The notes under the pieces were generated by a model that made no database searches, was not told the DNA's origin, and saw only the letters and a list, made by a program, of their open reading frames with translations. 64,000 nucleotides of DNA, taken from positions 81,743 through 145,742 of the forward strand of contig LIQB01000003.2 of the NCBI GenBank assembly GCA_001411745.2, in the 5' to 3' direction. Position numbers and translations under genes: made by a program. Within the stretch, counting starts at the first letter, position 1. The number at the start of each line of letters is the position of its first letter. Below are positions 1 through 64,000 of the stretch, piece by piece. The DNA is from Psychrobacter glacincola (lineage in GTDB: Bacteria; Pseudomonadota; Gammaproteobacteria; Pseudomonadales; Moraxellaceae).

Positions 1-39
1 AAATAGCGCTTTACTGACTAGCTATTTAACAGACAATAT

Positions 40-585
40 TTATAAAAAAGACGAGTCAGGCTGAGTCAAAAACGCTATTTCTTCACTACTTGAAACCCGT
101 CCCAAAATATCATTACGATGCGGATAACGACCAAAATGATCGATAATCACTTTATGTCTAAGCTCAGCATCCACGGTATCTGCATTGGTATATTGCTTAA
201 ATAGCTTTTCTGCTTGCTGATGAATCAGTTTTGATTCGCTGTGCATATAAGGCATCAAGAAAAACTTACGCTCATTTATAGTTTCAAGCGCCTCTAATGC
301 ACCGGCAGCAACCGCTTATTGCGCGAGCGCGAGACTCATCGCATCTTGGGCAAAAGCCGCTGGCGTATCACGGTAAATATTGCGTGAAAATTGATCCAAT
401 ATAATAATTTCTGCTAAACGCCCTTTTATGCTGCTTCGCCATGTATAAAATTCTACGGCGGCGGCTTGCTCAAGTATACCGCTGTATCGCTCTATTAATA
501 ATTGATCAAACGCTATGTCTTTCTCAAAAAACTTCTCACTACCCACCTCATCAAAACAGAAATCCAATATGTCGTTGTACATCAT
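40..585 (-). pseudogene. DUF924 family protein, interrupted by one in-frame stop
   Basis: Two minus-strand pieces, 316-585 and 40-258, lie in the same frame and join across a single TAA at 316-318. The upstream piece carries the family's N-terminal features (ILDFCFDEVGS, ILDQFSRNIYRDTPAAF) and ends LALAQ. Reading on past the stop gives AVAAGALEALETINERKFF and then LMPYMHSES and FGRYPHRNDILGR, which match the second half of DUF924 proteins. The restored product would be about 181 residues, close to the family's usual length. A CAA to TAA change at this codon would explain it. DUF924 proteins have an all-helical, TPR-like fold and no firmly known function. Alternatives are a sequencing error or an N-terminal fragment that is still made. 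The reading as one broken gene is well supported by frame and homology from memory. Confidence 0.82.
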
Positions 586-746
586 TTCCTCACTCCATTA
601 TTTAATAAAACCATCCAAAAACATTATTTGAAGCTATCATTTAAAAACATAAAGCATTCACTTTTGGTTTCATAATCACTAAAGAGTATTTAGCGATTCT
701 GTCCTATACTCTTTCATTATTCATAACTAAAAAAATAGGAAAACTC

Positions 747-1481
747 ATGGCGCGTTTACAAGATAAAGTTATTATTATCACAGGTGCCGCTCAAGGCATG
801 GGCGAGACTCATGCACGTTTGTGTATGCAAGAAGGTGCTAAGGTAGTCTTGACCGATATCAATGCTGATAAAGGCGACGCATTAGCAAAAGAGCTTGGCG
901 ATAGCGCTCTATTTATTAAGCATGACGTTACTAGTGAAGAAGATTGGACGCAAGTTGTTGCAGCCACCCAAGATAAATTTGGCAAAATTGATGTCTTGGT
1001 AAATAATGCAGGCATCACTACGCACAAATCTATTTTAGATACCTCAGTAGAAGCGTATCGCAAGATTCTAGAGATTAACCAGGTGTCGGTCTTTTTAGGC
1101 ATGAAAGCAGTCATTCCAACGATGAAAGCCGCCAAACAAGGTTCTATCATCAATATCTCATCAATTAATGGCTTGGTTGGCGGCGCTATCGGCTATACCG
1201 ATTCTAAGTTTGCGGTACGCGGTATGACCAAAGCGGCAGCATTAGAGTGTGCCCCTCATGGCATTCGCGTGAACTCCATTCATCCCGGCGTTATTGCCAC
1301 ACCGATGATTATGCAAGGCGATACCAAAGATGCAGTTGAAGCATTTGCCAAAACTATTCCGATGAGACGTGTGGCTCAGCCAGAAGAAGTCAGCAGCATG
1401 GTGTTATTTTTAGCCTCTGATGATTCAAGCTACTCGACAGGTTCAGAGTTTGTCGTTGATGGTGGTTTGACCGCACAGTAG
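747..1481 (+). CDS. SDR family NAD(P)-dependent oxidoreductase
   Basis: This is a classical short-chain dehydrogenase/reductase of 244 residues. The Rossmann glycine motif TGAAQGMG lies at residues 12-19, NNAG at 86-89, the active-site Ser at about 138-139 and the catalytic Tyr-x3-Lys (YTDSK) at 150-154. An acidic residue, Asp37 in LTDIN, follows the second beta strand, which usually favours NAD over NADP. The C-terminal GSEFVVDGG is typical of the FabG / hydroxysteroid dehydrogenase branch. The AGGA in aataggaaaactc sits upstream of the ATG. It is monocistronic, with a hairpin terminator at 1514-1541. The substrate cannot be told from sequence; secondary alcohols or hydroxysteroid-like compounds are plausible. 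Confidence 0.9.
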   Translation: MARLQDKVIIITGAAQGMGETHARLCMQEGAKVVLTDINADKGDALAKELGDSALFIKHDVTSEEDWTQVVAATQDKFGKIDVLVNNAGITTHKSILDTSVEAYRKILEINQVSVFLGMKAVIPTMKAAKQGSIINISSINGLVGGAIGYTDSKFAVRGMTKAAALECAPHGIRVNSIHPGVIATPMIMQGDTKDAVEAFAKTIPMRRVAQPEEVSSMVLFLASDDSSYSTGSEFVVDGGLTAQ

Positions 1482-1513
1482 GCGTCATAGTTAAACATTT
1501 TTAAATGTGATAT

Positions 1514-1541
1514 AAGCTGGGCATTTTGCTCAGCTTTTATT
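1514..1541 (+). terminator. rho-independent terminator after the SDR gene
   Basis: A short stem AAGCTG...CAGCTT with an additional inner GC pairing is followed by TTTATTTT, about 33 bases after the SDR stop codon. Confidence 0.65.
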
Positions 1542-1564
1542 TTGAGAGGTTTTAAGAAAAACAA

Positions 1565-1590
1565 TAGGGCGTGTCTTCAATAACTTTTAC
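1565..1590 (+). repeat. Possible solo end of the GGGCGTGTCC MITE-like family
   Basis: TA followed by GGGCGTGTCTTCAAT matches the terminal sequence of the elements at 31.8 and 39.2 kb with one mismatch in the first 13 bases. No second inverted end is seen within the following few hundred bases. It may be a decayed or truncated copy, or a chance match. Confidence 0.4.
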
Positions 1591-1620
1591 TTATTTAGAA
1601 TAGCATCTGGGCTGTTTCAT

Positions 1621-2202
1621 TTAACCTTTTAAAAAATGACCTTTAATCAACTCCTCTACCCCTGCTCTTTCATGCGCTTTGAATGGGTAACGATCTGCCA
1701 TTACAATCCAATTAGACTCTTCAAAGCCCTCATTTTTGCTTAGGCTATTTTTATCAAAAACAACTTCTGTTAATAGTGTTTCTATCAATAACGTTTCTAT
1801 CAATAGAATATCGATATCCATCGTAACTTTTTTTATTGGCGTCTGAGCTTCTGTTAGACGCTGTCTATGACAGTCACCTTCAAGATCTTTAAAAACCTGC
1901 TGTAACTGTTGCAGTGTTACAGGTTTTGTTAAACGTAAATAGACACACTGATTGGTATAATCGGGCTTTGGTTGCGCTTCGGTCGATGTAAAGTCAGGAT
2001 TTTCAAATGCAGTAGATAACTGTATTCCCCCTAGCGCCGCTAGATCCTTTCGGACAAGCGGCAGATAATGTTCAGCTTGATAATTACTGCCTAAAGCCAA
2101 TAATACTGCCGTCACAGATTGTGTTTTCAACAGTTCAGGCGTCTGCTTTTTTAGCGTTTCAAGACTCAAATCAGCCAAATTTTTATGCATATTATGCATC
2201 AT
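1621..2202 (-). CDS. folK: 2-amino-4-hydroxy-6-hydroxymethyldihydropteridine diphosphokinase (HPPK)
   Basis: HPPK transfers pyrophosphate from ATP to 6-hydroxymethyldihydropterin in folate synthesis. The protein (193 residues) has the N-terminal VLLALGSN at 34-40 and the metal-binding DID at 129-131 within VTMDIDILL. The usual GPRxLDLDIL context is relaxed here (KKVTMDIDIL), so this is a divergent family member. After DIDIL a 15-base duplication gives LLIET twice. About 30 extra residues precede the conserved core. The start overlaps the folB stop by 11 bases, which implies translational coupling. AAGGA lies only two bases before the first ATG, so the second ATG at 2199 may be the real start. 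The folB partner supports the call; a second, more canonical folK elsewhere is possible. Confidence 0.8.
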   Translation of the reverse strand: MMHNMHKNLADLSLETLKKQTPELLKTQSVTAVLLALGSNYQAEHYLPLVRKDLAALGGIQLSTAFENPDFTSTEAQPKPDYTNQCVYLRLTKPVTLQQLQQVFKDLEGDCHRQRLTEAQTPIKKVTMDIDILLIETLLIETLLTEVVFDKNSLSKNEGFEESNWIVMADRYPFKAHERAGVEELIKGHFLKG

Positions 2203-2602
2203 CGTCCTTGCTTACAACTGGCTTATCTTCAATGGCCGTTGCATAACGCGTGATCTGTACCCCAACCGCATCGGCCTGCTTGATAGCAGTGGGCTTAGCA
2301 ATGCTTAAAGTAATTTTATGACAGCTATATTTGGCCAGCAACTTATCAGCGATTTGCCCCGCTAAATGCTCTAGCAACTGCGCTTTAATGGCTTGGCACC
2401 ACGCGCTCACATCATCGCAAACCGCTTTATAATTCAGCGCATCATTGACATCATCTGAGATAGCCGCACGGCTGATATCTGTTTCAAGTGCTATATCAAT
2501 CAGCAGCGGCTGCGTGATTGCGCGCTCCCACGCGTAAACACCGATGACTGCTTCTACTGTCAAGCCTTTAACGAATACTACATCAGATTCGGTATGAAAC
2601 AT
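2192..2602 (-). CDS. folB: dihydroneopterin aldolase
   Basis: FolB cleaves 7,8-dihydroneopterin to 6-hydroxymethyldihydropterin and glycolaldehyde, one step before FolK. The 136-residue protein shows the family pattern: VEAVIGVYAWER near residues 16-27 with the catalytic-type Glu26, the central region around LNYKAVCDDV, and LSIAKP with the conserved Lys103. The length is near the family's 120 residues, with a short charged C-terminal tail. It is the first gene of a folB-folK operon, and its last codons overlap the folK start. A TCCTTG on the plus strand (complement CAAGGA) upstream of the ATG gives a good ribosome binding site. Confidence 0.92.
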   Translation of the reverse strand: MFHTESDVVFVKGLTVEAVIGVYAWERAITQPLLIDIALETDISRAAISDDVNDALNYKAVCDDVSAWCQAIKAQLLEHLAGQIADKLLAKYSCHKITLSIAKPTAIKQADAVGVQITRYATAIEDKPVVSKDDDA

Positions 2603-2652
2603 GCTCTCATCCTTGTTTGCTAAATTTTAATTAGATTTTGAACTCAGGTTTT

Positions 2653-3615
2653 TTAATTGGTTTTCTGCAACGCCTCTTCACGCAAACGCGCGGCTTTTAG
2701 CGCTTTACTAGGACGATGACGCCATAAGTCAATGCTGAATAATAACAGACCAAACCAAATCAGACCAAATACTGCAAGACGCTGTAAATCAAATGGCTCG
2801 TTATAATAGAACACCGCTAAAAAGAAAATAAAGGTCGGCGTCAGATAATTCATAAAACTTAAAATGCTATAAGCAACGAGCTTGGTAGATTTATTAAACA
2901 ATAACAGCGGTATCAAGGTAATCGGCCCTGCGATCATTAGTAGCCAAATATTGGGACTAAACCAAAAACTCAATTGACTACTGACCACATCTGCTTGCCA
3001 GAACCACCATAAGCAAATCGGCACCAACATCGTTGTTTCGACAAACATGGCATCGACAGCCGTCAAAGGCGTCTGCCGTTGAATGGTACCGTAAGTACTA
3101 AAACTAAAGGCTAAAATCAGTGATATCCATGGCAAGCTACCAATCATAACTACTTGAATGACTACGGATAATAAGGCGAAACCGATGGCAACCCATTGCA
3201 GCGTACGTAAGCGCTCTTTGAATAAAATCATCGATAGCGCAACGCCCACCAATGGTCCGATAAAATACCCCAAACTGGCTTCGAGAATGCGGTCGTGATT
3301 GACGGCCCATACATAAGTGAGCCAGTTGGTGGCAATAATCAAACCCGATATAAATGAAAACGCGATCCATCTCGGATTTTTCTTTAAGGTATCGATCCAT
3401 TGCCAGCGCTTGGTGACTACCAACACGATAAGCAAGCAAGCAAACGTCCAAATAATACGGTGACCGATAATTTCGGTCGCATCGTAGGCGGCCAATTGTT
3501 TAAAATATAATGGAAACCCACCCCAGATAAAAAAGGCAATGAGTGCGGTGATGATGCCACGTCTGGTCGTTTTAATGGGCGTAACTGGTTTTTTGATGAC
3601 ATTTTGGGTGGTCAT
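2653..3615 (-). CDS. rarD: RarD-type EamA transporter
   Basis: This is an inner-membrane drug/metabolite transporter of about 320 residues with ten predicted hydrophobic segments and two EamA repeats. RarD hallmarks are the start region (GIITALIAFFIWGGFPLYFK), TNWLTYVWAVNHDRILEASLGYFIGPLVG and the C-terminal NYLTPTFIFFLAVFYYNEPF. RarD proteins are loosely tied to chloramphenicol sensitivity, but substrates are unproven. The frame is open four codons further to a TTG at 3627; I prefer the ATG at 3615, though neither has a clear ribosome binding site. The gene ends 50 bases upstream of folB on the same strand, so read-through is possible. Confidence 0.9.
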   Translation of the reverse strand: MTTQNVIKKPVTPIKTTRRGIITALIAFFIWGGFPLYFKQLAAYDATEIIGHRIIWTFACLLIVLVVTKRWQWIDTLKKNPRWIAFSFISGLIIATNWLTYVWAVNHDRILEASLGYFIGPLVGVALSMILFKERLRTLQWVAIGFALLSVVIQVVMIGSLPWISLILAFSFSTYGTIQRQTPLTAVDAMFVETTMLVPICLWWFWQADVVSSQLSFWFSPNIWLLMIAGPITLIPLLLFNKSTKLVAYSILSFMNYLTPTFIFFLAVFYYNEPFDLQRLAVFGLIWFGLLLFSIDLWRHRPSKALKAARLREEALQKTN

Positions 3616-3922
3616 AGTACAGTACAACTTTTTAGAGCAAAGCGCACTCTTGCCCCATATTAATTTTTATATCAATTCAATGGCAAAAGCGCAGGGTCAC
3701 TACAGATAGGATACAAGTTAAAAAGCAATGCGCTCATGCCAATATAGGCATCAACACATTGCTAACGATAACAACTTTAAAAACAACATTTACATCAAGG
3801 CTAATGAGCAACTTTTTAGACTTTATTGAATGCTGTAGCCAGCATTTTACAAGTCAGTATTTTAAAGCTCAGTGTTGCAAAAGCCAATAATACTATTCAG
3901 CAAGTTAATAGAGTTTGTGGTA
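3616..3922. other. Intergenic region between rarD and tyrA/aroA
   Basis: About 300 bases with no supported gene. It holds the terminator-like hairpin of the aromatic cluster at 3721-3763. The rest is presumably the rarD promoter region; I see no clear consensus promoter. Confidence 0.6.
3721..3763 (-). terminator. Probable terminator of the pheA-hisC-tyrA/aroA cluster
   Basis: Read on the minus strand, AGCAATG pairs with CATTGCT and ATGCC pairs with GGCAT around a small loop, and the stem is followed by TTTTT. It lies about 160 bases after the tyrA/aroA stop codon. Confidence 0.6.
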
Positions 3923-6301
3923 TTAAACCGCAGCATTATCAACTTTAACAGACATTCCAATGTGATTGGCAAGCTCTGCAAATCCTGGAAAACTGGTATT
4001 GACGGTCTCAACACCTTCAATAGTAATTTGCTTGGATGCACGTAAGCTGGCAATTGCAAAACTCATGGCAATGCGATGATCATGGTGCGAGGTAATGTGA
4101 CCGCCACCAAAGACAGGCTGGCTATTATTGACATTGCTATTTTGAGCCTCAATACCTTCGCCTTCAATGCCTTTACCTTCGATGATTAGCCCATCTTCCG
4201 TCACTGTACAATCAATACCCAGTGTTTGTAATCCTTCTGCCATGACTGCAATACGATCAGACTCTTTTACGCGCAGCTCTTTGGCACCAGTCAACACCGT
4301 ACGACCTTGCGCACAGCTAGCAGCAATAAACAATACTGGGAATTCATCAATCGCTAATGGTACTAAATATTCTGGGATATCAATACCTTTTAGGCTTGAG
4401 CTACGAATAGTGATATCTGCGACTGGTTCGCCGCCTACATGTGTCTCATTACTTAGGCTAATATCTGCTTGCATTAATTTTAAGATATCGATAATGCCCG
4501 TGCGTGTCGGATTAATACCTACTTGCGTCAAGGTCAGCTCGCTATTTTGGCTGATCGCAGCAGCGACCATAAAAAATGCCGCAGAGGATATATCAGCAGG
4601 GACAGCGATATCACCACCTGTGAGTTGCCCGCCACCGGTTACACTGATGCGGTTGCCATCGACTGTTACTGGATAACCAAAAGCTGAAAGCATACGCTCG
4701 GTATGGTCACGGCTGACTTCCGGCTGGGTAACGGTTGTGGTGCCTTCTGCCCAAAGTCCAGCCAGCAACAAGCAGGATTTAATCTGCGCAGAAGCCACAG
4801 GCATCTCATAATCGATACCTTGTAATGGCTTACCGATAGTCGCTCGACCAGTAATACTAAGTGGCGCCGTACCACTATGACCCGTACTTTGAATGACTGC
4901 ACCCATCTCGCGTAAAGGTGCGGCCACACGCTCCATTGGGCGCTTGTTCAGGCTGGTATCGCCTGTCAACACGCTGTCAAATGATTGCGCCGCCAAAATA
5001 CCAGCCAGCAGGCGCATGCTAGTACCTGAGTTGCCCATATACAATGGTGTTTTACTCGGTTTCAGACCGTTCATACCCACGCCATGAATGGTCAATTTGC
5101 CGTTATCAGGCCCTTCAATGGTCACGCCCATATCACGGAATGCTTGCAAGGTGGCAAGCGCATCTTCCCCTTCCAAAAATCCAGTGACATTGGTCACGCC
5201 TGTCGCAAGGCTGCCCAGCATAATGCTGCGATGCGAGATAGACTTGTCACCAGGAATGGCAATAGTGCCCAATACAGTATTGCTAGGAGTAATATTATAA
5301 GAAGCTGACATGGCAGAAGTATCCGTATAAGGGGTGCTGGCTAACATATGGCCAAAATGTCGCCGTGCGGCTTGCGCGCGGCCCAAAAGTCCCATCAGGG
5401 CGGTTGAATCTTTATCGATGATAAGCTGACGCATGGTCTGTAGGTAAACGCCATACTCATCAAGGGCGCTAACAATCGCGCTTTCGTTGGCAAAAAATAT
5501 ATCGTGCCACATTTTAGGATCACTGGCAGCGATGCGGCTAAAGTCGCGGAAGCCGCCTGCCGCATAACGAAACATATCTAAATTGTCATCATGGCTCGCC
5601 AATTGCTCAACCAAATTAAAGGCAAGCAGATGTGGCAGATGACTGGTGTGCGCCAATATGCGATCGTGGTGTTCGGCATCCATTGACATAACGTTTGCAC
5701 CCACCGCTTCCCATAACTGCCGCAGCTTGGTAATCGCTACATTGCTTGTAGTAGGTAGCTCGCAGATAATAACACTATGATTAACAAACAATGTCGCGCG
5801 TCTGGCATGATATCCTGAATTCTCAGCACCCGCAATCGGATGCGCTGGAACAAGACCTATAGGCAATGAGCCAAAGACGGCTTTGGCAGCGTCAATGATA
5901 TTGACCTTGGTGCTACAAACATCCGTCAGGATGCAATCAGTGGCAAGTTGTTCATTATCCATCGCTGCTTTGATATCGACAAATACGGCGTGCACCGCTT
6001 GTACTGGTACGGCGATAACAATCAAATCACTACCAAACACTACCTCACTTAAGACAGCACTACCAGCGTCTAATAAGCCGTGCTGAATGGCTTCGTCGAT
6101 GCTTGGTACATGTCTATCAACCGCCACCAAGCGCTCACTTAAACCATTGTCTTTAATGGCTTGGGCAAGGCTCGCACCGATAAGCCCTAGACCAATCACA
6201 CAAATCTGTTTAAATAACGGCGGCTGAGTATTCATAGACTGCATATTATTGTTTTGATTGCTTATGTTTTGATTGCTTATATTGTTTTGCTGGCGACTCA
6301 C
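3923..6301 (-). CDS. tyrA-aroA: Bifunctional prephenate dehydrogenase / 3-phosphoshikimate 1-carboxyvinyltransferase (fusion)
   Basis: This 792-residue fusion joins two aromatic-pathway enzymes. Residues about 30-310 are a TyrA-type dehydrogenase: nucleotide-binding GLGLIG, then AHPIAGAENSG and HTSHLPHLLAF. Residues about 340-785 are EPSP synthase: PGDKSISHRSIM, LYMGNSGTSMRLL, NKRPMERV, RVKESDR and the C-terminal GGHITSHHDHRIAMS. Such fusions are known in Pseudomonas and Moraxellaceae. The listed start is GTG at 6301. The first 20 or so residues are a repetitive Asn/Gln/Ser stretch coded by short tandem repeats, and ATGs at 6244 and 6235 are alternatives just before the conserved core. It is last in the pheA-hisC-tyrA/aroA order. 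Confidence 0.95.
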   Translation of the reverse strand: MSRQQNNISNQNISNQNNNMQSMNTQPPLFKQICVIGLGLIGASLAQAIKDNGLSERLVAVDRHVPSIDEAIQHGLLDAGSAVLSEVVFGSDLIVIAVPVQAVHAVFVDIKAAMDNEQLATDCILTDVCSTKVNIIDAAKAVFGSLPIGLVPAHPIAGAENSGYHARRATLFVNHSVIICELPTTSNVAITKLRQLWEAVGANVMSMDAEHHDRILAHTSHLPHLLAFNLVEQLASHDDNLDMFRYAAGGFRDFSRIAASDPKMWHDIFFANESAIVSALDEYGVYLQTMRQLIIDKDSTALMGLLGRAQAARRHFGHMLASTPYTDTSAMSASYNITPSNTVLGTIAIPGDKSISHRSIMLGSLATGVTNVTGFLEGEDALATLQAFRDMGVTIEGPDNGKLTIHGVGMNGLKPSKTPLYMGNSGTSMRLLAGILAAQSFDSVLTGDTSLNKRPMERVAAPLREMGAVIQSTGHSGTAPLSITGRATIGKPLQGIDYEMPVASAQIKSCLLLAGLWAEGTTTVTQPEVSRDHTERMLSAFGYPVTVDGNRISVTGGGQLTGGDIAVPADISSAAFFMVAAAISQNSELTLTQVGINPTRTGIIDILKLMQADISLSNETHVGGEPVADITIRSSSLKGIDIPEYLVPLAIDEFPVLFIAASCAQGRTVLTGAKELRVKESDRIAVMAEGLQTLGIDCTVTEDGLIIEGKGIEGEGIEAQNSNVNNSQPVFGGGHITSHHDHRIAMSFAIASLRASKQITIEGVETVNTSFPGFAELANHIGMSVKVDNAAV

Positions 6302-6320
6302 GGCTTTTCTCGTTAAACAA

Positions 6321-6357
6321 ACTAGCGTCAGAATGACTAAAACAAGCCGACGCTAGT
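6321..6357. repeat. 9-bp hairpin between hisC and tyrA/aroA
   Basis: ACTAGCGTC and its exact complement GACGCTAGT flank a 19-base loop, 20 bases upstream of the GTG start of tyrA/aroA. There is no T-tract, so it is not a standard terminator. It could be an mRNA processing or stability element within the operon. Confidence 0.5.
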
Positions 6358-6415
6358 GTCAGAAAAATGATTAATAAATTATTTACTTATCCAAAACGAC
6401 CTAACATACTTCTGA

Positions 6416-7558
6416 TCAATTATCAGTCAAGATTGAGCGCAGTGTATCAATCAGGCGCATATTTTCTTCTGCTACCCCTACTGTGATACGTAGCCAATGA
6501 GGTAAGCCATAGCCCTCTAATGGACGGACGATAACACCCTGCTCTAGCAATGCTTGATGAATAGAAGCAGCGGTGATGTCTTCCATCTCAACGGCTATTT
6601 CTACCATAATAAAGTTGGCATGAGACTTAATGAAACCCAACCCTAACGCGTCAAATTGCTTTTCTAACCAGCGCATTTGCTCATCATTCATTAGACGAGT
6701 TTTTTCAATAAAGTCTGAGTCAGCAAGTGCAGCCGCAGCCGCAGCTAAAGCCACTCTACTCACGTTAAATGGTTGACGGATTCGGTTGAGTAAGTCCGCG
6801 ACAGCTACTGAGCTAAGCGCATAACCGACACGTAAACCCGCCAGTCCATAAGCTTTGGAAAAAGTGCGCACGATGACGACATTATCAAATTCATCTAACA
6901 ATGCCCGATTATTACTCTCAGGGCTATATTCAATATACGCCTCATCTAATACCACCAATACCGAGTTTGGTATACTAGCCATAAACGCTCGTAACTCTTG
7001 AGGTTCAAGCTGCGTGCCAGTTGGATTATTAGGATTGGCGATAAAGACTATTTTAGTATTGGGGTTGTCTTGAACCGCTTGACTCATCGCTTTTAGATCA
7101 TGACCAAAGCGATGTGCAGGCACTTCTATACCTGTCGCCCCTTGTATTTTAGCCAACATCGGATAAACGATAAAGGCATATTGACTGTAAACAATAGCAT
7201 CGTCAGCACCAGCAAAACTACGCGCTAAAATATCAAGTAAATCGTCAGAGCCATTACCCAAAGTAATCTGCTCCACACTGACATCATTGAAGTCAGCCAG
7301 CGCTTGTTTTAGATAGTAGCCGTTGCCATCAGGATAACGTGCTAACTGACCCAATTGCTCAGTAATCGCTAGCGTGACGTGCGGTGAGCAGCCTCTTGGG
7401 TTTTCATTACTGGCAAGTTTTACCACATCTGAGACGCCATACTCACGCGTCAACTCTTCAATCGGCTTGCCCGTTTGATAAGGCACTAGCTCTAAAATAC
7501 TATCGTAGGCAGGTACAAGCGGTGATAAATTTGACTCTACTGAATGAGATGACGGCAT
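6416..7558 (-). CDS. hisC: histidinol-phosphate aminotransferase
   Basis: This is a fold-type I PLP aminotransferase of 380 residues. NPNNPTG lies at 175-181, the PLP-phenol contact region VVLDEAYIEY at about 202-211, the Schiff-base Lys235 in TFSKAYGLAGLRVGY, and the terminal arginine region HWLRITVG near the end. HisC converts imidazole-acetol phosphate to histidinol phosphate. In clusters with pheA and tyrA, this branch often also transaminates prephenate, phenylpyruvate or hydroxyphenylpyruvate, and that is likely here. It sits between pheA (163 bases upstream) and tyrA/aroA (114 bases downstream) on the same strand. An AAGGATAAATC precedes the ATG. Confidence 0.94.
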   Translation of the reverse strand: MPSSHSVESNLSPLVPAYDSILELVPYQTGKPIEELTREYGVSDVVKLASNENPRGCSPHVTLAITEQLGQLARYPDGNGYYLKQALADFNDVSVEQITLGNGSDDLLDILARSFAGADDAIVYSQYAFIVYPMLAKIQGATGIEVPAHRFGHDLKAMSQAVQDNPNTKIVFIANPNNPTGTQLEPQELRAFMASIPNSVLVVLDEAYIEYSPESNNRALLDEFDNVVIVRTFSKAYGLAGLRVGYALSSVAVADLLNRIRQPFNVSRVALAAAAAALADSDFIEKTRLMNDEQMRWLEKQFDALGLGFIKSHANFIMVEIAVEMEDITAASIHQALLEQGVIVRPLEGYGLPHWLRITVGVAEENMRLIDTLRSILTDN

Positions 7559-7721
7559 GATTTATCCTTAGATATGATTTTGGCAAGTGATGTGAGCCAT
7601 TCGGCGCTATATCGTTGGTTCAATTTCAGAGCGAGTCAAGGGCAACCAAGGCAACCGAGTGCAGATGATTATGTGATACTTCACGCAAGGTAAACGCCAT
7701 GACTCTTTTACAGTAGAGGGA

Positions 7722-8903
7722 CTATAGCACTGCTTTTGGATAAGAACCTAGAACACGCACATCTTTTACCAACGGAAGGATATCAGCGATAGCAGCGCTG
7801 ACGTTTGGCTCGTCAATATGACCATTCATGTCGATGAAAAACACGTATGCCCACTTATTCGGACGCTCAGGACGGGTTTCGATACTGGTCATCGACACGC
7901 CATGATAAGACAAAGGCTTCAAAATCTCGATCAATGCGCCTGCTTTGTCATGTGCTGATACGACGATAGACGTTTTATCCTGACCTGATGGCGCAATCGC
8001 TTCGTGACCGATGATAAGGAATCGCGTGGTATTGCTCGGGTTGTCTTCGATATTTGAATATAGCTTATGCAAGCCATATTCAGCAGCAGCCACATCACCT
8101 GCGATTGCCGCTGAATGCCATTCATTTTTCAAGCGGCGGGCAGCTTCGCCGTTGCTCGATACCGCCACGCGCTCGACATTAGGATAATTGACATCGAGCC
8201 AATGACGACACTGCGCTAGTGACTGCTGATGTGAGTAAATACGGCTTAAACCATCAAGTTTGGTATGTTCTGCGACCAAGAAATTCTGATGAATCGGCAG
8301 CTCAACCTCTCCAATTATCTTTAAGGTAGAAGACAAAAAGCCATCTAACGTATGGTTGACCACACCCTCAGACGAGTTTTCGACTGGCACCACACCATAC
8401 ATCGCTGTGCCTGCTTCAACTTCACGAAATACATCAGTGATGGTGGTCATTGGTACGGTATCAGCGGCTTTACCGAAATGCTTGAGCGCAGCAGCATGAG
8501 TAAAAGTGCCTACTGGTCCCAAGAAAGCAATGCGCTGCGGAGCCTCTAAGTCGAGACAGACCGACATTATTTCACGGAACAACCGCGCCATTTTGTCATC
8601 AGCGATCGGACCTGTGTTGCGTTCCATCACCGCTTTTAGCACTTGCGCTTCACGCTCAGGGCGATAAAAAATAGGATTACTATTGTCGGCAGTCGGGTTA
8701 TTGACAATGTGTTGTTTCTTTACTGCGGCCACTTGCTGAGCCAACTTGGCACGGTTATTAATCAATGTCTGGATTTCGCAGTCTACTGTATCAATACTTT
8801 GGCGAATATCGTCCAAAAATGCTTTTTCAGTTGCAGTATCGTTAGCCCCTGCGATGGCTTGATTTAGCTTATCCATGTTTTGCTCTGATGACTGCTCACT
8901 CAT
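7722..8903 (-). CDS. pheA: Bifunctional chorismate mutase / prephenate dehydratase
   Basis: This P-protein of 393 residues makes phenylpyruvate from chorismate. Domains in order are an N-terminal AroQ-type chorismate mutase (about 28-120: LDDIRQSIDTVDCEIQTLIN), a prephenate dehydratase (about 125-305: AFLGPVGTFTHAAAL and the NTTRFLIIG catalytic motif), and a C-terminal ACT regulatory domain with an ETRP variant of the phenylalanine-sensing ESRP motif. The presence of ACT implies feedback inhibition by phenylalanine. It is the promoter-proximal gene of the aromatic/histidine cluster. The first 25 residues are a polar extension before the mutase helix. Confidence 0.95.
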   Translation of the reverse strand: MSEQSSEQNMDKLNQAIAGANDTATEKAFLDDIRQSIDTVDCEIQTLINNRAKLAQQVAAVKKQHIVNNPTADNSNPIFYRPEREAQVLKAVMERNTGPIADDKMARLFREIMSVCLDLEAPQRIAFLGPVGTFTHAAALKHFGKAADTVPMTTITDVFREVEAGTAMYGVVPVENSSEGVVNHTLDGFLSSTLKIIGEVELPIHQNFLVAEHTKLDGLSRIYSHQQSLAQCRHWLDVNYPNVERVAVSSNGEAARRLKNEWHSAAIAGDVAAAEYGLHKLYSNIEDNPSNTTRFLIIGHEAIAPSGQDKTSIVVSAHDKAGALIEILKPLSYHGVSMTSIETRPERPNKWAYVFFIDMNGHIDEPNVSAAIADILPLVKDVRVLGSYPKAVL

Positions 8904-9417
8904 TACCGCCTATCCTTTTTCTAAAATTATTACTGAGTTTTTTTACTATTAGGTACTGCTTTTTTCACTTTGAAGGCTTTAAATATTGCTAATTATCGAC
9001 AACCATTCATCTCATTATTGAATCAGCACTCAATGACGGTCAGAGGTGTCAAGCATACTAGCAATGATATTCGATAGAAATCACACTAAATAGCAGATAG
9101 TTTCTCAAAACACCCTGCACGGCGAGCGCTATCGTCTACTATTGCCGTATGTTAGTCACACACCAGCATGCAAATGTAGCAGCCAGATCGCTGACCCGCT
9201 CTACTATAACAAAAACTATCGACAGTGCCCATGTGTAAATGCGCGTAAATTCGTCAATATTCGCAAACAGAGGCAATATGGCAGCGATGTACGGCAAAAC
9301 TATGGGGGAACATCCACTCAAAACTATGTTACAGTCTAAAACTGATAGCAAATAGCACTATAAACAAGAAAATTACCACGTAACTGAACACAATCTGTTT
9401 TTGATAAAAAAGGATAT
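8904..9417. other. Divergent intergenic region between pheA and tal
   Basis: About 510 bases with no supported gene; the short open frames on both strands here lack ribosome binding sites and recognisable residues. It must contain divergent promoters for pheA and tal. I found no leader-peptide attenuator of the runs-of-Phe type upstream of pheA. Confidence 0.6.
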
Positions 9418-9420
9418 ATG

Positions 9421-10362
9421 ATGAGCGCATTACAACAGCTTCGTACCATGACCACCATTGTCGCTGATACTGGCGACCTTGCCGCCATTGCGCGCTTAAA
9501 ACCTATCGATGCGACCACCAATCCAAGCCTCATTACTAAAGCACTCCTCCATCCTGACAACCAAGGCATGCTGTCAGAAACCATGAGTCGTCATAATGGC
9601 AATATAGATGCAGTGATTGACGCGCTGACCATTCAGGTTGGCTGTGATATTTTAGAGCTTATCCAAGGCCGTGTCTCTACCGAAGTGGATGCTCGTTTGT
9701 CTTATGACACTCAAGCGACGATTGATAAAGCCTTAGCATTTATGGAAGCTTACCAAAAAGCAGGGGTTAACTCAGAGCGCGTATTAATTAAGATGGCCGC
9801 GACATGGCAAGGTATTGAGGCAGCACGCTATCTTGAAACCCAAAATATTCACTGCAATTTAACGTTGTTATTTGGACAGCATCAGGCAATTGCCTGTGCG
9901 GATGCAGGCGTGACATTGATATCGCCTTTCGTTGGTCGTATTTTAGACTGGCAAAAACGCCAACAAAATCGTCAAAACGTGCCCGCTTCTGATGATATGG
10001 GCGTGCAGTCTGTAAAGCGCATTTATCAATACTACAAGCAGCATAACTATAATACGCAAGTGATGGGCGCAAGCTTCCGCTCGACTGAACAGATATTGGC
10101 GCTAGCAGGGTGTGATCTATTGACCATTGCGCCTGACCTTATCGACGCGCTGGCAGCGATGGATACTGAGGTGATACAGCAACTGTCACCTAGCATGTCA
10201 TTAGATGTAGCAGACATGAAACGCGTGAGTCTAACGCGAGAGGAATATAGTAGCGCCTATCAGCAAGACACGGTTACACAAGATTTATTACCAAAAGGTA
10301 TCGATGGCTTTATTGGTGCTCGTGATGAGCTTGCTCAGATGTTAGCAGCGATGCGTCATTGA
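9421..10362 (+). CDS. tal: transaldolase
   Basis: Transaldolase moves a dihydroxyacetone unit between sugar phosphates in the non-oxidative pentose phosphate pathway. The protein shows the family signature DATTNPSLI near residue 30 and the Schiff-base lysine in RVLIKMAATWQG near residue 124, plus the C-terminal AGCDLLTIAPDLI. Length (about 313) fits the TalB class. Two ATGs sit side by side; AGGA ends six bases before the second one (9421), which I prefer over 9418. It appears monocistronic. The neighbouring pheA/aroA genes draw on erythrose-4-phosphate, which is a transaldolase product. Confidence 0.95.
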   Translation: MSALQQLRTMTTIVADTGDLAAIARLKPIDATTNPSLITKALLHPDNQGMLSETMSRHNGNIDAVIDALTIQVGCDILELIQGRVSTEVDARLSYDTQATIDKALAFMEAYQKAGVNSERVLIKMAATWQGIEAARYLETQNIHCNLTLLFGQHQAIACADAGVTLISPFVGRILDWQKRQQNRQNVPASDDMGVQSVKRIYQYYKQHNYNTQVMGASFRSTEQILALAGCDLLTIAPDLIDALAAMDTEVIQQLSPSMSLDVADMKRVSLTREEYSSAYQQDTVTQDLLPKGIDGFIGARDELAQMLAAMRH

Positions 10363-10504
10363 TATGAGCGTCGAGTGTTATAAACGGTGATGAGTATGAT
10401 CAGCACTTTACAAACCTCAGTCGCAGGTTATAAAAGAAATTTGCCTGCTAATAGTAAGTTGGCTATCATGGCTCACTTCTCACAACAAGAAGCAAGGCTT
10501 GATT

Positions 10505-10981
10505 ATGAAACGGCTATCAGTGTTATTAGTGGGTGGTGTTCTAGCAGTCAGCACGCATGCAGTGAACTGGTCAAAAATATCAGAAAGTCCTACTGGATCA
10601 ATTTTTAGCTTAGACTTGGACTCTATTGAAAGCTCCGACATCAATATCATAGACGAAAAAAGTGTCGAAAACATCACCGTATCTATCCGCAGAACATACC
10701 CTGCACAAAAAGATGAAACAAAAGTAGATAAAGAAGGTAAAGAAAAAGCAATTCATCATAGCGATCAGCAATTGCTCATCTCTTGTAAAGATGCCAGTTA
10801 CTATAGACGCGCTTACGTTAACTATGATGCCAATAACAAGGTATTAGAATCTTGGCAATCAGAAAAACCCATATTAACCACCAAAGACTTTAAGATAACC
10901 AAGCCAAAAACGATTAGTCGCATGCTAATAGAACAGGCGTGTAAAACTTACCTTACCAGCAAGACAAGTAACGTACGTTAA
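10505..10981 (+). CDS. Secreted surface-adhesin-E-like protein
   Basis: A small exported protein of about 158 residues. The N-terminus MKRLSVLLVGGVLAVSTHA is a signal peptide with likely cleavage after THA. The mature part begins NWSKISESPTGSIFSLDLDSI, the pattern of the surface-adhesin protein E family found across Moraxellaceae and relatives. That family has one domain with Trp-x2-Ile, Gly and Asp-x-Asp-Ser-Ile positions and two cysteines, here in LISCKDASYY and EQACKTY, which may form a disulfide. The start is the ATG at 10505; AAGG ends seven bases before it. Function is unproven despite the family name. It ends at a strong bidirectional terminator shared with apt. Confidence 0.75.
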   Translation: MKRLSVLLVGGVLAVSTHAVNWSKISESPTGSIFSLDLDSIESSDINIIDEKSVENITVSIRRTYPAQKDETKVDKEGKEKAIHHSDQQLLISCKDASYYRRAYVNYDANNKVLESWQSEKPILTTKDFKITKPKTISRMLIEQACKTYLTSKTSNVR

Positions 10982-10995
10982 GACAAACCAAATAC

Positions 10996-11047
10996 AGGCA
11001 ATCAAAAAAGCGCGCTAAACTCATTCAGCGCGCTTTTTTGATTGCCT
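10996..11047. terminator. Bidirectional terminator between adhesin-like gene and apt
   Basis: A perfect 21-base inverted repeat with arms AGGCAATCAAAAAAGCGCGC plus T and its complement around a 10-base loop. It carries A-tracts on one arm and T-tracts on the other, so it works for both convergent genes. Confidence 0.92.
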
Positions 11048-11079
11048 CATTTCACTCTATTCACTAAGCGTTGCCAGTT

Positions 11080-11649
11080 TTAAGCCTTTAAAACCGTATA
11101 GACAGGCACTGGAAATTCGCCATGCAAATCAACCAAATCTAGCAATACTAACGCCCCCACCACGGTATGGTCTGCCGATTTACACAACTCATAAGCGGTG
11201 GTTAAAGTACCGCCTGTGGCTAAAATATCATCGACCAATAGCACGCGCTCAGGCGGTAGATTGTTTTGCATCTCAAGCGTGTCTTTACCATATTCTAGAG
11301 CATACGCTTTATTGGCAACGGGCGGTGGCAGCTTGCCGGGTTTACGTAGCAAAATCATCCCTTTGCCCAATCGACCTGCAAGCAAACTTGCAAAGACAAA
11401 ACCACGCGCTTCAACTGCCCCTAGACAATCTACCTCGTCCATCACCCCTTCAGGCAGTGCGGCGAGCAATGCATCTATCACCTCATTAATATGACTGCGC
11501 AGTAACGGCGTAATATCATAAAAATCAATACCGACTTTCGGGAAGTCTGGTACTGTGCGAATCACTTGCCAAAAGGGATGATCCGTATTGAGCTTATTAG
11601 ATGACTCATTTTCGACATTTTTAGATGTAGCGGCAGCATTAATGCTCAT
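11080..11649 (-). CDS. apt: adenine phosphoribosyltransferase
   Basis: Apt salvages adenine with PRPP to give AMP. The protein (189 residues) shows the PRPP-binding motif VLLVDDILATGGT at about 136-148, the family-specific FYDITPLL near 43-50, and the AVEARGFVFASLLAGRLG region. It is slightly longer than the usual 170-180 residues because of a polar N-terminal extension of about 20 residues. It is a single gene converging on the terminator at 10996-11047. Confidence 0.95.
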   Translation of the reverse strand: MSINAAATSKNVENESSNKLNTDHPFWQVIRTVPDFPKVGIDFYDITPLLRSHINEVIDALLAALPEGVMDEVDCLGAVEARGFVFASLLAGRLGKGMILLRKPGKLPPPVANKAYALEYGKDTLEMQNNLPPERVLLVDDILATGGTLTTAYELCKSADHTVVGALVLLDLVDLHGEFPVPVYTVLKA

Positions 11650-12004
11650 GGTAACCCTTAGCTTATATGACTTAGATAATGTAATTTAGATAATAATATG
11701 TCAACGATAAATGATGGCTAATACCGTGAATTTAGCGGCGCTTATTATAACATAATTGATAGAAATATCGCAGTTGAGCACGTAAGCGTACAGGTGCTTA
11801 CTGACAGACAGAAGACCTAAACCCCTTGATAAAAACCAATCAATCTCAATATACAAGTGTAAACTTAACGACGAAAATCACGGTTATATGCTAAACTATG
11901 TGCGCTTTTACAGTCTCATCTAACGGCTATGATTGTAAATATGAACGTCAAAAACACCCTGTAACACGGATTATAAACACTGATAATGCTCGATAGGACT
12001 ATTT
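11650..12004. other. Divergent intergenic region between apt and rubredoxin
   Basis: About 355 bases without a gene. A possible promoter facing right is TTGATA at 11826-11831 with TATACA at 11850-11855 (18-base spacer), and a further TATGCT-like box lies closer to the rubredoxin gene. Both are weak predictions. Confidence 0.45.
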
Positions 12005-12169
12005 ATGAAACGTTATGAATGTATCGTCTGCGGTTGGATATACGACGAAGAGCTTGGCTGTCCCGAAGAAGGGATTGCCCCAGGCACCAAATGGGATGAC
12101 ATCCCTGATGATTGGACCTGCCCAGAGTGCGGTGTGGGCAAGCTTGATTTTGAGATGCTTGAGCTGTAA
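12005..12169 (+). CDS. rubA: rubredoxin
   Basis: A 54-residue iron protein. The two Cys-x2-Cys knuckles CIVCG (residues 6-10) and CPECG (39-43) bind one iron, and the hallmark segments [20 protein letters not shown] and the acidic C-terminus are all present. Rubredoxins pass electrons from a reductase to alkane hydroxylases. In Acinetobacter the equivalent gene rubA is needed for alkane degradation and sits before rubB and an esterase. Here an alpha/beta hydrolase follows after 27 bases and no reductase gene is adjacent. The start is ATG preceded by GATAGGACTATTT. Confidence 0.95.
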
Positions 12170-12196
12170 TAGACGACCCTCTAATTAGGACACTTC

Positions 12197-13225
12197 ATGA
12201 CAACATCGAATGACATCAAACCATCGGCAACCCTACAACAAGACTTAGGTGGCTACCCTACTCCTGAGTGGCAAAGGTTTGGCGCGCACCAATGGCGAGA
12301 CTCTGACCTTAGCAAGCATCTGTATCAATCAATGATTGATATCGGCGATGGCATTGAGCTGTGTGTTGAGGCAGGTGGTAATCCTAATAATCCACCACTG
12401 CTCATGATTATGGGACTTGGCTCACAGATGATATTTTGGCCAGATAATTTTATCAAGCGCCTTATTGATGCCGGGTTTTTTGTCATTCGTTTTGATAATC
12501 GTGATATTGGTCTGTCTTCTAAAGTGCAGATTGATGGACTACCGCGTATCAGTCAGCTAAAAATGATGATGCGCCTGCAAACGGGGTTGTCCAATAAAGG
12601 TACGCAAGTTGCTTATAATTTAACGGATATGGCAGAAGATACCGCTCGTTTGATTAAAGCATTGCAGTTGGGCAAAACCCATCTGATTGGCGCTTCGATG
12701 GGCGGCATGATTGCGCAAATCGTAGCGGCACGTTATCCAAGTTTAGTGCAGCGTATGGCGTTGATGTTTACCACGACCAACCGTGCATTTTTAAAACCAC
12801 CAAAACCTAAGCAGCTATATACCCTGATCAACCGCCCTGAAAGTCATTCTGAGCGCGATATCGTGCGTCATAGTGTGTGGTTTATGAAGACAGTCGGTAC
12901 GCCTGGGCATGTCAACGTACGTATGGTGCGTGAAATTGCTAAATTGCGTTATCAGCGCAACTTTCATCCGCTCGGCACGGTACAACAGCTCAATGCTATC
13001 TTGGCGTCAGGCTCTATTAGCCGGTTTAGCAAGCAAGTCAAAGCACCGACTATCGTACTGCATGGTAGCGCAGATGGACTACTCCCCGCCTCACAAGGTC
13101 GTGTGGTTGCCAAGACCATTCCGAATGCCAAGTTTCATTTAATCGAAGGCATGGCGCATGATATTCCTGAATACTATCAACCTTATATGGTTGATTTAAT
13201 TAGTAATCATTTATTAGACGAATAG
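12197..13225 (+). CDS. alpha/beta hydrolase, EstB-like
   Basis: This 342-residue protein has a complete alpha/beta-hydrolase catalytic set: nucleophile Ser167 in GASMGG, Asp293 in HGSADGLLP and His321 in GMAHDIPEYY. IMGLGSQM near 71-78 is the oxyanion-hole loop. There is no signal peptide, so it is cytoplasmic. It follows rubredoxin by 27 bases with TTAGGACACTTC before its ATG, and the two are probably co-transcribed. In Acinetobacter the esterase gene estB is similarly downstream of rubAB, which suggests this is the same lineage. Carboxylic ester hydrolysis is likely, but the substrate is unknown. Confidence 0.88.
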   Translation: MTTSNDIKPSATLQQDLGGYPTPEWQRFGAHQWRDSDLSKHLYQSMIDIGDGIELCVEAGGNPNNPPLLMIMGLGSQMIFWPDNFIKRLIDAGFFVIRFDNRDIGLSSKVQIDGLPRISQLKMMMRLQTGLSNKGTQVAYNLTDMAEDTARLIKALQLGKTHLIGASMGGMIAQIVAARYPSLVQRMALMFTTTNRAFLKPPKPKQLYTLINRPESHSERDIVRHSVWFMKTVGTPGHVNVRMVREIAKLRYQRNFHPLGTVQQLNAILASGSISRFSKQVKAPTIVLHGSADGLLPASQGRVVAKTIPNAKFHLIEGMAHDIPEYYQPYMVDLISNHLLDE

Positions 13226-13244
13226 TTTTAGTTGTCACACAATC

Positions 13245-13301
13245 CATAAAAAAGAGCATAAACCCTACTACTGACTCATAGGTTTTACGCTCTTTTTTAT
13301 G
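13245..13301. terminator. Bidirectional terminator between hydrolase and WG-repeat gene
   Basis: The arms CATAAAAAAGAGC and GCTCTTTTTTATG pair, with additional pairing of TAAACC with GGTTTA inside. The A and T tracts serve both convergent genes. Confidence 0.88.
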
Positions 13302-13357
13302 CTGGTATTTTACCTAGGTCATTAGATCATGTAGGTCTTTAGATTTGGACGCGCCGC

Positions 13358-14359
13358 TTAATCACAGCCCACTCCTGTGCCCTCTTTGTCGATACACATT
13401 TTATTGCCGTTTTTTAGATTGCCAATCCACGCTTTACCACCAGTAAAGGTAAAGGCGGGTTTGCCTTGATAAAGATCACCAGCTGACACACCGCTATTGG
13501 CAAAGCGAAAAGGAATCACCAACTCGCCACCAAGATTAACAAAGCCCCAGTTTTCATCGATGCGCACGCCAGCCAAGCCTTCGGCAAAGGGACGCACCTC
13601 GTCAAAAGAATAGGTAATCATGGTCACATTATTGTCATCGATAAATCCCCATTTGCCATCTTGCTGACGCGGTTGTAGCATCGTAAAACGATTGGGAAGT
13701 GTCTGGTTGGATGAGGATGCATTGCCATTAGCGCTGGCAGGTGCTCGTGGCGTCGTGGATTGCTCGTTGTTACTACCATTTGGGTCACTGGTCGTTTTGC
13801 CGTTTTCATCAATCCAACTGATCGCTTGATTTTTACGTACACGGGCGATACCATTTTGGTAATCATCAATATCATTAATCGCGGACGAAAACGGCACGAT
13901 GGTTTTATTACTAGTAGTAATGACCCCATATTTACCATCCTGCTTTACCACGATACGCCCATTAGAGACGGGACGCGCCCAACCCTGTCCTTCTTTAAGC
14001 ACATCATACATCGCAGGCACTACTTCACGACCTTGCATATTAAGATAACCGACATGACCATTGCGCAGTACAGGCAGTAAACCTGCCGATATCTTACTGG
14101 CATCGACTTTTTGATAACGTGATAAATCAACGACGCTTTTGCCCTTACTATTAATCAAAGCAACTGGCGCGCCGAAATCTTTTGTCGCCAAAAAATAGCC
14201 GCTATTTGCCGTACAAGCCACGTTTTTATAATAACTTTTTGGAATTTTGCAACTGGCCGCTTGTACGCTTGGCGCCATAAATAGCGTAATAGCAAAGATG
14301 GCGATAGCAAAACCAGATATCAATGGTCGTTGTTGTAGGGATAATGAATGTCGCAACAT
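13358..14359 (-). CDS. Exported WG-repeat protein
   Basis: This 333-residue protein starts with a signal peptide (LISGFAIAIFAITLFMAP, cleavage probably after VQA). The mature part is made of WG-type repeats: VALINSKGKSVVDLS, GHVGYLNMQGREVVPAMYD, GKYGVITTSNKTIVPF, GKWGFIDDNNVTMITYSFDEV and NWGFVNLGGELVIPF. A Ser/Asn/Thr/Pro-rich linker at about 195-222 splits the repeats into two blocks. Two cysteines near the N-terminus and two at the C-terminus (KMCIDKEGTGVGCD) could form disulfides. WG repeats form beta structures of unclear role, likely periplasmic or surface-bound. It stands alone between a shared terminator and a 400-base gap. Confidence 0.82.
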   Translation of the reverse strand: MLRHSLSLQQRPLISGFAIAIFAITLFMAPSVQAASCKIPKSYYKNVACTANSGYFLATKDFGAPVALINSKGKSVVDLSRYQKVDASKISAGLLPVLRNGHVGYLNMQGREVVPAMYDVLKEGQGWARPVSNGRIVVKQDGKYGVITTSNKTIVPFSSAINDIDDYQNGIARVRKNQAISWIDENGKTTSDPNGSNNEQSTTPRAPASANGNASSSNQTLPNRFTMLQPRQQDGKWGFIDDNNVTMITYSFDEVRPFAEGLAGVRIDENWGFVNLGGELVIPFRFANSGVSAGDLYQGKPAFTFTGGKAWIGNLKNGNKMCIDKEGTGVGCD

Positions 14360-14763
14360 AGATGAACCTAGGCTAATGATATTGAAGTACTTGATGTAAA
14401 GACTAATAAGAAACTATCCTGTTTTATTGTGCCACTACAGTGATTATAAACCACTAGATTAACAAATAGTGATATCCACGCCAACATCGTTCCTGTAAGA
14501 GTGTCTCCACCATATATTCGCATTGTTATAGAGGTTCTCTTATGTGAGCGAAGCTCAAGGGCGTCATTGACTTTATCCCTAATTTATAACGCGATAAAAC
14601 CTGATACAGCAATAATAAATCAAACAATAAGCATAAATGATGGTTTGACCATTTCATTTTAGCGTCAAAACCTAGACAATACGGCTTGTATTAGCGTCAG
14701 TATTCATTGGCGTCATCGTTGATACAGTAAGATAAAATAATAATATGGATATAAGGACATTGT
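14360..14763. other. Intergenic region between WG-repeat gene and EamA transporter
   Basis: About 400 AT-rich bases with divergent genes on each side. I see no small gene, RNA or strong promoter consensus; the only clear signal is the AAGGA just before the transporter start. Confidence 0.55.
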
Positions 14764-15696
14764 ATGGCGATTGCTTCTTCACGCTCTGCCTCTACTGGGT
14801 TGGTCATTGGTTGTATTATCTTTGGTCTGGGTAGTTTGATTGTCGCTCACGTTGATATTGGCGGTTGGGCAATGGCATTTTGGCGCTTGGCTATTTCAGG
14901 TGTCGTATTCGCTGTATTGGCCAAAATCATGGGACAGCGTCTACCCCGCTCAAGGCGCGCTATTTTTTATGGTTTATTATCAGGTGTCTTTTTAGGCTTA
15001 GATCTGGCGCTCTGGCACGAGAGTATTTATGCGGTCGGCCCTGGCATCTCAACTTTATTGAATAGCCTACAGATTTTCTTTTTAGCCGCCATTGGGTTTT
15101 TATATTTTAACGAACGCCAATCTATATTGCAGCTCATCAGTTTGTTTTTAGCCATGTTTGGTGTGGCCATGATAGGCAGTCCTGAGTTTGCGCATAATAG
15201 CGCCGCCACTTGGGGGTTCATCACTGGTATCGTTTCAGGGGCAATGCTAGCGGCATCGATGACCTTTATCCGTAAGACCCATGATACTGAACCCACACCC
15301 ATATTTATGCTGATGCAGCTGATTAGTATCGGTGGTGTATTAGCGATGATTATTCCCATGTTTGTGTTTGATATGGGTCATATTTTGCCAAATACTTGGT
15401 CTGAAATTGGCTGGGTGCTTATCTACGGCACAGTGATGCAATGCTTGGCGTGGGGATTAATTGCCTATTCCATTCCTAAGCTGTCTTTGGCGTTAACTGG
15501 GTTATTATTATTATCAGAACCGATTGCCGCATTGGTCATTGATTATAGCTGGCTGGACAAACCAATTAATAGCTTACAGTGGAGCGGTGCTCTTCTGACC
15601 ATGTTTGCAATCTATTTGGGTTCACTGAAACCTAAGCCGCGCGCCCTACGACGTTATCGGTTTTTCTCAAAATTTTATAAGCGAGACTACAAGTAG
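14764..15696 (+). CDS. DMT superfamily (EamA) transporter
   Basis: A 310-residue inner-membrane protein with about ten hydrophobic segments and two EamA repeats, for example GGWAMAFWRLAISGVVFAVL in the first half and LSLALTGLLLLSEPIAALV in the second. The pattern is that of metabolite or amino acid exporters. AAGGACATTGT precedes the ATG. The C-terminal tail is strongly basic (KPKPRALRRYR), consistent with a cytoplasmic end. It ends at a perfect hairpin terminator shared with the convergent permease gene. The substrate is unknown. Confidence 0.88.
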   Translation: MAIASSRSASTGLVIGCIIFGLGSLIVAHVDIGGWAMAFWRLAISGVVFAVLAKIMGQRLPRSRRAIFYGLLSGVFLGLDLALWHESIYAVGPGISTLLNSLQIFFLAAIGFLYFNERQSILQLISLFLAMFGVAMIGSPEFAHNSAATWGFITGIVSGAMLAASMTFIRKTHDTEPTPIFMLMQLISIGGVLAMIIPMFVFDMGHILPNTWSEIGWVLIYGTVMQCLAWGLIAYSIPKLSLALTGLLLLSEPIAALVIDYSWLDKPINSLQWSGALLTMFAIYLGSLKPKPRALRRYRFFSKFYKRDYK

Positions 15697-15734
15697 CTTT
15701 TATTCTGCATTTTTATCGTGCACTTGTTGCCACT

Positions 15735-15780
15735 CCATAAAAAGCGCCCATGCTACCTATAGCATGGGCGCTTTTTATGG
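15735..15780. terminator. Bidirectional terminator between EamA gene and NCS2 permease
   Basis: A perfect inverted repeat: CCATAAAAAGCGCCCATGCT and its complement around a loop of about six bases, with A and T tracts at opposite ends. Confidence 0.93.
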
Positions 15781-15840
15781 AATGATATACGCTATTACCG
15801 TCATTAACTGATAGGTATAAAACCTCAGCATAAACGCTGA

Positions 15841-17274
15841 TTATTTGGCCAATGATTGATGAGCGGCTTTCGCTTCAGATCCTTGGTTAAATAACGCATT
15901 TAAGACAATCGCTGCCAAAGTTGCCGTACCGATACCGCCCAAATCAAAGCCGCCTAAATGCAAACTAAAGTTACCGGTACCCATAATAACGGTCACAGCC
16001 GCGATAATTAGGTTACTGTTTTTGCTAAAGTCGATACGACTGTCTATCCAAATTTTGACGCCTGCAATAGCAATCAAACCGAACACCACAATGGACGCAC
16101 CGCCCAATAAAGCGGCTGGTATCGTCTGAATGATGGCACCAAATTTCGGTGATAGTCCCAATAAAATAGCCACCACGCCTGCCACGACAAATATTGTTGT
16201 GCTATACACCTTAGTCACCGCCATCACACCGATGTTTTCAGCATAAGTCGTCACACCAGTACCGCCAAATCCTGCTGAAAAAGTGGTTGCCAAACCATCA
16301 GCAAAAAATGCTCGACCCATATAAGGCGTTACACGAGCTTTGGTCATACCTTCAACAGCCTTAAAATGCCCTAAGTTTTCAGCCACTAAAATAAAGGCCA
16401 CAGGCGCAATCAGAATAATAGCACTCATCTCAAAGCGAGGCGTATGGATACTAGGTAAGCCAAACCACGAAGCAGCTGCCACACCATTAAAGTCAATCGC
16501 CGCGCCAAAACCCATGACGTTGGTCATGATAAAATAGGCAAAGTAGGATAATATTAAACCAACCAGTAATAACAGACGACGCAGCATACCACGTGTAAAG
16601 ACAGCCACACCACTGATGAGTAATACGGTCAACGTAGCCATCCAAGCATCAAACTGATTGGCAGACACCCCTTGAATGGTCACTGGCGCTAAATTAAGAC
16701 CAATAATCATCACGATAGCACCAGTAACGATAGGCGGCATCAAACGCTCAATCCAGCCAGTACCCGTTTTCATCACCAGCAGCCCAATTAACGCATAAAT
16801 GATACCGCAAGCCATGATGCCGCCCAAAGCGACATTCAAATTACCATTGAACCCTGCGCCTGCATAAGCTGTCACAGCGATAACGGGACCAATGAAAGCA
16901 AAACTTGAGCCCAAATAGCTCGGCATGCGCCCACCAGTGATCAGAAAAAACATCACCGTACAGATACCTGACATCAAAATGGCTAAGTTGGGATCAAAGC
17001 CCATTAACAGCGGCGCAAGCACAGTCGCACCAAACATCGCAAAAGTATGCTGTACACCTAATAGCACGCTTTTTGACGGTGGCAGATATTCATTGATACC
17101 GACTGGATCACGATCTAAATCGCCTTGATATGGACGCCATGTCGGAAACCAGCGTCCATTTTCAAAGTCTGGATTGTACGGAGGACTGATCGCCGCAGCC
17201 TCTAATCCATGTTCAGCAGATGGTGCTTGAGCGCTGTTTTCTAAAGGCGAGGAAGGGTCTTTTTGAGAGGGCAT
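15841..17274 (-). CDS. NCS2 uracil/pyrimidine permease, RutG-like
   Basis: This 477-residue protein has about 12-14 membrane segments of the nucleobase-cation symporter-2 family. LGVQHTFAMFGATVLAPLLMG begins the core, GSSFAFIGPVIA and the NCS2 signature region ILVAENLGHFKAVEGMT follow, and GFGGTGVTTYAENIGVMAVTKVYS carries the family's conserved Glu. It resembles RutG and UraA more than the xanthine permeases. No rut operon genes are nearby, so it probably works in general uracil uptake. A polar N-terminal tail of about 60 residues with a Pro-rich stretch precedes the first membrane segment. It has its own promoter region on the right. Confidence 0.88.
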   Translation of the reverse strand: MPSQKDPSSPLENSAQAPSAEHGLEAAAISPPYNPDFENGRWFPTWRPYQGDLDRDPVGINEYLPPSKSVLLGVQHTFAMFGATVLAPLLMGFDPNLAILMSGICTVMFFLITGGRMPSYLGSSFAFIGPVIAVTAYAGAGFNGNLNVALGGIMACGIIYALIGLLVMKTGTGWIERLMPPIVTGAIVMIIGLNLAPVTIQGVSANQFDAWMATLTVLLISGVAVFTRGMLRRLLLLVGLILSYFAYFIMTNVMGFGAAIDFNGVAAASWFGLPSIHTPRFEMSAIILIAPVAFILVAENLGHFKAVEGMTKARVTPYMGRAFFADGLATTFSAGFGGTGVTTYAENIGVMAVTKVYSTTIFVVAGVVAILLGLSPKFGAIIQTIPAALLGGASIVVFGLIAIAGVKIWIDSRIDFSKNSNLIIAAVTVIMGTGNFSLHLGGFDLGGIGTATLAAIVLNALFNQGSEAKAAHQSLAK

Positions 17275-17813
17275 ACACGCTTGTCCTATGTAAACTGGGC
17301 TAAAATAATAGACAACAGTAAATGAAAAATAAAAATTGCGTTAAATCAGAGCATCAATCGGCAAGAATATGTGGCTAGAAATTACGATAACGAGTAAAAT
17401 CCGCATCTTTTCATTTATAATATGTCGCCCTGATTAATTCATTTATGTTGCAATATGGCAAACCAAAAGTATTATTTGGTATGATGACCATGTTTTGGTA
17501 GATGTATGTGGTCGGATATGTTTAACTAAAAAATGGTTATGGTCGCTTATGACTCAGTGTACTCTGCAGCGACAATCAACTTACAGGATGTTACATAGCC
17601 ATTAGCTCCGAGCATGATAGCGGAGTTTCAAAACAAATAAAAGTTATTATTCAATCACCATTTTTCCTCTTTTGCGTTAATACTTCCATGGGCGGTGCTT
17701 CCTCTACACCTTTGTCGGTGCTATAAGCGAGAGCTGCCTGTTATATTCTCAATGAAAGTGCCTAAAGCAGCTATACAACATGTTAGTGCACTTAAAAAAT
17801 TTGGTAAGCTATT
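17275..17813. other. Divergent intergenic region upstream of sdaA
   Basis: About 540 bases without a supported gene. A short hairpin CTCCG-10 nt-CGGAG lies at 17606-17625. The long leader before sdaA did not match any riboswitch core that I can recognise, including the glycine aptamer. Confidence 0.5.
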
Positions 17814-19247
17814 ATGATTAGTGTTTTTGATTTATTTAAAATTGGTATTGGCCCATCAAGCTCACACACGGTAGGACCCATGGTCGCCGCCAATCTTTTT
17901 TTGGGCTCATTAACCAAGCAAACAGAGCTGACGGCTATTACAGGCGTTGAAATTGAGCTTTATGGCTCTTTGGCAGCCACAGGCAAAGGGCATGCAACCG
18001 ATACTGCTATATTGTTAGGGCTGCTTGGGCATGCTCCTAGTACGATCGATACCCGTTTGACCAGTCAATATTTGTCACCGATTTTTTCAGACAAACAGCT
18101 CAATATAGCAGGCACGCATGTTATTGCCTTTGAGACAGAGCGCGATATTCACTGGTATGACGAAACCGTTTTGCCCTACCATCCTAATGCCTTGACTATC
18201 CGTGCATTATTGACCGACGGCAGTCATTATCAACAAACCTATTATTCGGTAGGTGGCGGCTTTGTTATCAATGAAGAAGATGCCACCAATCCGGATGAAG
18301 ATAACGCCACGCCGACCATTGCCGCCATTCCTTACCCCTTTAACAGCGCCGCAGAATTGCTGGAGCAATGTCGTCAACACCATTTAAGCGTTAGTGAATT
18401 GGTATTGGCAAATGAATGTCATTACCGCAATCAATCAGAAGTTTTTGCTTATTTAGACTCTATTTGGGAGTCAATGCAGGACTGCGTGACGCGAGGCTGT
18501 CAAAACAGTGGCATATTGCCTGGAGGCTTGGATGTAAAACGCCGTGCCCAAGCATTACATCTACAATTGTGCGCCGAGAAAAACCAACCCATTACCAAAA
18601 ATGACAAACTCGCTGCCATGGACTGGATTGATTTATATGCCTTGGCGGTCAATGAAGAAAATGCCAATGGCGGAAATGTCGTCACTGCCCCCACCAACGG
18701 TGCAGCAGGTATTATTCCTGCAGTCATGCATTACTATCGTGACTTTTTATCAAGCTATAGCCAAGATGGTGCACGCAAGTTTTTGTTAAATGCGACTGCT
18801 ATTGGCAGCTTAATCAAACAAAATGCCTCCATCTCTGGTGCTGAAGTTGGTTGCCAAGGTGAAGTTGGTTCTGCTTGTGCCATGGCAGCTTCTGCATTGG
18901 CAGAAATCTTGGGCGGTGATCCAGCTAAATGCCTTAATGCGGCTGAGATTGGTATCGAACATAACTTAGGTCTGACATGCGACCCTGTAGGCGGTCTAGT
19001 GCAAGTGCCTTGTATCGAGCGCAATGCCATGGGCGCAGTTAAAGCTGTCAATGCGGCGCGACTTGCTTGCCGTGGTAATGGACAGCACTTTGTATCTTTA
19101 GATAAAGTGATTGAAACCATGAAAGTCACTGGTGCGGATATGCTAGATAAATACAAAGAAACCTCACGAGGCGGTCTTGCCGTTTATGCAGACAATCGAA
19201 TCCCTACTGCCACTCATGGCGTCAGTGTAAAATATAGTCAGTGCTAG
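17814..19247 (+). CDS. sdaA: L-serine ammonia-lyase (L-serine dehydratase), iron-sulfur type
   Basis: This single-chain L-serine dehydratase (477 residues) deaminates serine to pyruvate and ammonia. The beta-type domain is N-terminal ([20 protein letters not shown] at 3-22). The alpha-type domain follows with [54 protein letters not shown] and RLACRGNG, whose cysteines ligate the oxygen-labile 4Fe-4S cluster. The length and one-chain form match the proteobacterial SdaA class. Start ATG has a weak GGTAAG upstream. It is monocistronic and followed by a strong terminator. Confidence 0.94.
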
Positions 19248-19343
19248 AGCGTTTTCTAAATTCGATTGACTGTTATCTAAATGGGGATACATTCTGACAT
19301 AACGATTGTTTAATATAGCTTATCCTGACATCACATTCCCAAG

Positions 19344-19408
19344 TATTTGACCAAAATAAAAAAGACCCCTAATTCTGTATTAGGGGTCTTTTTTATTTTG
19401 GTCAAATA
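19344..19408. terminator. Bidirectional terminator after sdaA
   Basis: An almost perfect 30-base inverted repeat: TATTTGACCAAAATAAAAAA and GACCCCTAAT on one arm, complement on the other, around a five-base loop. It serves sdaA and the convergent lipoprotein gene. Confidence 0.94.
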
Positions 19409-19439
19409 TGCTCATTAACTAGACATGCTCAATGATTCA

Positions 19440-19838
19440 TTACTCAGCTGTTTTTGAAACCACTTCGTTTAGAATCCAAACTGGCTTGGCCATGTTAGTA
19501 TTTTCATCCATCATTACTTCTTGGCGAACATCTAGAACATAACGATAGTTTGGCTCATAAGTGAAGCCCTGAATATTGCCGTTTAAAGGTGTGTAGTTTT
19601 TCTGATAAGTCTGACGATACTGTAAGCATTCTGCTTCAACTTTAGTACCCTCAGCTGTTGACAGCTCACAGACGGCTTTCAGTGGTGCTACTTCTATCTC
19701 AAAACTTGGAATGTTAACCACTTTAACATTCATAGGTTGCCCATCGACAACCATCGTACGTTCGTTATCCATACCCATGGTAGAGCAACCTGACAGGGCA
19801 AAGGCGGTCATTACTGCTGCAAGTACTAATTTTTTCAT
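19440..19838 (-). CDS. Lipoprotein with DUF4377-like C-terminal part
   Basis: A 132-residue lipoprotein. The N-terminus MKKLVLAAVMTAFALSGC is a type II signal peptide with lipobox LSGC; Cys18 would be the lipidated residue. The mature protein has a pair of cysteines in AVCELS and AECLQYRQ, and the segment NGNIQGFTYEPNYRYVLDVRQE resembles the core of DUF4377 proteins, where a conserved IEGFxYExGYxYxL pattern occurs. Localisation is likely periplasmic face of the outer membrane. An AGGATTTAATA precedes the ATG. The role is unknown. Confidence 0.8.
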   Translation of the reverse strand: MKKLVLAAVMTAFALSGCSTMGMDNERTMVVDGQPMNVKVVNIPSFEIEVAPLKAVCELSTAEGTKVEAECLQYRQTYQKNYTPLNGNIQGFTYEPNYRYVLDVRQEVMMDENTNMAKPVWILNEVVSKTAE

Positions 19839-20293
19839 TATTAAATCCTCAGTTAATGGTCATAAATACATTATTGATAGTTTGAGATTATTGTTTTGGA
19901 CACATCATACTGGTAAATATATTTTAAAAATATCAGTCAATTTTTTCGATGGGTGTAATGCTACTGTCGATATGGAGCCAAGCAAGAGTATTCACCTGAT
20001 TTAGCTTTACCGAATAAACCTATTACGTCTCAATAATGTCGTCTATTGTTTGTTTACTAAGGTCAGTATAGAGCGCAACTCGTCTTCTGCTCTATAACTG
20101 CTTTGTAAAGTAACGTCAGCTTTTGCAACTGATGTTAATGCAACGTATGAAATAACAGGGTAAATTGATACATACTTATTGACACGTACTTAATGTGCAC
20201 AATAAAAAGCCAGAGCAATACATGCTCTGGCTTGATGATAAATAGACCAAGAAAAAATGATTGGCTTTAGTTTTTAATAATTATCAATAGTTT
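19839..20293. other. Intergenic region between lipoprotein gene and argJ
   Basis: About 455 AT-rich bases. The left part should hold the lipoprotein promoter; the right part holds the argJ terminator at 20207-20233. No gene is supported. Confidence 0.55.
20207..20233 (-). terminator. Terminator of argJ
   Basis: On the minus strand AAGCCAGAGC and GCTCTGGCTT pair around a seven-base loop and are followed by TTTATT, about 60 bases after the argJ stop codon. Confidence 0.85.
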
Positions 20294-21517
20294 TTAACTG
20301 CGATAATCCGCATTAATTTTGACGTAGTCATAGGACAAATCACAAGTATAAACGGTGTCACTGGCATCACCGCGAGCAAGATCGATATGAATAGTAATCT
20401 CTGGGCGACTCATAACGGTCTTACCTGCCGCTTCCGTATAACTAGGTGCAACACCACCATTCTGGCAAATCATGACTTCATCTAGATAGACATCCACTTG
20501 TTCCGTATCCAAGTCTTCGATACCAGCATAACCCACTGCCGCTAAGATACGACCCCAGTTGGCATCGCTAGCAAAGAAAGCGGTTTTGACCAACGGTGAA
20601 TGCGCGACCGCATATGCCACATCGCAGCACTCTTGCGTTGTCTTGCCACCAGTGACGTTGACGGTCATAAACTTGGTAGCACCCTCGCCATCACGTACGA
20701 TTAATTGCGCCAGACGGACAAATACCTCGGTCAGAGCCGAAAATATAGCCTGATAATGCGGATGTTCTGGACTATCAATGATATCTGAGCTGGTAGCACC
20801 CGTGGCGATCAACACACAGCAATCATTGGTTGAAGTGTCGCCATCGACAGTGATGCGGTTAAAAGACTGCTCATTAATGGCACTTAGCATTTCTTGTAAT
20901 AGGTCAGCAGCGATATTAGCATCAGTTGCCACATAACCCAGCATGGTTGCCATATTAGGGCGTATCATGCCTGAGCCTTTCGACATACCCGTTATATGAT
21001 AGCTAACACCCGCCACGTCGATTTTTTGGCTAGCGAGCTTCGGAATCGTATCTGTGGTGCGAATACCATTCGCCGCGGCAAGCCAATTATCAGCCCCCAA
21101 ATTGGCAAGTGCATGATCTAAGCCCGCGATGACCGCATCGCTATTTAATGGCTCGCCAATGACACCCGTCGAGAATGGCAATATTGCATTACTATCCACG
21201 CCAGCCTTACTCGCCAGAGCGGCACAGATATCAACGGCTCGACGTTTGCCATCAGCACCCGTCCCAGCATTAGCATTACCTGTGTTAGTGACCAAATAAC
21301 GCGGACTCATCTTGGCAAAATGCTCGCGCAATACCCTTACAGGCGCTGCACAAAAGGTGTTTTTGGTGGTCACAACCGCAGTGGTCGCGGTATCAGCGAT
21401 CTCAATCAGTACTAAATCATCTCGGTCTTTATAGCGTACGCCTGCGGCAGTGGCGCTTAGCTTGATTCCTTCGATAGGATAAATAATATCAGGTACTGCA
21501 ACATTTCCGACTGCCAT
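20294..21517 (-). CDS. argJ: Bifunctional glutamate N-acetyltransferase / N-acetylglutamate synthase
   Basis: ArgJ recycles the acetyl group from N-acetylornithine to glutamate in arginine synthesis, and some forms also use acetyl-CoA. The protein (407 residues) has the self-cleavage motif KGSGMIRPNMATML with nucleophile Thr191, which splits the chain into alpha and beta subunits. The N-terminal VTNTGNANAGTG and the C-terminal region around AAVGYAGIEDLD are typical. Start ATG has an AAGGATTAAACC upstream. It lies 127 bases downstream of xthA on the same strand. Confidence 0.95.
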   Translation of the reverse strand: MAVGNVAVPDIIYPIEGIKLSATAAGVRYKDRDDLVLIEIADTATTAVVTTKNTFCAAPVRVLREHFAKMSPRYLVTNTGNANAGTGADGKRRAVDICAALASKAGVDSNAILPFSTGVIGEPLNSDAVIAGLDHALANLGADNWLAAANGIRTTDTIPKLASQKIDVAGVSYHITGMSKGSGMIRPNMATMLGYVATDANIAADLLQEMLSAINEQSFNRITVDGDTSTNDCCVLIATGATSSDIIDSPEHPHYQAIFSALTEVFVRLAQLIVRDGEGATKFMTVNVTGGKTTQECCDVAYAVAHSPLVKTAFFASDANWGRILAAVGYAGIEDLDTEQVDVYLDEVMICQNGGVAPSYTEAAGKTVMSRPEITIHIDLARGDASDTVYTCDLSYDYVKINADYRS

Positions 21518-21644
21518 GGTTTAATCCTTATTGTGAAATTTTTATCATTATTTATAACGGTTGATGCGATAAATACTGAGGCGCGTTGAGCCTTCAACCA
21601 TGAGGCTACTGCTGCTGAAGTGTCAAACACGACCTATATAAATA

Positions 21645-22469
21645 TTACCGTTTTTTTAAATCAAATGCCGACCAAATTGGCGCATGATCAGACGGTTTTT
21701 CCATCGCCCGTAGCTCATAGCTAATACCAGCATCAACACAGGCCTCAACAAGATCCGAGCTGCACAAAATATGATCGATACGCAAGCCACGTTTCGGCTC
21801 ATCATTGAACCCACGACTGCGATAATCAAACCAGCTATATAGCTCTGTGCTCTCTGGATAATGTAAGCGATAGGTATCTGTCAGCTCGCGTGACATCAGC
21901 GCCGCATACCACTCACGTTCTTCTGGTAAAAATGAGGTCTTTCTATTTTTCAACCAGCGCTTAGCATTGACGTCGCCGATGCCAATATCAGTATCTTCTG
22001 GGGCAATATTCATATCTCCCATGATAACAAGCGAGCGACCTTCCGCCTTCAAAGTGTCGATATATGCCATCAAATCTGCATAATAAGCGCGCTTCATCGG
22101 GAATTTGGTCGGATGATCTTGGCTTTCGCCTTGTGGAAAATAGCCATTGAGTACATCAATCTCACGACCGTCAAATTCATAGCGGGCATGAATAAAACGC
22201 TTCTGTGCCTCGTCATCTTCACCAGGGAAACCCTTTTGCACAAATATAGGTGCAACCTTGGATAGTAATGCCACGCCATAATGGGCTTTTTGACCAAAGT
22301 ACTCTACGTGATAGCCCAGACTCTCTATGTTTTCTAGGGGGAATTGCTCATCATGTACTTTGGTTTCCTGTAGACCCATCACATCAGGATCGATCACTTC
22401 TCGCACGGCCTCAAGCTGATGTTGACGAGCGCGAATACCATTGATATTAAAACTGACAAAACGGGTCAT
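21645..22469 (-). CDS. xthA: exodeoxyribonuclease III
   Basis: This Mg-dependent AP endonuclease/exonuclease (274 residues) works in base excision repair. Markers in order are [10 protein letters not shown] near residue 6, the metal-binding Glu in GLQETKVHD at about 35, [13 protein letters not shown] in the middle with the catalytic Asp/Asn pair, RIDHILCS, and the C-terminal [11 protein letters not shown] with the catalytic His. The long xthA-type form is slightly longer than 268 residues. Start ATG has a TAGGATAATTT upstream on the minus strand. Confidence 0.95.
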
Positions 22470-22690
22470 AAATTATCCTATACTAATTGATGAAAATACG
22501 GTGCTAATATAAAGAAATGGGCTATGAAAGTGCATAATCCACTATCATAACAGACGTCGACCGACCTAACTGTTGCGCGCCCTGATATCTTAAGCTAGAG
22601 TAGTTGTGGTTAATATGGCTGCTATCAAATTTTGGCCATCGAATCATGAACATCGAACAATATTTACTAAAACAATGACCGAGCATCTTT

Positions 22691-23281
22691 ATGATAAAAA
22701 ATAACAGCAAAAATACAAACACAGTGGCAAGTGTAGACGGCGAATGTGTGCCATTGTTTACCAAAAATTATAATGTCTATATTAACCATACTGATGCAGG
22801 CGGTATAGTCTACCATGCCAATCATTTGGTTTTTTTTGAAAACTGCCGCCGTGATTGGTTTGGGGAACTGAATTTAAATGGGTATTTTTTGCAGACTGAC
22901 GATGGAGAAATCCAGCATTTTGTCGTCAGTCAAGCAGACTTGCAATACAAAAGAGCTATTTTGTTAGATGAAGTCATCAGTGTGCGCATCGATAAAGTCG
23001 AGTTAAAACCTGCCAGCATTATCTTTTACCAGAGCATTCATCGTCACAGCCCAGACAGCATTTCTTCTGATTATGCTAATAGCAATGCTAATGCTAGCAG
23101 CTTATTAAGTAGTGGCAAAATTGTCATTGCTTGTGTGCAAAACCAAGTCAAAACCAAACCGCTATCCAATAGTAAGGCAGATACTGCGGTTGCTAGTGCC
23201 ACGCCCATGCGCCCTATTCGTGTTCCAAAGCATTTACGCGATGCCATTGAGCAAGCGATCCACGAGCAGTTGGATACTTAG
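22691..23281 (+). CDS. Hotdog-fold acyl-CoA thioesterase, YbgC-like
   Basis: A 196-residue protein whose first 115 residues form a 4-hydroxybenzoyl-CoA thioesterase domain. The catalytic Asp lies in NHTDAGGIVYHANHLVFFENCRRDWF, and the following FVVSQADLQYKRAILLDE fits the long strand of the hotdog fold. The family hydrolyses acyl-CoA thioesters in the cytoplasm. The second half contains a Ser/Asn-rich insertion (about 120-142) and a Thr/Ala-rich linker before a helical tail. It is not next to tol-pal genes as the E. coli YbgC is. The stop codon overlaps the first unit of a 15-base tandem repeat. The ribosome binding site is weak. Confidence 0.85.
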   Translation: MIKNNSKNTNTVASVDGECVPLFTKNYNVYINHTDAGGIVYHANHLVFFENCRRDWFGELNLNGYFLQTDDGEIQHFVVSQADLQYKRAILLDEVISVRIDKVELKPASIIFYQSIHRHSPDSISSDYANSNANASSLLSSGKIVIACVQNQVKTKPLSNSKADTAVASATPMRPIRVPKHLRDAIEQAIHEQLDT

Positions 23282-23345
23282 TGGTTGGATAATTAGTAGT
23301 TAGATACTTAATGGTTGAATAATTAGTGGCTGAATAATTAGTGAT
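23278..23345 (+). repeat. 15-bp degenerate tandem repeat
   Basis: Four consecutive 15-base units begin at 23278, 23293, 23308 and 23323: TTAGTGGTTGGATAA, TTAGTAGTTAGATAC, TTAATGGTTGAATAA and TTAGTGGCTGAATAA. A partial fifth unit TTAGTGATAATGA follows. The last coding bases of the thioesterase (AGTTGGATAC) look like a further unit, so the array probably grew by slippage out of the gene's end. Confidence 0.85.
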
Positions 23346-23353
23346 AATGACTT

Positions 23354-24223
23354 ATGCATCTTCATAATAATAAACCGATACTGATATTCGAGAATATTCA
23401 GGTACACAGTAAACGTACAGCCAGCATACCTGCCTATAATGAGAATAAGGTTGGCGATAAAAGTATTAATAACAAAAATATGGAAGCCACAACATCTGCG
23501 CTATCTACCATTTGTCAAAGATGGATCAGCAAACTAAGACCAAACACTGTCTCTCAGCCAATCATACCTGCTCGTCAACGATTATTAATCGATGGCGCCA
23601 CAGGCAAGCTGTTAGCAGGTCAAGTAACCGTGTTGACAGGCGCTTCTGGTAGTGGTAAATCGGTATTATTACGGGTATTGGCTGGGCTATTGCCCATGAG
23701 TAGCGGCAATGTGTATTTGCGCCGTGATGACGGATCAACCAATAGTGCTTATTATAGTATCCATGATACTGCACCGATACAGTGGCGCATGAATGTTGCC
23801 CTACTCGCACAGCACCCACAATTATTAGAAGGCAGTGTACTTGAGAACTTGCAAATGCCTTATCAGCTACAAGCGCATCAGCACCTTGACTTTGATATCG
23901 ACTGGCATATCGCACAGCTTGAGCAATTGCAACGCAGCGCTGACTTTTTGCAGCAAGAAGTCTATCATCTATCGGGCGGCGAGCGGCAACTGGTCAACAC
24001 GTTACGCCTCTTACAATTGAACCCACGGGTGTTGTTACTAGATGAGCCTACTGCGGCCCTAGACAGTGACACATCAGCCCAGCTCGTCAATCTACTCATG
24101 AATTGGTTACAGGCAGATAAGCAGCGTACATTACTGTGGGTAACTCACGATACACAAGACATCATGCCGTTAGCCGATCAGCATTGGCAGATGCAAGCAG
24201 GGGTATTAACTGAGATATTCTAA
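23354..24223 (+). CDS. fetA: ABC transporter ATP-binding protein, FetA-like
   Basis: A cytoplasmic ABC ATPase of 289 residues: Walker A GASGSGKS at 96-103, Q-loop near LLAQHP at 151-156, signature LSGGERQ at 206-212, Walker B VLLLDEPTA at 226-234 and H-loop WVTHDTQD. It pairs with the FetB permease gene downstream; in E. coli FetAB is tied to iron export and oxidative stress resistance. The usual first strand (ILIFENIQV) is separated from the next (RLLIDGATG) by about 55 low-complexity residues, making this longer than the usual 225. The start has no good ribosome binding site; an internal ATG at 23480 is possible but would delete the first strand. Confidence 0.85.
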   Translation: MHLHNNKPILIFENIQVHSKRTASIPAYNENKVGDKSINNKNMEATTSALSTICQRWISKLRPNTVSQPIIPARQRLLIDGATGKLLAGQVTVLTGASGSGKSVLLRVLAGLLPMSSGNVYLRRDDGSTNSAYYSIHDTAPIQWRMNVALLAQHPQLLEGSVLENLQMPYQLQAHQHLDFDIDWHIAQLEQLQRSADFLQQEVYHLSGGERQLVNTLRLLQLNPRVLLLDEPTAALDSDTSAQLVNLLMNWLQADKQRTLLWVTHDTQDIMPLADQHWQMQAGVLTEIF

Positions 24224-24323
24224 CGTTGAGTTAAGACTGTCATGTCACTCTTTAAGATGACTTTTCTTAACAAATTCGCATTAACGTCTATCTTATATTC
24301 GTCAGTTTATATAATGAGCCACT

Positions 24324-25115
24324 ATGAGCCGTACAGATGATATACAAGTATTTTTAACTTACGGTGATATTGCCCTTGCCAGCAGCTTAATTATCATCGT
24401 TCTTATTATCTCTTGGCGGTTACGCTTACAGCTGACCAAAACGCTGTTAATCGCGGCTATCCGCACGGTGCTCCAGCTTAGTTTTATCGGTTTAATATTG
24501 GCATGGATTTTCGCTCGTGAACAGTGGTATGAAGTCCTGTTAATTTTGACCATTATGACCTTGATTGCAGGCGCTGCTGCCAAAAATCGCGTCAAACGTA
24601 GCTATAAAGGTTTGTTAACTGACACTTTGCTGGCAGTAAGCGCTTCGGCTATATTAGTCACTGCCATAGCCATCATGATTATTTTAAAGGTACAGCCTTG
24701 GTACACACCGCAATTCGTTATTCCTATATTGGGGCTAATATTGGGCAACTCGCTCACCGCTATCTCATTGACCAGCAACCAGTTAATTGAATCTTTTCAT
24801 GAACAGCAAGGACGTATAGAGATGATGCTCAGCCTATCTGCTCGCCCATTTGAAGCAGTGCATGAGCTAATACGCGCCGCCATTGTCAATGGCATGACTC
24901 CGACGCTGAACTCTATGCTAGTCGTCGGTATTGTTAGCTTGCCCGGAATGATGACGGGTCAAATATTGGCTGGCGCTGACCCCACTCAAGCGATTCGCTA
25001 TCAGATAGTCACTATGTTTTTGATATGTGTGAGCAGTACGCTCGGCTGTACAATCAGCGCTTTACTCATTTATCGACGCTTTTTTAATAAAAACAAGCAG
25101 CTGATATTACCTTAA
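24324..25115 (+). CDS. fetB: ABC transporter permease, FetB-like
   Basis: A 263-residue membrane protein of the UPF0014/FetB family with about seven hydrophobic segments. Family landmarks are RLQLTKTLLIAAIRTVLQLSFIG, VIPILGLILGNSLTAISLT, and ALIRAAIVNGMTPTLNSMLVVGIVSLPGMMTGQILAG (short parts of a very conserved block). It follows fetA by 100 bases and should form the transport channel of an iron/metal exporter. The tail is basic. The intergenic gap is longer than usual for fetAB but contains no terminator. Confidence 0.9.
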   Translation: MSRTDDIQVFLTYGDIALASSLIIIVLIISWRLRLQLTKTLLIAAIRTVLQLSFIGLILAWIFAREQWYEVLLILTIMTLIAGAAAKNRVKRSYKGLLTDTLLAVSASAILVTAIAIMIILKVQPWYTPQFVIPILGLILGNSLTAISLTSNQLIESFHEQQGRIEMMLSLSARPFEAVHELIRAAIVNGMTPTLNSMLVVGIVSLPGMMTGQILAGADPTQAIRYQIVTMFLICVSSTLGCTISALLIYRRFFNKNKQLILP

Positions 25116-25681
25116 TAATTGAGCATAACTGCATTCAGTTGGAGTGCTGACAAATCTATAGTTGATATATTGATGTTGGCTATGATAATTTTTCGTTTAA
25201 CTCATCCCTCTATACTCATTCATTTCTATACTTATTAAGCGGCAAATAGCGTATCTTAAGTGACAAACAGCGCAACTACCCAGTCACGTGAAATTCCATA
25301 AAAATCATATTTTTCAGCTTTATTTATGCACTGCTCAGTATTTCATACTAGTATAGTATTTGATGATATTCATGCTACTGTATTGCTTAAATGTATCATT
25401 ATTTTCTGATACCTTAGTGTTAGATAACAGGTAGAGCTTATTTAAGAGTAAAAATGCTCTTATGATTAAGCGATCTGTTCGTTCAATTGACGTCATTATC
25501 CTTTAATAATGATTAAGTCGTTTTGTACGATAGCAATAAAGCCTAGCAGCCAGTCAATAGATAAGGATATTATCACGCTCAGCGGCAAACGGTTTACGTC
25601 AGCGCTGATGTGTTTTATTGACACGGATATGACTGCTTTACGACAGAATTCACCCTATTTTAAACTTCAAGGACGCTGACT
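25116..25681. other. Intergenic region upstream of the first fadD
   Basis: About 565 AT-rich bases without a supported gene. The last 80 bases contain a block (TTGACA at 25618-25623, then GGATATGACTGCT) that is also found upstream of the second fadD; see the findings. No terminator hairpin is clear after fetB. Confidence 0.55.
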
Positions 25682-27379
25682 ATGACGCCGAATAAACCTT
25701 GGCTTGCCCATTATCCTAATGGTGTACCAAAAACTATCAACCCCGATAGATATAGCAGCATCATGGAGCTGTACGAAGAATGCTTTGAGCGCTTTCGTCT
25801 GCACCCTATGAGTATCTGTATGGGCGTGACCCATACCTACGATGATGTTGATAAAGCTTCACTTGCCGTTGCTGCATGGTTGCAGGCGCAGGGGCTGCCT
25901 CAAGGCAGTGTGGTTGCACTCATGATGCCAAACGTGCCACAATATCTGCCAACGATGATTGGTATTTTGCGAGCGGGCTACGTTTGTACCCCAGTTAACC
26001 CACTTTATACTGGTCGTGAATTACGCCATCAATTAAATGATTCTGGCGCTCAGGTTATTTTTGTAGTTGATAACTTTGCTCAAGCACTCGAACAAGTCAT
26101 TGATGAGACCAATATTAAGCGTATTGTCCTATCAAAAATGGGCGACATGATGGGCTTAAAAGGTATCTTAGTGAATACCATCATTCGTCAGGTCAAACGC
26201 TTAGTGCCTAAGTACAAGCTGAATGACCCTAAACACGAAGTGACCAAGTTTCCTGATGTGCTGAAGAAAGGCAAAAGCCTTCCTTTCCACAAACCAAAAA
26301 TGCAGTTAGATCAAAAAGCATTTTTACAGTATACAGGTGGCACAACAGGACTATCTAAAGGGGCTATCTTAACGCAGCGCAATATCGTCGCCGCTGCGAT
26401 GCAATCAGAAGCATGGACCAAACCGATTACGTCAGAGATTAATGAGGTCTATATCAATATGGTGATGGCGTTACCGCTCTATCATATTTTTGCCTTTATG
26501 CTCAGTCTACTCGGTATGCGCTCAGGCTACACCTTTATCTTGATTCCTAATCCACGTGATATACCAGGATTTATTAAAACGCTGTCAAAACAGCCGTTCC
26601 ATATATTGCCAGCGGTTAATACCTTGTTTAAAGGCTTACTTGATCATCCAAACTTTAAAGAGTTAGACTTTAGCTCACTACGCATCTCACAAGCAGGTGG
26701 CATGGCAGCAACTGAGCAGACAGCGGCACGCTGGTTAGAAGTCACTGGTTGCGCCATGATTGAAGGTTGGGGTATGACAGAAGGTGTCGCTGTAGGTACC
26801 GCTAACGTCATCACTGATCGCAAGTTCAACGGTACGATTGGTGTGCCTGTATCTAGTGTCGATGTCATTGTCATCGATGATGAAGGCAATCGCGTTGGTG
26901 TCAACGAAGCTGGTGAGATGTGTGTAAAAGGTCCTAACGTAACCTCAGGCTATCTTAACAGAGACAGTAGTGATGACTTTACGGCAGATGGCTACTTTCG
27001 CACTGGCGATATCGTCAGCATGGATGAAAAAGGATACTTTAGATTATTAGACCGTAAAAAAGACATGATTTTGGTTTCAGGCTTCAATGTCTTCCCAAAT
27101 GAGGTTGAATCAGTGATGCTAGATTGTGATGGTATTATTGATTGTGCGGTGATCGGTATTCCCGATGAGCATCAAGGTGAAGCGGTCAAAATTTATATCG
27201 TCCCTGCCGATAACAATGTCACCAAGGACGTCATTAAAGAATTTGCTTTGGACAATATGACTGGCTATAAATGCCCGCGTCATATCGAATTTGTCAGCGA
27301 GTTGCCAAAGAGTAATGTGGGTAAAGTATTACGTCAAAAACTGCGTGAAAAGCATATGTCTGACAACCCACAATTGTAA
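25682..27379 (+). CDS. fadD: Long-chain fatty acid-CoA ligase (copy 1)
   Basis: An adenylate-forming acyl-CoA synthetase of 565 residues that activates fatty acids with ATP and CoA for beta-oxidation or lipid synthesis. The P-loop YTGGTTGLSKGA lies at about 216-228, EGWGMTE follows in the middle, then GYFRTGDI and the hinge region LLDRKKDMILVSGFNVFPNEVE, with the catalytic lysine near the end in PKSNVGKVLRQKL. An AAGGACGCTGACT precedes the ATG. A second, highly similar gene lies 636 bases downstream. Both copies are complete, with no missing catalytic residue. Confidence 0.95.
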   Translation: MTPNKPWLAHYPNGVPKTINPDRYSSIMELYEECFERFRLHPMSICMGVTHTYDDVDKASLAVAAWLQAQGLPQGSVVALMMPNVPQYLPTMIGILRAGYVCTPVNPLYTGRELRHQLNDSGAQVIFVVDNFAQALEQVIDETNIKRIVLSKMGDMMGLKGILVNTIIRQVKRLVPKYKLNDPKHEVTKFPDVLKKGKSLPFHKPKMQLDQKAFLQYTGGTTGLSKGAILTQRNIVAAAMQSEAWTKPITSEINEVYINMVMALPLYHIFAFMLSLLGMRSGYTFILIPNPRDIPGFIKTLSKQPFHILPAVNTLFKGLLDHPNFKELDFSSLRISQAGGMAATEQTAARWLEVTGCAMIEGWGMTEGVAVGTANVITDRKFNGTIGVPVSSVDVIVIDDEGNRVGVNEAGEMCVKGPNVTSGYLNRDSSDDFTADGYFRTGDIVSMDEKGYFRLLDRKKDMILVSGFNVFPNEVESVMLDCDGIIDCAVIGIPDEHQGEAVKIYIVPADNNVTKDVIKEFALDNMTGYKCPRHIEFVSELPKSNVGKVLRQKLREKHMSDNPQL

Positions 27380-27396
27380 ATAAAGAAATCATTATC

Positions 27397-27432
27397 AAAA
27401 GCGTTTTACATCATATGTAGAGCGCTTTTTTT
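27397..27432 (+). terminator. Terminator of fadD copy 1
   Basis: AAAAGCG pairs with CGCTTTT, extended inward by A-T, G-C and wobble pairs, and is followed by a run of T. It lies 18 bases past the stop codon. Confidence 0.75.
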
Positions 27433-27950
27433 ATGTGCATCTATCATTCTTATACAGAAAATCATTAATTTGTAACTATAATGTTAAGGCTTTCACGTAA
27501 TAAATTTTTATATAAAACAGATGATTCTTATAATGTTTCACAAATTTCCAAGGAAAATTCCGTTCGCACCTTTCTACTAACCGCTTATCCTCTATATGGT
27601 TACAACATATATTTTTTGCTTTATCAAACTTAATTATAAACTATCAAGTTCTTGTATAAAAATAACAATATCAATTGTAGTTATGTTAATGTGTTGCCAA
27701 AATAAGTCACGCTATTTTTTATTAGTGTGAGTCGATAGTCGTTCAATTCAGATCAGTTTATGAGCAAGTGGTGCTTTTCTTAGTAAGGATAATAGTAACC
27801 AGCTGTTTACTGTATTTAGACCACTGCTTTTTATAGTGAAATGAGCTTGTAGTTAAATAATTTATATAAAGGTCACCGTATTTTAGCAGTCTGTGAATCG
27901 ATAGGATAGCACGCGACAATCCATTGCTCTCAAGGCGATGATTTATATTG

Positions 27951-27979
27951 TTGACAAGGATGTGACTACTCTTTTATAG
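27951..27979 (+). promoter_or_regulatory. Probable sigma-70 promoter of fadD copy 2
   Basis: TTGACA (27951-27956), a 17-base spacer and TTATAG (27974-27979). The first part aligns with TTGACACGGATATGACTGCT upstream of copy 1, although copy 1 lacks a good -10 box at the same spacing. The start codon is 36 bases downstream. Confidence 0.55.
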
Positions 27980-28015
27980 AACCTTAACGTATCACAACAT
28001 TTAAGGACGCTAAGT

Positions 28016-29716
28016 ATGACAGTAGATAAGCCTTGGCTGGCGCAATATCCAGAAAACGTACCCAAGACCATTAATCCTGATCAATATGAGAGCCTCATAG
28101 AGCTGTATGAGGAATGTTTCAATCGTTTTCGTATGCATCCTATGACTATTTGTATGGGTGTCACTCATACTTATGGTGATGTGGATAAAGCCTCACTTGC
28201 CGTTGCCGCATGGTTACAAGCGCAAGGCATTCCTAAAGGCAGTGTGGTTGCACTCATGATGCCAAACGTGCCGCAATATCTGCCAACGATGATTGGTATT
28301 TTGCGAGCGGGTTATGTGTGTACCCCAGTTAACCCACTTTATACTGGTCGTGAATTACGCCATCAATTAAATGATTCTGGCGCTCAGGTTATTTTTGTGG
28401 TTGATAACTTTGCTCAAGCACTTGAGCAGGTCATTGAAGAAACCGACATCAAGCGTATTGTCCTCTCGAAAATGGGCGATATGATGGGGTTAAAGGGTAT
28501 TTTGGTCAATACGGTTATCCGTCAGGTCAAACGCTTAGTGCCTAAATATAACCTGAATGACCCTAAATACGATGTGACCAAGTTTCCTGATGTGCTGAAG
28601 AAAGGCAAAAACTTGCCTATCCAATCACCAAAAACCACATTACAACAAAAAGCAATTTTGCAATATACTGGTGGAACGACTGGTTTGTCGAAAGGCGCTG
28701 TTTTGACTCAGCGTAACGTTGTCGCCGCTGCGATGCAGTCAGAAGCTTGGTACCGCCCTATCACCTCAGATATTAATGAGGTCTATATCAATATGGTGAT
28801 GGCGTTACCGCTTTATCATATTTTTGCCTTTATGCTGACCCTGTTAGGCATGCGCTCAGGTTACACCTTTATCTTGATTCCTAACCCACGCGATATGCCG
28901 GGCTTTGTTAAAACGCTGTCAAAACAGCCGTTCCATATATTGCCAGCAGTGAATACTTTGTTTAAAGGCTTGCTTGACCAACCAACCTTTAAAGACTTGG
29001 ACTTTAGCTCACTGCGCATCTCTCAAGCAGGTGGTATGGCAGCAACTGAACAAACAGCGGCGCGCTGGTTAGAAGTCACTGGTTGCCCGATGGTCGAAGG
29101 TTGGGGGATGACTGAAGGGGTTGCAGCTGGTACGGCTAACGTCATCACTGATCGCAAATTTAACGGTACGATTGGTATACCAGTCCCTAGCGTAGATATT
29201 ATTGTTGTTGATGATGAAGGTAATCGTGTCGGCTTACATCAAGCTGGCGAGATGTGCATTAAAGGTCCAAACATCACTTCAGGCTATTTTAATAAAGACA
29301 ATAGCAATGACTTTACCAGCGATGGTTACTTCCGTACTGGCGATATCATCAGTATGGATGAACAGGGCTATATCACTTTACTTGATCGCAAAAAAGATAT
29401 GATTTTGGTTTCAGGCTTTAACGTCTTCCCAAATGAAATCGAGTCAGTCATGCTAGATTATAAAGGCATCATTGATTGCGCAGTGATCGGTATTCCTGAT
29501 GACCACCAAGGCGAAGCAGTCAAAATTTATATCGTCCCTGCTGATAATAATGTTACCAAGAGTGATATTAAAGAATTTGCTTTGGACAATTTGACTGGTT
29601 ATAAATGCCCACGTCATATCGAATTTGTCAGCGAGTTGCCAAAGAGTAATGTGGGTAAAATATTGCGTCAAAAGTTACGTGAAAAGCATCTGTCCGATAG
29701 CCCTCAAACCCTGTAG
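28016..29716 (+). CDS. fadD: Long-chain fatty acid-CoA ligase (copy 2)
   Basis: A 566-residue paralog of the gene at 25682, with the same motifs: YTGGTTGLSKGA, EGWGMTEG, GYFRTGDI, LLDRKKDMILVSG and SNVGKILRQKL. The two proteins are close to identical over long stretches, with differences grouped near residues 1-50, 180-215 and 390-440. Parts of the DNA are almost identical, including silent sites. AAGGACGCTAAGT before the ATG mirrors the copy 1 leader. It ends at a strong shared terminator. The pair could differ in chain-length preference or expression. Confidence 0.95.
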   Translation: MTVDKPWLAQYPENVPKTINPDQYESLIELYEECFNRFRMHPMTICMGVTHTYGDVDKASLAVAAWLQAQGIPKGSVVALMMPNVPQYLPTMIGILRAGYVCTPVNPLYTGRELRHQLNDSGAQVIFVVDNFAQALEQVIEETDIKRIVLSKMGDMMGLKGILVNTVIRQVKRLVPKYNLNDPKYDVTKFPDVLKKGKNLPIQSPKTTLQQKAILQYTGGTTGLSKGAVLTQRNVVAAAMQSEAWYRPITSDINEVYINMVMALPLYHIFAFMLTLLGMRSGYTFILIPNPRDMPGFVKTLSKQPFHILPAVNTLFKGLLDQPTFKDLDFSSLRISQAGGMAATEQTAARWLEVTGCPMVEGWGMTEGVAAGTANVITDRKFNGTIGIPVPSVDIIVVDDEGNRVGLHQAGEMCIKGPNITSGYFNKDNSNDFTSDGYFRTGDIISMDEQGYITLLDRKKDMILVSGFNVFPNEIESVMLDYKGIIDCAVIGIPDDHQGEAVKIYIVPADNNVTKSDIKEFALDNLTGYKCPRHIEFVSELPKSNVGKILRQKLREKHLSDSPQTL

Positions 29717-29736
29717 TGCATAGATTTTAGATGTTT

Positions 29737-29798
29737 AAAAAGAAGACAATAAAAAACCCTCAACCTTAATGCTGAGGGTTTTTTATTGTCTTCTTTTT
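29737..29798. terminator. Bidirectional terminator after fadD copy 2
   Basis: A perfect 26-base inverted repeat with arms AAAAAGAAGACAATAAAAAA-CCCTCA and its complement, loop ACCTTAATGC. It separates fadD copy 2 from the convergent SDR gene. Confidence 0.94.
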
Positions 29799-29842
29799 GA
29801 CTTCATTGCTGTTGATACCAAAGCAATGAAGTCAACTAGTTA

Positions 29843-30712
29843 CTAATTGACTTTATTGACCACTTGCAATGGCAAATGCTTCATTGCTTGACCGACAATC
29901 GACCATGGTAGACTTGGTACACAAGCTTCATCGACCCCAGCCTCAATCGCTGCAACGATGGATTTGGTGCCCGTATCGGCATCCACTTCAAACGGTAGTG
30001 GTTTGGCATTTTCATTAATTTCAGTACGGATATAACCTGGATAAATGGTCGAGACTTTAATGGGCAATTTGGTTAATAACATATCAGCACGAATGCCTTC
30101 TGCCAGATGAGCCAGACCCGCCTTACTTGCGCCATAAGCGGTCAAATGCTTAGGCAGTCCACGCATTGCTGACATGCTTGATATCACCACCAGATGACCA
30201 CTGTTTTGTGCGCGGAATATATTCATCGCCGCTTCACATTGCGCGAGCGCAGAGACAAAGTTAATCTCAACGGTACGGCGGTTGGTATCGAAGCGCCCTT
30301 TACCAATACGGCGACTATCCCCGACTCCTGCATTGACCACGACACGATCGATATGACCAAAGTCAGTTGCGAACGCATCAAATACATCGAATATTGCATC
30401 ATAGTCGCTGACATCTAATGCTCGATATTCAACACGAATATCAGGATACGCTGCCATTAACTCTGATTGTAGACTTTCTAGACGGTCGGTACGACGCGCG
30501 CAAATCGCCAAATTATAGCCAAGCTTGGCAAACAATCTTGCCATGCCTTCGCCCAATCCTGAGCTGGCACCCGTGATTAATACTGTTTTACCACGACCAA
30601 TCTGCTGCTTACTTAAACCTTTTAGGTATCGTGCGGGCTGAATTGCGCTAAATAGCTGATTTTTACTTTGTTTGGCGCTTCTAGTGACTAAATTGATCAA
30701 TTTATTTTGCAT
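29843..30712 (-). CDS. SDR family oxidoreductase
   Basis: A 289-residue short-chain dehydrogenase with a 40-residue basic N-terminal extension before the core. The cofactor motif TGASSGLG lies at 48-55, a basic CARRTDR at 71-77 follows the second strand and suggests NADPH, NAG is at 127-129, Ser178-179, and the catalytic YGASK at 193-197. Its neighbours handle fatty acids, and the class includes lipid-active reductases, so a lipid substrate is plausible. The start ATG has an AGGACGTTCT upstream on the minus strand. Confidence 0.88.
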   Translation of the reverse strand: MQNKLINLVTRSAKQSKNQLFSAIQPARYLKGLSKQQIGRGKTVLITGASSGLGEGMARLFAKLGYNLAICARRTDRLESLQSELMAAYPDIRVEYRALDVSDYDAIFDVFDAFATDFGHIDRVVVNAGVGDSRRIGKGRFDTNRRTVEINFVSALAQCEAAMNIFRAQNSGHLVVISSMSAMRGLPKHLTAYGASKAGLAHLAEGIRADMLLTKLPIKVSTIYPGYIRTEINENAKPLPFEVDADTGTKSIVAAIEAGVDEACVPSLPWSIVGQAMKHLPLQVVNKVN

Positions 30713-30823
30713 AGAACGTCCTGTTTACATCCATATTATATGAAGTTGACAGTCTATAATATCGCAAATTGATAAGTGCGGCTTGTCTGTCATAAAAATA
30801 CACAAAAATTACTCAAAAGTTAT

Positions 30824-30858
30824 CATAGCCGATTTTAATAACATAAAAATCGGCTATG
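30824..30858 (-). terminator. Hairpin downstream of histidine phosphatase gene
   Basis: CATAGCCGATTTT and its near-perfect complement AAAAATCGGCTATG flank an eight-base loop, 90 bases after the phosphatase stop codon. On the minus strand a short TTTT follows after six bases, so terminator strength is uncertain. Confidence 0.6.
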
Positions 30859-30949
30859 TATTTAGAGTAGCCATTTTATCCTGATGTTAATCACGGCTTA
30901 ATCACTGCTTAATTATGTCCTTGATGTCTTACCGCCATCACATGCTATG

Positions 30950-31708
30950 TTATCGCCACGTCACGAAGCGTTTGCCATCAGCAAATAAGTGGCTGTACTC
31001 ATTTAAAGACAATAGCCGTGTACTCTGAGCTTTTAAAGTAACAGACGTTACGCCCGTATTAACCAAGCTTTTATTAATTTGATACGCAGTCTGACTGCCT
31101 TGTTGTAATAACTGCGCGGTAATAGCCGAAATAATGCCGCCCGAAGTAAACACCAGCACCGTACTATCACGCTCTAAATTCAGATTAGCCACTTGCAAAC
31201 GCACTTGCTCAAGCGCTTGTTTTGCCCGCTCATTAAATTGTGGCCAGCTCTCAATATAATCACCGTCATTGTCACCTGCATGCCAGCGCTGCATCGCAGC
31301 ATCAAACAATTCGGCTAAACGCATAGACGGCACTTCTGCTTGCGCAATCTCAGCCGCAATAGCACCTTTACTCATAAAAGCAGGATTAGACTTTATAAAC
31401 ACGTCTTTATGATTAAATTCATCAAATTGTGGCAGTACATAGCTATCCGGTGCACTTATATCGATCGCAGACTTACTAGAGATATTGCTATCGCTATCAA
31501 AAAATGACTGATAACGCTGCCAAAAATGATGTGCAGAGTCTTGCTGCCTAACCAAACTACCAGTAAAAATCGCATCGATTCGACGCTGAGTCGTCGCATA
31601 ATGCTGACCTAGCATCTGCGCTTGCTTGCCACCCAGCTCTGAGAGTCGATCGTAATTCTCTTGTCCAAATGACGCTTGACCATGACGGGCCAAAAGTATG
31701 GTTGTCAT
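30950..31708 (-). CDS. Histidine phosphatase (PGAM-like) family protein
   Basis: A phosphatase/mutase-superfamily protein of about 252 residues. The phosphohistidine motif is LARHGQASFG near residue 9, and the late VLVFTSGGIISA region corresponds to the second-histidine position of the family, but the usual His is replaced (SGG rather than GHG or SHG). This may reduce or alter activity. The frame is open from a GTG at 31732, but AAGG sits nine bases before the ATG at 31708, so I use the latter. It is followed by genes for lipid metabolism on the same strand upstream, with a MITE-like element between. Confidence 0.8.
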   Translation of the reverse strand: MTTILLARHGQASFGQENYDRLSELGGKQAQMLGQHYATTQRRIDAIFTGSLVRQQDSAHHFWQRYQSFFDSDSNISSKSAIDISAPDSYVLPQFDEFNHKDVFIKSNPAFMSKGAIAAEIAQAEVPSMRLAELFDAAMQRWHAGDNDGDYIESWPQFNERAKQALEQVRLQVANLNLERDSTVLVFTSGGIISAITAQLLQQGSQTAYQINKSLVNTGVTSVTLKAQSTRLLSLNEYSHLFADGKRFVTWR

Positions 31709-31753
31709 AAAATATTGCCTTATTAATCGCACTCTTATAATTTTTCAACGTAC

Positions 31754-31927
31754 TAGGGCGTGTCCTCATTTTAAAAATGGTGAAAAAAATGAGATAAATT
31801 GCTGCCAAACAAGGAAAATAGCGCAAATAATATCGAGATATTCATAAGCTATTTGAAGCAGTTTGGCAAAATTCAGCCATTTTTAACCCATTTAGAGAAT
31901 GCTCGATTGAATTGAGGACATGCCCTA
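31754..31927 (+). mobile_element. MITE-like element, full-length copy A
   Basis: About 174 bases bounded by TA on both sides. The ends GGGCGTGTCCTCATTTT and (reverse complement of the right end) GGGCATGTCCTCAATTC form imperfect terminal inverted repeats. It has no coding capacity. Its body aligns along the full length, by eye about 80 percent, with the reverse complement of the element at 39168-39341. Flanking TA is the target duplication expected of IS630/Tc1-type transposases, so a non-autonomous element mobilised in trans is likely. It lies between the phosphotransferase and histidine phosphatase genes. Confidence 0.8.
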
Positions 31928-31948
31928 GATTTTCAATTTTTAATTTGC

Positions 31949-33226
31949 TTACTCTTCAGCTTTAGGTGCGCTTTGTCCAAAATAGCTCTTTGGTAAGATA
32001 CCTTTAATCACAGCCTGTATAGGACTTGGCAACTGCTCAATCATCGCAGCATCAACACCCATATCCTGTAGATGCGGCTGTACTCGGCTAGTAAACAAAA
32101 TCTTACCTTCATATTGAGCAATCAGTTTAAGACATTTGGCATGTAGTACGTGTACAATAATCCAGAAATTTTTAAAGGCTGGATTGGTCGTTTGTTTATG
32201 ATAGTAGCGATAATAAATTTGTTGAACGATACCCGCTAGACGGAACAGACCAAACACTTCATAAAACGTCCAGTTGTCTATCTCTAGACCTGTCTGCTCA
32301 AGATAATAAGCAACCACCTTATCGCGAGTCATCATGCCTTTTAAATGGGTGGGCTGACGGCGTGACTGCTGCATAATGATGTTGTCATCTTCTTCAATCC
32401 AATACGCCAATGCGCTGCCCAAATCCATCAAAGGATCGCCCAAGGTCGCCATTTCCCAGTCGAGTACGCCGATCACCTTGGTCGGATCTGCTGCATCCAA
32501 AATCACATTATCAAAGCGCCAATCGTTATGAATGAGACAAGTCTTACTATCAGCAGGCGTATGCTTACCGAGCCATTGACGTACTAAGGCAAAACTTGGG
32601 ACGTTAGGGGTTTTGGCTTTGACATAACGCTTGTCCCAACCTGCCACTTGGCGCTCGCAATAACCTTCACCGCGTCCAAGATTGACCAAATCAGGATGCG
32701 CTTTATAATCGACTTGATGCAATTCAATCAAAGCATCGATAACATTGGTACATAATGCACGCGTTTGCTCTTCGTTTAAATCGATGCCTTTTGGCAAATT
32801 GGCACGAGGAATGATACCTTCCATACGCTCCATGACATAAAAGTCTGCACCGATGACGGACTCATCCGTACATAGCGCGACCATTTTAGGCACATAAGGA
32901 TAAGCATCTTTTAAGGATTTTTGCACCGTATATTCGCGCACCATGTCGTGTGCTGATTTTGCTTTGGTGCCTTTTGGTGGACGGCGTAAAATTAAATCTT
33001 GGCTTTTACCTTCGCCTTCATATTGCAAACGATAGGTCCAGTTTGATGCGCCACCTGAAAATTGAGTAACGATAGGCTCGCCTTCTATATCGACGCCTTG
33101 AGCACGTAGCCATGAGCTGACCGCTTTGACATCAAGCTCTTCGCCATCACGAACCTCGCCGCCTTTATCTAAGATTTTATTAGCTACTTCTTTGACGGTA
33201 GTGTTGCTTTGATTAGCAGTTGCCAT
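31949..33226 (-). CDS. APH-like phosphotransferase family protein (ACAD10/11-type)
   Basis: A 425-residue cytoplasmic protein of the aminoglycoside phosphotransferase/choline kinase superfamily. It shows GGASNWTYRL near 58-67 (nucleotide loop), a conserved VMERMEG, the Brenner-type catalytic motif LIHNDWRFDNVIL, and GVLDWEMATLGDPLMDLG with the metal-binding Asp. This subgroup is regularly encoded beside acyl-CoA dehydrogenases. In mammalian ACAD10/11 the two are fused and act on 4-hydroxy fatty acids, with the kinase phosphorylating the 4-hydroxyacyl-CoA. The acyl-CoA dehydrogenase gene is 152 bases upstream, so the same two-step route is a sound inference. Confidence 0.88.
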   Translation of the reverse strand: MATANQSNTTVKEVANKILDKGGEVRDGEELDVKAVSSWLRAQGVDIEGEPIVTQFSGGASNWTYRLQYEGEGKSQDLILRRPPKGTKAKSAHDMVREYTVQKSLKDAYPYVPKMVALCTDESVIGADFYVMERMEGIIPRANLPKGIDLNEEQTRALCTNVIDALIELHQVDYKAHPDLVNLGRGEGYCERQVAGWDKRYVKAKTPNVPSFALVRQWLGKHTPADSKTCLIHNDWRFDNVILDAADPTKVIGVLDWEMATLGDPLMDLGSALAYWIEEDDNIIMQQSRRQPTHLKGMMTRDKVVAYYLEQTGLEIDNWTFYEVFGLFRLAGIVQQIYYRYYHKQTTNPAFKNFWIIVHVLHAKCLKLIAQYEGKILFTSRVQPHLQDMGVDAAMIEQLPSPIQAVIKGILPKSYFGQSAPKAEE

Positions 33227-33278
33227 ATGACATTCCTTATCGTGTGGTCAATTATATTTATCAATGAATATAGGGCTG

Positions 33279-33312
33279 GAAATTCACTATTAACGGTGTA
33301 ATAGTGAATTTC
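33279..33312. repeat. Perfect 14-bp inverted repeat inside the ACAD-kinase operon
   Basis: GAAATTCACTATTA and its exact complement TAATAGTGAATTTC flank the six-base loop ACGGTG. It lies between the acyl-CoA dehydrogenase stop and the phosphotransferase start and lacks a T-tract on either strand, so it is not a usual terminator. Possible roles are an operator or an mRNA stability hairpin. Confidence 0.7.
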
Positions 33313-33378
33313 AATGAGAAATTAATTCAAGCAAATGCTCATTTAAATCAATTTCTATAAATTTATGAATAACTAAAC

Positions 33379-34656
33379 TTAGGATTTACCAGATTTAGAA
33401 GGGCGACTAAAACCTTGACGCTTTAATTCTAACTTAGCAATCATCGTTTTATGCACTTCATCAGGACCATCGGCTAAGCGCAATGCTCGAGCTTGCGCAA
33501 AGAATGCAGGCAACATCGTATCTTGGCAAACGCCCATACCACCATGAATCTGAATCGCCATATCGACCACTTCTTGTAGCACGGTTGGCGCAACCACTTT
33601 AATAGCAGAGATTTCAGTCAATGCTGCTTTTGTGCCTTGCGCATCCATTTTTTGCGCTGCATATAGTGTCAATAAACGCGCTTGGTCAACCTTAATACGT
33701 GCCTCAGCGATACGCTCAAAGTTACCACCCAGTTGTAATAATGGCTTACCAAAAGCGGTACGCTCCATGCCGCGCTTAACAGCCAGCTCTAGCGACTTTT
33801 CGGCAGCGCCAATACAACGCATGCAATGATGAATACGACCTGGTCCTAGGCGACCTTGCGCAATCTCAAAGCCCATGCCTGGTCCACCGATAAAGTGACT
33901 GACGGGCACACGTACATTATCAAAGCTGACTTCACCATGGCCGTGCGGCGCATCATAATCGCCAAATACTTTCAGCATACGCTCGATGGTGACACCCGCT
34001 GTCTTTGCTGGCACCAATACCATCGAATGTTGATGATGACGGTCTTTATTCTCATCAGGCGTGTACGCCATCACAATCAAAATATCGACCGCAGGGTCGC
34101 CAAGACCCGATGACCACCATTTACTGCCATTGATAATAATCTCATCGCCATCAACCACAGCTGTCGCTTGCATATTGGTGGCATCACTGGAGGCGACATC
34201 AGGCTCAGTCATACAAAATACCGAACGCGTTTTACCTTCTAAGATTGGCGTTAGCCATTTGTCTTGCTGCTCCTGTGTGCCATAGCGCCATAACAGCTCC
34301 ATATTACCGCTATCAGGGGCATTACAGTTAAAGACATAAGGCGCTAATAAACTGCGTCCAGTCAGCTCGGCAATCGGTGCATAATCGGTCACCGACAGCC
34401 CTGCCCCTAGCGTGTCATCTGGTAAAAATAAATTCCATAGACCGGCTTCGCGTGCTTGTTTACGCAAACTCTCGTATTTTTCTGGCCATTGCCAATTTTT
34501 CCAATTACCGTCTGGGTTTTGCGCATGACAATCCGCCCAAAACTGTGCTTCTATTGGTTCAATATGAGTTTCGATAAATGCTTTGACTTTGGCATGCATG
34601 GTTTGACCATGTTCGGTGGCGGTAAACATCAATGTATTTTCAGACATAGCTGGCAT
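33379..34656 (-). CDS. acyl-CoA dehydrogenase family protein (ACAD10/11-type)
   Basis: A flavoprotein of 425 residues with the N-terminal helical domain (FIETHIEPIEAQFWADC), the mid-domain VFCMTEPDVASSDATNMQ and IINGSKWWSSGLGDP that bind FAD, the C-terminal helices, and the late GGMGVCQDTMLPAFFAQARALRLADGPDEVH signature. The last block and the neighbouring kinase-like gene place it in the ACAD10/11 branch, which handles 4-hydroxy and long or branched acyl-CoA. MPAMSENTLMF offers a second ATG three codons in. The GGATGCC before the first ATG is a plausible ribosome binding site. Confidence 0.92.
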   Translation of the reverse strand: MPAMSENTLMFTATEHGQTMHAKVKAFIETHIEPIEAQFWADCHAQNPDGNWKNWQWPEKYESLRKQAREAGLWNLFLPDDTLGAGLSVTDYAPIAELTGRSLLAPYVFNCNAPDSGNMELLWRYGTQEQQDKWLTPILEGKTRSVFCMTEPDVASSDATNMQATAVVDGDEIIINGSKWWSSGLGDPAVDILIVMAYTPDENKDRHHQHSMVLVPAKTAGVTIERMLKVFGDYDAPHGHGEVSFDNVRVPVSHFIGGPGMGFEIAQGRLGPGRIHHCMRCIGAAEKSLELAVKRGMERTAFGKPLLQLGGNFERIAEARIKVDQARLLTLYAAQKMDAQGTKAALTEISAIKVVAPTVLQEVVDMAIQIHGGMGVCQDTMLPAFFAQARALRLADGPDEVHKTMIAKLELKRQGFSRPSKSGKS

Positions 34657-34798
34657 CCTTTTCCTTGCTGATGGTTAATGATTTTCATCACGTTCACATA
34701 AAGCTTTTATAAAAAGCCCAATGCTAATTTTATAGTGTACGTGCGTATACTCTGTTCTGTATGCCACATTTATAACACAGCATTTATGAATAAACAGC

Positions 34799-34830
34799 AA
34801 AAAGGCGCGACCCGCTAGGACACGCCTTTT
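34799..34830 (-). terminator. Terminator of the SohB-type gene
   Basis: AAAAGGCG and CGCCTTTT form the stem; on the minus strand the stem is followed by a T-run. It sits about 45 bases after the peptidase stop codon. One arm includes AGGACACGCC, the same decamer as the MITE-like element end, which may be coincidence. Confidence 0.75.
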
Positions 34831-34874
34831 ACAAAATACAAACAATGCATCTATTTAGAGTGGAAAACTGAAAA

Positions 34875-35855
34875 CTACTTTAGGATATTTAAACGACTAT
34901 TAAAATCAAAACGTGCCAATGCATCTGGTAGTTTATCAATCGCCATATTCACCGTTGCTTCGGCAGCTTGTGACAATCCTAGCTTCTCTGCGAGCGTTGG
35001 CTTTTGACGGGAATGCAGCGCATAGACTTCATTGTCTTCCATACGCTCTAAAATATAGCTGTCTGAGGTTTGTAGGCTATCAATTAATTTGAGTTTCAGC
35101 GCATCTTCACCATACCAATGCTCGCCTGTTGCGACTTTCGCGACATCCAATGCTGGACGATAGGTGTTCACGAAATGTTTGAATAACTCATGCGTTTGCT
35201 CAAGCTCTTCTTGGTATTTGGCACGGTCGTCAGCGTCATTTTCGCCAAACATAGTGACAGTACGTTTATAGTCACCAGCGGTAAACATCTCATAATCGAC
35301 GTCATGATTTTTTAGCCATTTATGAAAGTTTGGCAACTGTGATACCACACCGATTGAGCCAATAATGGCAAAGGGCGCAGCCACTACGTTATCCGCCACA
35401 CACGCCATCATATAACCACCACTGGCCGCGACTTTATCAACACAGACTGTTAGTTTTAAACCAGCCTCTTTTAGACGTGCCAATTGCGCTGCTGCCAAAC
35501 CATAACCATGAACCAAGCCGCCACCTGATTCAAGACGTACCACGACTTCATCACCTTTATTTGCGCTGCTGATTAATGTGCTGATTTCTTCGCGTAAATG
35601 CTTGACTGCCGTGGCTTTGATATCACCGTCAAAGTCGAGAACGAAAACTTGAGATTTATTATCACTGTTTTTTTTCTTATTTTTGCTTTTTGCCTTCAAT
35701 GCTTGCTTGGCTTTTTTAGCCATTACTTTTTTGAATTGCTTAAGCGCGGCTTTACCTTGAGTGGCCTCCATTAAGTCTTCACGGCGTTGTTCTTGGCTTT
35801 TATTTAGATGAACAACTTGTAGCTCAATAGGGTTCTTAGCAGGGTGAAAAAGCAT
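34875..35855 (-). CDS. sohB: S49 family peptidase, SohB-like, without N-terminal membrane segment
   Basis: A 326-residue serine peptidase of the signal-peptide-peptidase A/SohB family. The catalytic dyad is Ser145 in VAASGGYMMA and Lys197 in GDYKRTVTMFG; the strand LRLESGGGLVHGYG precedes it. SohB proteins have an N-terminal transmembrane segment, but here the reading begins MLFHPAKNPIELQ and an in-frame TAA lies five codons before the ATG, so no membrane anchor can be added. A strongly basic, Lys-rich stretch (about 38-63) follows, as in other SohB proteins. AAGGAATACTACTC precedes the ATG. The enzyme may be cytoplasmic or peripherally membrane bound through its basic region. Confidence 0.85.
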   Translation of the reverse strand: MLFHPAKNPIELQVVHLNKSQEQRREDLMEATQGKAALKQFKKVMAKKAKQALKAKSKNKKKNSDNKSQVFVLDFDGDIKATAVKHLREEISTLISSANKGDEVVVRLESGGGLVHGYGLAAAQLARLKEAGLKLTVCVDKVAASGGYMMACVADNVVAAPFAIIGSIGVVSQLPNFHKWLKNHDVDYEMFTAGDYKRTVTMFGENDADDRAKYQEELEQTHELFKHFVNTYRPALDVAKVATGEHWYGEDALKLKLIDSLQTSDSYILERMEDNEVYALHSRQKPTLAEKLGLSQAAEATVNMAIDKLPDALARFDFNSRLNILK

Positions 35856-36208
35856 GAGTAGTATTCCTTACATGATTAGAATAATTTTAATAAGATTTTA
35901 TAAGTGAGCCTGATATGTGCACAGTGGCTGATATTTTCAAGCAAAATGACAATATTTAACCCAATGCAAATGTTACTGAATAAATACGCCCATTACTGAT
36001 CCTTTCCTACGCTTTGATTGGACGCCACTGGTTGTATAACAAGGGCAGATTAGGCATAATATGCGTTTACATCAAATTTTCTGTAGCCAACGTGATGACC
36101 ATTTGTCTTAATCGCGGTGTTTGTGCGTTTTTAGCGGATAGCTTGAATCGTACAGCAATGGCTGCATTATTGTATTTCGAATTGGGCTGACAACTGGATA
36201 ATTATATT
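35856..36208. other. Divergent intergenic region between sohB-like gene and aspS
   Basis: About 350 bases with no supported gene. It should hold both promoters. I see no T-box or other recognisable leader upstream of aspS. Confidence 0.5.
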
Positions 36209-38050
36209 ATGACGCAAAGCACTATGACGCATAGCGAATATCGAGACGAATATTGCGGAGCCGTAACCGAAAGCTTCATCGATCAAACCATCAGTATCGT
36301 AGGCTGGGTACATCGTCGTCGCGATCACGGTGGCGTGATTTTTTTAGACATGCGTGACCGCGCTGGTATCTTGCAGGTCGTCGTTGACCCTGATACGCCA
36401 GAAGCCTTTGCTACTGCTGATGCGGTACGTCCTGAATATGTGCTAAAAATCACTGGTCGCGTACGTCAACGCTACGCGGGTACTGAAAACAATAGTATGA
36501 CCAGTGGTCAGATTGAGCTGTTGGGCAAAGAAATTGAAGTATTGGCAAAATCTGAAACACCGCCTTTCCCATTAAATGATGAGAAAACCACGGTATCAGA
36601 AGACTTGCGTTTAAAATATCGCTATCTTGATATGCGTCGTCCGCAAATGCAAGAGCGTATGGTTTTCCGTGCTAAAGCCACGTCAGCCATTCGTCGTTAC
36701 TTAGATGACCATGGTTTCTTAGACGTTGAAACCCCTATCTTGACTCGTGCGACACCAGAAGGCGCGCGTGATTATCTTGTGCCATCACGCACACGCCCAG
36801 GTAACTTTTTCGCATTGCCACAATCACCACAGTTATTCAAACAGCTGTTGATGGTGTCAGGTTTTGATCGTTATTATCAAATCGCTAAATGTTTCCGTGA
36901 CGAAGACTTACGTGCTGACCGTCAGCCTGAATTTACCCAAGTCGATATTGAAACTTCTTTCTTAAATGAAGAAGAAATCATGAACATCAACGAAGGTTTG
37001 ATTAAGCATTTATTCAAAACCATGATGGATGTTGAGTTTGAGCAATTCCCACGCATGACTTACGCTGAAGCAATGCGTGACTATGCCTCAGACAAGCCTG
37101 ACTTACGTATTCCATTAAAACTCATCGACGTTGCTGATCTAATGAAAGACGTTGATTTTAAAGTATTTGCCGGTCCTGCTAACGATCCTAAAGGTCGCGT
37201 TGCTGCCCTACGAATCCCTGGCGGCGCGTCATTAAGCCGTAAGCAAATCGATGCTTATACCAAATTCGTTAGCATCTATGGCGCACGTGGTTTGGCTTAT
37301 ATCAAGGTTAACGATGCGAGCAACATTAACAACGGCGTTGACCAAGAATCTGGTCTTCAGTCTCCTATCATCAAAAATATGACCGATGACGTATTGGTAA
37401 GCTTGATTGAGCGTACTGGTGCAGAAAGCAACGATATTATTTTCTTTGGTGCGGATAAAGCCAGTGTCGTCAATGACGCAATCGGCGCACTACGTCAAAA
37501 AATTGGTCTAGACCTTGAGATGACCACTTGTCAGTGGGCGCCACTTTGGGTCACTGATTTCCCAATGTTTGAGCAAACGGACGATGGTCGTTGGACGTCA
37601 ATGCATCACCCGTTTACTAAACCTAAAGGTTCTGTTGATGAATTGAAAAACAACCCAGAATCTGCCCTTTCTATCGCTTATGATATGGTATTGAACGGTA
37701 CAGAAGTTGGCGGTGGTAGCTTACGTATCAATACCTTTGATATGCAGCAAGCGGTACTTGATGCTTTAGGTATCGGCGAGCAAGAAGCTCAAGACAAGTT
37801 TGGCTTCTTACTTGACGCCCTAAAATTCGGTGCGCCGCCGCATGGTGGCTTGGCCTTTGGTTTGGATCGTCTGATTATGCTCATGGTAGGCGCGGACTCT
37901 ATCCGTGATGTTATCGCTTTCCCAAAAACCAAAACTGCTGAATGCCCACTAACTCAAGCACCTGCTGAAGTCGATAGCAAACAGCTACGTGATCTTGGTA
38001 TCCGTGTGCGCGAAAAAGCACAGGCTGACACCAACAAACCTGCGCAATAA
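36209..38050 (+). CDS. aspS: aspartate-tRNA ligase
   Basis: A class II aminoacyl-tRNA synthetase of 613 residues, close to the bacterial-type length of about 590. In order: an OB-fold anticodon-binding domain ([23 protein letters not shown] at 31-53), motif 2 ([21 protein letters not shown]), a GAD insertion domain (about 290-420), and motif 3 ([15 protein letters not shown]). Flipping-loop and tRNA-contact residues look normal. A second ATG at codon 6 is an alternative start. The ribosome binding site is weak. It is followed closely by an acyltransferase gene on the same strand. Confidence 0.96.
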
Positions 38051-38111
38051 ATGGTCTAACGATGTCCGGATATTTTTTTCAGTACTTATTACGTGATTCA
38101 TCACCGTGTGA

Positions 38112-39077
38112 ATGGTTATGAATCCGTATCACATTTTTAAAATCGTGCCATTGTCTGTCTTGCAGATACTGGCACGTTTTGTTGCGTGGGTGATTATCAA
38201 GATACCCAATTTGAGTATCATGCGTACAGTCAGTATCAATATGGCGTTAATTGCGCCTAAGCTGACTGATGTGCAAAAACAAGTATTAACCAAAGAGATT
38301 ATTTATCACCAGTGTTTGACCAGTATTGAATCGATCAAAAGCTGGGCCATGCCACCTGAGTGGAGTATCGCTCAGATTCGCGACGTTCATAATAAAGACA
38401 TTTTATTAGAAGGACTTGCGAGTGCCAACGGCATGCTCGCTATCGTGCCGCATCTCGGTACATGGGAGATGATGAACGCTTGGCTCAATCAATTTGGTTC
38501 CCCAACCATTATGTACAAACCTGTCAAAGGCGAAATTACCAACAACTTTGTGCTACAAGGGCGTTCAAGGCTTAATGCGACCTTAGTACCAACCGATGGT
38601 AGCGGTGTCAAAGCCATATTTAAAACCCTCAAACAAGGTGGCTTTAGTATCGTCTTACCCGATCATGTTCCCGACCCTTCGGGCGGCGTGGTTGTGCCCT
38701 TTTTTGGTATTAAAACATTAACCAGTACGCTTGCTTCTAAACTTGCTAGTAAAACCAGATGTGCCTTGGTCGGCTTATCTTGTATTCGCCGTGACGATGG
38801 TCGTGGATTTGACATCTATTGTTATAAGCTCGATGATCCAGCACTTTATGATCGTCATGCCGAGACCGCCGCTTATGCACTTAACCAAGCCATGCAACAG
38901 ATGATTGAAGAAAAATGCAGTCACTATATGTGGGGCTATCGACGTTTCAAACACATTCCCACATTAGGGAATCCTTACAACGTTGATGAAGAAACTTTAG
39001 CCAAATTCATTCTTGACAACAAGTGGGCTGATCAAAACGTTCATGATACAACCAAGCGCGCTGGCAATGAACAATGA
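38112..39077 (+). CDS. LpxL/HtrB-family lysophospholipid or lipid A acyltransferase
   Basis: A 321-residue acyltransferase with the family's catalytic His-x4-Glu as HLGTWE at residues 114-119 and a hydrophobic N-terminal segment that docks it to the inner membrane. Later landmarks are IVLPDHVPDPSGGVVVPFFG and HYMWGYRRFK. The enzymes add secondary acyl chains to lipid A precursors from acyl-ACP. It sits 61 bases after aspS and 297 bases before a glycan cluster, which fits a role in lipooligosaccharide assembly. Two near-adjacent ATGs, 38112 and 38118, are possible starts. It could also be an ornithine-lipid type acyltransferase. Confidence 0.85.
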   Translation: MVMNPYHIFKIVPLSVLQILARFVAWVIIKIPNLSIMRTVSINMALIAPKLTDVQKQVLTKEIIYHQCLTSIESIKSWAMPPEWSIAQIRDVHNKDILLEGLASANGMLAIVPHLGTWEMMNAWLNQFGSPTIMYKPVKGEITNNFVLQGRSRLNATLVPTDGSGVKAIFKTLKQGGFSIVLPDHVPDPSGGVVVPFFGIKTLTSTLASKLASKTRCALVGLSCIRRDDGRGFDIYCYKLDDPALYDRHAETAAYALNQAMQQMIEEKCSHYMWGYRRFKHIPTLGNPYNVDEETLAKFILDNKWADQNVHDTTKRAGNEQ

Positions 39078-39167
39078 ACAATGACCTTACAATTAGCCAA
39101 ACGTTTAGAGAGATCGTGAATCATAGCTGTGATAGTATTGGCTGACTTTTGTACCCTTAGACGTTAC

Positions 39168-39341
39168 TAAAGCGTGTCCTCAGTTCAATCGATCGTTCTA
39201 GAAATGGACTAGAAATGGCTAAATTTTGCCAAACAATGTCAAATAGTCCGTCAATAGCTCGATATTGTCTGCGCTACTTTTTCATTTGGCGACAATTTAT
39301 CTCATTTTCATCACCATGTTAAAAATGAGAACACGCCTTAA
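39168..39341 (-). mobile_element. MITE-like element, full-length copy B
   Basis: The same family as the element at 31754, in the opposite orientation and more diverged at its left end (AAGCGTGTCCTCAGTTC, with the right end reading GGCGTGTTCTCATTTT on the minus strand). It is flanked by TA. It occupies most of the 296-base gap between the acyltransferase and the glycan cluster, directly upstream of the first glycosyltransferase, so it may affect transcription of the cluster. Confidence 0.78.
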
Positions 39342-39373
39342 ATATTTTTTATTTATATTAATATGAGTGCATT

Positions 39374-40174
39374 ATGGCAACTGACGTAACCAATACCTCA
39401 TCGACAGACCACACGCACGCACGCAGCAGCACTGCTGAGCAGCGTTATGTTATCTGTATGAAATGGGGTGACAAATACGGCGCTGAGTACGTCAACCGTC
39501 TTTATAATATGGTCAGTCGCCATTTGACCTTAGACTTCCAAATGATCTGCCTCACTGATGATAGCAGCGGTATCGACCCTGCTGTGACTTGCCATCCTAT
39601 TCCAGAGATGGATTTGCCTGCTGGGCCTGAGCGTGGTTGGAAAAAACTCACGACTTTCAAACCTGAACTATATGGCCTTAAAGGTGTGGCTTTATTTTTA
39701 GATATCGACATTGTTATTGTTGACAACATAGATGCCTTTTTTACCTATCAAGCTCAGCATAAAGACAGCGTGGTGATTATCCGTGATTGGAAAAAACCGT
39801 GGCGAATGATTGGTAATAGCTCTGTTTATCGTTTCAATATTGGCATGAACACCTATCCTGATTTGCTCGCAAACTTTGAGCGTAACTTTGCCACCATTCG
39901 TACCCAAGTGCGCCATGAGCAGGCTTATCTGTCTAACTATTTACGTGAGCATCATCATTTAGAGTATTGGGATAAAACGTGGTGTGTAAGCTTCAAGTAC
40001 CAATGCATCGCCCCTATTCCCTTTAACTTTGTGCGTGCGCCTACTCTGCCGGATGGCGCAAAGATTGTCATCTTTCATGGTGAGATTAATCCGCCAGATG
40101 CCATCAATGGTAGCGGCGGCAAGTGGTATCGTCATGTTAAGCCAAGCCCTTGGCTAAAAAATTATTGGCGATAA
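39374..40174 (+). CDS. Glycosyltransferase (GT-A-type, DXD)
   Basis: A 266-residue cytoplasmic protein. The core begins RYVICMKWGDKYGAEYVNRLY, and the segment GVALFLDIDIVIVDNI near residues 110-125 contains a DXD-type motif (DID) expected to bind a nucleotide-sugar and metal. The fold looks like the glycogenin/GT8-like group, though the family assignment is uncertain. The first 22 residues are polar and rich in Thr/Ser/His. It is the first gene of the surface-glycan cluster, with AGTGCATT before the ATG and a MITE-like element upstream. Donor and acceptor sugars cannot be told. Confidence 0.72.
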   Translation: MATDVTNTSSTDHTHARSSTAEQRYVICMKWGDKYGAEYVNRLYNMVSRHLTLDFQMICLTDDSSGIDPAVTCHPIPEMDLPAGPERGWKKLTTFKPELYGLKGVALFLDIDIVIVDNIDAFFTYQAQHKDSVVIIRDWKKPWRMIGNSSVYRFNIGMNTYPDLLANFERNFATIRTQVRHEQAYLSNYLREHHHLEYWDKTWCVSFKYQCIAPIPFNFVRAPTLPDGAKIVIFHGEINPPDAINGSGGKWYRHVKPSPWLKNYWR

Positions 40175-40190
40175 ACCCATAGGAAATACC

Positions 40191-41192
40191 ATGAAAGCAG
40201 ATGATGAAAAGCAAATAGATATTGTGATTGCTTGGGTAGATGGTGATGAGCCACTGCTTAAACAAAAAAGAGCGCGTTATCAGAAAACAACCAGCGCGGC
40301 ATCTGATGCTATCAGTTCAACACGTTTCGCCAGTAACGATGAAATATATTACAATATTGCCTCCATCATAAAATACGTACCTTTCTGTCGACATATCTAT
40401 ATCGTCACCGACCAACAGCAACCGGCACTGATTGAAGCATTTGCTGAACAGAATATTTGTGCAAAAGACAAGATACGTATCATCGATCATAAAGACCTCT
40501 TTGCGGGCTATGAGCAGTTTTTACCTACTTTTAACACGCGGTCTATTGAAAGCATGCTATGGAATATCTCAGATCTGTCTGATTATTTTATATACATGAA
40601 TGATGATTTTTTCTTCAACCAACCTGCTGTTATTACAGATTTTTTAGATGACGACACGATTATCATTCATGGTCATTGGCGAAAAAACACCCTTCTACAA
40701 GCCAAACTCCAATATCGAAAATCTCTACAAAAACTATCAGGCAAAAAAGTTCAACCCAAACATACAATTGCCCAAATGCTCAGCGCTAAAATCTTGGGGA
40801 TGAATCAGTTTTTTGAAGTGCACCACTATCCCCATATTGTCGATAAGAATATTTTAAAAAACTATCTTTTGCATAACCCTCAGCTATTGATTGAGCAAAT
40901 TCAATATAAGTTTAGAGATGTGGCTCAGGTAAATCCCATTACCTTAATGAATCACTTAAAGATTCAACAAGGACAAGCTTGTCTCAAGCCACCCGTAGCG
41001 ATCAACTATCTAAAAAATGAAGATGGTGTTGAGGATTTTTTAGCAGGTTTGCAAAAACAATCTGTCAAATATGGCTGCATACAAAGCTTAGACTTGCTGG
41101 ACTCTGACTCCCGTAACAATATTACCGAGGCGATGATTCAGAAGTTTTCCCAGCATCTGCCATCATCGTTATTGCTAAATCTCACTAAATAA
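40191..41192 (+). CDS. Stealth-family capsular polysaccharide phosphotransferase
   Basis: A 333-residue protein with the Stealth conserved regions. CR1 is IDIVIAWVDGDEP at about 9-21. CR2 follows from about residue 47 (RFASNDEIYYNIASIIKYVPF) through YIVTDQQQP and LPTFNTRSIESMLW to YFIYMNDDFFF near 134-143, which holds the metal-binding NDD. The later HYPHIVDKN matches CR3. Stealth proteins are hexose-1-phosphate transferases (for example the Neisseria capsule polymerases) and relate to human GlcNAc-1-phosphotransferase. The gene follows the upstream glycosyltransferase by 16 bases and has AGGAAATACC as its ribosome binding site. A phosphodiester-linked sugar in the surface glycan is the natural inference. 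Confidence 0.87.
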   Translation: MKADDEKQIDIVIAWVDGDEPLLKQKRARYQKTTSAASDAISSTRFASNDEIYYNIASIIKYVPFCRHIYIVTDQQQPALIEAFAEQNICAKDKIRIIDHKDLFAGYEQFLPTFNTRSIESMLWNISDLSDYFIYMNDDFFFNQPAVITDFLDDDTIIIHGHWRKNTLLQAKLQYRKSLQKLSGKKVQPKHTIAQMLSAKILGMNQFFEVHHYPHIVDKNILKNYLLHNPQLLIEQIQYKFRDVAQVNPITLMNHLKIQQGQACLKPPVAINYLKNEDGVEDFLAGLQKQSVKYGCIQSLDLLDSDSRNNITEAMIQKFSQHLPSSLLLNLTK

Positions 41193-41233
41193 AACTAATC
41201 TTATAATAATAAAAATATAACCTTGGAATTTTT

Positions 41234-42400
41234 ATGAAAATAACAGTAGTAGGTACAGGCTATGTCGGCTTATCCAATGCTATGTTACTTGCCCAGCACA
41301 ATAAAGTAATCGCTGTCGATGTCATAGCAGAAAGAGTCGAGATGTTGAATGCCAAGCAATCTCCTATTGAAGATCCAGATATTGAAGATTTTTTACTCAA
41401 CAAACCCATCGATTTCACAGCCACTTTAGATGCCAAAGCCGCTTACAAAGACGCAGATTTTATTATTGTTGCTACCCCTACGGATTACGACTCAAAGACC
41501 AACTATTTTAATACCAAAAGTGTTGAAAGCGTCGTTGAAGAGGTGCTGAGTGTTAATAAAAATGCGCTAATCGTTATAAAATCAACAGTGCCCGTCGGCT
41601 ATACCAATGATATTAGAAAACGATTTTTGACAGATAACATCATTTTTTCGCCTGAATTTTTACGCGAAGGTAAAGCGCTATATGACAATCTTTACCCTTC
41701 GAGAATTATCGTCGGTGAGCAGTCGGAACGTGCGAGACAATTTGCAGATTTGCTCTTGGAAGGTGCGATAAAGAAAGACGTTCCTCAGCTATTTACTGAA
41801 TCTACTGAAGCTGAGGCCATTAAATTATTTTCCAATACTTATTTGGCGATGCGTGTTGCTTATTTTAATGAGCTAGATACGTATGCCCAGACTTTTGGGT
41901 TAGATACCAAACAAATTATTGAAGGCGTAGGATTAGACCCGCGTATCGGCAATCATTACAACAATCCGTCGTTTGGCTATGGTGGCTATTGCTTGCCTAA
42001 AGACACCAAACAGCTATTGGCAAATTATGATGACGTCCCGAGCAACCTTATTAGAGCCATCGTTGATTCTAATAGCACTCGTAAAGATTTTATTGCTGAT
42101 AAAATTATTGAAAAGCAACCAAAAATTGTTGGTATCCATCGACTAGTGATGAAAAGTGGCTCGGACAATTTCAGAGCGTCTGCTATTCAAGGCATTATGA
42201 AGCGTATCAAAGCAAAAGGTATCGAAGTGGTTGTCTATGAACCCGTGTTAAAAGAAGAAGAGTTTTTTAACTCAAAAGTCATTAAGGATTTGGACGCATT
42301 CAAAGCCATGAGCGATATTATCGTGGCGAACCGCTTATCTGCAGACATCCAAGATGTGTCGCATAAAGTGTTTACTAGAGATTTATTTGGGAGCGATTAA
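41234..42400 (+). CDS. ugd: UDP-glucose 6-dehydrogenase
   Basis: A 388-residue NAD-dependent enzyme that oxidises UDP-glucose to UDP-glucuronate. The cofactor motif is GTGYVGLSN at 7-15. [34 protein letters not shown], and the catalytic Cys253 in [14 protein letters not shown] identify the family; the substrate-binding loops are intact. Its stop codon overlaps the next gene's start (42400), so the two are tightly coupled and together give UDP-glucuronate and, after epimerisation, UDP-galacturonate. This supplies an acidic sugar for the cluster's glycan. Confidence 0.95.
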
Positions 42401-43422
42401 TGAAGATTTTAGTGACTGGTGCCGCAGGTTTTATTGGCTTTCATTTAATTAAAGCATTGCTGGGCAAAGATTGCTTTATTGTCGGTATTGACAACCTAAA
42501 CTCGTATTATGAGGTTACGTTAAAAAAAGACCGTCTCAAAATCCTAAACGAACAATCAAACGAAGATACTTTTAGTTTTATCACCTTAGATCTGGCTGAC
42601 CGAGAAGCAATGGCCAGTTTATTCGCTGAACATGGCTTTGATATCGTGATTAATCTCGGCGCACAAGCGGGCGTGCGCTATTCTATCGAAAAGCCACATG
42701 AATACATTGATTCCAATGTAGTAGGATTTCTGAACGTGCTTGAAGGCTGTCGACAGACTCAGGTAAAACATTTGGTATACGCCAGCTCTAGCTCTGTATA
42801 CGGTATGAATATCAAGCAGCCTTTTAGCACTGGAGATCGTGTAGATTATCCTATTAGCTTGTATGCTGCGACCAAAAAATCTAACGAGTTAATGGCGCAT
42901 ACTTATAGTCATTTATACAATATCCCCACGACAGGGTTACGCTTTTTTACGGTCTATGGCCCTTATGGTCGCCCTGATATGGCCTACTTTTCATTCACCA
43001 AAAGAATACTGGCAGGCGAGCAGATAGATGTCTATAACAATGGTGAGATGCAACGTGATTTCACCTACATTGATGATATTGTCGAAGGCATCACTCGTAT
43101 TATTGATAAAATCCCAGAACCACAACAATCTTTTGCGACCACGGCAATCGCACCTTACCAAATCTACAATATCGGTAATAACCAACCCGTAACGCTGCGC
43201 CGCTTTATTACCGCGATTGAAAGTGCATGCGGTAAAAAAGCAAAAGAAAACTTGTTGCCCATGCAGCCAGGTGACGTCCCAGCGACTTATGCCGACATAG
43301 ACGAGCTAACAGCCGACATTGGCTTTAGACCTGAAACTAGTATCGAAGATGGCATCTTAAAATTTGTAAATTGGTACAGAGCCTATTATCTAGAAGAACC
43401 AACAGAATCACAGCAAGTATAA
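42400..43422 (+). CDS. NAD-dependent UDP-glucuronate 4-epimerase-type protein
   Basis: An extended SDR of 340 residues. GAAGFIG at 7-13 binds NAD; the catalytic set is the Ser cluster SSSSVYG at 129-135, Tyr155 and Lys159 in LYAATKKSNELMAH. TVYGPYGRPDMAYFSFT and RDFTYIDDIVEGI are characteristic of UDP-glucuronate epimerases (Gla/LspL/CapI type). Its coupling to ugd by overlapping stop and start codons strongly supports UDP-glucuronate as substrate. UDP-N-acetylhexosamine epimerisation is less likely. Confidence 0.92.
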   Translation: MKILVTGAAGFIGFHLIKALLGKDCFIVGIDNLNSYYEVTLKKDRLKILNEQSNEDTFSFITLDLADREAMASLFAEHGFDIVINLGAQAGVRYSIEKPHEYIDSNVVGFLNVLEGCRQTQVKHLVYASSSSVYGMNIKQPFSTGDRVDYPISLYAATKKSNELMAHTYSHLYNIPTTGLRFFTVYGPYGRPDMAYFSFTKRILAGEQIDVYNNGEMQRDFTYIDDIVEGITRIIDKIPEPQQSFATTAIAPYQIYNIGNNQPVTLRRFITAIESACGKKAKENLLPMQPGDVPATYADIDELTADIGFRPETSIEDGILKFVNWYRAYYLEEPTESQQV

Positions 43423-43467
43423 AACTCGATAAGTCATAGAATAGATATAGCAAGGAAGAGTCAACCT

Positions 43468-44232
43468 ATGAAGACATTGATATATTTGATTAATTTAGAT
43501 GGAAGCGATACGCGTCTAGAGAGCGCAACTCAGCAGTTAGAGCAGATAGACTGGCCATTTGAAAGGATACCTGCCTATGATGGTCGCGGCAAAGAGCTGT
43601 CTGATTTTGTAGATTATGATGATTTTCAAGCCAGAAAAAATCTAGGACGTGGCTTATTAAGCTCCGAAATCGGCTGCTATCTAAGTCATTACAACTGCGC
43701 TGAACAATTTTTGCAGACGGATGCTGACTTTTTGGTTGTACTAGAAGATGATATGACCTTGTCTACAAGCTTCAAGACAATCGTCAATGAAACCCTAGCG
43801 TTTTTATATGCTCATCCAACGTTGGACTGGTACTTGATAAATCTTGCAGCAAAAAAGAAAAAGCTTGCTCGGGATATCGTTAGCTTTGATAAACATACAT
43901 TATGGCACGCCTATTATTTTCCTATTCGTGGTCTTGGCCTCATTTGGTCACGTAAGGGTGCTGAAGCATTTATAGCAGCCGCCAAACCCATCTCTATGCC
44001 CGTTGATATATTTTTCCAACAATGGCTGAGTGACAATGGGAAAGGTTTGGGGGTTTGGCCTGCATTGGTACAGCCCTTGGGACTTGACAGCGATATCTTA
44101 GGAACCGAGGCTTCGCAAAACATAAAACGCAAAGACAAAGAAAATCGAGACTTGTCCTATAATATAAAAAAACAGAAAAGAATGTGGCAAAATAAAACCA
44201 CGGCTGTTGCCAACTTATACCTAAACAAGTAG
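43468..44232 (+). CDS. GT25-family LOS glycosyltransferase (1)
   Basis: A 254-residue glycosyltransferase of family 25, as in Lex2B/LgtB-like LOS enzymes. The N-terminus IYLINLDGSDTRLES matches the GT25 opening INLxxSxxR, and LSSEIGCYLSHYNCAEQF and VVLEDDMTL (acidic EDD at 93-95) match the central motifs. GT25 members add galactose or glucose to LOS. The C-terminal third is basic, as usual for enzymes that sit on the inner membrane face. AAGGAAGAGTCAACCT precedes the ATG. Confidence 0.87.
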   Translation: MKTLIYLINLDGSDTRLESATQQLEQIDWPFERIPAYDGRGKELSDFVDYDDFQARKNLGRGLLSSEIGCYLSHYNCAEQFLQTDADFLVVLEDDMTLSTSFKTIVNETLAFLYAHPTLDWYLINLAAKKKKLARDIVSFDKHTLWHAYYFPIRGLGLIWSRKGAEAFIAAAKPISMPVDIFFQQWLSDNGKGLGVWPALVQPLGLDSDILGTEASQNIKRKDKENRDLSYNIKKQKRMWQNKTTAVANLYLNK

Positions 44233-44242
44233 TTTATATTTT

Positions 44243-45010
44243 ATGAAAAATATCGTAATAAGTTTAGAATCTGCGGTAGAGCGCAGAAAGCATATACACG
44301 AAGAGTTTGGCAAACATAAAGTAGATTTTGAGTTCTTTGATGCGTTAACTCCAGATTTGGCTCATACTTATGCTCAAAATTTGCCCATTAATTTAGAAAA
44401 CATCGCTTTGACTGGTGGCGAATTGGCATGTTTTATAAGCCATGCTTCCGTTTGGCAACAAATGATTGATCAAAATATACCGTATTTAGCCATTTTTGAA
44501 GATGATATATATTTAGGTGAAGATGCAGAAGCGCTATTAACCACCACGAGTTGGATAAAACCTGACTGGCATATTATTAAAACAGAAGCCTTTTCCGAAA
44601 AAGTCTTTTTGTCCTCCAACTCCTCTGAGATTGTTTCAAATAGGCGGCGCATTGCCCAATTAAAAGGGAAAAATTTAGGTACCGCCGGTTATATTTTGTC
44701 GTCGCGCGGTGCGCAAGTATATTTGGACTATATCTCAAAAAACAAACTGCGACCGCTTGATGAGTTAATGTTTGACGATTTTATCAAACATGACGCTGAA
44801 CCCGTCTATCAAATGACCCCTGCTCTATGCATTCAAGAAATGCTGTTAAATAAAGGCAATCCCTCGCTCCCAAGCGCCCTAATTACAGATCGTCAAGGTC
44901 GTATGAAGTCAGAGAAAAAACCTGCTATGTTTAAAGCGAAGCGCGAAATTAACAGGGTTGCGATGAAACTTAAGAAATCCATATTTGCGACAGAAGTGGT
45001 TTTTAAATAG
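44243..45010 (+). CDS. GT25-family LOS glycosyltransferase (2)
   Basis: A second GT25 enzyme, 255 residues, 10 bases after the first. It opens NIVISLESAVERRKHIHEEF, and carries GGELACFISHASVW and AIFEDDIYLGEDAE (EDD at 86-88). It is clearly diverged from its neighbour, so the two probably add different sugars or linkages rather than being a recent duplication. The C-terminus is rich in lysine and arginine. It is probably in the same transcript. Confidence 0.87.
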   Translation: MKNIVISLESAVERRKHIHEEFGKHKVDFEFFDALTPDLAHTYAQNLPINLENIALTGGELACFISHASVWQQMIDQNIPYLAIFEDDIYLGEDAEALLTTTSWIKPDWHIIKTEAFSEKVFLSSNSSEIVSNRRRIAQLKGKNLGTAGYILSSRGAQVYLDYISKNKLRPLDELMFDDFIKHDAEPVYQMTPALCIQEMLLNKGNPSLPSALITDRQGRMKSEKKPAMFKAKREINRVAMKLKKSIFATEVVFK

Positions 45011-45064
45011 TATTTTTTATCGTTAAATATTTTATTATGATAATAATTTTGGAATGGGAAAGTA

Positions 45065-45919
45065 ATGACGGAAGATAATAAACCATCTGTAGCCATATTA
45101 TATATTGCCACTGGTCGATATACCGTTTTTTGGGATTACTTCTATTGCTCTGCTGAAAAACACTTACTTCCCAATAGTAACAAACACTATGTTTTATTTA
45201 CGGATGACCTAGCATTAATCAGCAGGCAGACTGACTATCCGAATGTCACAATGATCAAACAGGAAGCTTTAGGATGGCCTTATAGCACATTGATGCGCTT
45301 TAAATTCTTTTTAGGGGCAAAGTCTATTATTGAAAAATATGACTTCATATTCTACTTTAATGCCAATACAGAGTTCCTTTCTGATATCACTGAAGATGAG
45401 TTGTTGCCCCTCGATCAGCATGAGGAGCTGAGTCTTGGCGTTCAGCCTCATATGTTTCATCTCAATAAACGTGCCTACACTTATGATCGTAACCCTCAAT
45501 CACAAGCATATATTCCCTATCATAAAGGAAAATATTATTTCACAGGTGCGTTGAATGGTGGGAAATCTCATGCATATTTACAGATGTGCGAAACTCTCAA
45601 CCAAAACACAGAATTAGATTTAAAAAATAACGTTATTGCACTATGGCATGATGAAAGTCAATTGAACAAATTTGCATTAGACCGCACAGATATCAAGGTT
45701 CTACCACCCTATTTCACACGTGGAGAGCACGAATACTGGAAAAAAAGCTCAAAAATAATGTTTTCGGATAAAACACATTATCGATTTGGCGGACATGCTT
45801 ATCTAAGAGCTGAAACAAATGACAAAATTACAAAATCTGACTGGGAACAGAAGAATGGCAAACGTCGAAGAAAGCTCAACACTCGATTCAAGCAATATAT
45901 CGCCTCACTTTTTTTCTGA
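45065..45919 (+). CDS. GT6-family (ABO blood-group-like) glycosyltransferase
   Basis: A 284-residue enzyme with the landmarks of glycosyltransferase family 6, the family of the human ABO and alpha-1,3-galactosyl transferases: VAILYIATGRYTVFWDYFY at the start, GWPYSTLMRFKFFL at 70-83, YFTGALNGGK at 158-167 and WHDESQLNKF at 194-203. The metal-binding DXD of animal members is replaced by NAN (FYFNANTEF, residues 99-101), as in the bacterial metal-independent GT6 enzymes. The likely product is alpha-1,3-linked GalNAc or Gal on the surface glycan. Its 3' end overlaps the next gene. Confidence 0.85.
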   Translation: MTEDNKPSVAILYIATGRYTVFWDYFYCSAEKHLLPNSNKHYVLFTDDLALISRQTDYPNVTMIKQEALGWPYSTLMRFKFFLGAKSIIEKYDFIFYFNANTEFLSDITEDELLPLDQHEELSLGVQPHMFHLNKRAYTYDRNPQSQAYIPYHKGKYYFTGALNGGKSHAYLQMCETLNQNTELDLKNNVIALWHDESQLNKFALDRTDIKVLPPYFTRGEHEYWKKSSKIMFSDKTHYRFGGHAYLRAETNDKITKSDWEQKNGKRRRKLNTRFKQYIASLFF

Positions 45920-46880
45920 TAGTGAGAGCCATAAACAGCTTAAAAAGAAAAAGAAAAAACCTTATCGTTATCTATATAACTTAACCACCCCACACAGCAA
46001 ACGCAAAGCGTTTGAAAAAGAGGCCAATCTTGAGCAACAAAATCAAGTTGCCACGTGTTGGGCATCTTTTATTGAGCTATATTACAGTGACAAGCTAGAA
46101 TTTTTTTCATTACAGCCAAAAAAAGAATTTGATGATGAAAAAATAATTTGGCAGTATTGGGGTCAAGGTATTAATAAAAATCAGTTGCCTGAAGCAGTTA
46201 AATTATATTTCAAATCGATAGACAAACACTGTCCAGACTATAAAATAATCCGGCTAGATGACAGTAATATTCATGAATATCTGGATCTACCTAAATTTGT
46301 TTGGGATAAAAAAACACTCTCAGGATTTAAACCGGCATTTTTTGCAGATTTATTACGCCTAGCATTACTTGATGTTTATGGCGGCGTTTGGTTAGATGCA
46401 ACTATCTATCTCACCGAACCTTTGCCTAATATGTTACAGGATAATGGTTTTTTTATGTACCAGCGCGACACAGACGCACATAATAAACAACAATGGCATA
46501 AATTTAATAGCTACTATTTTAACTGGGATAGTAAGCACAAGGTAAACTTGCTGAATAGCGTTATCTTTGCTCACAAAAAAAATCCGGTCATTCATACGTG
46601 TTTGGATTTAATGTTAAACTTTTGGAAAACGCAAGAATATATTCCTCATTATTTTTTCTTCCAAATCTTATTTGACACGCTCATTAAGGGCAAACTTGCA
46701 CAGTATCAATGCCCTATCATCGATGATACTAAACCTCATTTACTAGTTGCTACTTTGCATAACCTTTATGCTGAAGCCGATTATCAAAACATAGTCTCAC
46801 AAGCTGGCATCCATAAAATGTCTTATGTTAAACAAGTCAGACCTGATTCGTACTATGAATACTTATTAAAAAACACTTAA
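45855..46880 (+). CDS. Capsular polysaccharide synthesis (GT32-like) glycosyltransferase
   Basis: A protein of about 341 residues. The IIWQYWGQG opening, GFKPAFFADLLRLALLDVYGGVWLDATIYL with the DXD-like LDA near 181 and the later HLLVATLHNLY region match the Caps_synth/OCH1 group of GT32-like transferases. The frame is open upstream to 45819, but an ATG at 45855 gives a more likely start, overlapping the GT6 gene by 65 bases in another frame. The first 55 residues are Ser/Lys-rich low complexity, after which the conserved part starts. The ribosome binding site is poor, so translational coupling to the GT6 gene is likely. Confidence 0.8.
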   Translation: MANVEESSTLDSSNISPHFFSDSESHKQLKKKKKKPYRYLYNLTTPHSKRKAFEKEANLEQQNQVATCWASFIELYYSDKLEFFSLQPKKEFDDEKIIWQYWGQGINKNQLPEAVKLYFKSIDKHCPDYKIIRLDDSNIHEYLDLPKFVWDKKTLSGFKPAFFADLLRLALLDVYGGVWLDATIYLTEPLPNMLQDNGFFMYQRDTDAHNKQQWHKFNSYYFNWDSKHKVNLLNSVIFAHKKNPVIHTCLDLMLNFWKTQEYIPHYFFFQILFDTLIKGKLAQYQCPIIDDTKPHLLVATLHNLYAEADYQNIVSQAGIHKMSYVKQVRPDSYYEYLLKNT

Positions 46881-46984
46881 ATACAGCTTTATTACTAATG
46901 CGGACTGTCCCTATAATATAAATCACCTTTTTCTTTTGCTTAGACTATTCATTGAATTTTTTATATGACTAACTGAGATTTATT

Positions 46985-47617
46985 ATGATTTTAATTCAAA
47001 ATCTAAAAAGAATAGATGCAGGCACTCAGAAGTATATATATGAGCACCCATCTGATACTGATAAAATTATCAAAATAATGAAGCCTGAGCATGCGACATA
47101 TAATGGTGGTAGAAAGGGGCAGCATTACTTGCGCGGTCATCATTCTCAGGGCATATACAAACAGTTTCGCAGAGAGATATTGCAATATCTACAGCTTTGT
47201 AAGAATAACTATGGTCAGCAACGATTTACGTTTCCAATGGAAACCGTATATGGCTTTATCGCAACGGATAAAGGGTTGGGCTTAGTGACGGAAAAGGTCA
47301 TAGACCCTAGCGGCTCAACCATGACACTTTATGAGCTTTCTAATACCAATATGTTTAATGACACACATGCAAAGGCGTTAGATAAGTTTTTTGATGAGTG
47401 TTGTGAATTGCATGTGGTATTGGGTGAAGTTAATATTGCTGGCATTATGTATACCGAGCACAGACAAGGTATTCCTGAGTTTGTATTGGTTGATGGCATT
47501 GGTGAAAAATTATTCATTCCTTTTAGGGCAATGAGCAAAACGATTAATAGCCATAATGTTCGAAAGATTGAAAAAAAAATAAAATCCAAAATTAGCTATT
47601 ATTCTACTAAGCATTAG
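46985..47617 (+). CDS. yrbL: YrbL-family protein (PhoP regulatory network type)
   Basis: A 210-residue protein of the YrbL family, which has a kinase-like fold. It matches GTQKYIYEHPSDTDKIIKIMK (the family's R-x-CYxHP... KIxK start), FRREILQYLQL, GFIATDKGLGLVTEKVIDPSGS and the C-terminal VLVDGIGE, equivalent to a DFG-type motif. The catalytic-loop region HVVLGEVNIAGIMY lacks a clear HRD/HxDLxxxN pattern, so it may be a pseudokinase or an unusual kinase. The E. coli homolog is PhoP-regulated and lies by envelope genes. Here it ends a glycan cluster after a 104-base gap, suggesting a role in LOS core modification or its regulation. Confidence 0.78.
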   Translation: MILIQNLKRIDAGTQKYIYEHPSDTDKIIKIMKPEHATYNGGRKGQHYLRGHHSQGIYKQFRREILQYLQLCKNNYGQQRFTFPMETVYGFIATDKGLGLVTEKVIDPSGSTMTLYELSNTNMFNDTHAKALDKFFDECCELHVVLGEVNIAGIMYTEHRQGIPEFVLVDGIGEKLFIPFRAMSKTINSHNVRKIEKKIKSKISYYSTKH

Positions 47618-47681
47618 AATTATAACCATGATAGTTATCAATGTGACCTTTATTTATTCGCAACCAATTTATAAATACAGC

Positions 47682-47720
47682 AAAAGACCCAAGACAACTA
47701 CGTTGTTTTGGGTCTTTTAT
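47682..47720. terminator. Bidirectional terminator between glycan cluster and ilvE
   Basis: AAAAGACCCAA and its complement TTGGGTCTTTT, extended by ACAAC/GTTGT, flank a three-base loop. It terminates the glycan cluster and the convergent ilvE. Confidence 0.9.
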
Positions 47721-47747
47721 TAAATTCTACTATCTCATGAATGAGTA

Positions 47748-48677
47748 TTAATCAATAAAACTTAACCAATCCATATACTGCTCATTGCGACCATGAACCA
47801 CATCAAAGTACAAGGTTTGTAGCTGCTCAGTCAAAGGTCCACGTCCACCATTGCCGATAGTACGATCATCATATTCACGAATAGGTGTGACTTCAGCCGC
47901 CGTACCCGTCATGAATATCTCATCCGCCAAGTAGAACTCATCACGGGTGATACGGCGCTCAACGACCTTGATGCCTAGATCATCGGCAAATTGAATGATA
48001 GTACGACGCGTGATGCCGTCAAGTGCACCGCCCGCTAAATCTGGCGTATGCAATACACCATCCTTTACTAAAAACAAGTTCTCGCCAGCACCTTGGCAGA
48101 CATAACCTTGCGGATCCATCAAAATTGCTTCGTCATAGCCATTACGAGTGACTTCTTGGTTTGCCATGATAGAAACTGGATAGTTGCTCGAGGCTTTTGC
48201 CTTACACATGGTCACATTGGTCATATGATGAGTAAATGACGAGGTTTTTACACGGATACCATTTTTGATACCCTCTTCACCCAGATAAGCGCCCCAATGC
48301 CAAGCAGCAACCATTGCATTGATACTGTTATCACGTGACGATAAACCAAGCTTTTCTGCACCGACCCAAATTAGTGGGCGGATATAGGCTTCTGCCAAGT
48401 TGTTTTGCTTGACCACATCTTTGTGCGCCTGCTCCAGAGTCGCTGCATCAAACGGTACATTCATTTGAAAGATTTTTGCAGAGCCTAACAGACGCTCGGT
48501 GTGCTCTTTTAGGCGAAAAATTGCCGTACGATTATCAGCAGTTTGGTACGCGCGCACACCTTCAAACACAGCCATGCCATAATGCAGGCTATGCGTCAGC
48601 ACATGGACTTTGGCATCTGGCTGCTCAATCATTGTGCCATTCATCCACAGCTTACCATCTTGTGTTGCCATATTCAT
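47748..48677 (-). CDS. ilvE: branched-chain-amino-acid aminotransferase
   Basis: A fold-type IV PLP aminotransferase of 309 residues that makes Leu, Ile and Val from their keto acids. It has HYGMAVFEGVRAY near 32-44, the PLP Lys161 in KAKASSNYPVS, the cofactor-binding GAGENLFLVKDG and the C-terminal FMTGTAAEVTPIREYD, all as in E. coli IlvE. AAGGATTATAAA precedes the ATG at 48677. leuA, another branched-chain gene, lies in the same window but far away. It shares a terminator with the glycan cluster. Confidence 0.95.
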   Translation of the reverse strand: MNMATQDGKLWMNGTMIEQPDAKVHVLTHSLHYGMAVFEGVRAYQTADNRTAIFRLKEHTERLLGSAKIFQMNVPFDAATLEQAHKDVVKQNNLAEAYIRPLIWVGAEKLGLSSRDNSINAMVAAWHWGAYLGEEGIKNGIRVKTSSFTHHMTNVTMCKAKASSNYPVSIMANQEVTRNGYDEAILMDPQGYVCQGAGENLFLVKDGVLHTPDLAGGALDGITRRTIIQFADDLGIKVVERRITRDEFYLADEIFMTGTAAEVTPIREYDDRTIGNGGRGPLTEQLQTLYFDVVHGRNEQYMDWLSFID

Positions 48678-48959
48678 TTTATAATCCTTATATTAGCACT
48701 AACGGCTATTTTTTTAGGTTAGTCGACGCACTTACAAATACTTCGACTAGAGGTTTTGTTTAATCGTATTTATCAACATCATATGATAACACCGCAGCGT
48801 CAAATTTTATTGCTAAAATATAGTGTTATCCTTACTAAGAAATAACCAACAACTGACAGCTTTATCGTAATGTGTCGCCGATTATATCATTGGCGGTGCT
48901 AGCAAATGAAATCTTTTAGTTTGAGTATCACAGGCTATTATTTATAAGCAAAAACCTTC

Positions 48960-51860
48960 TTAAGAATGAGACGAATCACCATCGGACAAATTAACACCCA
49001 TCAAATGTTGCCATTGCGCTTGTACTAATGCTCGTGTTTCTTTCCACAGTGACTCATCCACCAATAGCGATTGCTCTGATAGTGCCAATTGATGAGTAGC
49101 AGCACGAATTCTGAGGTAGGCATCCGTCAAATCTTGGCAGACTTGCTCCTCCCAAATACCCAGTGATGCCACTTCTTCGAAAATACGAACGTTGTCGCTC
49201 CATTTGGTCAGGCTTGGATACTCATGCGAATAAGCCAATACTGCAAATTGCGCTAAGAATTCGATATCGATGATCCCGCCTGCATCTTGTTTAAGATGAA
49301 ACTTACCTGCTTGTTGTTGCCATTGACTGGTGCCCAGATGTTTTTGCATCTTAATACGCATACTGGTGACTTCTGTACGTACCTGCTCTATCGTGCGCGG
49401 TAATGATAATACGTCTCGGCGAATATCACAAAAGCGTGCCGTCACTCGTTTGTCACCGCAAATCGCTCGCGCCCGTACCAAGGCTTGATGCTCCCACGAC
49501 CATGCCTTTTCTAGCTGATAGGTTTCAAAAGCATGACAAGACACCACCATCATGCCAGCATTACCTGAAGGGCGCAGACGCATATCAATCTCATAAGCGC
49601 GGCCATCTCGAGTTTGGGTATTGAGATAGTTCATCAGCTTTTGTACCAAACGGGCAGCAAACTTCATACCGCTGACTGATTTTTCACCCGTGGTCATGCC
49701 CTGCTCTTTTATCTTGTGTAAAAACACCAGATCCAAATCTGAAGAATACGACAACTCCAGTCCGCCAAGCTTGCCATAACCAATAATGGCAAAACCGCAG
49801 TCTGCCTCGGTCACTGGATCGCCATCTTGACCAATAGGATAGCCGTAGCGTTTGACAATTTCTGCAAAAGCCCGTTCTAATGCGGCTTCTAGTACTACCG
49901 CTGCGATATACGTAAGAGAATCCGACACCTTCATAATCGGACGCTCAGCCAATACATCACTAGCGGCAACCGCCAATACTTGGTTCTTTTTAAACAGTCT
50001 TAATACGCTGAGCAGTTCTTCTTCGTCATTAGGCTCTACGCGCAATAGCTGTTGACGCAAAATATCGCGCAACTCTGGCTTGTCCGGCAAGTGGCGATAG
50101 CGCTGCTGTAAAAAAGTATCTAAAAGCACAGGATAATGTGCCAACTCTTTGGCAATCCAAGGACTGGCCGACAGCATGGGTATCAGCTCAATCGTCGCAT
50201 TGGGGTTTTCTGCAATCATCACCAAATAGATAGAACGACGACAAATCGCTTCGAGCAATGTAATGAGACGCGGCAAAGCCGTATTGGCCAATTGCTGCTG
50301 CTCTTGATGAGCGAGTAACGCATGGATAATCACAGGATAAGCGTCATCCAACCGCTCGCGAGCCTCATCGCTTAAGTTAGCGACCATCTTTGACTGCCAA
50401 AAATCTTGTAACAGCACTCGATTTTCTGCCGTCAGCACATTATTCAATCGTGCAATCTGTTCATCAAGATGTTCGGGCTCAAGATCTGTGTCTTCATGAT
50501 CCGGTACCTGACGTTCGGTCACCATACGCTCAAAGGGAACATTGACATTGTCTCGGTGGTGGTTAAGGGTATCTAATAGTGCGTTCCAATCGTCAAACCC
50601 AAGGGTAACTGCCAAGTTATACTGCCACTGCGGATCATGTGGCAAACGCTGAGTCTGTTGATCATTAATCGCTTGAATGGCGTGTTCAAGCCGACGTAAA
50701 AAACGATACGCGGCTTGGAGCTCTTGATAAGTAGTCCTCTCTAGATACTCAAGCTTATGTAATACCTGCATCGCTTGTAAACAAGATTTCACCTGTAATT
50801 GAGGATGCCTGCCACCATAAATCAACTGAAAGGCCTGCACAATAAATTCAATGTCTCTGATACCACCAGCACCCAGCTTGATGTTATCCAAATCCTCCCG
50901 CTGAGCGACTTGGTTTTGGATAAGGGATTTCATCTCCCTGAGCGCTGAAAAAGCACTATAATCCACGTAATAACGGAAAACAAAGGGCTTGATGAGCGCT
51001 TGTATCTCATCATAAAACGGCTGTTCTAGCTGCCCGACTACTCGCGCTTTTAGCCATGCAAAACGCTCCCATGCACGTCCATGTTGAGAGAAGTACTTCT
51101 GTAATGCGGACAGATGAATGGCCAAATCACTACCGTCACCCCAAGGGCGCAAACGCATATCGACCCGAAAGACAAAGCCATCAGCCGTCTTTTGATCCAG
51201 TAATTTAATAATACCTTGACCAAGCCTTGTCATAAACCGCTTATTATCTATGCTGCGCGTGCCTTTTGATTTATCACCGCTGGTTACACCGCGAGCCTGA
51301 TGAACAAAGATAAGGTCGATATCACTCGATAGGTTCAGCTCATGAGCGCCAAGCTTGCCCATCGCCATAATCGCCATGTCATCAATTTGCACGTTACCTT
51401 TGGCATTGACAAACGTTGGTTCGCCGTACTGTTTAATCAAATGCTGGTAGGTATAATCTTTGGCAAATGAGATACAGCCGTCTGCAAACTCAGACAGCTC
51501 GTCGGTCAATTGCTCAAGTGCTATCAGTTGTAAGGCATCTTGCCAAATCCAGCGCATCATCAGCAGTGTACGTAGATGACGCAGGCCACTCATCACCTTC
51601 ACTTCATCAGCAAGTTGGTAATTATCATCTAACGTATAATCTTGAATCAAATCATCGATTTGCTGCCGAGTTAAGGTTCGATCTAACGGATAGCTACGTA
51701 AAAACGTTTGGCATGAAACCGTTCGACTCTCCCAAATCTGATAAGCGAACTCGCTTGCCGTCTGCAATACTTGCAGCTGTTCGGTTGTATACTGACAATC
51801 TGTACCATGGGTCGCACGTGAAGGCATAGCGGGTGACATAGGGAACATAACTCCTTGCAT
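48960..51860 (-). CDS. glnE: Bifunctional glutamine synthetase adenylyltransferase / adenylyl-removing enzyme
   Basis: A 966-residue protein with two nucleotidyltransferase domains in a duplicated arrangement. The N-terminal (adenylyl-removing) domain has AMGKLGAHELNLSSDIDLIFVH near 166-186, and the C-terminal (adenylylating) domain has GYGKLGGLELSYSSDLDLVFLH near 700-720. Both carry GSD/SSDxD metal motifs; helical regions follow each. GlnE controls glutamine synthetase in response to PII. Start choice is uncertain: an AAGGAG overlaps the first codons, so ATG at 51848 or 51839 may be used rather than 51860. No partner gene is adjacent. Confidence 0.95.
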   Translation of the reverse strand: MQGVMFPMSPAMPSRATHGTDCQYTTEQLQVLQTASEFAYQIWESRTVSCQTFLRSYPLDRTLTRQQIDDLIQDYTLDDNYQLADEVKVMSGLRHLRTLLMMRWIWQDALQLIALEQLTDELSEFADGCISFAKDYTYQHLIKQYGEPTFVNAKGNVQIDDMAIMAMGKLGAHELNLSSDIDLIFVHQARGVTSGDKSKGTRSIDNKRFMTRLGQGIIKLLDQKTADGFVFRVDMRLRPWGDGSDLAIHLSALQKYFSQHGRAWERFAWLKARVVGQLEQPFYDEIQALIKPFVFRYYVDYSAFSALREMKSLIQNQVAQREDLDNIKLGAGGIRDIEFIVQAFQLIYGGRHPQLQVKSCLQAMQVLHKLEYLERTTYQELQAAYRFLRRLEHAIQAINDQQTQRLPHDPQWQYNLAVTLGFDDWNALLDTLNHHRDNVNVPFERMVTERQVPDHEDTDLEPEHLDEQIARLNNVLTAENRVLLQDFWQSKMVANLSDEARERLDDAYPVIIHALLAHQEQQQLANTALPRLITLLEAICRRSIYLVMIAENPNATIELIPMLSASPWIAKELAHYPVLLDTFLQQRYRHLPDKPELRDILRQQLLRVEPNDEEELLSVLRLFKKNQVLAVAASDVLAERPIMKVSDSLTYIAAVVLEAALERAFAEIVKRYGYPIGQDGDPVTEADCGFAIIGYGKLGGLELSYSSDLDLVFLHKIKEQGMTTGEKSVSGMKFAARLVQKLMNYLNTQTRDGRAYEIDMRLRPSGNAGMMVVSCHAFETYQLEKAWSWEHQALVRARAICGDKRVTARFCDIRRDVLSLPRTIEQVRTEVTSMRIKMQKHLGTSQWQQQAGKFHLKQDAGGIIDIEFLAQFAVLAYSHEYPSLTKWSDNVRIFEEVASLGIWEEQVCQDLTDAYLRIRAATHQLALSEQSLLVDESLWKETRALVQAQWQHLMGVNLSDGDSSHS

Positions 51861-52055
51861 AGAGTGATAAGACTACGTGAACTTAGCGTATAAGTTTATC
51901 GTTTTTTCTTACGAGGCAGTCACAGCATCAACTAACGATACGCAATATGTCAGTATTTAATATAAAACTACGTTTAATGACAGTGACCCTATTTGCTTTT
52001 GAGCGCTTTATGGTAGCATAAACAACTTTAGCGCAGATGATTGAAAAGAGCTCTT

Positions 52056-52487
52056 ATGACAACCATGACCCCATTGCTTCTGATTACTGCTGATCCTAGC
52101 CACCCACTTGCCCATTTAGCGCTACGTTATGCACGCGCTTATCTGACAAATGCCGCCAATAATAAGGATACCAATGATAATATCACCTTAGATAATGTCA
52201 CCTTAAACGTGTTTTTTTATGGCGATGCGGCGCATACGGCCAATGGTTTACGCTGGCAGTCGGCGGATCAAATTAATTTGACCAAAGAGTGGCAAACGCT
52301 CGCTGAGCAGTTCCAGTTAGCGCTGCCTGTCTGTGTCAGTACTGCACTCAGTCGCGGCATTAGCGACACGGATAACAGCAAACGCCATCAACTTAATGGT
52401 GACAACCTTGCCACCGGCTTTTCACTGGTCGGACTGAGTGAGCTGGCGATGATGATGCAAGGCGATTGCCGCTTGATGCAATTTTGA
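52056..52487 (+). CDS. tusD: Sulfurtransferase complex subunit TusD (DsrE-like)
   Basis: A DsrE-fold protein of about 143 residues. It opens PLLLITADPSHPLAHLALRYARAYL, has the sulfur-carrying cysteine in LPVCVSTALSRG, and ends LVGLSELAMMMQGDCRLMQF. TusD accepts sulfur from TusA within the TusBCD hexamer during 2-thiouridine synthesis at tRNA position 34. Compared with the E. coli protein (128 residues) it has an Asn/Asp/Thr-rich insertion near residues 36-52 and another before the C-terminal helix. The ATG at 52056 has AAAAGAG upstream; an in-frame TTG at 52041 is less likely. It heads a tusD-C-B-E operon. Confidence 0.87.
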   Translation: MTTMTPLLLITADPSHPLAHLALRYARAYLTNAANNKDTNDNITLDNVTLNVFFYGDAAHTANGLRWQSADQINLTKEWQTLAEQFQLALPVCVSTALSRGISDTDNSKRHQLNGDNLATGFSLVGLSELAMMMQGDCRLMQF

Positions 52488-52558
52488 TGACTTGCCGTGC
52501 AGACAGATTACATTTTATGATAATAATTGACAGCGACCAATTAGATTAGGAATTGAAC

Positions 52559-52882
52559 ATGAAATTATTAATTCAGCTGCTCACGCCGACTGAAATGGCG
52601 AGTTATGAAGGCTGTGCGCTTGCATTAACGCTAGCCACCTTTGGTCATGAAGTACAGCTGTATTTGGATGCGCCTGTTTTTGGCTTGTTGATGCAGCCTG
52701 CGTCGCGTTTGCACGGCATGATTCAGTCGCTTGAGCTATATGACATGCCAGCCGCTTGGCTACCTGACGATGTCTTTAGCGGGTGGGTCACGGGTATGCT
52801 GCCTATTGATTTGGCTTCACAATTGACATTGATACCTGAAGTGGTGAATGCTTCAGACTTTGAGCAAATACTACGCTTTTAG
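52559..52882 (+). CDS. tusC: Sulfurtransferase complex subunit TusC (DsrF-like)
   Basis: A 107-residue DsrE/DsrF-fold protein beginning MKLLIQLLTPTEMASYEGCALALTLATFGHEVQLYLDAPVF, the typical TusC layout of a small alpha/beta domain, and containing LHGMIQSLELYDMPAAWLPDD. Family members often lack a catalytic cysteine and act as structural partner of TusD. TTAGGAATTGAAC gives a clear ribosome binding site for this ATG; the listed frame extends two codons further to a TTG that is not needed. It lies 71 bases after tusD, and is followed by a MITE-like hairpin before tusB. Confidence 0.8.
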   Translation: MKLLIQLLTPTEMASYEGCALALTLATFGHEVQLYLDAPVFGLLMQPASRLHGMIQSLELYDMPAAWLPDDVFSGWVTGMLPIDLASQLTLIPEVVNASDFEQILRF

Positions 52883-52914
52883 CCTCGCCATTTTATTTGT
52901 AATACTTTAAATAC

Positions 52915-52965
52915 TAGGACGTGTCCTCATTTTAAAAATAGAGATGAAAATGAGGACACGCCTTA
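52915..52965. mobile_element. Short MITE-like hairpin inside the tus operon (copy C)
   Basis: A 51-base element: TA, GGACGTGTCCTCATTTT, a 14-base middle, AAAATGAGGACACGCCT, TA. The ends match the inverted ends of the full elements at 31754 and 39168, so this is an internally deleted derivative. It lies between tusC and tusB and could fold into a strong hairpin. Confidence 0.85.
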
Positions 52966-52996
52966 TCCTAAATCTAGCAACGAATCGGACACTGTT

Positions 52997-53356
52997 ATGG
53001 CAACTTTATATCAAATACACAGCACAATGGATATGCTCAGGCGCAGTGTCGATGAGATGTCACGGACATGGCGCACCGGTGACAGTATTCTCTTGCTTGG
53101 TAGCACCGTGGCTTTTATCAGTTGGCTTGATGCCTATTTGAGTGACAGTGAAATACAAGGCATCGCAAATATTTATGCCTTAGCCGATGATGTGGCGCAG
53201 CTAAGTATCAATACCAGCGCGAAGCTCAATTTAGAGACCAAGTTGAGTGGGCTGTTAACCGATGAAGAATGGGTCAATCTAACTCAGAGTACCAATTTTA
53301 GTAATACCGATGCTAATAATGCGGGGTTTGATAAAGTAGTGACCATTGCCCTATGA
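52997..53356 (+). CDS. tusB: TusB/DsrH-like sulfur relay protein
   Basis: A 119-residue protein placed where tusB belongs. The first part fits the small TusB/DsrH domain: MATLYQIHSTMD, then GDSILLLGSTVAFISWLDAYL and NIYALADDVAQLSI. TusB is the third subunit of the TusBCD sulfur-transfer complex. It is longer than the E. coli protein (95 residues) by an Asn/Thr-rich segment near the C-terminus. Sequence similarity is weak, so position in the operon carries much of the weight. Its last four bases overlap the tusE start. Confidence 0.7.
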   Translation: MATLYQIHSTMDMLRRSVDEMSRTWRTGDSILLLGSTVAFISWLDAYLSDSEIQGIANIYALADDVAQLSINTSAKLNLETKLSGLLTDEEWVNLTQSTNFSNTDANNAGFDKVVTIAL

Positions 53357-53709
53357 ATAACGATAATTCGATCAATCACGATATAACAGCGGCAATCAAC
53401 GTTGAATTAGATCAAGACGGTCATTTATGTGACCATAACATCTGGACCCCTGATATCGCTCAGCAATTGGCCAACACTCTAGAGGTGCATCTAGAAACTG
53501 AGCATTTACAAATTTTACAACAGGTACGGGCATTTTTTACTCAGTTTAATCACGCACCAGCCACGCGCCCACTGATTAAATGGTTACAGAAAACCTTGCC
53601 AGAGCATGATATCAGCAATCAGAAACTACAGCAGTTATTCAACACTGGCTTGGTTGCCCGCCATGTCAATCGCCTTGCCGGTCTGCCCAAACCACCCAAC
53701 TGTTTGTAA
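53353..53709 (+). CDS. tusE: TusE/DsrC-family sulfur relay protein
   Basis: A 118-residue DsrC-family protein. After a 25-residue Asn/Asp-rich tail come the conserved DGHLCDHNIWTPDIAQQLA, TRPLIKWLQKTLP and the C-terminal GLPKPPNCL, where the penultimate Cys117 is the sulfur-accepting residue. TusE receives sulfur from TusBCD and works with MnmA to thiolate U34 of tRNA. Its start overlaps the tusB stop codon (ATGA), which ties it to the operon. It lies convergent with trmL, another wobble-base modification gene. Confidence 0.88.
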   Translation: MNNDNSINHDITAAINVELDQDGHLCDHNIWTPDIAQQLANTLEVHLETEHLQILQQVRAFFTQFNHAPATRPLIKWLQKTLPEHDISNQKLQQLFNTGLVARHVNRLAGLPKPPNCL

Positions 53710-53753
53710 GATATATGGCTTATAAGATATATGATTGATAAGAGGTTATGAAT

Positions 53754-53785
53754 GGCGATGAATACCTAAATGTTGGATCATCGCC
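53754..53785. terminator. Possible terminator hairpin between tusE and trmL
   Basis: GGCGATGA and TCATCGCC pair exactly around a 16-base loop in the gap between convergent genes. There is no good T-run on the plus side, so its strength is doubtful. Confidence 0.4.
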
Positions 53786-53808
53786 TGCAATCAGTAAAAA
53801 ATGCACGG

Positions 53809-54381
53809 CTATTTTGGGTCGTACACTGTCAACGTCTCATACCCGATACTACGACCTTCATCACCAGTGAAGCCTTGCTGACGCCATACCTCATATAGAC
53901 ATATCGCCACACTATTCGATAAGTTCAAACTGCGTGAATCAGCCAGCATAGGCAAGCGCAACCAGTGATCAGCGCCGATATCTTCACGTATATCGTCTGC
54001 CAGACCTGCTGTTTCAGAGCCAAATACTAAGGCGACATTAGGTATCTGCTCAGGCATCAAAGCACGATCAGATTCGGCAGCCACCTGTTGCCCACCAAAG
54101 TCATAGTCATAAAAAGGCTTGCTCAGTTTGGTGGTCAATGCTGTGACAATATGACAATCCGCTGCCTGTAGCGCCAGTTTTGCTGTCGCCCAATCATCAT
54201 GTACTTGTAGGTGCGCGTATTCATGATAATCCAAACCTGCACGCCGCAGCTTTTTATCATCAAGCTCAAACCCTAATGGCCTGACCAAATGTAGCTGCGC
54301 GCCCGTATTGGCACATAAGCGGATAATATTGCCCGTGTTACTAGGCATTTTTGGCGCTACCAACACAATATGGGTGGTCAT
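53809..54381 (-). CDS. trmL: tRNA (cytidine/uridine-34 2'-O)-methyltransferase
   Basis: A SPOUT-class methyltransferase of 190 residues, slightly longer than the E. coli 157. Landmarks are HIVLVAPKMPSNTGNIIRLCANT (motif 1), LVFGSETAGL (motif 2) and LPMLADSRSLNLSNSVAI (motif 3), which form the knotted SAM site. It methylates the ribose of position 34 in tRNA-Leu isoacceptors. The neighbouring tus operon also acts on position 34. Minus-strand AAGGAGTCGATAT before the ATG is a strong ribosome binding site. Confidence 0.94.
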   Translation of the reverse strand: MTTHIVLVAPKMPSNTGNIIRLCANTGAQLHLVRPLGFELDDKKLRRAGLDYHEYAHLQVHDDWATAKLALQAADCHIVTALTTKLSKPFYDYDFGGQQVAAESDRALMPEQIPNVALVFGSETAGLADDIREDIGADHWLRLPMLADSRSLNLSNSVAICLYEVWRQQGFTGDEGRSIGYETLTVYDPK

Positions 54382-54683
54382 ATCGACTCCTTAAGTCGTC
54401 AAATCTGCGTATTATCGTCGATCCGAGATAACGTGGACAGACTCTACTAAAATGATGGTTATTTGAATTTCTGAGCAAAAGGTAATTAAAAGTTACAGTT
54501 TACTGCCAATAATTACATTTTGATACTTTGCACAGTTTTTAACTTTCACTATGATGTCTCTAACGGATATCGAGATAGTATTTATCAATTATTATCTTAT
54601 CCAATAACCCCTCAGTGAGGCTCAAGCCTAATGCTTAGCATCACTGTTATTATTTATAACGACCCATTTTTGAGGATTCTATT
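54382..54683. other. Divergent intergenic region upstream of entericidin-like gene
   Basis: About 300 bases. A promoter candidate for the entericidin-like gene lies at 54528-54555; the transcript would have a leader of about 120 bases with an inverted CCCCTCAGTGAGGC patch. No other gene is seen. Confidence 0.5.
54528..54555 (+). promoter_or_regulatory. Candidate sigma-70 promoter of entericidin-like gene
   Basis: TTGCAC (54528-54533), 16-base spacer, TATGAT (54550-54555). Prediction by eye only. Confidence 0.45.
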
Positions 54684-54824
54684 ATGAAAAAATTAATCAT
54701 CGCATCTTTAACTGCTATGTTTGTTCTAACTGGTTGCAACACTTTTAAAGGTTTGGGCCAAGACGTATCAAGCGCTGGCGAAGCTGTTACTGGCGGCGCA
54801 CAAGACGTACAAAATAAAATCTAA
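54684..54824 (+). CDS. Entericidin A/B-like small lipoprotein
   Basis: A 46-residue protein: MKKLIIASLTAMFVLTGC is a lipoprotein signal peptide with lipobox LTGC (Cys18), followed by NTFKGLGQDVSSAGEAVTGG and AQDVQNKI. The GLGQDVxxAGEAV... pattern is that of entericidins. In E. coli EcnA and EcnB form an antidote/toxin pair under starvation control, but many bacteria carry a single copy of unclear use. GAGGATTCTATT gives a good ribosome binding site. No second copy is next to it. It ends at a strong terminator. Confidence 0.88.
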   Translation: MKKLIIASLTAMFVLTGCNTFKGLGQDVSSAGEAVTGGAQDVQNKI

Positions 54825-54847
54825 ATATTGATTTTTTTGCGTATTTG

Positions 54848-54881
54848 AAAGGCTTATCATTTATGTGATAAGCCTTTTTTT
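54848..54881 (+). terminator. Terminator of entericidin-like gene
   Basis: AAAGGCTTATCA and TGATAAGCCTTT pair exactly around a six-base loop, followed by a T-run. It also lies downstream of the convergent hemW. Confidence 0.92.
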
Positions 54882-54938
54882 ATAACTTTATTTTTCGATC
54901 GTAAAGACTGACATTAAAGACGCAGTGAATATCTCCAA

Positions 54939-56237
54939 TTATAAGAAAGCTCGCAATATCTGATTGAGATAACGTTGACCCAATAGCGTTGGCTGTAGCC
55001 GCTCAGTATTGTCTACTAGCAATCCCTGAGCAATCAATTGCGCCACTTGTACAGCAATATCATCATCACTCAGCCCTGTCCTTACGGTAAACATCGACCA
55101 AGCGACGCCATCATGTAGACGTAGCGCATTCAGCATAAACTCACTGACCAACTCCTCACTGTCAATTTCCTGCCAACCCACCATTTTTGGTGCGCTTTGT
55201 TTAACAGAAGAATCAGTGTTATCTTGATAATCCACATAATCCTTAGGCAGTCGTGACTTACTAAAACGATAAATACCAGAGTCTGCTAGCAAGTCATTCT
55301 TTAAGCCATTCTCTGTCAATGCTGATGCTTCATGAGCAATCGTTACTTTGCCATGCGCGCCCGCACCAATCGCTAAATAGTCACCAAATTGCCAGTAATT
55401 CACATTGTGACGGCATGCCTTATCTGACGCGCCTGCCCACGCGGATACTTCGTAATTGCAGTAGCCCAATTGCTGCAACAACGCTTGACCTGCCTGCTCA
55501 ATATCTGCCAAGTTGTCCTCATCTGGTAAAATCGGCTGGCTACGGTAAAATACGGTATTGGGCTCAATCGTTAATTGATACCAAGAAATATGCGTCGCCC
55601 CAGCATCATGCGCCATCTGGATATCGTTCAGCGCCTCATTCATCGTTTGCTGCGGCAGCCCATGCATCAAATCGACATTGACTCGCTCAAACCCAGCCTC
55701 GCGCGCCGCACGAATCGCTGACAATGCTTGTGCAGAGTCATGTATGCGACCAAGGGTTTTGAGCTTATCAGCCGCAAAACTTTGTACACCTATCGACAAA
55801 CGATTGACACCCACCTCTAAATATTGAGCAAAAGGCGCATGCTCAAGCGTGCCTGGATTGGCTTCCATCGTCACTTCAATGCCATCAGCAAACTTAAAGA
55901 TGTTGCGTAAGCCAGTAAATAATCGCTGATATTGCACAATGGGTAGCAGTGAAGGCGTACCACCACCGATAAAAATTGAACTGATTTCACGCGCTTGGGT
56001 TAACGGCTGCTGCATGGCGGCATCTGACAACAGCGCATCCACATATTCGTCATACATAGATAGCTGCGTATCCATCGGCAGCTCATGCGAATTAAAATCA
56101 CAATAAGGGCATTTTTTGACACACCACGGGATATGAATATAAAGCGCCAGTGGGATGGCGCTTACCTGTATCCTACTCGCAGTATTATTAGAGATGCTGA
56201 GATTATCAGAAAAATGAGCAGGTGTAATATTTGACAT
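54939..56237 (-). CDS. hemW: Radical SAM heme chaperone HemW
   Basis: A 432-residue radical SAM protein. The SAM/4Fe-4S motif CVKKCPYC (Cys39, Cys43, Cys46) is preceded by LYIHIPWC; FIGGGTPSLL, EANPGTLE and NRLSIGVQSF follow, as in the HemN/HemW superfamily. The Cys pattern and the lack of the N-terminal HemN extension point to HemW, a heme chaperone, rather than oxygen-independent coproporphyrinogen oxidase. A 29-residue polar tail precedes the core. The C-terminal part has an insert with a run of charged residues. Confidence 0.92.
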   Translation of the reverse strand: MSNITPAHFSDNLSISNNTASRIQVSAIPLALYIHIPWCVKKCPYCDFNSHELPMDTQLSMYDEYVDALLSDAAMQQPLTQAREISSIFIGGGTPSLLPIVQYQRLFTGLRNIFKFADGIEVTMEANPGTLEHAPFAQYLEVGVNRLSIGVQSFAADKLKTLGRIHDSAQALSAIRAAREAGFERVNVDLMHGLPQQTMNEALNDIQMAHDAGATHISWYQLTIEPNTVFYRSQPILPDEDNLADIEQAGQALLQQLGYCNYEVSAWAGASDKACRHNVNYWQFGDYLAIGAGAHGKVTIAHEASALTENGLKNDLLADSGIYRFSKSRLPKDYVDYQDNTDSSVKQSAPKMVGWQEIDSEELVSEFMLNALRLHDGVAWSMFTVRTGLSDDDIAVQVAQLIAQGLLVDNTERLQPTLLGQRYLNQILRAFL

Positions 56238-56513
56238 AAACGAAGGTATCTATAAAAAAGGTTACATAAATGGATGACTGCTGTCACTAGCAGAAAGTAG
56301 CGCTAGGATAACGGCTAATGTGATTAAAAAAAAGGCTATCTTAAAGAAAAGCCGATCAATAACAAAACCAATCACAAACATGCATGTTAACCCTGTACTT
56401 TTATAGGCAAAATAGTGAAGAATGATGGCATAAAGTGACATTGTATTAAATGACATTGCATACAGTGATATTGCAAATAATGAATGGCTGATAATGATAA
56501 ATAGGATAAAGAT

Positions 56514-57008
56514 ATGGCTTATTGGTTAATGAAGTCCAACCCCAAGTTTTTTGGTATTGATGATTTGCAACGCCTAGAGACCGACAGTTGGGATGGTGTG
56601 CGCAATTACCGCGCTCGTAACTTCATGCGTGACGAGATGCAGGTCGGCGATAAGGTATTCTTTTATCACTCTAGCGCTAAGCCGTCTGGCGTCGCTGGCA
56701 TCATGACGGTAAGCAAAGCAGGCTACCCTGACCCTTGCCAGTTCCATCCTGAACACCGTCATTACGATCCTATTGCCACCGAAGATGAGCCACGATGGTA
56801 TATGGTAGACGTCACTTTTGAACAAGCATTTATTGATATTCTACCACTATCAGCCCTTAAATTTTTACCCGCACTTGAGGATTCACTATTAATGAGAAAA
56901 GGCTGTGAGCAACTTACCGTGATTCCACTAGACGCCAAACACTGGTACGCCATTATGGATATGGCAGAAACCCTTCATCTGCTATCTAAGCAACCAGTGG
57001 TTAGATAG
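56514..57008 (+). CDS. EVE domain-containing protein
   Basis: A 164-residue protein made almost entirely of an EVE domain, a PUA-like fold that binds modified bases. Features are YWLMKSNP at the start, WDGVRNYRARNFMRDEMQVGDKVFFYHSSA (the aromatic cage region), GIMTVSKAGYPDP and RWYMVDVTFEQ. Standalone EVE proteins are thought to read modified RNA or DNA bases. It shares no operon with restriction genes here. TAGGATAAAGAT precedes the ATG. Confidence 0.88.
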   Translation: MAYWLMKSNPKFFGIDDLQRLETDSWDGVRNYRARNFMRDEMQVGDKVFFYHSSAKPSGVAGIMTVSKAGYPDPCQFHPEHRHYDPIATEDEPRWYMVDVTFEQAFIDILPLSALKFLPALEDSLLMRKGCEQLTVIPLDAKHWYAIMDMAETLHLLSKQPVVR

Positions 57009-57156
57009 TAACGATTGCGTAAGATTTTTAGTGTTATCGACGAACACTTATCGATGCGCTTGCTGCAAAAAATTTGCTATATTTGCGATTTATGCTCAAC
57101 AATTTATTTATCGACCTTCTTTATCACACCTTTATCCCCATTATCAGGACCCGCTT

Positions 57157-58197
57157 ATGAGCGCACCCAAACTACTATTATCTGTATTAACCGTCAGTAT
57201 ATTCAGTCTGACCCTTAGCGCCTGTGGCAGTGACGGGGACAAGGTCAAAGAGGAATATGACCGAATAGAAGATCAAGTGAAAGATGAATATGATCGTGTG
57301 GAAGACAAGGTCAAAGAGAAGTATAAAGAAGTCGAAGATAAGCTGAGCGATGATGAAAAATCCATGGCTGAGATTTTGGAGTCGGTATTTTTACCAGAAG
57401 AATCACTCGATAATTTCTTGGATAAAATAACCCCAGAAGGCGGTCGCGGCGGTTTATATGTCGGACACTTTATTGAGATTGAAGATGGTGACAACGACGA
57501 TATCGATATCGGTGCTGTTTACTTTGACATCAGTAAAGATGGCGCTGGCAGCGTCGATGGTAGCGTTAGTTATCAGCAGCAAGCCTGCCAAGAAAATAAC
57601 ACTTTGGGTATCAACTCAGCTATCAAGGTTGACAACTATATCGCGGGTAAAATAACAGGCAGTCTCGATACGTTATCATTCTTAGACATTAAATATGTCA
57701 ATGATTTGGGCATAGAAACACCAAACTTATTAACCACTTTTACGGGGAGCTTTGAGGAAAAAGAAGCAGGATCACCTTGGAGAGGTAGCTTTGAGTATCA
57801 GGATGGCCTCGGCGGTAAAAAGCTAGCCAGTAGCGAAAAAAATTGTAATGTCACTTACACCATCAGCGATCGCTCTAATTTTAAGACGTACCCACTTGAT
57901 TATAGTCTGGGAAAAATGACTCTTGATGTCATCGGTAATGGCAATCAAAAGACCGTCACTTGGCAAAATCCTGCCAATACCAAGCATTTACTGGTCAGCC
58001 AAATTGATGTCAACAAAGCCGAGTCTGGTGCCAACGGCTATGTGCAGAATGTGATATTAAGTAATCTTGAAACACAGTTTGCCCCTGTCATTCCAGCCAT
58101 GTCCACCAATTACGTGATTGTCGTGCAAGCATTTGATGCCAATAATACCTTGATTGGCTATCAAGCAGTGGTGCAAGATTTACCTGAGTCGCTATAA
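57157..58197 (+). CDS. Lipoprotein with 11-residue charged repeats
   Basis: A protein of about 346 residues. The ATG at 57157 has AGGA seven bases upstream and starts a lipoprotein signal ending LTLSAC. Right after the lipobox, three tandem 11-residue units occur: KVKEEYDRIED, QVKDEYDRVED and KVKEKYKEVED. These form a highly charged helical or coiled-coil stalk. The rest is a beta-rich globular part with two cysteines (QQACQ, KNCN) and no family that I recognise. The open frame runs 42 codons further upstream, but that part is not signal-like. Likely an envelope lipoprotein, exact role unknown. Confidence 0.8.
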   Translation: MSAPKLLLSVLTVSIFSLTLSACGSDGDKVKEEYDRIEDQVKDEYDRVEDKVKEKYKEVEDKLSDDEKSMAEILESVFLPEESLDNFLDKITPEGGRGGLYVGHFIEIEDGDNDDIDIGAVYFDISKDGAGSVDGSVSYQQQACQENNTLGINSAIKVDNYIAGKITGSLDTLSFLDIKYVNDLGIETPNLLTTFTGSFEEKEAGSPWRGSFEYQDGLGGKKLASSEKNCNVTYTISDRSNFKTYPLDYSLGKMTLDVIGNGNQKTVTWQNPANTKHLLVSQIDVNKAESGANGYVQNVILSNLETQFAPVIPAMSTNYVIVVQAFDANNTLIGYQAVVQDLPESL

Positions 58198-58652
58198 ATG
58201 TCTGCTGATGTGCCTATAAGTTAGAATGGTTATCGTCCAGTGCACACTCTATGGAATCGATTACCTTTCACAGTCAGTTTTTAAGATCGATACAACGCTT
58301 TTAAAGCGTTGACATCATAGCGTGGCTTCTTTACCATTCTATTTATTTATGACCTGTCAATCCACTGCTTGGATTGACGGGTTATTTTTATTTTTGTGCC
58401 TGCCTTTTTTTGCATACTCTGTCTATATGGGCTTGCTCATATTATTTATCGGAGTATTATCGTCGGCACGACTCCCCCTTTTACATCCAGCCAAAAAACT
58501 GGATTGGCTTGGTTAAACGTGCTTAGGGCGTGTCCTCATTTGCTTTTCTGCTCAAGTTTTTGGTCAGGGTATGACCGTCTCGCTATTGTTTTGTTGATGG
58601 CAATATTTGCTCATCTATCATAATTACCGCAAAGAATAAAAAGTTGCTCACT
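58198..58652. other. Intergenic region between lipoprotein gene and MATE gene
   Basis: About 455 bases. It includes a perfect hairpin CAACGCTTT-A-AAGCGTTG type repeat at 58293-58311, a solo MITE-like end at 58524-58544 and open frames with hydrophobic translations that lack ribosome binding sites. I do not support a gene here. Confidence 0.5.
58524..58544 (+). repeat. Solo end of the GGGCGTGTCC MITE-like family
   Basis: TA followed by GGGCGTGTCCTCATTTGC matches the first 15 bases of the full elements exactly. No opposite end is found downstream, so this is a truncated or decayed copy. Confidence 0.55.
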
Positions 58653-60020
58653 ATGGTTTTCCCATTATCTTTTAGAGATTTTAAAAGCTACAGCTTACGC
58701 TTAGGCGTGCTCGCGCTTCCTATTTTAATTACTCAGTTTTGCCAAGCAGCACTTGGTGTGGTCGATGCTATCATGGCAGGTCAAGTCTCCGCGCTTGATT
58801 TGGCGGCCGTCGCCGTTGGCTCTGGTATTTGGCTGCCGCTGTTTTTATTAGCCACTGGTATTTTAATCGCCACCACCCCTCTTATTGGTGAGGCGATTGG
58901 TCAAAATAAGCACCATCAAGTACCACATATCACGCAGCAGTCTTTATGGACCGCCAGTGTCATTGGTATTATGGGCTTTATCATCGTTAATTTAGCACCC
59001 AATGTACTTGGGGTCATGGGTGTGCCTGAAAACATCCAACCGATAGCAACGCAGTATTTGCATGGCGTGTCGTTTGGTTTTCCCGCACTGGCTGTCTATG
59101 CAGTGCTACGCAGTTATTGCGAAGCACTTGGGCGACCTGAGCCGGTGACAGTGATTAGTATTATCGGGCTACTTGCCGATATTCCCCTTAACTATATTTT
59201 TATCCACGGTCTGTTTGGCATGCCCGAAATGGGCGGCGCAGGCTGCGGGGTCGCAACGGCTATTGTGTTATGGATAAATGTTTTATTACTGGCGGCTTAT
59301 ACCAGCTTTACTAAGCGACAGCAGTTTGCCAGCACGCGCTTCTTTTATGCCTTTGCCAGTCCTAATCGTGCACAGATTAAAAAGCTCCTTAAACTTGGTA
59401 TTCCGATTGGTATCTCTATCTTTTTTGAAGCCAGTTTGTTCAGCTTGGGCGCTCTTGTTATCAGTCCATTAGGTGAGCTAGCAACCGCATCGCATCAGGT
59501 GGCATTAGCAGTGACTTCCCAGCTGTTTATGATTCCGATATCGGTCGCTATGGCACTGACAATCATGGTATCCAATCGTTTTGGCGAAAAAAACCTCATG
59601 GCGTTACGTCAAGTGCAAGCCACTGGTCTTATCTGGACAGTATTGATTGCACTCACGTGTATGATTGGTATTTGGCTATTTAGGCCGCAATTGGCAGCCG
59701 CATTCTCTGATAACCCAGCCGTTATCACGCAATCTATGCATTTACTTATTTTTGCACTTGGTTATCAGCTGTTCGATGGCTGGCAAGTCAACGTCGCTGG
59801 TATATTGCGCGGCATGCAAGACACCACGATCCCAATGTGGGTCACGTTGTTCTGTTACTGGCTGGTGGCATTGCCACTCGGTGTTTATTTGGTGCGCTTC
59901 ACCGATATAGGCGCACAAGGGTTTTGGATGGCATTAATCACGGGTTTATTCTTATCGTCTATTCTACTCACCCTACGCCTGCGCTATCAACAAAAGCGTC
60001 TGACGGCGATGTGGGGTTAA
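58653..60020 (+). CDS. MATE family efflux transporter, NorM-like
   Basis: A 455-residue inner-membrane protein with about 12 hydrophobic segments in two halves. The N-terminal LPILITQFCQAALGVVDAIMAGQVSALDLAAVAVG and the second-half GIPIGISIFFEASLF match MatE repeats, with the NorM-type Asp in VDAIMAG that couples sodium or protons. The family exports cationic drugs and dyes. The frame opens at a TTG three codons before the ATG at 58653; neither has a good ribosome binding site, so translation may be weak. Confidence 0.9.
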   Translation: MVFPLSFRDFKSYSLRLGVLALPILITQFCQAALGVVDAIMAGQVSALDLAAVAVGSGIWLPLFLLATGILIATTPLIGEAIGQNKHHQVPHITQQSLWTASVIGIMGFIIVNLAPNVLGVMGVPENIQPIATQYLHGVSFGFPALAVYAVLRSYCEALGRPEPVTVISIIGLLADIPLNYIFIHGLFGMPEMGGAGCGVATAIVLWINVLLLAAYTSFTKRQQFASTRFFYAFASPNRAQIKKLLKLGIPIGISIFFEASLFSLGALVISPLGELATASHQVALAVTSQLFMIPISVAMALTIMVSNRFGEKNLMALRQVQATGLIWTVLIALTCMIGIWLFRPQLAAAFSDNPAVITQSMHLLIFALGYQLFDGWQVNVAGILRGMQDTTIPMWVTLFCYWLVALPLGVYLVRFTDIGAQGFWMALITGLFLSSILLTLRLRYQQKRLTAMWG

Positions 60021-60101
60021 TGCATCAGCTATACTGATGTAAATGCAGTATCTACTAACCATGACTAGCGCTACATGGTCACATAGACTATGATAAATCA
60101 T

Positions 60102-60131
60102 TAAGCATTTCTTACTCGTAAGAAATGCTTA
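60102..60131. repeat. Perfect 14-bp palindromic hairpin after MATE gene
   Basis: TAAGCATTTCTTAC and its complement GTAAGAAATGCTTA flank a two-base loop, 80 bases after the MATE stop codon. There is no T-run directly after it on the plus strand, so it may be a weak terminator or a cruciform site. Confidence 0.65.
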
Positions 60132-60270
60132 CGTCATAATATGTAAAAAAACTCAGTTAACAACTGTACATCGATTGCTCATTGCCATGAATATAGGTAT
60201 CATTAGCAATTACCTACACAATATTTAGTTACACTATTTCTTGAAATTAGTAGAAGGCAAAATTAAAACT

Positions 60271-60699
60271 ATGGATATTGAAAAAATACGCACCCTAATC
60301 GCCCTCATGGAAGAAAGTGAACTGGTTAATTTAGAAATCAGCTCAGATGATGAACACATCAGCTTAACTCGTCACTATGATGCGCCTGCACCGACCATGA
60401 TGGCCGCACCTGCTGCTGGCATTGCCCCTATCACTGCTGAAGCAAAGCCAGCGGTAAAAGCAGGTAGCGTTGAGACATCGCCGATGGTTGGTGTTTATTA
60501 CTCAGCTCCTAGCCCTAATGATCCGCCATTCGTAAAGGTCGGACAAAAGGTGCAAGCTGGTGACACATTGGGCATCATCGAAGCCATGAAAATTATGAAT
60601 CCTCTTGAGGCAACGCAAAGTGGTGTCGTTGACGAAATCTTAGTCGATAACTCCGAAGTGGTACAGTTTGGTCAACCCGTCATACGCTATAGAGCTTAA
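60271..60699 (+). CDS. accB: Acetyl-CoA carboxylase biotin carboxyl carrier protein
   Basis: A 142-residue BCCP. It starts MDIEKIRTLIALMEESELVNLEI, has an Ala/Pro-rich flexible linker (about 43-75), and a biotinyl domain with the lysine in EAMKIMN that receives biotin. SPMVGVYYSAPSPN is the characteristic thumb region. It carries carboxyl groups from AccC to AccA/D in malonyl-CoA synthesis. The frame runs ten codons further to a TTG, but the family N-terminus fixes the ATG at 60271. It is followed after 154 bases by accC. Confidence 0.95.
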   Translation: MDIEKIRTLIALMEESELVNLEISSDDEHISLTRHYDAPAPTMMAAPAAGIAPITAEAKPAVKAGSVETSPMVGVYYSAPSPNDPPFVKVGQKVQAGDTLGIIEAMKIMNPLEATQSGVVDEILVDNSEVVQFGQPVIRYRA

Positions 60700-60853
60700 C
60701 GACACTATTTACCAACCTTTACCTCATTATGATAGAGATTTCGTTATCATTTGGCATTTTAGCTTGAGTTATTTTATCTTTATCGTAGCTCGATTTAATG
60801 GTGCCTAAAATAACGACTCTATCAATGACCGCCGCTTCGACAAGGATGACCCC

Positions 60854-62215
60854 ATGATAAAAAAACTGCTCATCGCCAATAGAGGTGAGATTGCCCTACG
60901 TATCGTTCGAGCCTGTAAAGCCCTTGGCATAGAGACCGTCGGTGTCTACTCCACAGCTGATGCAAACTTGATGCACCTGCGCTTTGTTGATGAGGCAATC
61001 TGTATTGGCAAACCCAATGCCAATCAAAGCTATCTTGATATCAATACTATTTTAACCGCAGCTGAAATCACTGGTGCCGACGCTATCCATCCGGGTTATG
61101 GTTTTTTGGCTGAAAATGCTGAATTCGCTGAACGCGTCGAAGAAGCAGGTCTCACTTTCGTTGGTCCTAATGCTGACCATATTCGATTAATGGGCAATAA
61201 AGTCTCTGCCATTAATGCGATGAAAAAAGCTGGCGTACCGACTGTCCCTGGTTCAGTGGGCGCGGTAACGTTGCATAATGCTGAAGAGCAAGCACGCCAT
61301 ATCGGCTTTCCGTTACTGATTAAAGCCGCTTCTGGCGGCGGCGGTCGCGGTATGCGTGTGGTTGAGCGCTTCGAAGAAGTCATTGGGCAAGTACAGGCTG
61401 CTAAGCAAGAAGCTGAGCTGTGGTTTGGCGATGATACCGTGTATATGGAACGCTACCTACAAAATCCGCGCCACGTAGAGATACAAGTGCTTGGCGATGG
61501 TAATGGTAATGCCATTCACTTATACGATCGAGATTGTTCATTGCAACGTCGTCACCAAAAAGTATTAGAAGAAGCCCCTGCGCCTGATATTCCTGACGAT
61601 GTACGTCAGCCTATCTTGGATGCTTGCGTTAAAGCATGTGAGTTGGTGAAATATCGCGGTGCTGGTACTTTTGAGTTTTTATTTGAAAATAATGAATACT
61701 TTTTTATTGAGATGAATACTCGTGTGCAAGTTGAGCATCCGGTAACTGAGATGATTACTGGCATCGACGTGGTCGTCGAGCAGCTAAAAATCGCAGCCGG
61801 CTACGGTTTGTCTTATCGTCAAAGCGAGATTGAGATTCAAGGCCATGCCATTGAATGTCGTATCAATGCTGAAGATCCAGCGACCTTTATGCCTTGTCCT
61901 GGCACAGTCACTCAGTTATTCGCCCCCAGTGGTGCTGGTGTACGCTTTGACTCGCATCTCTACCCGGGCTATGAGATTCCAAGCTATTATGACTCATTGA
62001 TTGGCAAGCTTATTTGCCATGGTCAAACGCGCCAGCAAGCCGTCTCTAAGACGCTGCAAGCACTCGATGAATTGGTGATTGAGGGTATTAAAACCAATAT
62101 CCCGCTGCATCGCGATGTCATTTTGGCAGATGACAATTTTATTCACGAAGCACAAAATATTCATTACCTTGAAAGAGAGCTTTTAACTGGCAATAAAAAG
62201 AAGGCGGATGTATAA
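60854..62215 (+). CDS. accC: Acetyl-CoA carboxylase biotin carboxylase subunit
   Basis: An ATP-grasp enzyme of 453 residues that carboxylates the biotin on AccB. It starts [20 protein letters not shown], contains [14 protein letters not shown], the glycine-rich ATP loop [30 protein letters not shown] and the late [10 protein letters not shown]. Length matches the family at about 447. An AAGGATGACCCC sits before the ATG. The accBC pair is standard in proteobacteria, and the gap between the genes is unusually long for this operon. Confidence 0.96.
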
Positions 62216-62234
62216 CCTACTTTGATTTATTGTT

Positions 62235-62282
62235 AAACATAAAAAAAACCGCTACCTATTTAGATAGCGGTTTTTTATGTTT
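62235..62282. terminator. Bidirectional terminator after accC
   Basis: AAACATAAAAAA-ACCGCTA and TAGCGGT-TTTTTATGTTT form a long stem around a ten-base loop. It serves accC and the convergent unknown gene. Confidence 0.92.
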
Positions 62283-62327
62283 CTATTTTAGAAAAAATGG
62301 TTTTAAGTTTTATAAATAAAGAAAATG

Positions 62328-62948
62328 CTACGGTAACACTCTATTAAAATTCATAAAGCATTCATTACCATCAGGATCCGCACACCACTGCATTTGGTTG
62401 CCATCGTGGTTTAAAAACGCAATCAATGCTTCGTCAGTTTGGTCGATTTGGTTACCTGAACAATCTACCTCATTATTGTCATAGACTGTTTTTAGCGCAA
62501 TAATGGGCAGCCCTTCTTCGCGGTGCGTGATTAGGTAACGACCATATGTCCACTCTTTGCCACTCACTGCCCACATCTCATTATCAGCCGCAAAATTATA
62601 TAGCTCGCGGCACTGATTTGCTTTTTTGGCAGAGACCTTTAACTGGTTGTTAGTATTTGGCTTAATATTAAGGACGCGCTTTTCACTTTGCACAAGGACA
62701 CCGCCTTCTGTGTCAGCAGTCACTTTTGGCTCATCACTTTTTGTCTGTTTCAGCTCTTTTGCTACAGCTTGTCTGGCTTTGGCTTCTTTGGTCATCGTGA
62801 TACTACTGTCCAAGTCGATTTCCCATTGTCCCGCGATAGCTGGGCTGATATGAGTGGTAATAGTCGGTTTAGTGACCACTTCGCCATTCACTGGCAATGA
62901 CGCCAAAATAGCAGCCAATGAAAATGAAGCAAGTGAGATAGGTTCCAT
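62328..62948 (-). CDS. Hypothetical exported protein
   Basis: I do not recognise this 206-residue protein. The ATG at 62948 has an AAAGG seven bases before it and begins MEPISLASFSLAAILASLPV, a probable signal peptide. The mature part has a Lys-rich low-complexity stretch near 50-80 and four cysteines toward the C-terminus (NQCRELY, VDCSGN, WCADPDGNECF) that look like disulfide pairs. The frame extends 27 codons upstream, but that part lacks a signal. Position between accC and leuA gives no functional hint. Confidence 0.65.
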   Translation of the reverse strand: MEPISLASFSLAAILASLPVNGEVVTKPTITTHISPAIAGQWEIDLDSSITMTKEAKARQAVAKELKQTKSDEPKVTADTEGGVLVQSEKRVLNIKPNTNNQLKVSAKKANQCRELYNFAADNEMWAVSGKEWTYGRYLITHREEGLPIIALKTVYDNNEVDCSGNQIDQTDEALIAFLNHDGNQMQWCADPDGNECFMNFNRVLP

Positions 62949-63204
62949 AATTAACCTTTTGTTTATAATATAATAATATGAGTTATGTACATTAGCGTAA
63001 GTCTTAGACATCAAAAACACAAGTAACATTATGCTATTAGTCGCGATGCTTTAGCCAACTGCAAGATAGGCGATAATCATAAATGTCTACTTTCTGCATA
63101 TAGACTGTCTTTTTTCATGCAAAAAATAACGCCATCGCTTTACTTGCCAAAGACAAGAAGCAACAGCGTTATAGCTACAAGCTATCAAAGCGATCATAAA
63201 AACA

Positions 63205-64000
63205 TTAAGCTGCGGCAGTATTAACTGCTTGAGCAAACGCTGATAAGGCGCCTTTAAGCATCGCTGATACAGTACTGCTACAAGTGCCAATACCAGAATA
63301 AACTTCACCATCAACATTCAACTGAATGTAAGCAGCGGCATTGGCATTGGTTTTGTTGTCATTATTGGTATCATCATCGATGCCATCACCGCTATTGTGC
63401 TGTGGATTGATGGCATGCTCAGCGTAATTAATAACATGGATAGATTTACCAGTATGCTGGGCAAGTCCGTCAATAAACGATGATAATGGACCATTACCAG
63501 TACCATCAATATTAATGATGTCCCCATTCATTTGTACTTGACCAGTAAAGTAGACTTCACCGCCTTTATTATTGACCGTATAATCTAACAACTCAAAACT
63601 GCCTTGCTGTAGATACGTATCTTCAAAGGTTTGTAAAATTTCGTCATTCTGCAACTCACGGGCAGCTGATTCAGCTTGCTTCTGTACCACGCCGCTGAAG
63701 TCAATTTGCATCCAGCGCGGCAAATTAAAGCCATAGTTGCGCTGCAAGATATAAGCCACACCGCCTTTACCAGACTGGCTATTGATACGTACCACATCCT
63801 GATAACTACGACCGATATGCGCCGGATCAATTGGCAAGTAAGCCACATCCCAAACGTTATCCGTCTCGTTTTGATGCTTTTCGTTATAATCGAGAGATTT
63901 TTTGATGGCATCCTGATGTGAGCCGCTAAAGGCCGTAAAGACCAATTCGCCGACGTATGGATGACGCGGATGTAAGGGCAAATTGTTACATTCGCTGACC
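63205..64000 (-). CDS. leuA: 2-isopropylmalate synthase, C-terminal part (runs off the window)
   Basis: Partial gene; its 5' end lies beyond the window, and the frame remains open to the last base. The first residues seen (VSECNNLPLHPRHPYVGELVFTAFSGSHQDAIKK) match LeuA, which makes 2-isopropylmalate from acetyl-CoA and 2-ketoisovalerate in leucine synthesis. RSYQDVVRINSQSGKGGVAYIL follows. The C-terminal part from about residue 100 on is the LeuA regulatory domain for leucine feedback, here with a long Asp/Asn-rich insertion (GDGIDDDTNNDNKTNANA). The ATG-like TTG at 63981 is internal, not a start. Confidence 0.93.
   Translation of the reverse strand, partial: VSECNNLPLHPRHPYVGELVFTAFSGSHQDAIKKSLDYNEKHQNETDNVWDVAYLPIDPAHIGRSYQDVVRINSQSGKGGVAYILQRNYGFNLPRWMQIDFSGVVQKQAESAARELQNDEILQTFEDTYLQQGSFELLDYTVNNKGGEVYFTGQVQMNGDIINIDGTGNGPLSSFIDGLAQHTGKSIHVINYAEHAINPQHNSGDGIDDDTNNDNKTNANAAAYIQLNVDGEVYSGIGTCSSTVSAMLKGALSAFAQAVNTAAA

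Follow-up and report, generated by a model that had tools for sequence, protein, structure and literature searches.

A family 6 glycosyltransferase related to the human ABO enzymes in the aspS-ilvE interval of Psychrobacter glacincola

The aspS-ilvE interval and its GT6 gene

We analyzed a 64,000-nucleotide stretch of the genome of Psychrobacter glacincola, here called the window. It harbors a glycosyltransferase cluster bordered on one side by a gene that we take, from its protein sequence, to be aspS and on the other by one that is presumably ilvE, likewise named from its protein sequence (Table 1). Within this interval, an open reading frame that runs from ATG to stop exactly across positions 45065 to 45919 of the forward strand encodes a protein of 284 amino acids. 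A sequence-only reading of the window had assigned this protein to glycosyltransferase family 6 (GT6) on the basis of three motifs. All three strings (GWPYSTLMRFKFFL, YFNANTEF, and WHDESQLNKF) are indeed present in the frame, with NAN at residues 99 to 101, and the profile search proposed along with the assignment gave a significant match to Pfam PF03414 (Glyco_transf_6; E value of 1.1e-26 and 93.8 bits against a cut-off of 25). The nearest PDB sequences are chains of BoGT6a from Bacteroides ovatus (CAZy GT6; PDB 4ayj and 4cj8; E value of 3.2e-48), followed by ABO transferases and alpha-1,3-galactosyltransferase, and of the 60 PDB sequences listed out of 72, BoGT6a is the only one of bacterial origin. 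The strength of the PF03414 and BoGT6a matches indicates that the resemblance to GT6 is not due to chance. We consider it confirmed that the frame encodes a GT6 glycosyltransferase and that this bacterial enzyme is truly related to the human ABO transferases. The NCBIfam model NF041524, which is named "family 6 glucosyltransferase" in that collection, scored 247.5 bits, 2.5 under its curated cut-off of 250, and the gene was not filed under it; a class-wide search with this model gave one positive genome among 369, namely that of the window itself.

Table 1. Genes of the aspS-ilvE interval and sites in the GT6 protein (window positions)
Feature	Position	Strand	Basis
aspS, one interval edge	36209..38050	+	Homologues in fetched loci
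Lipid A acyltransferase (lpxL-like)	38112..39077	+	PF03279, 122.8 bits
Conserved 266-aa protein, no family match, possibly glycosyltransferase	39374..40174	+	Conserved in interval
Stealth-type protein	40191..41192	+	PF11380, 95.9 bits, over cut-off; PF17101, 26.7, just under 27.2
UDP-glucose 6-dehydrogenase (ugd)	41234..42400	+	TIGR03026, 348.5 bits, over cut-off; NF011631, 675, under 757
Nucleotide-sugar epimerase	42400..43422	+	PF01370, 198.8 bits
GT25 glycosyltransferase a	43468..44232	+	PF01755, 86 bits
GT25 glycosyltransferase b, directly upstream of GT6	44243..45010	+	PF01755, 145.4 bits
GT6 glycosyltransferase gene, 284 aa	45065..45919	+	ORF; PF03414, 93.8 bits; BoGT6a by sequence and fold
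NAN (residues 99-101), NXN motif in place of the DXD metal site	45359..45367	+	Aligned with BoGT6a Asn95-Ala96-Asn97
QPH (residues 127-129); Gln127 at BoGT6a His122 position	45443..45451	+	Alignment; bovine alpha3GT Gln by eye
TGA tripeptide (residues 160-162), ABO 266-268 counterpart	45542..45550	+	Aligned with BoGT6a Ala155-Gly156-Gly157
WHDES (residues 194-198); Glu197 = BoGT6a Glu192	45644..45658	+	Alignment; Glu192 role from PMC3961637
Lys236 = BoGT6a Lys231, diphosphate contact	45770..45772	+	Alignment; role from PMC3961637
Basic C-terminal helix (residues 257-284), putative membrane contact	45833..45916	+	Predicted helix 257-282; charge
Caps_synth / Gly_transf_sug glycosyltransferase, ATG 45819 or 45852	45852..46880	+	PF05704, 249.5 bits
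YrbL family protein	46985..47617	+	PF10707, 115.4 bits
ilvE, other interval edge	47748..48677	-	Homologue in 70/70 genus genomes searched

Among the neighboring genes, the one for the 266-amino-acid protein has no relative in Pfam, NCBIfam, or the PDB, and the structure model of its product was poor (pLDDT of 46); it is possibly an unrecognized glycosyltransferase. The protein contains the stretch LFLDIDIVI. Each of the 31 Psychrobacter aspS-ilvE intervals examined encodes it, as do three of the six Acinetobacter GT6 intervals (58 to 61%). The epimerase is perhaps a UDP-GlcA 4-epimerase; among the 25 of 29 NCBIfam models listed for it, none scored over its cut-off.

The 3' end of GT6 overlaps the start of the next glycosyltransferase frame in a different reading frame (45819 to 45919), and the same overlap was seen in seven Psychrobacter relatives, as judged by longest-ORF starts. 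The G+C content is 0.33 to 0.35 at positions 45001 to 47000, which cover GT6 and its neighbor, versus mostly 0.39 to 0.48 across the remaining window. This dip is in keeping with cassette exchange.

Fold, active site, and metal-site motif

An AlphaFold model built from the GT6 protein and 37 relatives had a mean pLDDT of 91.9. When this model was compared with known structures by Foldseek and VIA-align 2, BoGT6a ranked first (E value of 1.6e-27), and alignment with 4cj8_M gave a Z score of 33.6 and an rmsd of 1.6 A over 242 residues. ABO and alpha-1,3-galactosyltransferase (alpha3GT) structures came next, with Z scores of about 28 to 30 (29.0 for the bovine alpha3GT structure 1k4v). The overlay on a bacterial GT6 that the sequence-only reading had suggested as a check was thus in its favor: the GT-A core is present, and the model aligns with GT6 structures across residues 1 to 250. 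As had been anticipated as well, the NAN and HDES segments are placed at the predicted active site by alignment with the contact residues of BoGT6a.

This alignment showed a high degree of conservation. Fifteen of the 18 ligand contacts of BoGT6a (Table 2 of PMC3961637) are identical in the window enzyme, and the three changes, from BoGT6a to the window, are N69 to S74, H122 to Q127, and G157 to A162. The catalytic WHDE loop (W194, H195, D196, and E197) and the C-terminal lysine K236 align with W189 to E192 and K231 of BoGT6a, and Arg243, Tyr13, and Trp66 have equivalents, too. At the C terminus, a helix is predicted at residues 257 to 282, with a pLDDT of about 60 to 70 from residue 261 onward. 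Its net charge reaches up to +8 within 18 residues, suggesting membrane contact.

The replacement of the DXD metal site by NXN, also noticed from the sequence, was confirmed, since N99-A100-N101 aligns with N95-A96-N97 of BoGT6a as in the bacterial NXN group of GT6. Across 82 aligned rows, which include near-copies, the first Asn is conserved in 82 and the second in 80. According to PMC3961637, the first Asn of the BoGT6a motif touches the donor and no metal was observed, Asn replaces Asp in nearly all bacterial GT6 enzymes, and GT6 had been recorded in 36 bacterial species and two cyanophages as well as in marine metagenomes. NAN is thus the NXN signature already known from bacterial GT6 enzymes that work without metal, and by analogy with BoGT6a (PMC3961637), the window enzyme is predicted to need no metal. 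We rejected the idea that NAN is an anomaly or a sign of inactivity, as it represents the usual bacterial state. Nor can a GT6 with NXN be called unexpected, as it had been, given the species, phages, and metagenomes already on record; bacterial ABO relatives with the same change at the metal site were known before. In contrast, the human ABO and bovine enzymes have DXD. Human GTA and GTB share the fold and the donor tripeptide site with the window enzyme but are only 25 to 27% identical to it, and bovine alpha3GT, similar in fold, is metal dependent (PMC3961637).

A variable locus shared by Psychrobacter and Acinetobacter

In Acinetobacter baumannii, the lipooligosaccharide (LOS) outer-core (OC) genes are located between ilvE and aspS (PMC4172580). 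The window GT6 sits in the same interval, in good agreement with the LOS-type cluster that had been proposed from the sequence; the proposed Psychrobacter-like host agrees with the named relatives, which are 98 to 99% identical. Judging by its position and by the kinds of genes present, the interval probably builds the LOS outer core. Like the A. baumannii OC loci (OCL1 to OCL22), it holds GT25, Stealth, and Caps_synth genes (PMC10327509). It also carries a GT6 gene, as do six genomes of the Acinetobacter group, whereas neither PF03414 nor Glyco_transf_6 occurs in the main text of PMC10327509. As the OC role is deduced from the location and from what kinds of genes are present, the enzyme might instead serve a capsule or another glycan, or be unexpressed or inactive. 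We consider this unlikely, as the frame is open and WHDE/FHDE, NXN, and Lys are kept at 56 to 99% identity; moreover, the interval holds an lpxL-like gene next to the gene kinds shared with the A. baumannii OCL list.

A search for GT6 relatives found 128, of which 80 were retained (79 loci). In the family, 17 of 348 genomes had a match, 11 of them from the window's genus and 6 from one other genus, which we take to be Acinetobacter. The gene was full length and free of internal stops in 16 of the 17 (10 Psychrobacter, the window's included, and 6 Acinetobacter); named relatives are Acinetobacter ihumii, A. calcoaceticus, A. boissieri, and Acinetobacter sp. A7.4. Genome G696 has a fragment of 69 residues only. 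There, GT6 is cut after residue 69 (L111, 9055 to 9276; 88% identical) right behind an 87% identical GT25b and is followed by other genes, suggestive of a breakpoint between cassettes.

The aspS-ilvE interval is home to all 16 full-length genes. The GT6-negative sample consisted of 20 intervals, picked for contig extent and spread among 52 genomes of the genus without GT6. All 20 retain the 266-amino-acid gene and reach aspS, and their middle part varies. In G046, the ilvE protein is identical to that of the window, yet the cassette is otherwise different. The aspS-ilvE interval is a variable cassette, that is, a glycosyltransferase cluster differing across strains, as is characteristic of an OC locus. 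In the interval of G038 (L015, 7040 to 8097), two ORFs resembling parts of a transposase were seen by eye.

A GT25 gene (PF01755) was found inside the interval in 16 of 16 GT6-positive genomes versus 7 of 20 GT6-negative Psychrobacter genomes (36 genomes); GT25 is therefore also present in seven intervals that lack GT6. Within Psychrobacter alone, the proportions were 10 of 10 and 7 of 20 (Fisher P value of 0.001 by genome), and the association had a P value of 0.03 after near-copies were collapsed to four lineages. Three Acinetobacter GT6 loci carry a divergent GT25 that was caught by PF01755 but missed by blastp, and in two further GT6-negative genomes (G017 and G055) GT25 lies outside the interval. 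One interval copy of GT25 is frame-broken in each of two GT6-negative Psychrobacter genomes (G054, contig C2, 135773 to 136296; G059, contig C1, 2183862 to 2184385).

Judging by titles and the beginnings of abstracts, drawn mostly from outside the subscription literature, a GT6 gene at aspS-ilvE is undescribed in work on GT6 with Psychrobacter, Acinetobacter, or bacterial horizontal transfer. The novelty is limited to a clade of GT6 genes in the Moraxellaceae that is fixed at the OC-locus interval and varies naturally at the donor site known from the blood-group enzymes.

Acceptor, donor, and wider distribution

One of the changed contacts concerns the acceptor. Where BoGT6a, which uses a fucosylated acceptor, has His122, the window enzyme has Gln127, a residue shared by all 16 Moraxellaceae rows. 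ABO also has His at this position, and bovine alpha3GT, by eye, has Gln. The bovine enzyme needs no fucose. A GT11 search of the window genome (completeness of 99.99) returned nothing, and the positive control, a cyanophage with an annotated GT11, was detected; gmd and GDP-fucose synthase gave matches under the cut-off only. The genome is thus without sign of a fucose route, in contrast to the setting of human GTA and GTB, and a Fuc-alpha-1,2-Gal acceptor would not be expected from the same cell. A blood-group A or B epitope is accordingly not borne out. It is true that the enzyme belongs to GT6 and that the enzymes of H. mustelae, E. coli O86, and B. ovatus do make such antigens (PMC4202792), but in view of the missing GT11, the sub-cut-off GDP-fucose genes, and Gln127, we rejected a true fucosylated A or B mimic as hardly credible. 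Although it resembles BoGT6a in fold, NAN motif, and WHDE loop, the window enzyme differs in 3 of 18 ligand contacts, in an acceptor that is unlikely to be fucosylated, and in its Psychrobacter OC-type locus.

GT25 enzymes such as Neisseria LgtB and LgtE add beta-1,4-linked galactose. The LOS core of P. arcticus 273-4 carries Gal-beta-1,4-Glc-beta-1,4 on the inner Glc, although the analogy is qualified by rhamnose at O-3 of that very Gal (PMC4515632), and vertebrate GT6 enzymes form alpha-1,3 links onto beta-galactosyl residues (PMC3961637). Taken together, the GT25 role, the P. arcticus core, and the vertebrate linkage suggest that the window GT6 would cap such a galactose, and by analogy an alpha-1,3 transfer of Gal or GalNAc is likely.

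Our preferred reading, to which we assign a probability of roughly 0.6, is that of a metal-independent GT6 in the Psychrobacter counterpart of the OC locus that would add alpha-Gal, less likely GalNAc, to a non-fucosylated beta-Gal of the LOS outer core. One of the neighboring GT25 enzymes would plausibly place a beta-galactose at the outer-core end, and GT6 would transfer the alpha-linked sugar from UDP, with retention, to O-3 of this terminal residue. The basic C-terminal helix may contact the membrane, and the product would presumably be surface exposed. Family, fold, conserved active site, genomic place, and the Moraxellaceae clade come from this analysis, the metal-free NXN chemistry and the retaining alpha-1,3 linkage come from the published BoGT6a work, and we infer the donor and the acceptor.

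With regard to the donor, ugd and the epimerase lie four and three genes upstream of GT6 in the same direction and could point to a uronic acid nucleotide (UDP-GalA or UDP-GlcA). However, blastp found no ugd homologue in 8 of the 16 GT6-positive intervals (L013, L014, L015, and five of the six from Acinetobacter), and Trp194, His195, Asp196, and Glu197 match BoGT6a. We thus rejected a uronic acid donor as very improbable.

At the site corresponding to ABO residues 266 to 268, a correspondence placed by eye, the window enzyme has Thr-Gly-Ala. Variants of the human A transferase with AGG or LGG show A activity, whereas MGA and HAA lead to Gal transfer or B activity (HAA with scarce A) (PMC6351642); TGA is absent from the variants in the part of that source consulted. 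The tripeptide of bovine alpha3GT, by eye HAA, also ends in Ala. Two galE genes scored over the cut-off in the window genome, so that UDP-Gal should be available. On these sequence grounds UDP-Gal is favored as the donor, but it is not established. The same enzyme might instead use UDP-GalNAc, as A-type transferases do, or both sugars: BoGT6a uses UDP-GalNAc (PMC3961637), GGA, likewise with Ala at 268, confers both A and B activity on the human enzyme (PMC6351642), and according to a review, the choice of donor is governed by residue 266 and not by residue 268 (PMC4202792). Since the window tripeptide ends in Ala, as in the Gal-transferring MGA and HAA and not as in AGG and LGG, we regard GalNAc as a possible but rather unlikely donor and keep UDP-Gal as the favored one. 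The two galE genes lie about 11 kb apart (G000, contig C1, 336088 to 347906), perhaps in another polysaccharide cluster.

The tripeptide varies within the Moraxellaceae. A 91-row tree united its 21 Moraxellaceae rows (from 16 genomes, some of them represented twice) in one clade with a support of 100. A smaller tree, from which columns 74, 75, 100, 139, 160, 162, 163, and 164 were left out, represented each of the 16 GT6-positive Moraxellaceae genomes by a single row and had 6 outgroup rows. TGA is found in 12 of the 16, AGG in three Psychrobacter (two of them identical), and MGG in a single Acinetobacter that branches separately; the branch separating AGG has a support of 92/94 in the smaller tree and 98 in the 91-row tree. 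Parsimony on the smaller tree gave two changes each at positions 160, 162, and 163 and three at position 100. If TGA is ancestral, the change from Ala to Gly at the ABO-268 position arose twice. In both non-TGA lineages, residue 163 is Ile rather than Leu and the NXN motif reads NGN rather than NAN, but A. boissieri, with TGA and NGN, argues against a strict link between NGN and Gly162. Residues 74, 75, and 139 differ as well. The list of fixed differences that separate TGA rows from the others is partly circular because the rows were sorted by tripeptide; of its positions, 79 and 163 alone do not depend on this sorting.

This variation resembles the human A/B donor switch. We tentatively propose, while holding it more doubtful than probable, that the GT6 of the Moraxellaceae LOS locus switched its donor naturally, TGA enzymes being predicted to use Gal and the AGG and MGG enzymes, on two branches, GalNAc. 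If the variants do differ in donor, they would mirror the human A/B polymorphism naturally in bacteria, in the same residues of the active site and on a scaffold for which metal independence is predicted, and would amount to an ABO-like polymorphism of surface sugars among environmental bacteria. The locus that houses this blood-group-type glycosyltransferase is defined, strain variable, and common to Psychrobacter and Acinetobacter, and the product of the enzyme could be read directly from LOS chemistry. We speculate that such surface sugars may touch natural anti-Gal or anti-A/B antibodies, or phage receptors.

GT6 relatives were also sought more widely. A distant blastn search of E. coli genomes with the GT6 gene matched nothing, and a scan of viral contigs gave one pattern match and no relative. 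Psychrobacter sp. PRwf-1 has reportedly been listed among GT6 bacteria before. Two of 72,556 plasmid records matched, from Phocaeicola and Prevotella (40 and 33% identical). By tblastn, the window GT6 had matches in 71 phage records, mostly of Synechococcus and Prochlorococcus phages, and in phage S-8S55 the match adjoins an annotated GT11 gene.
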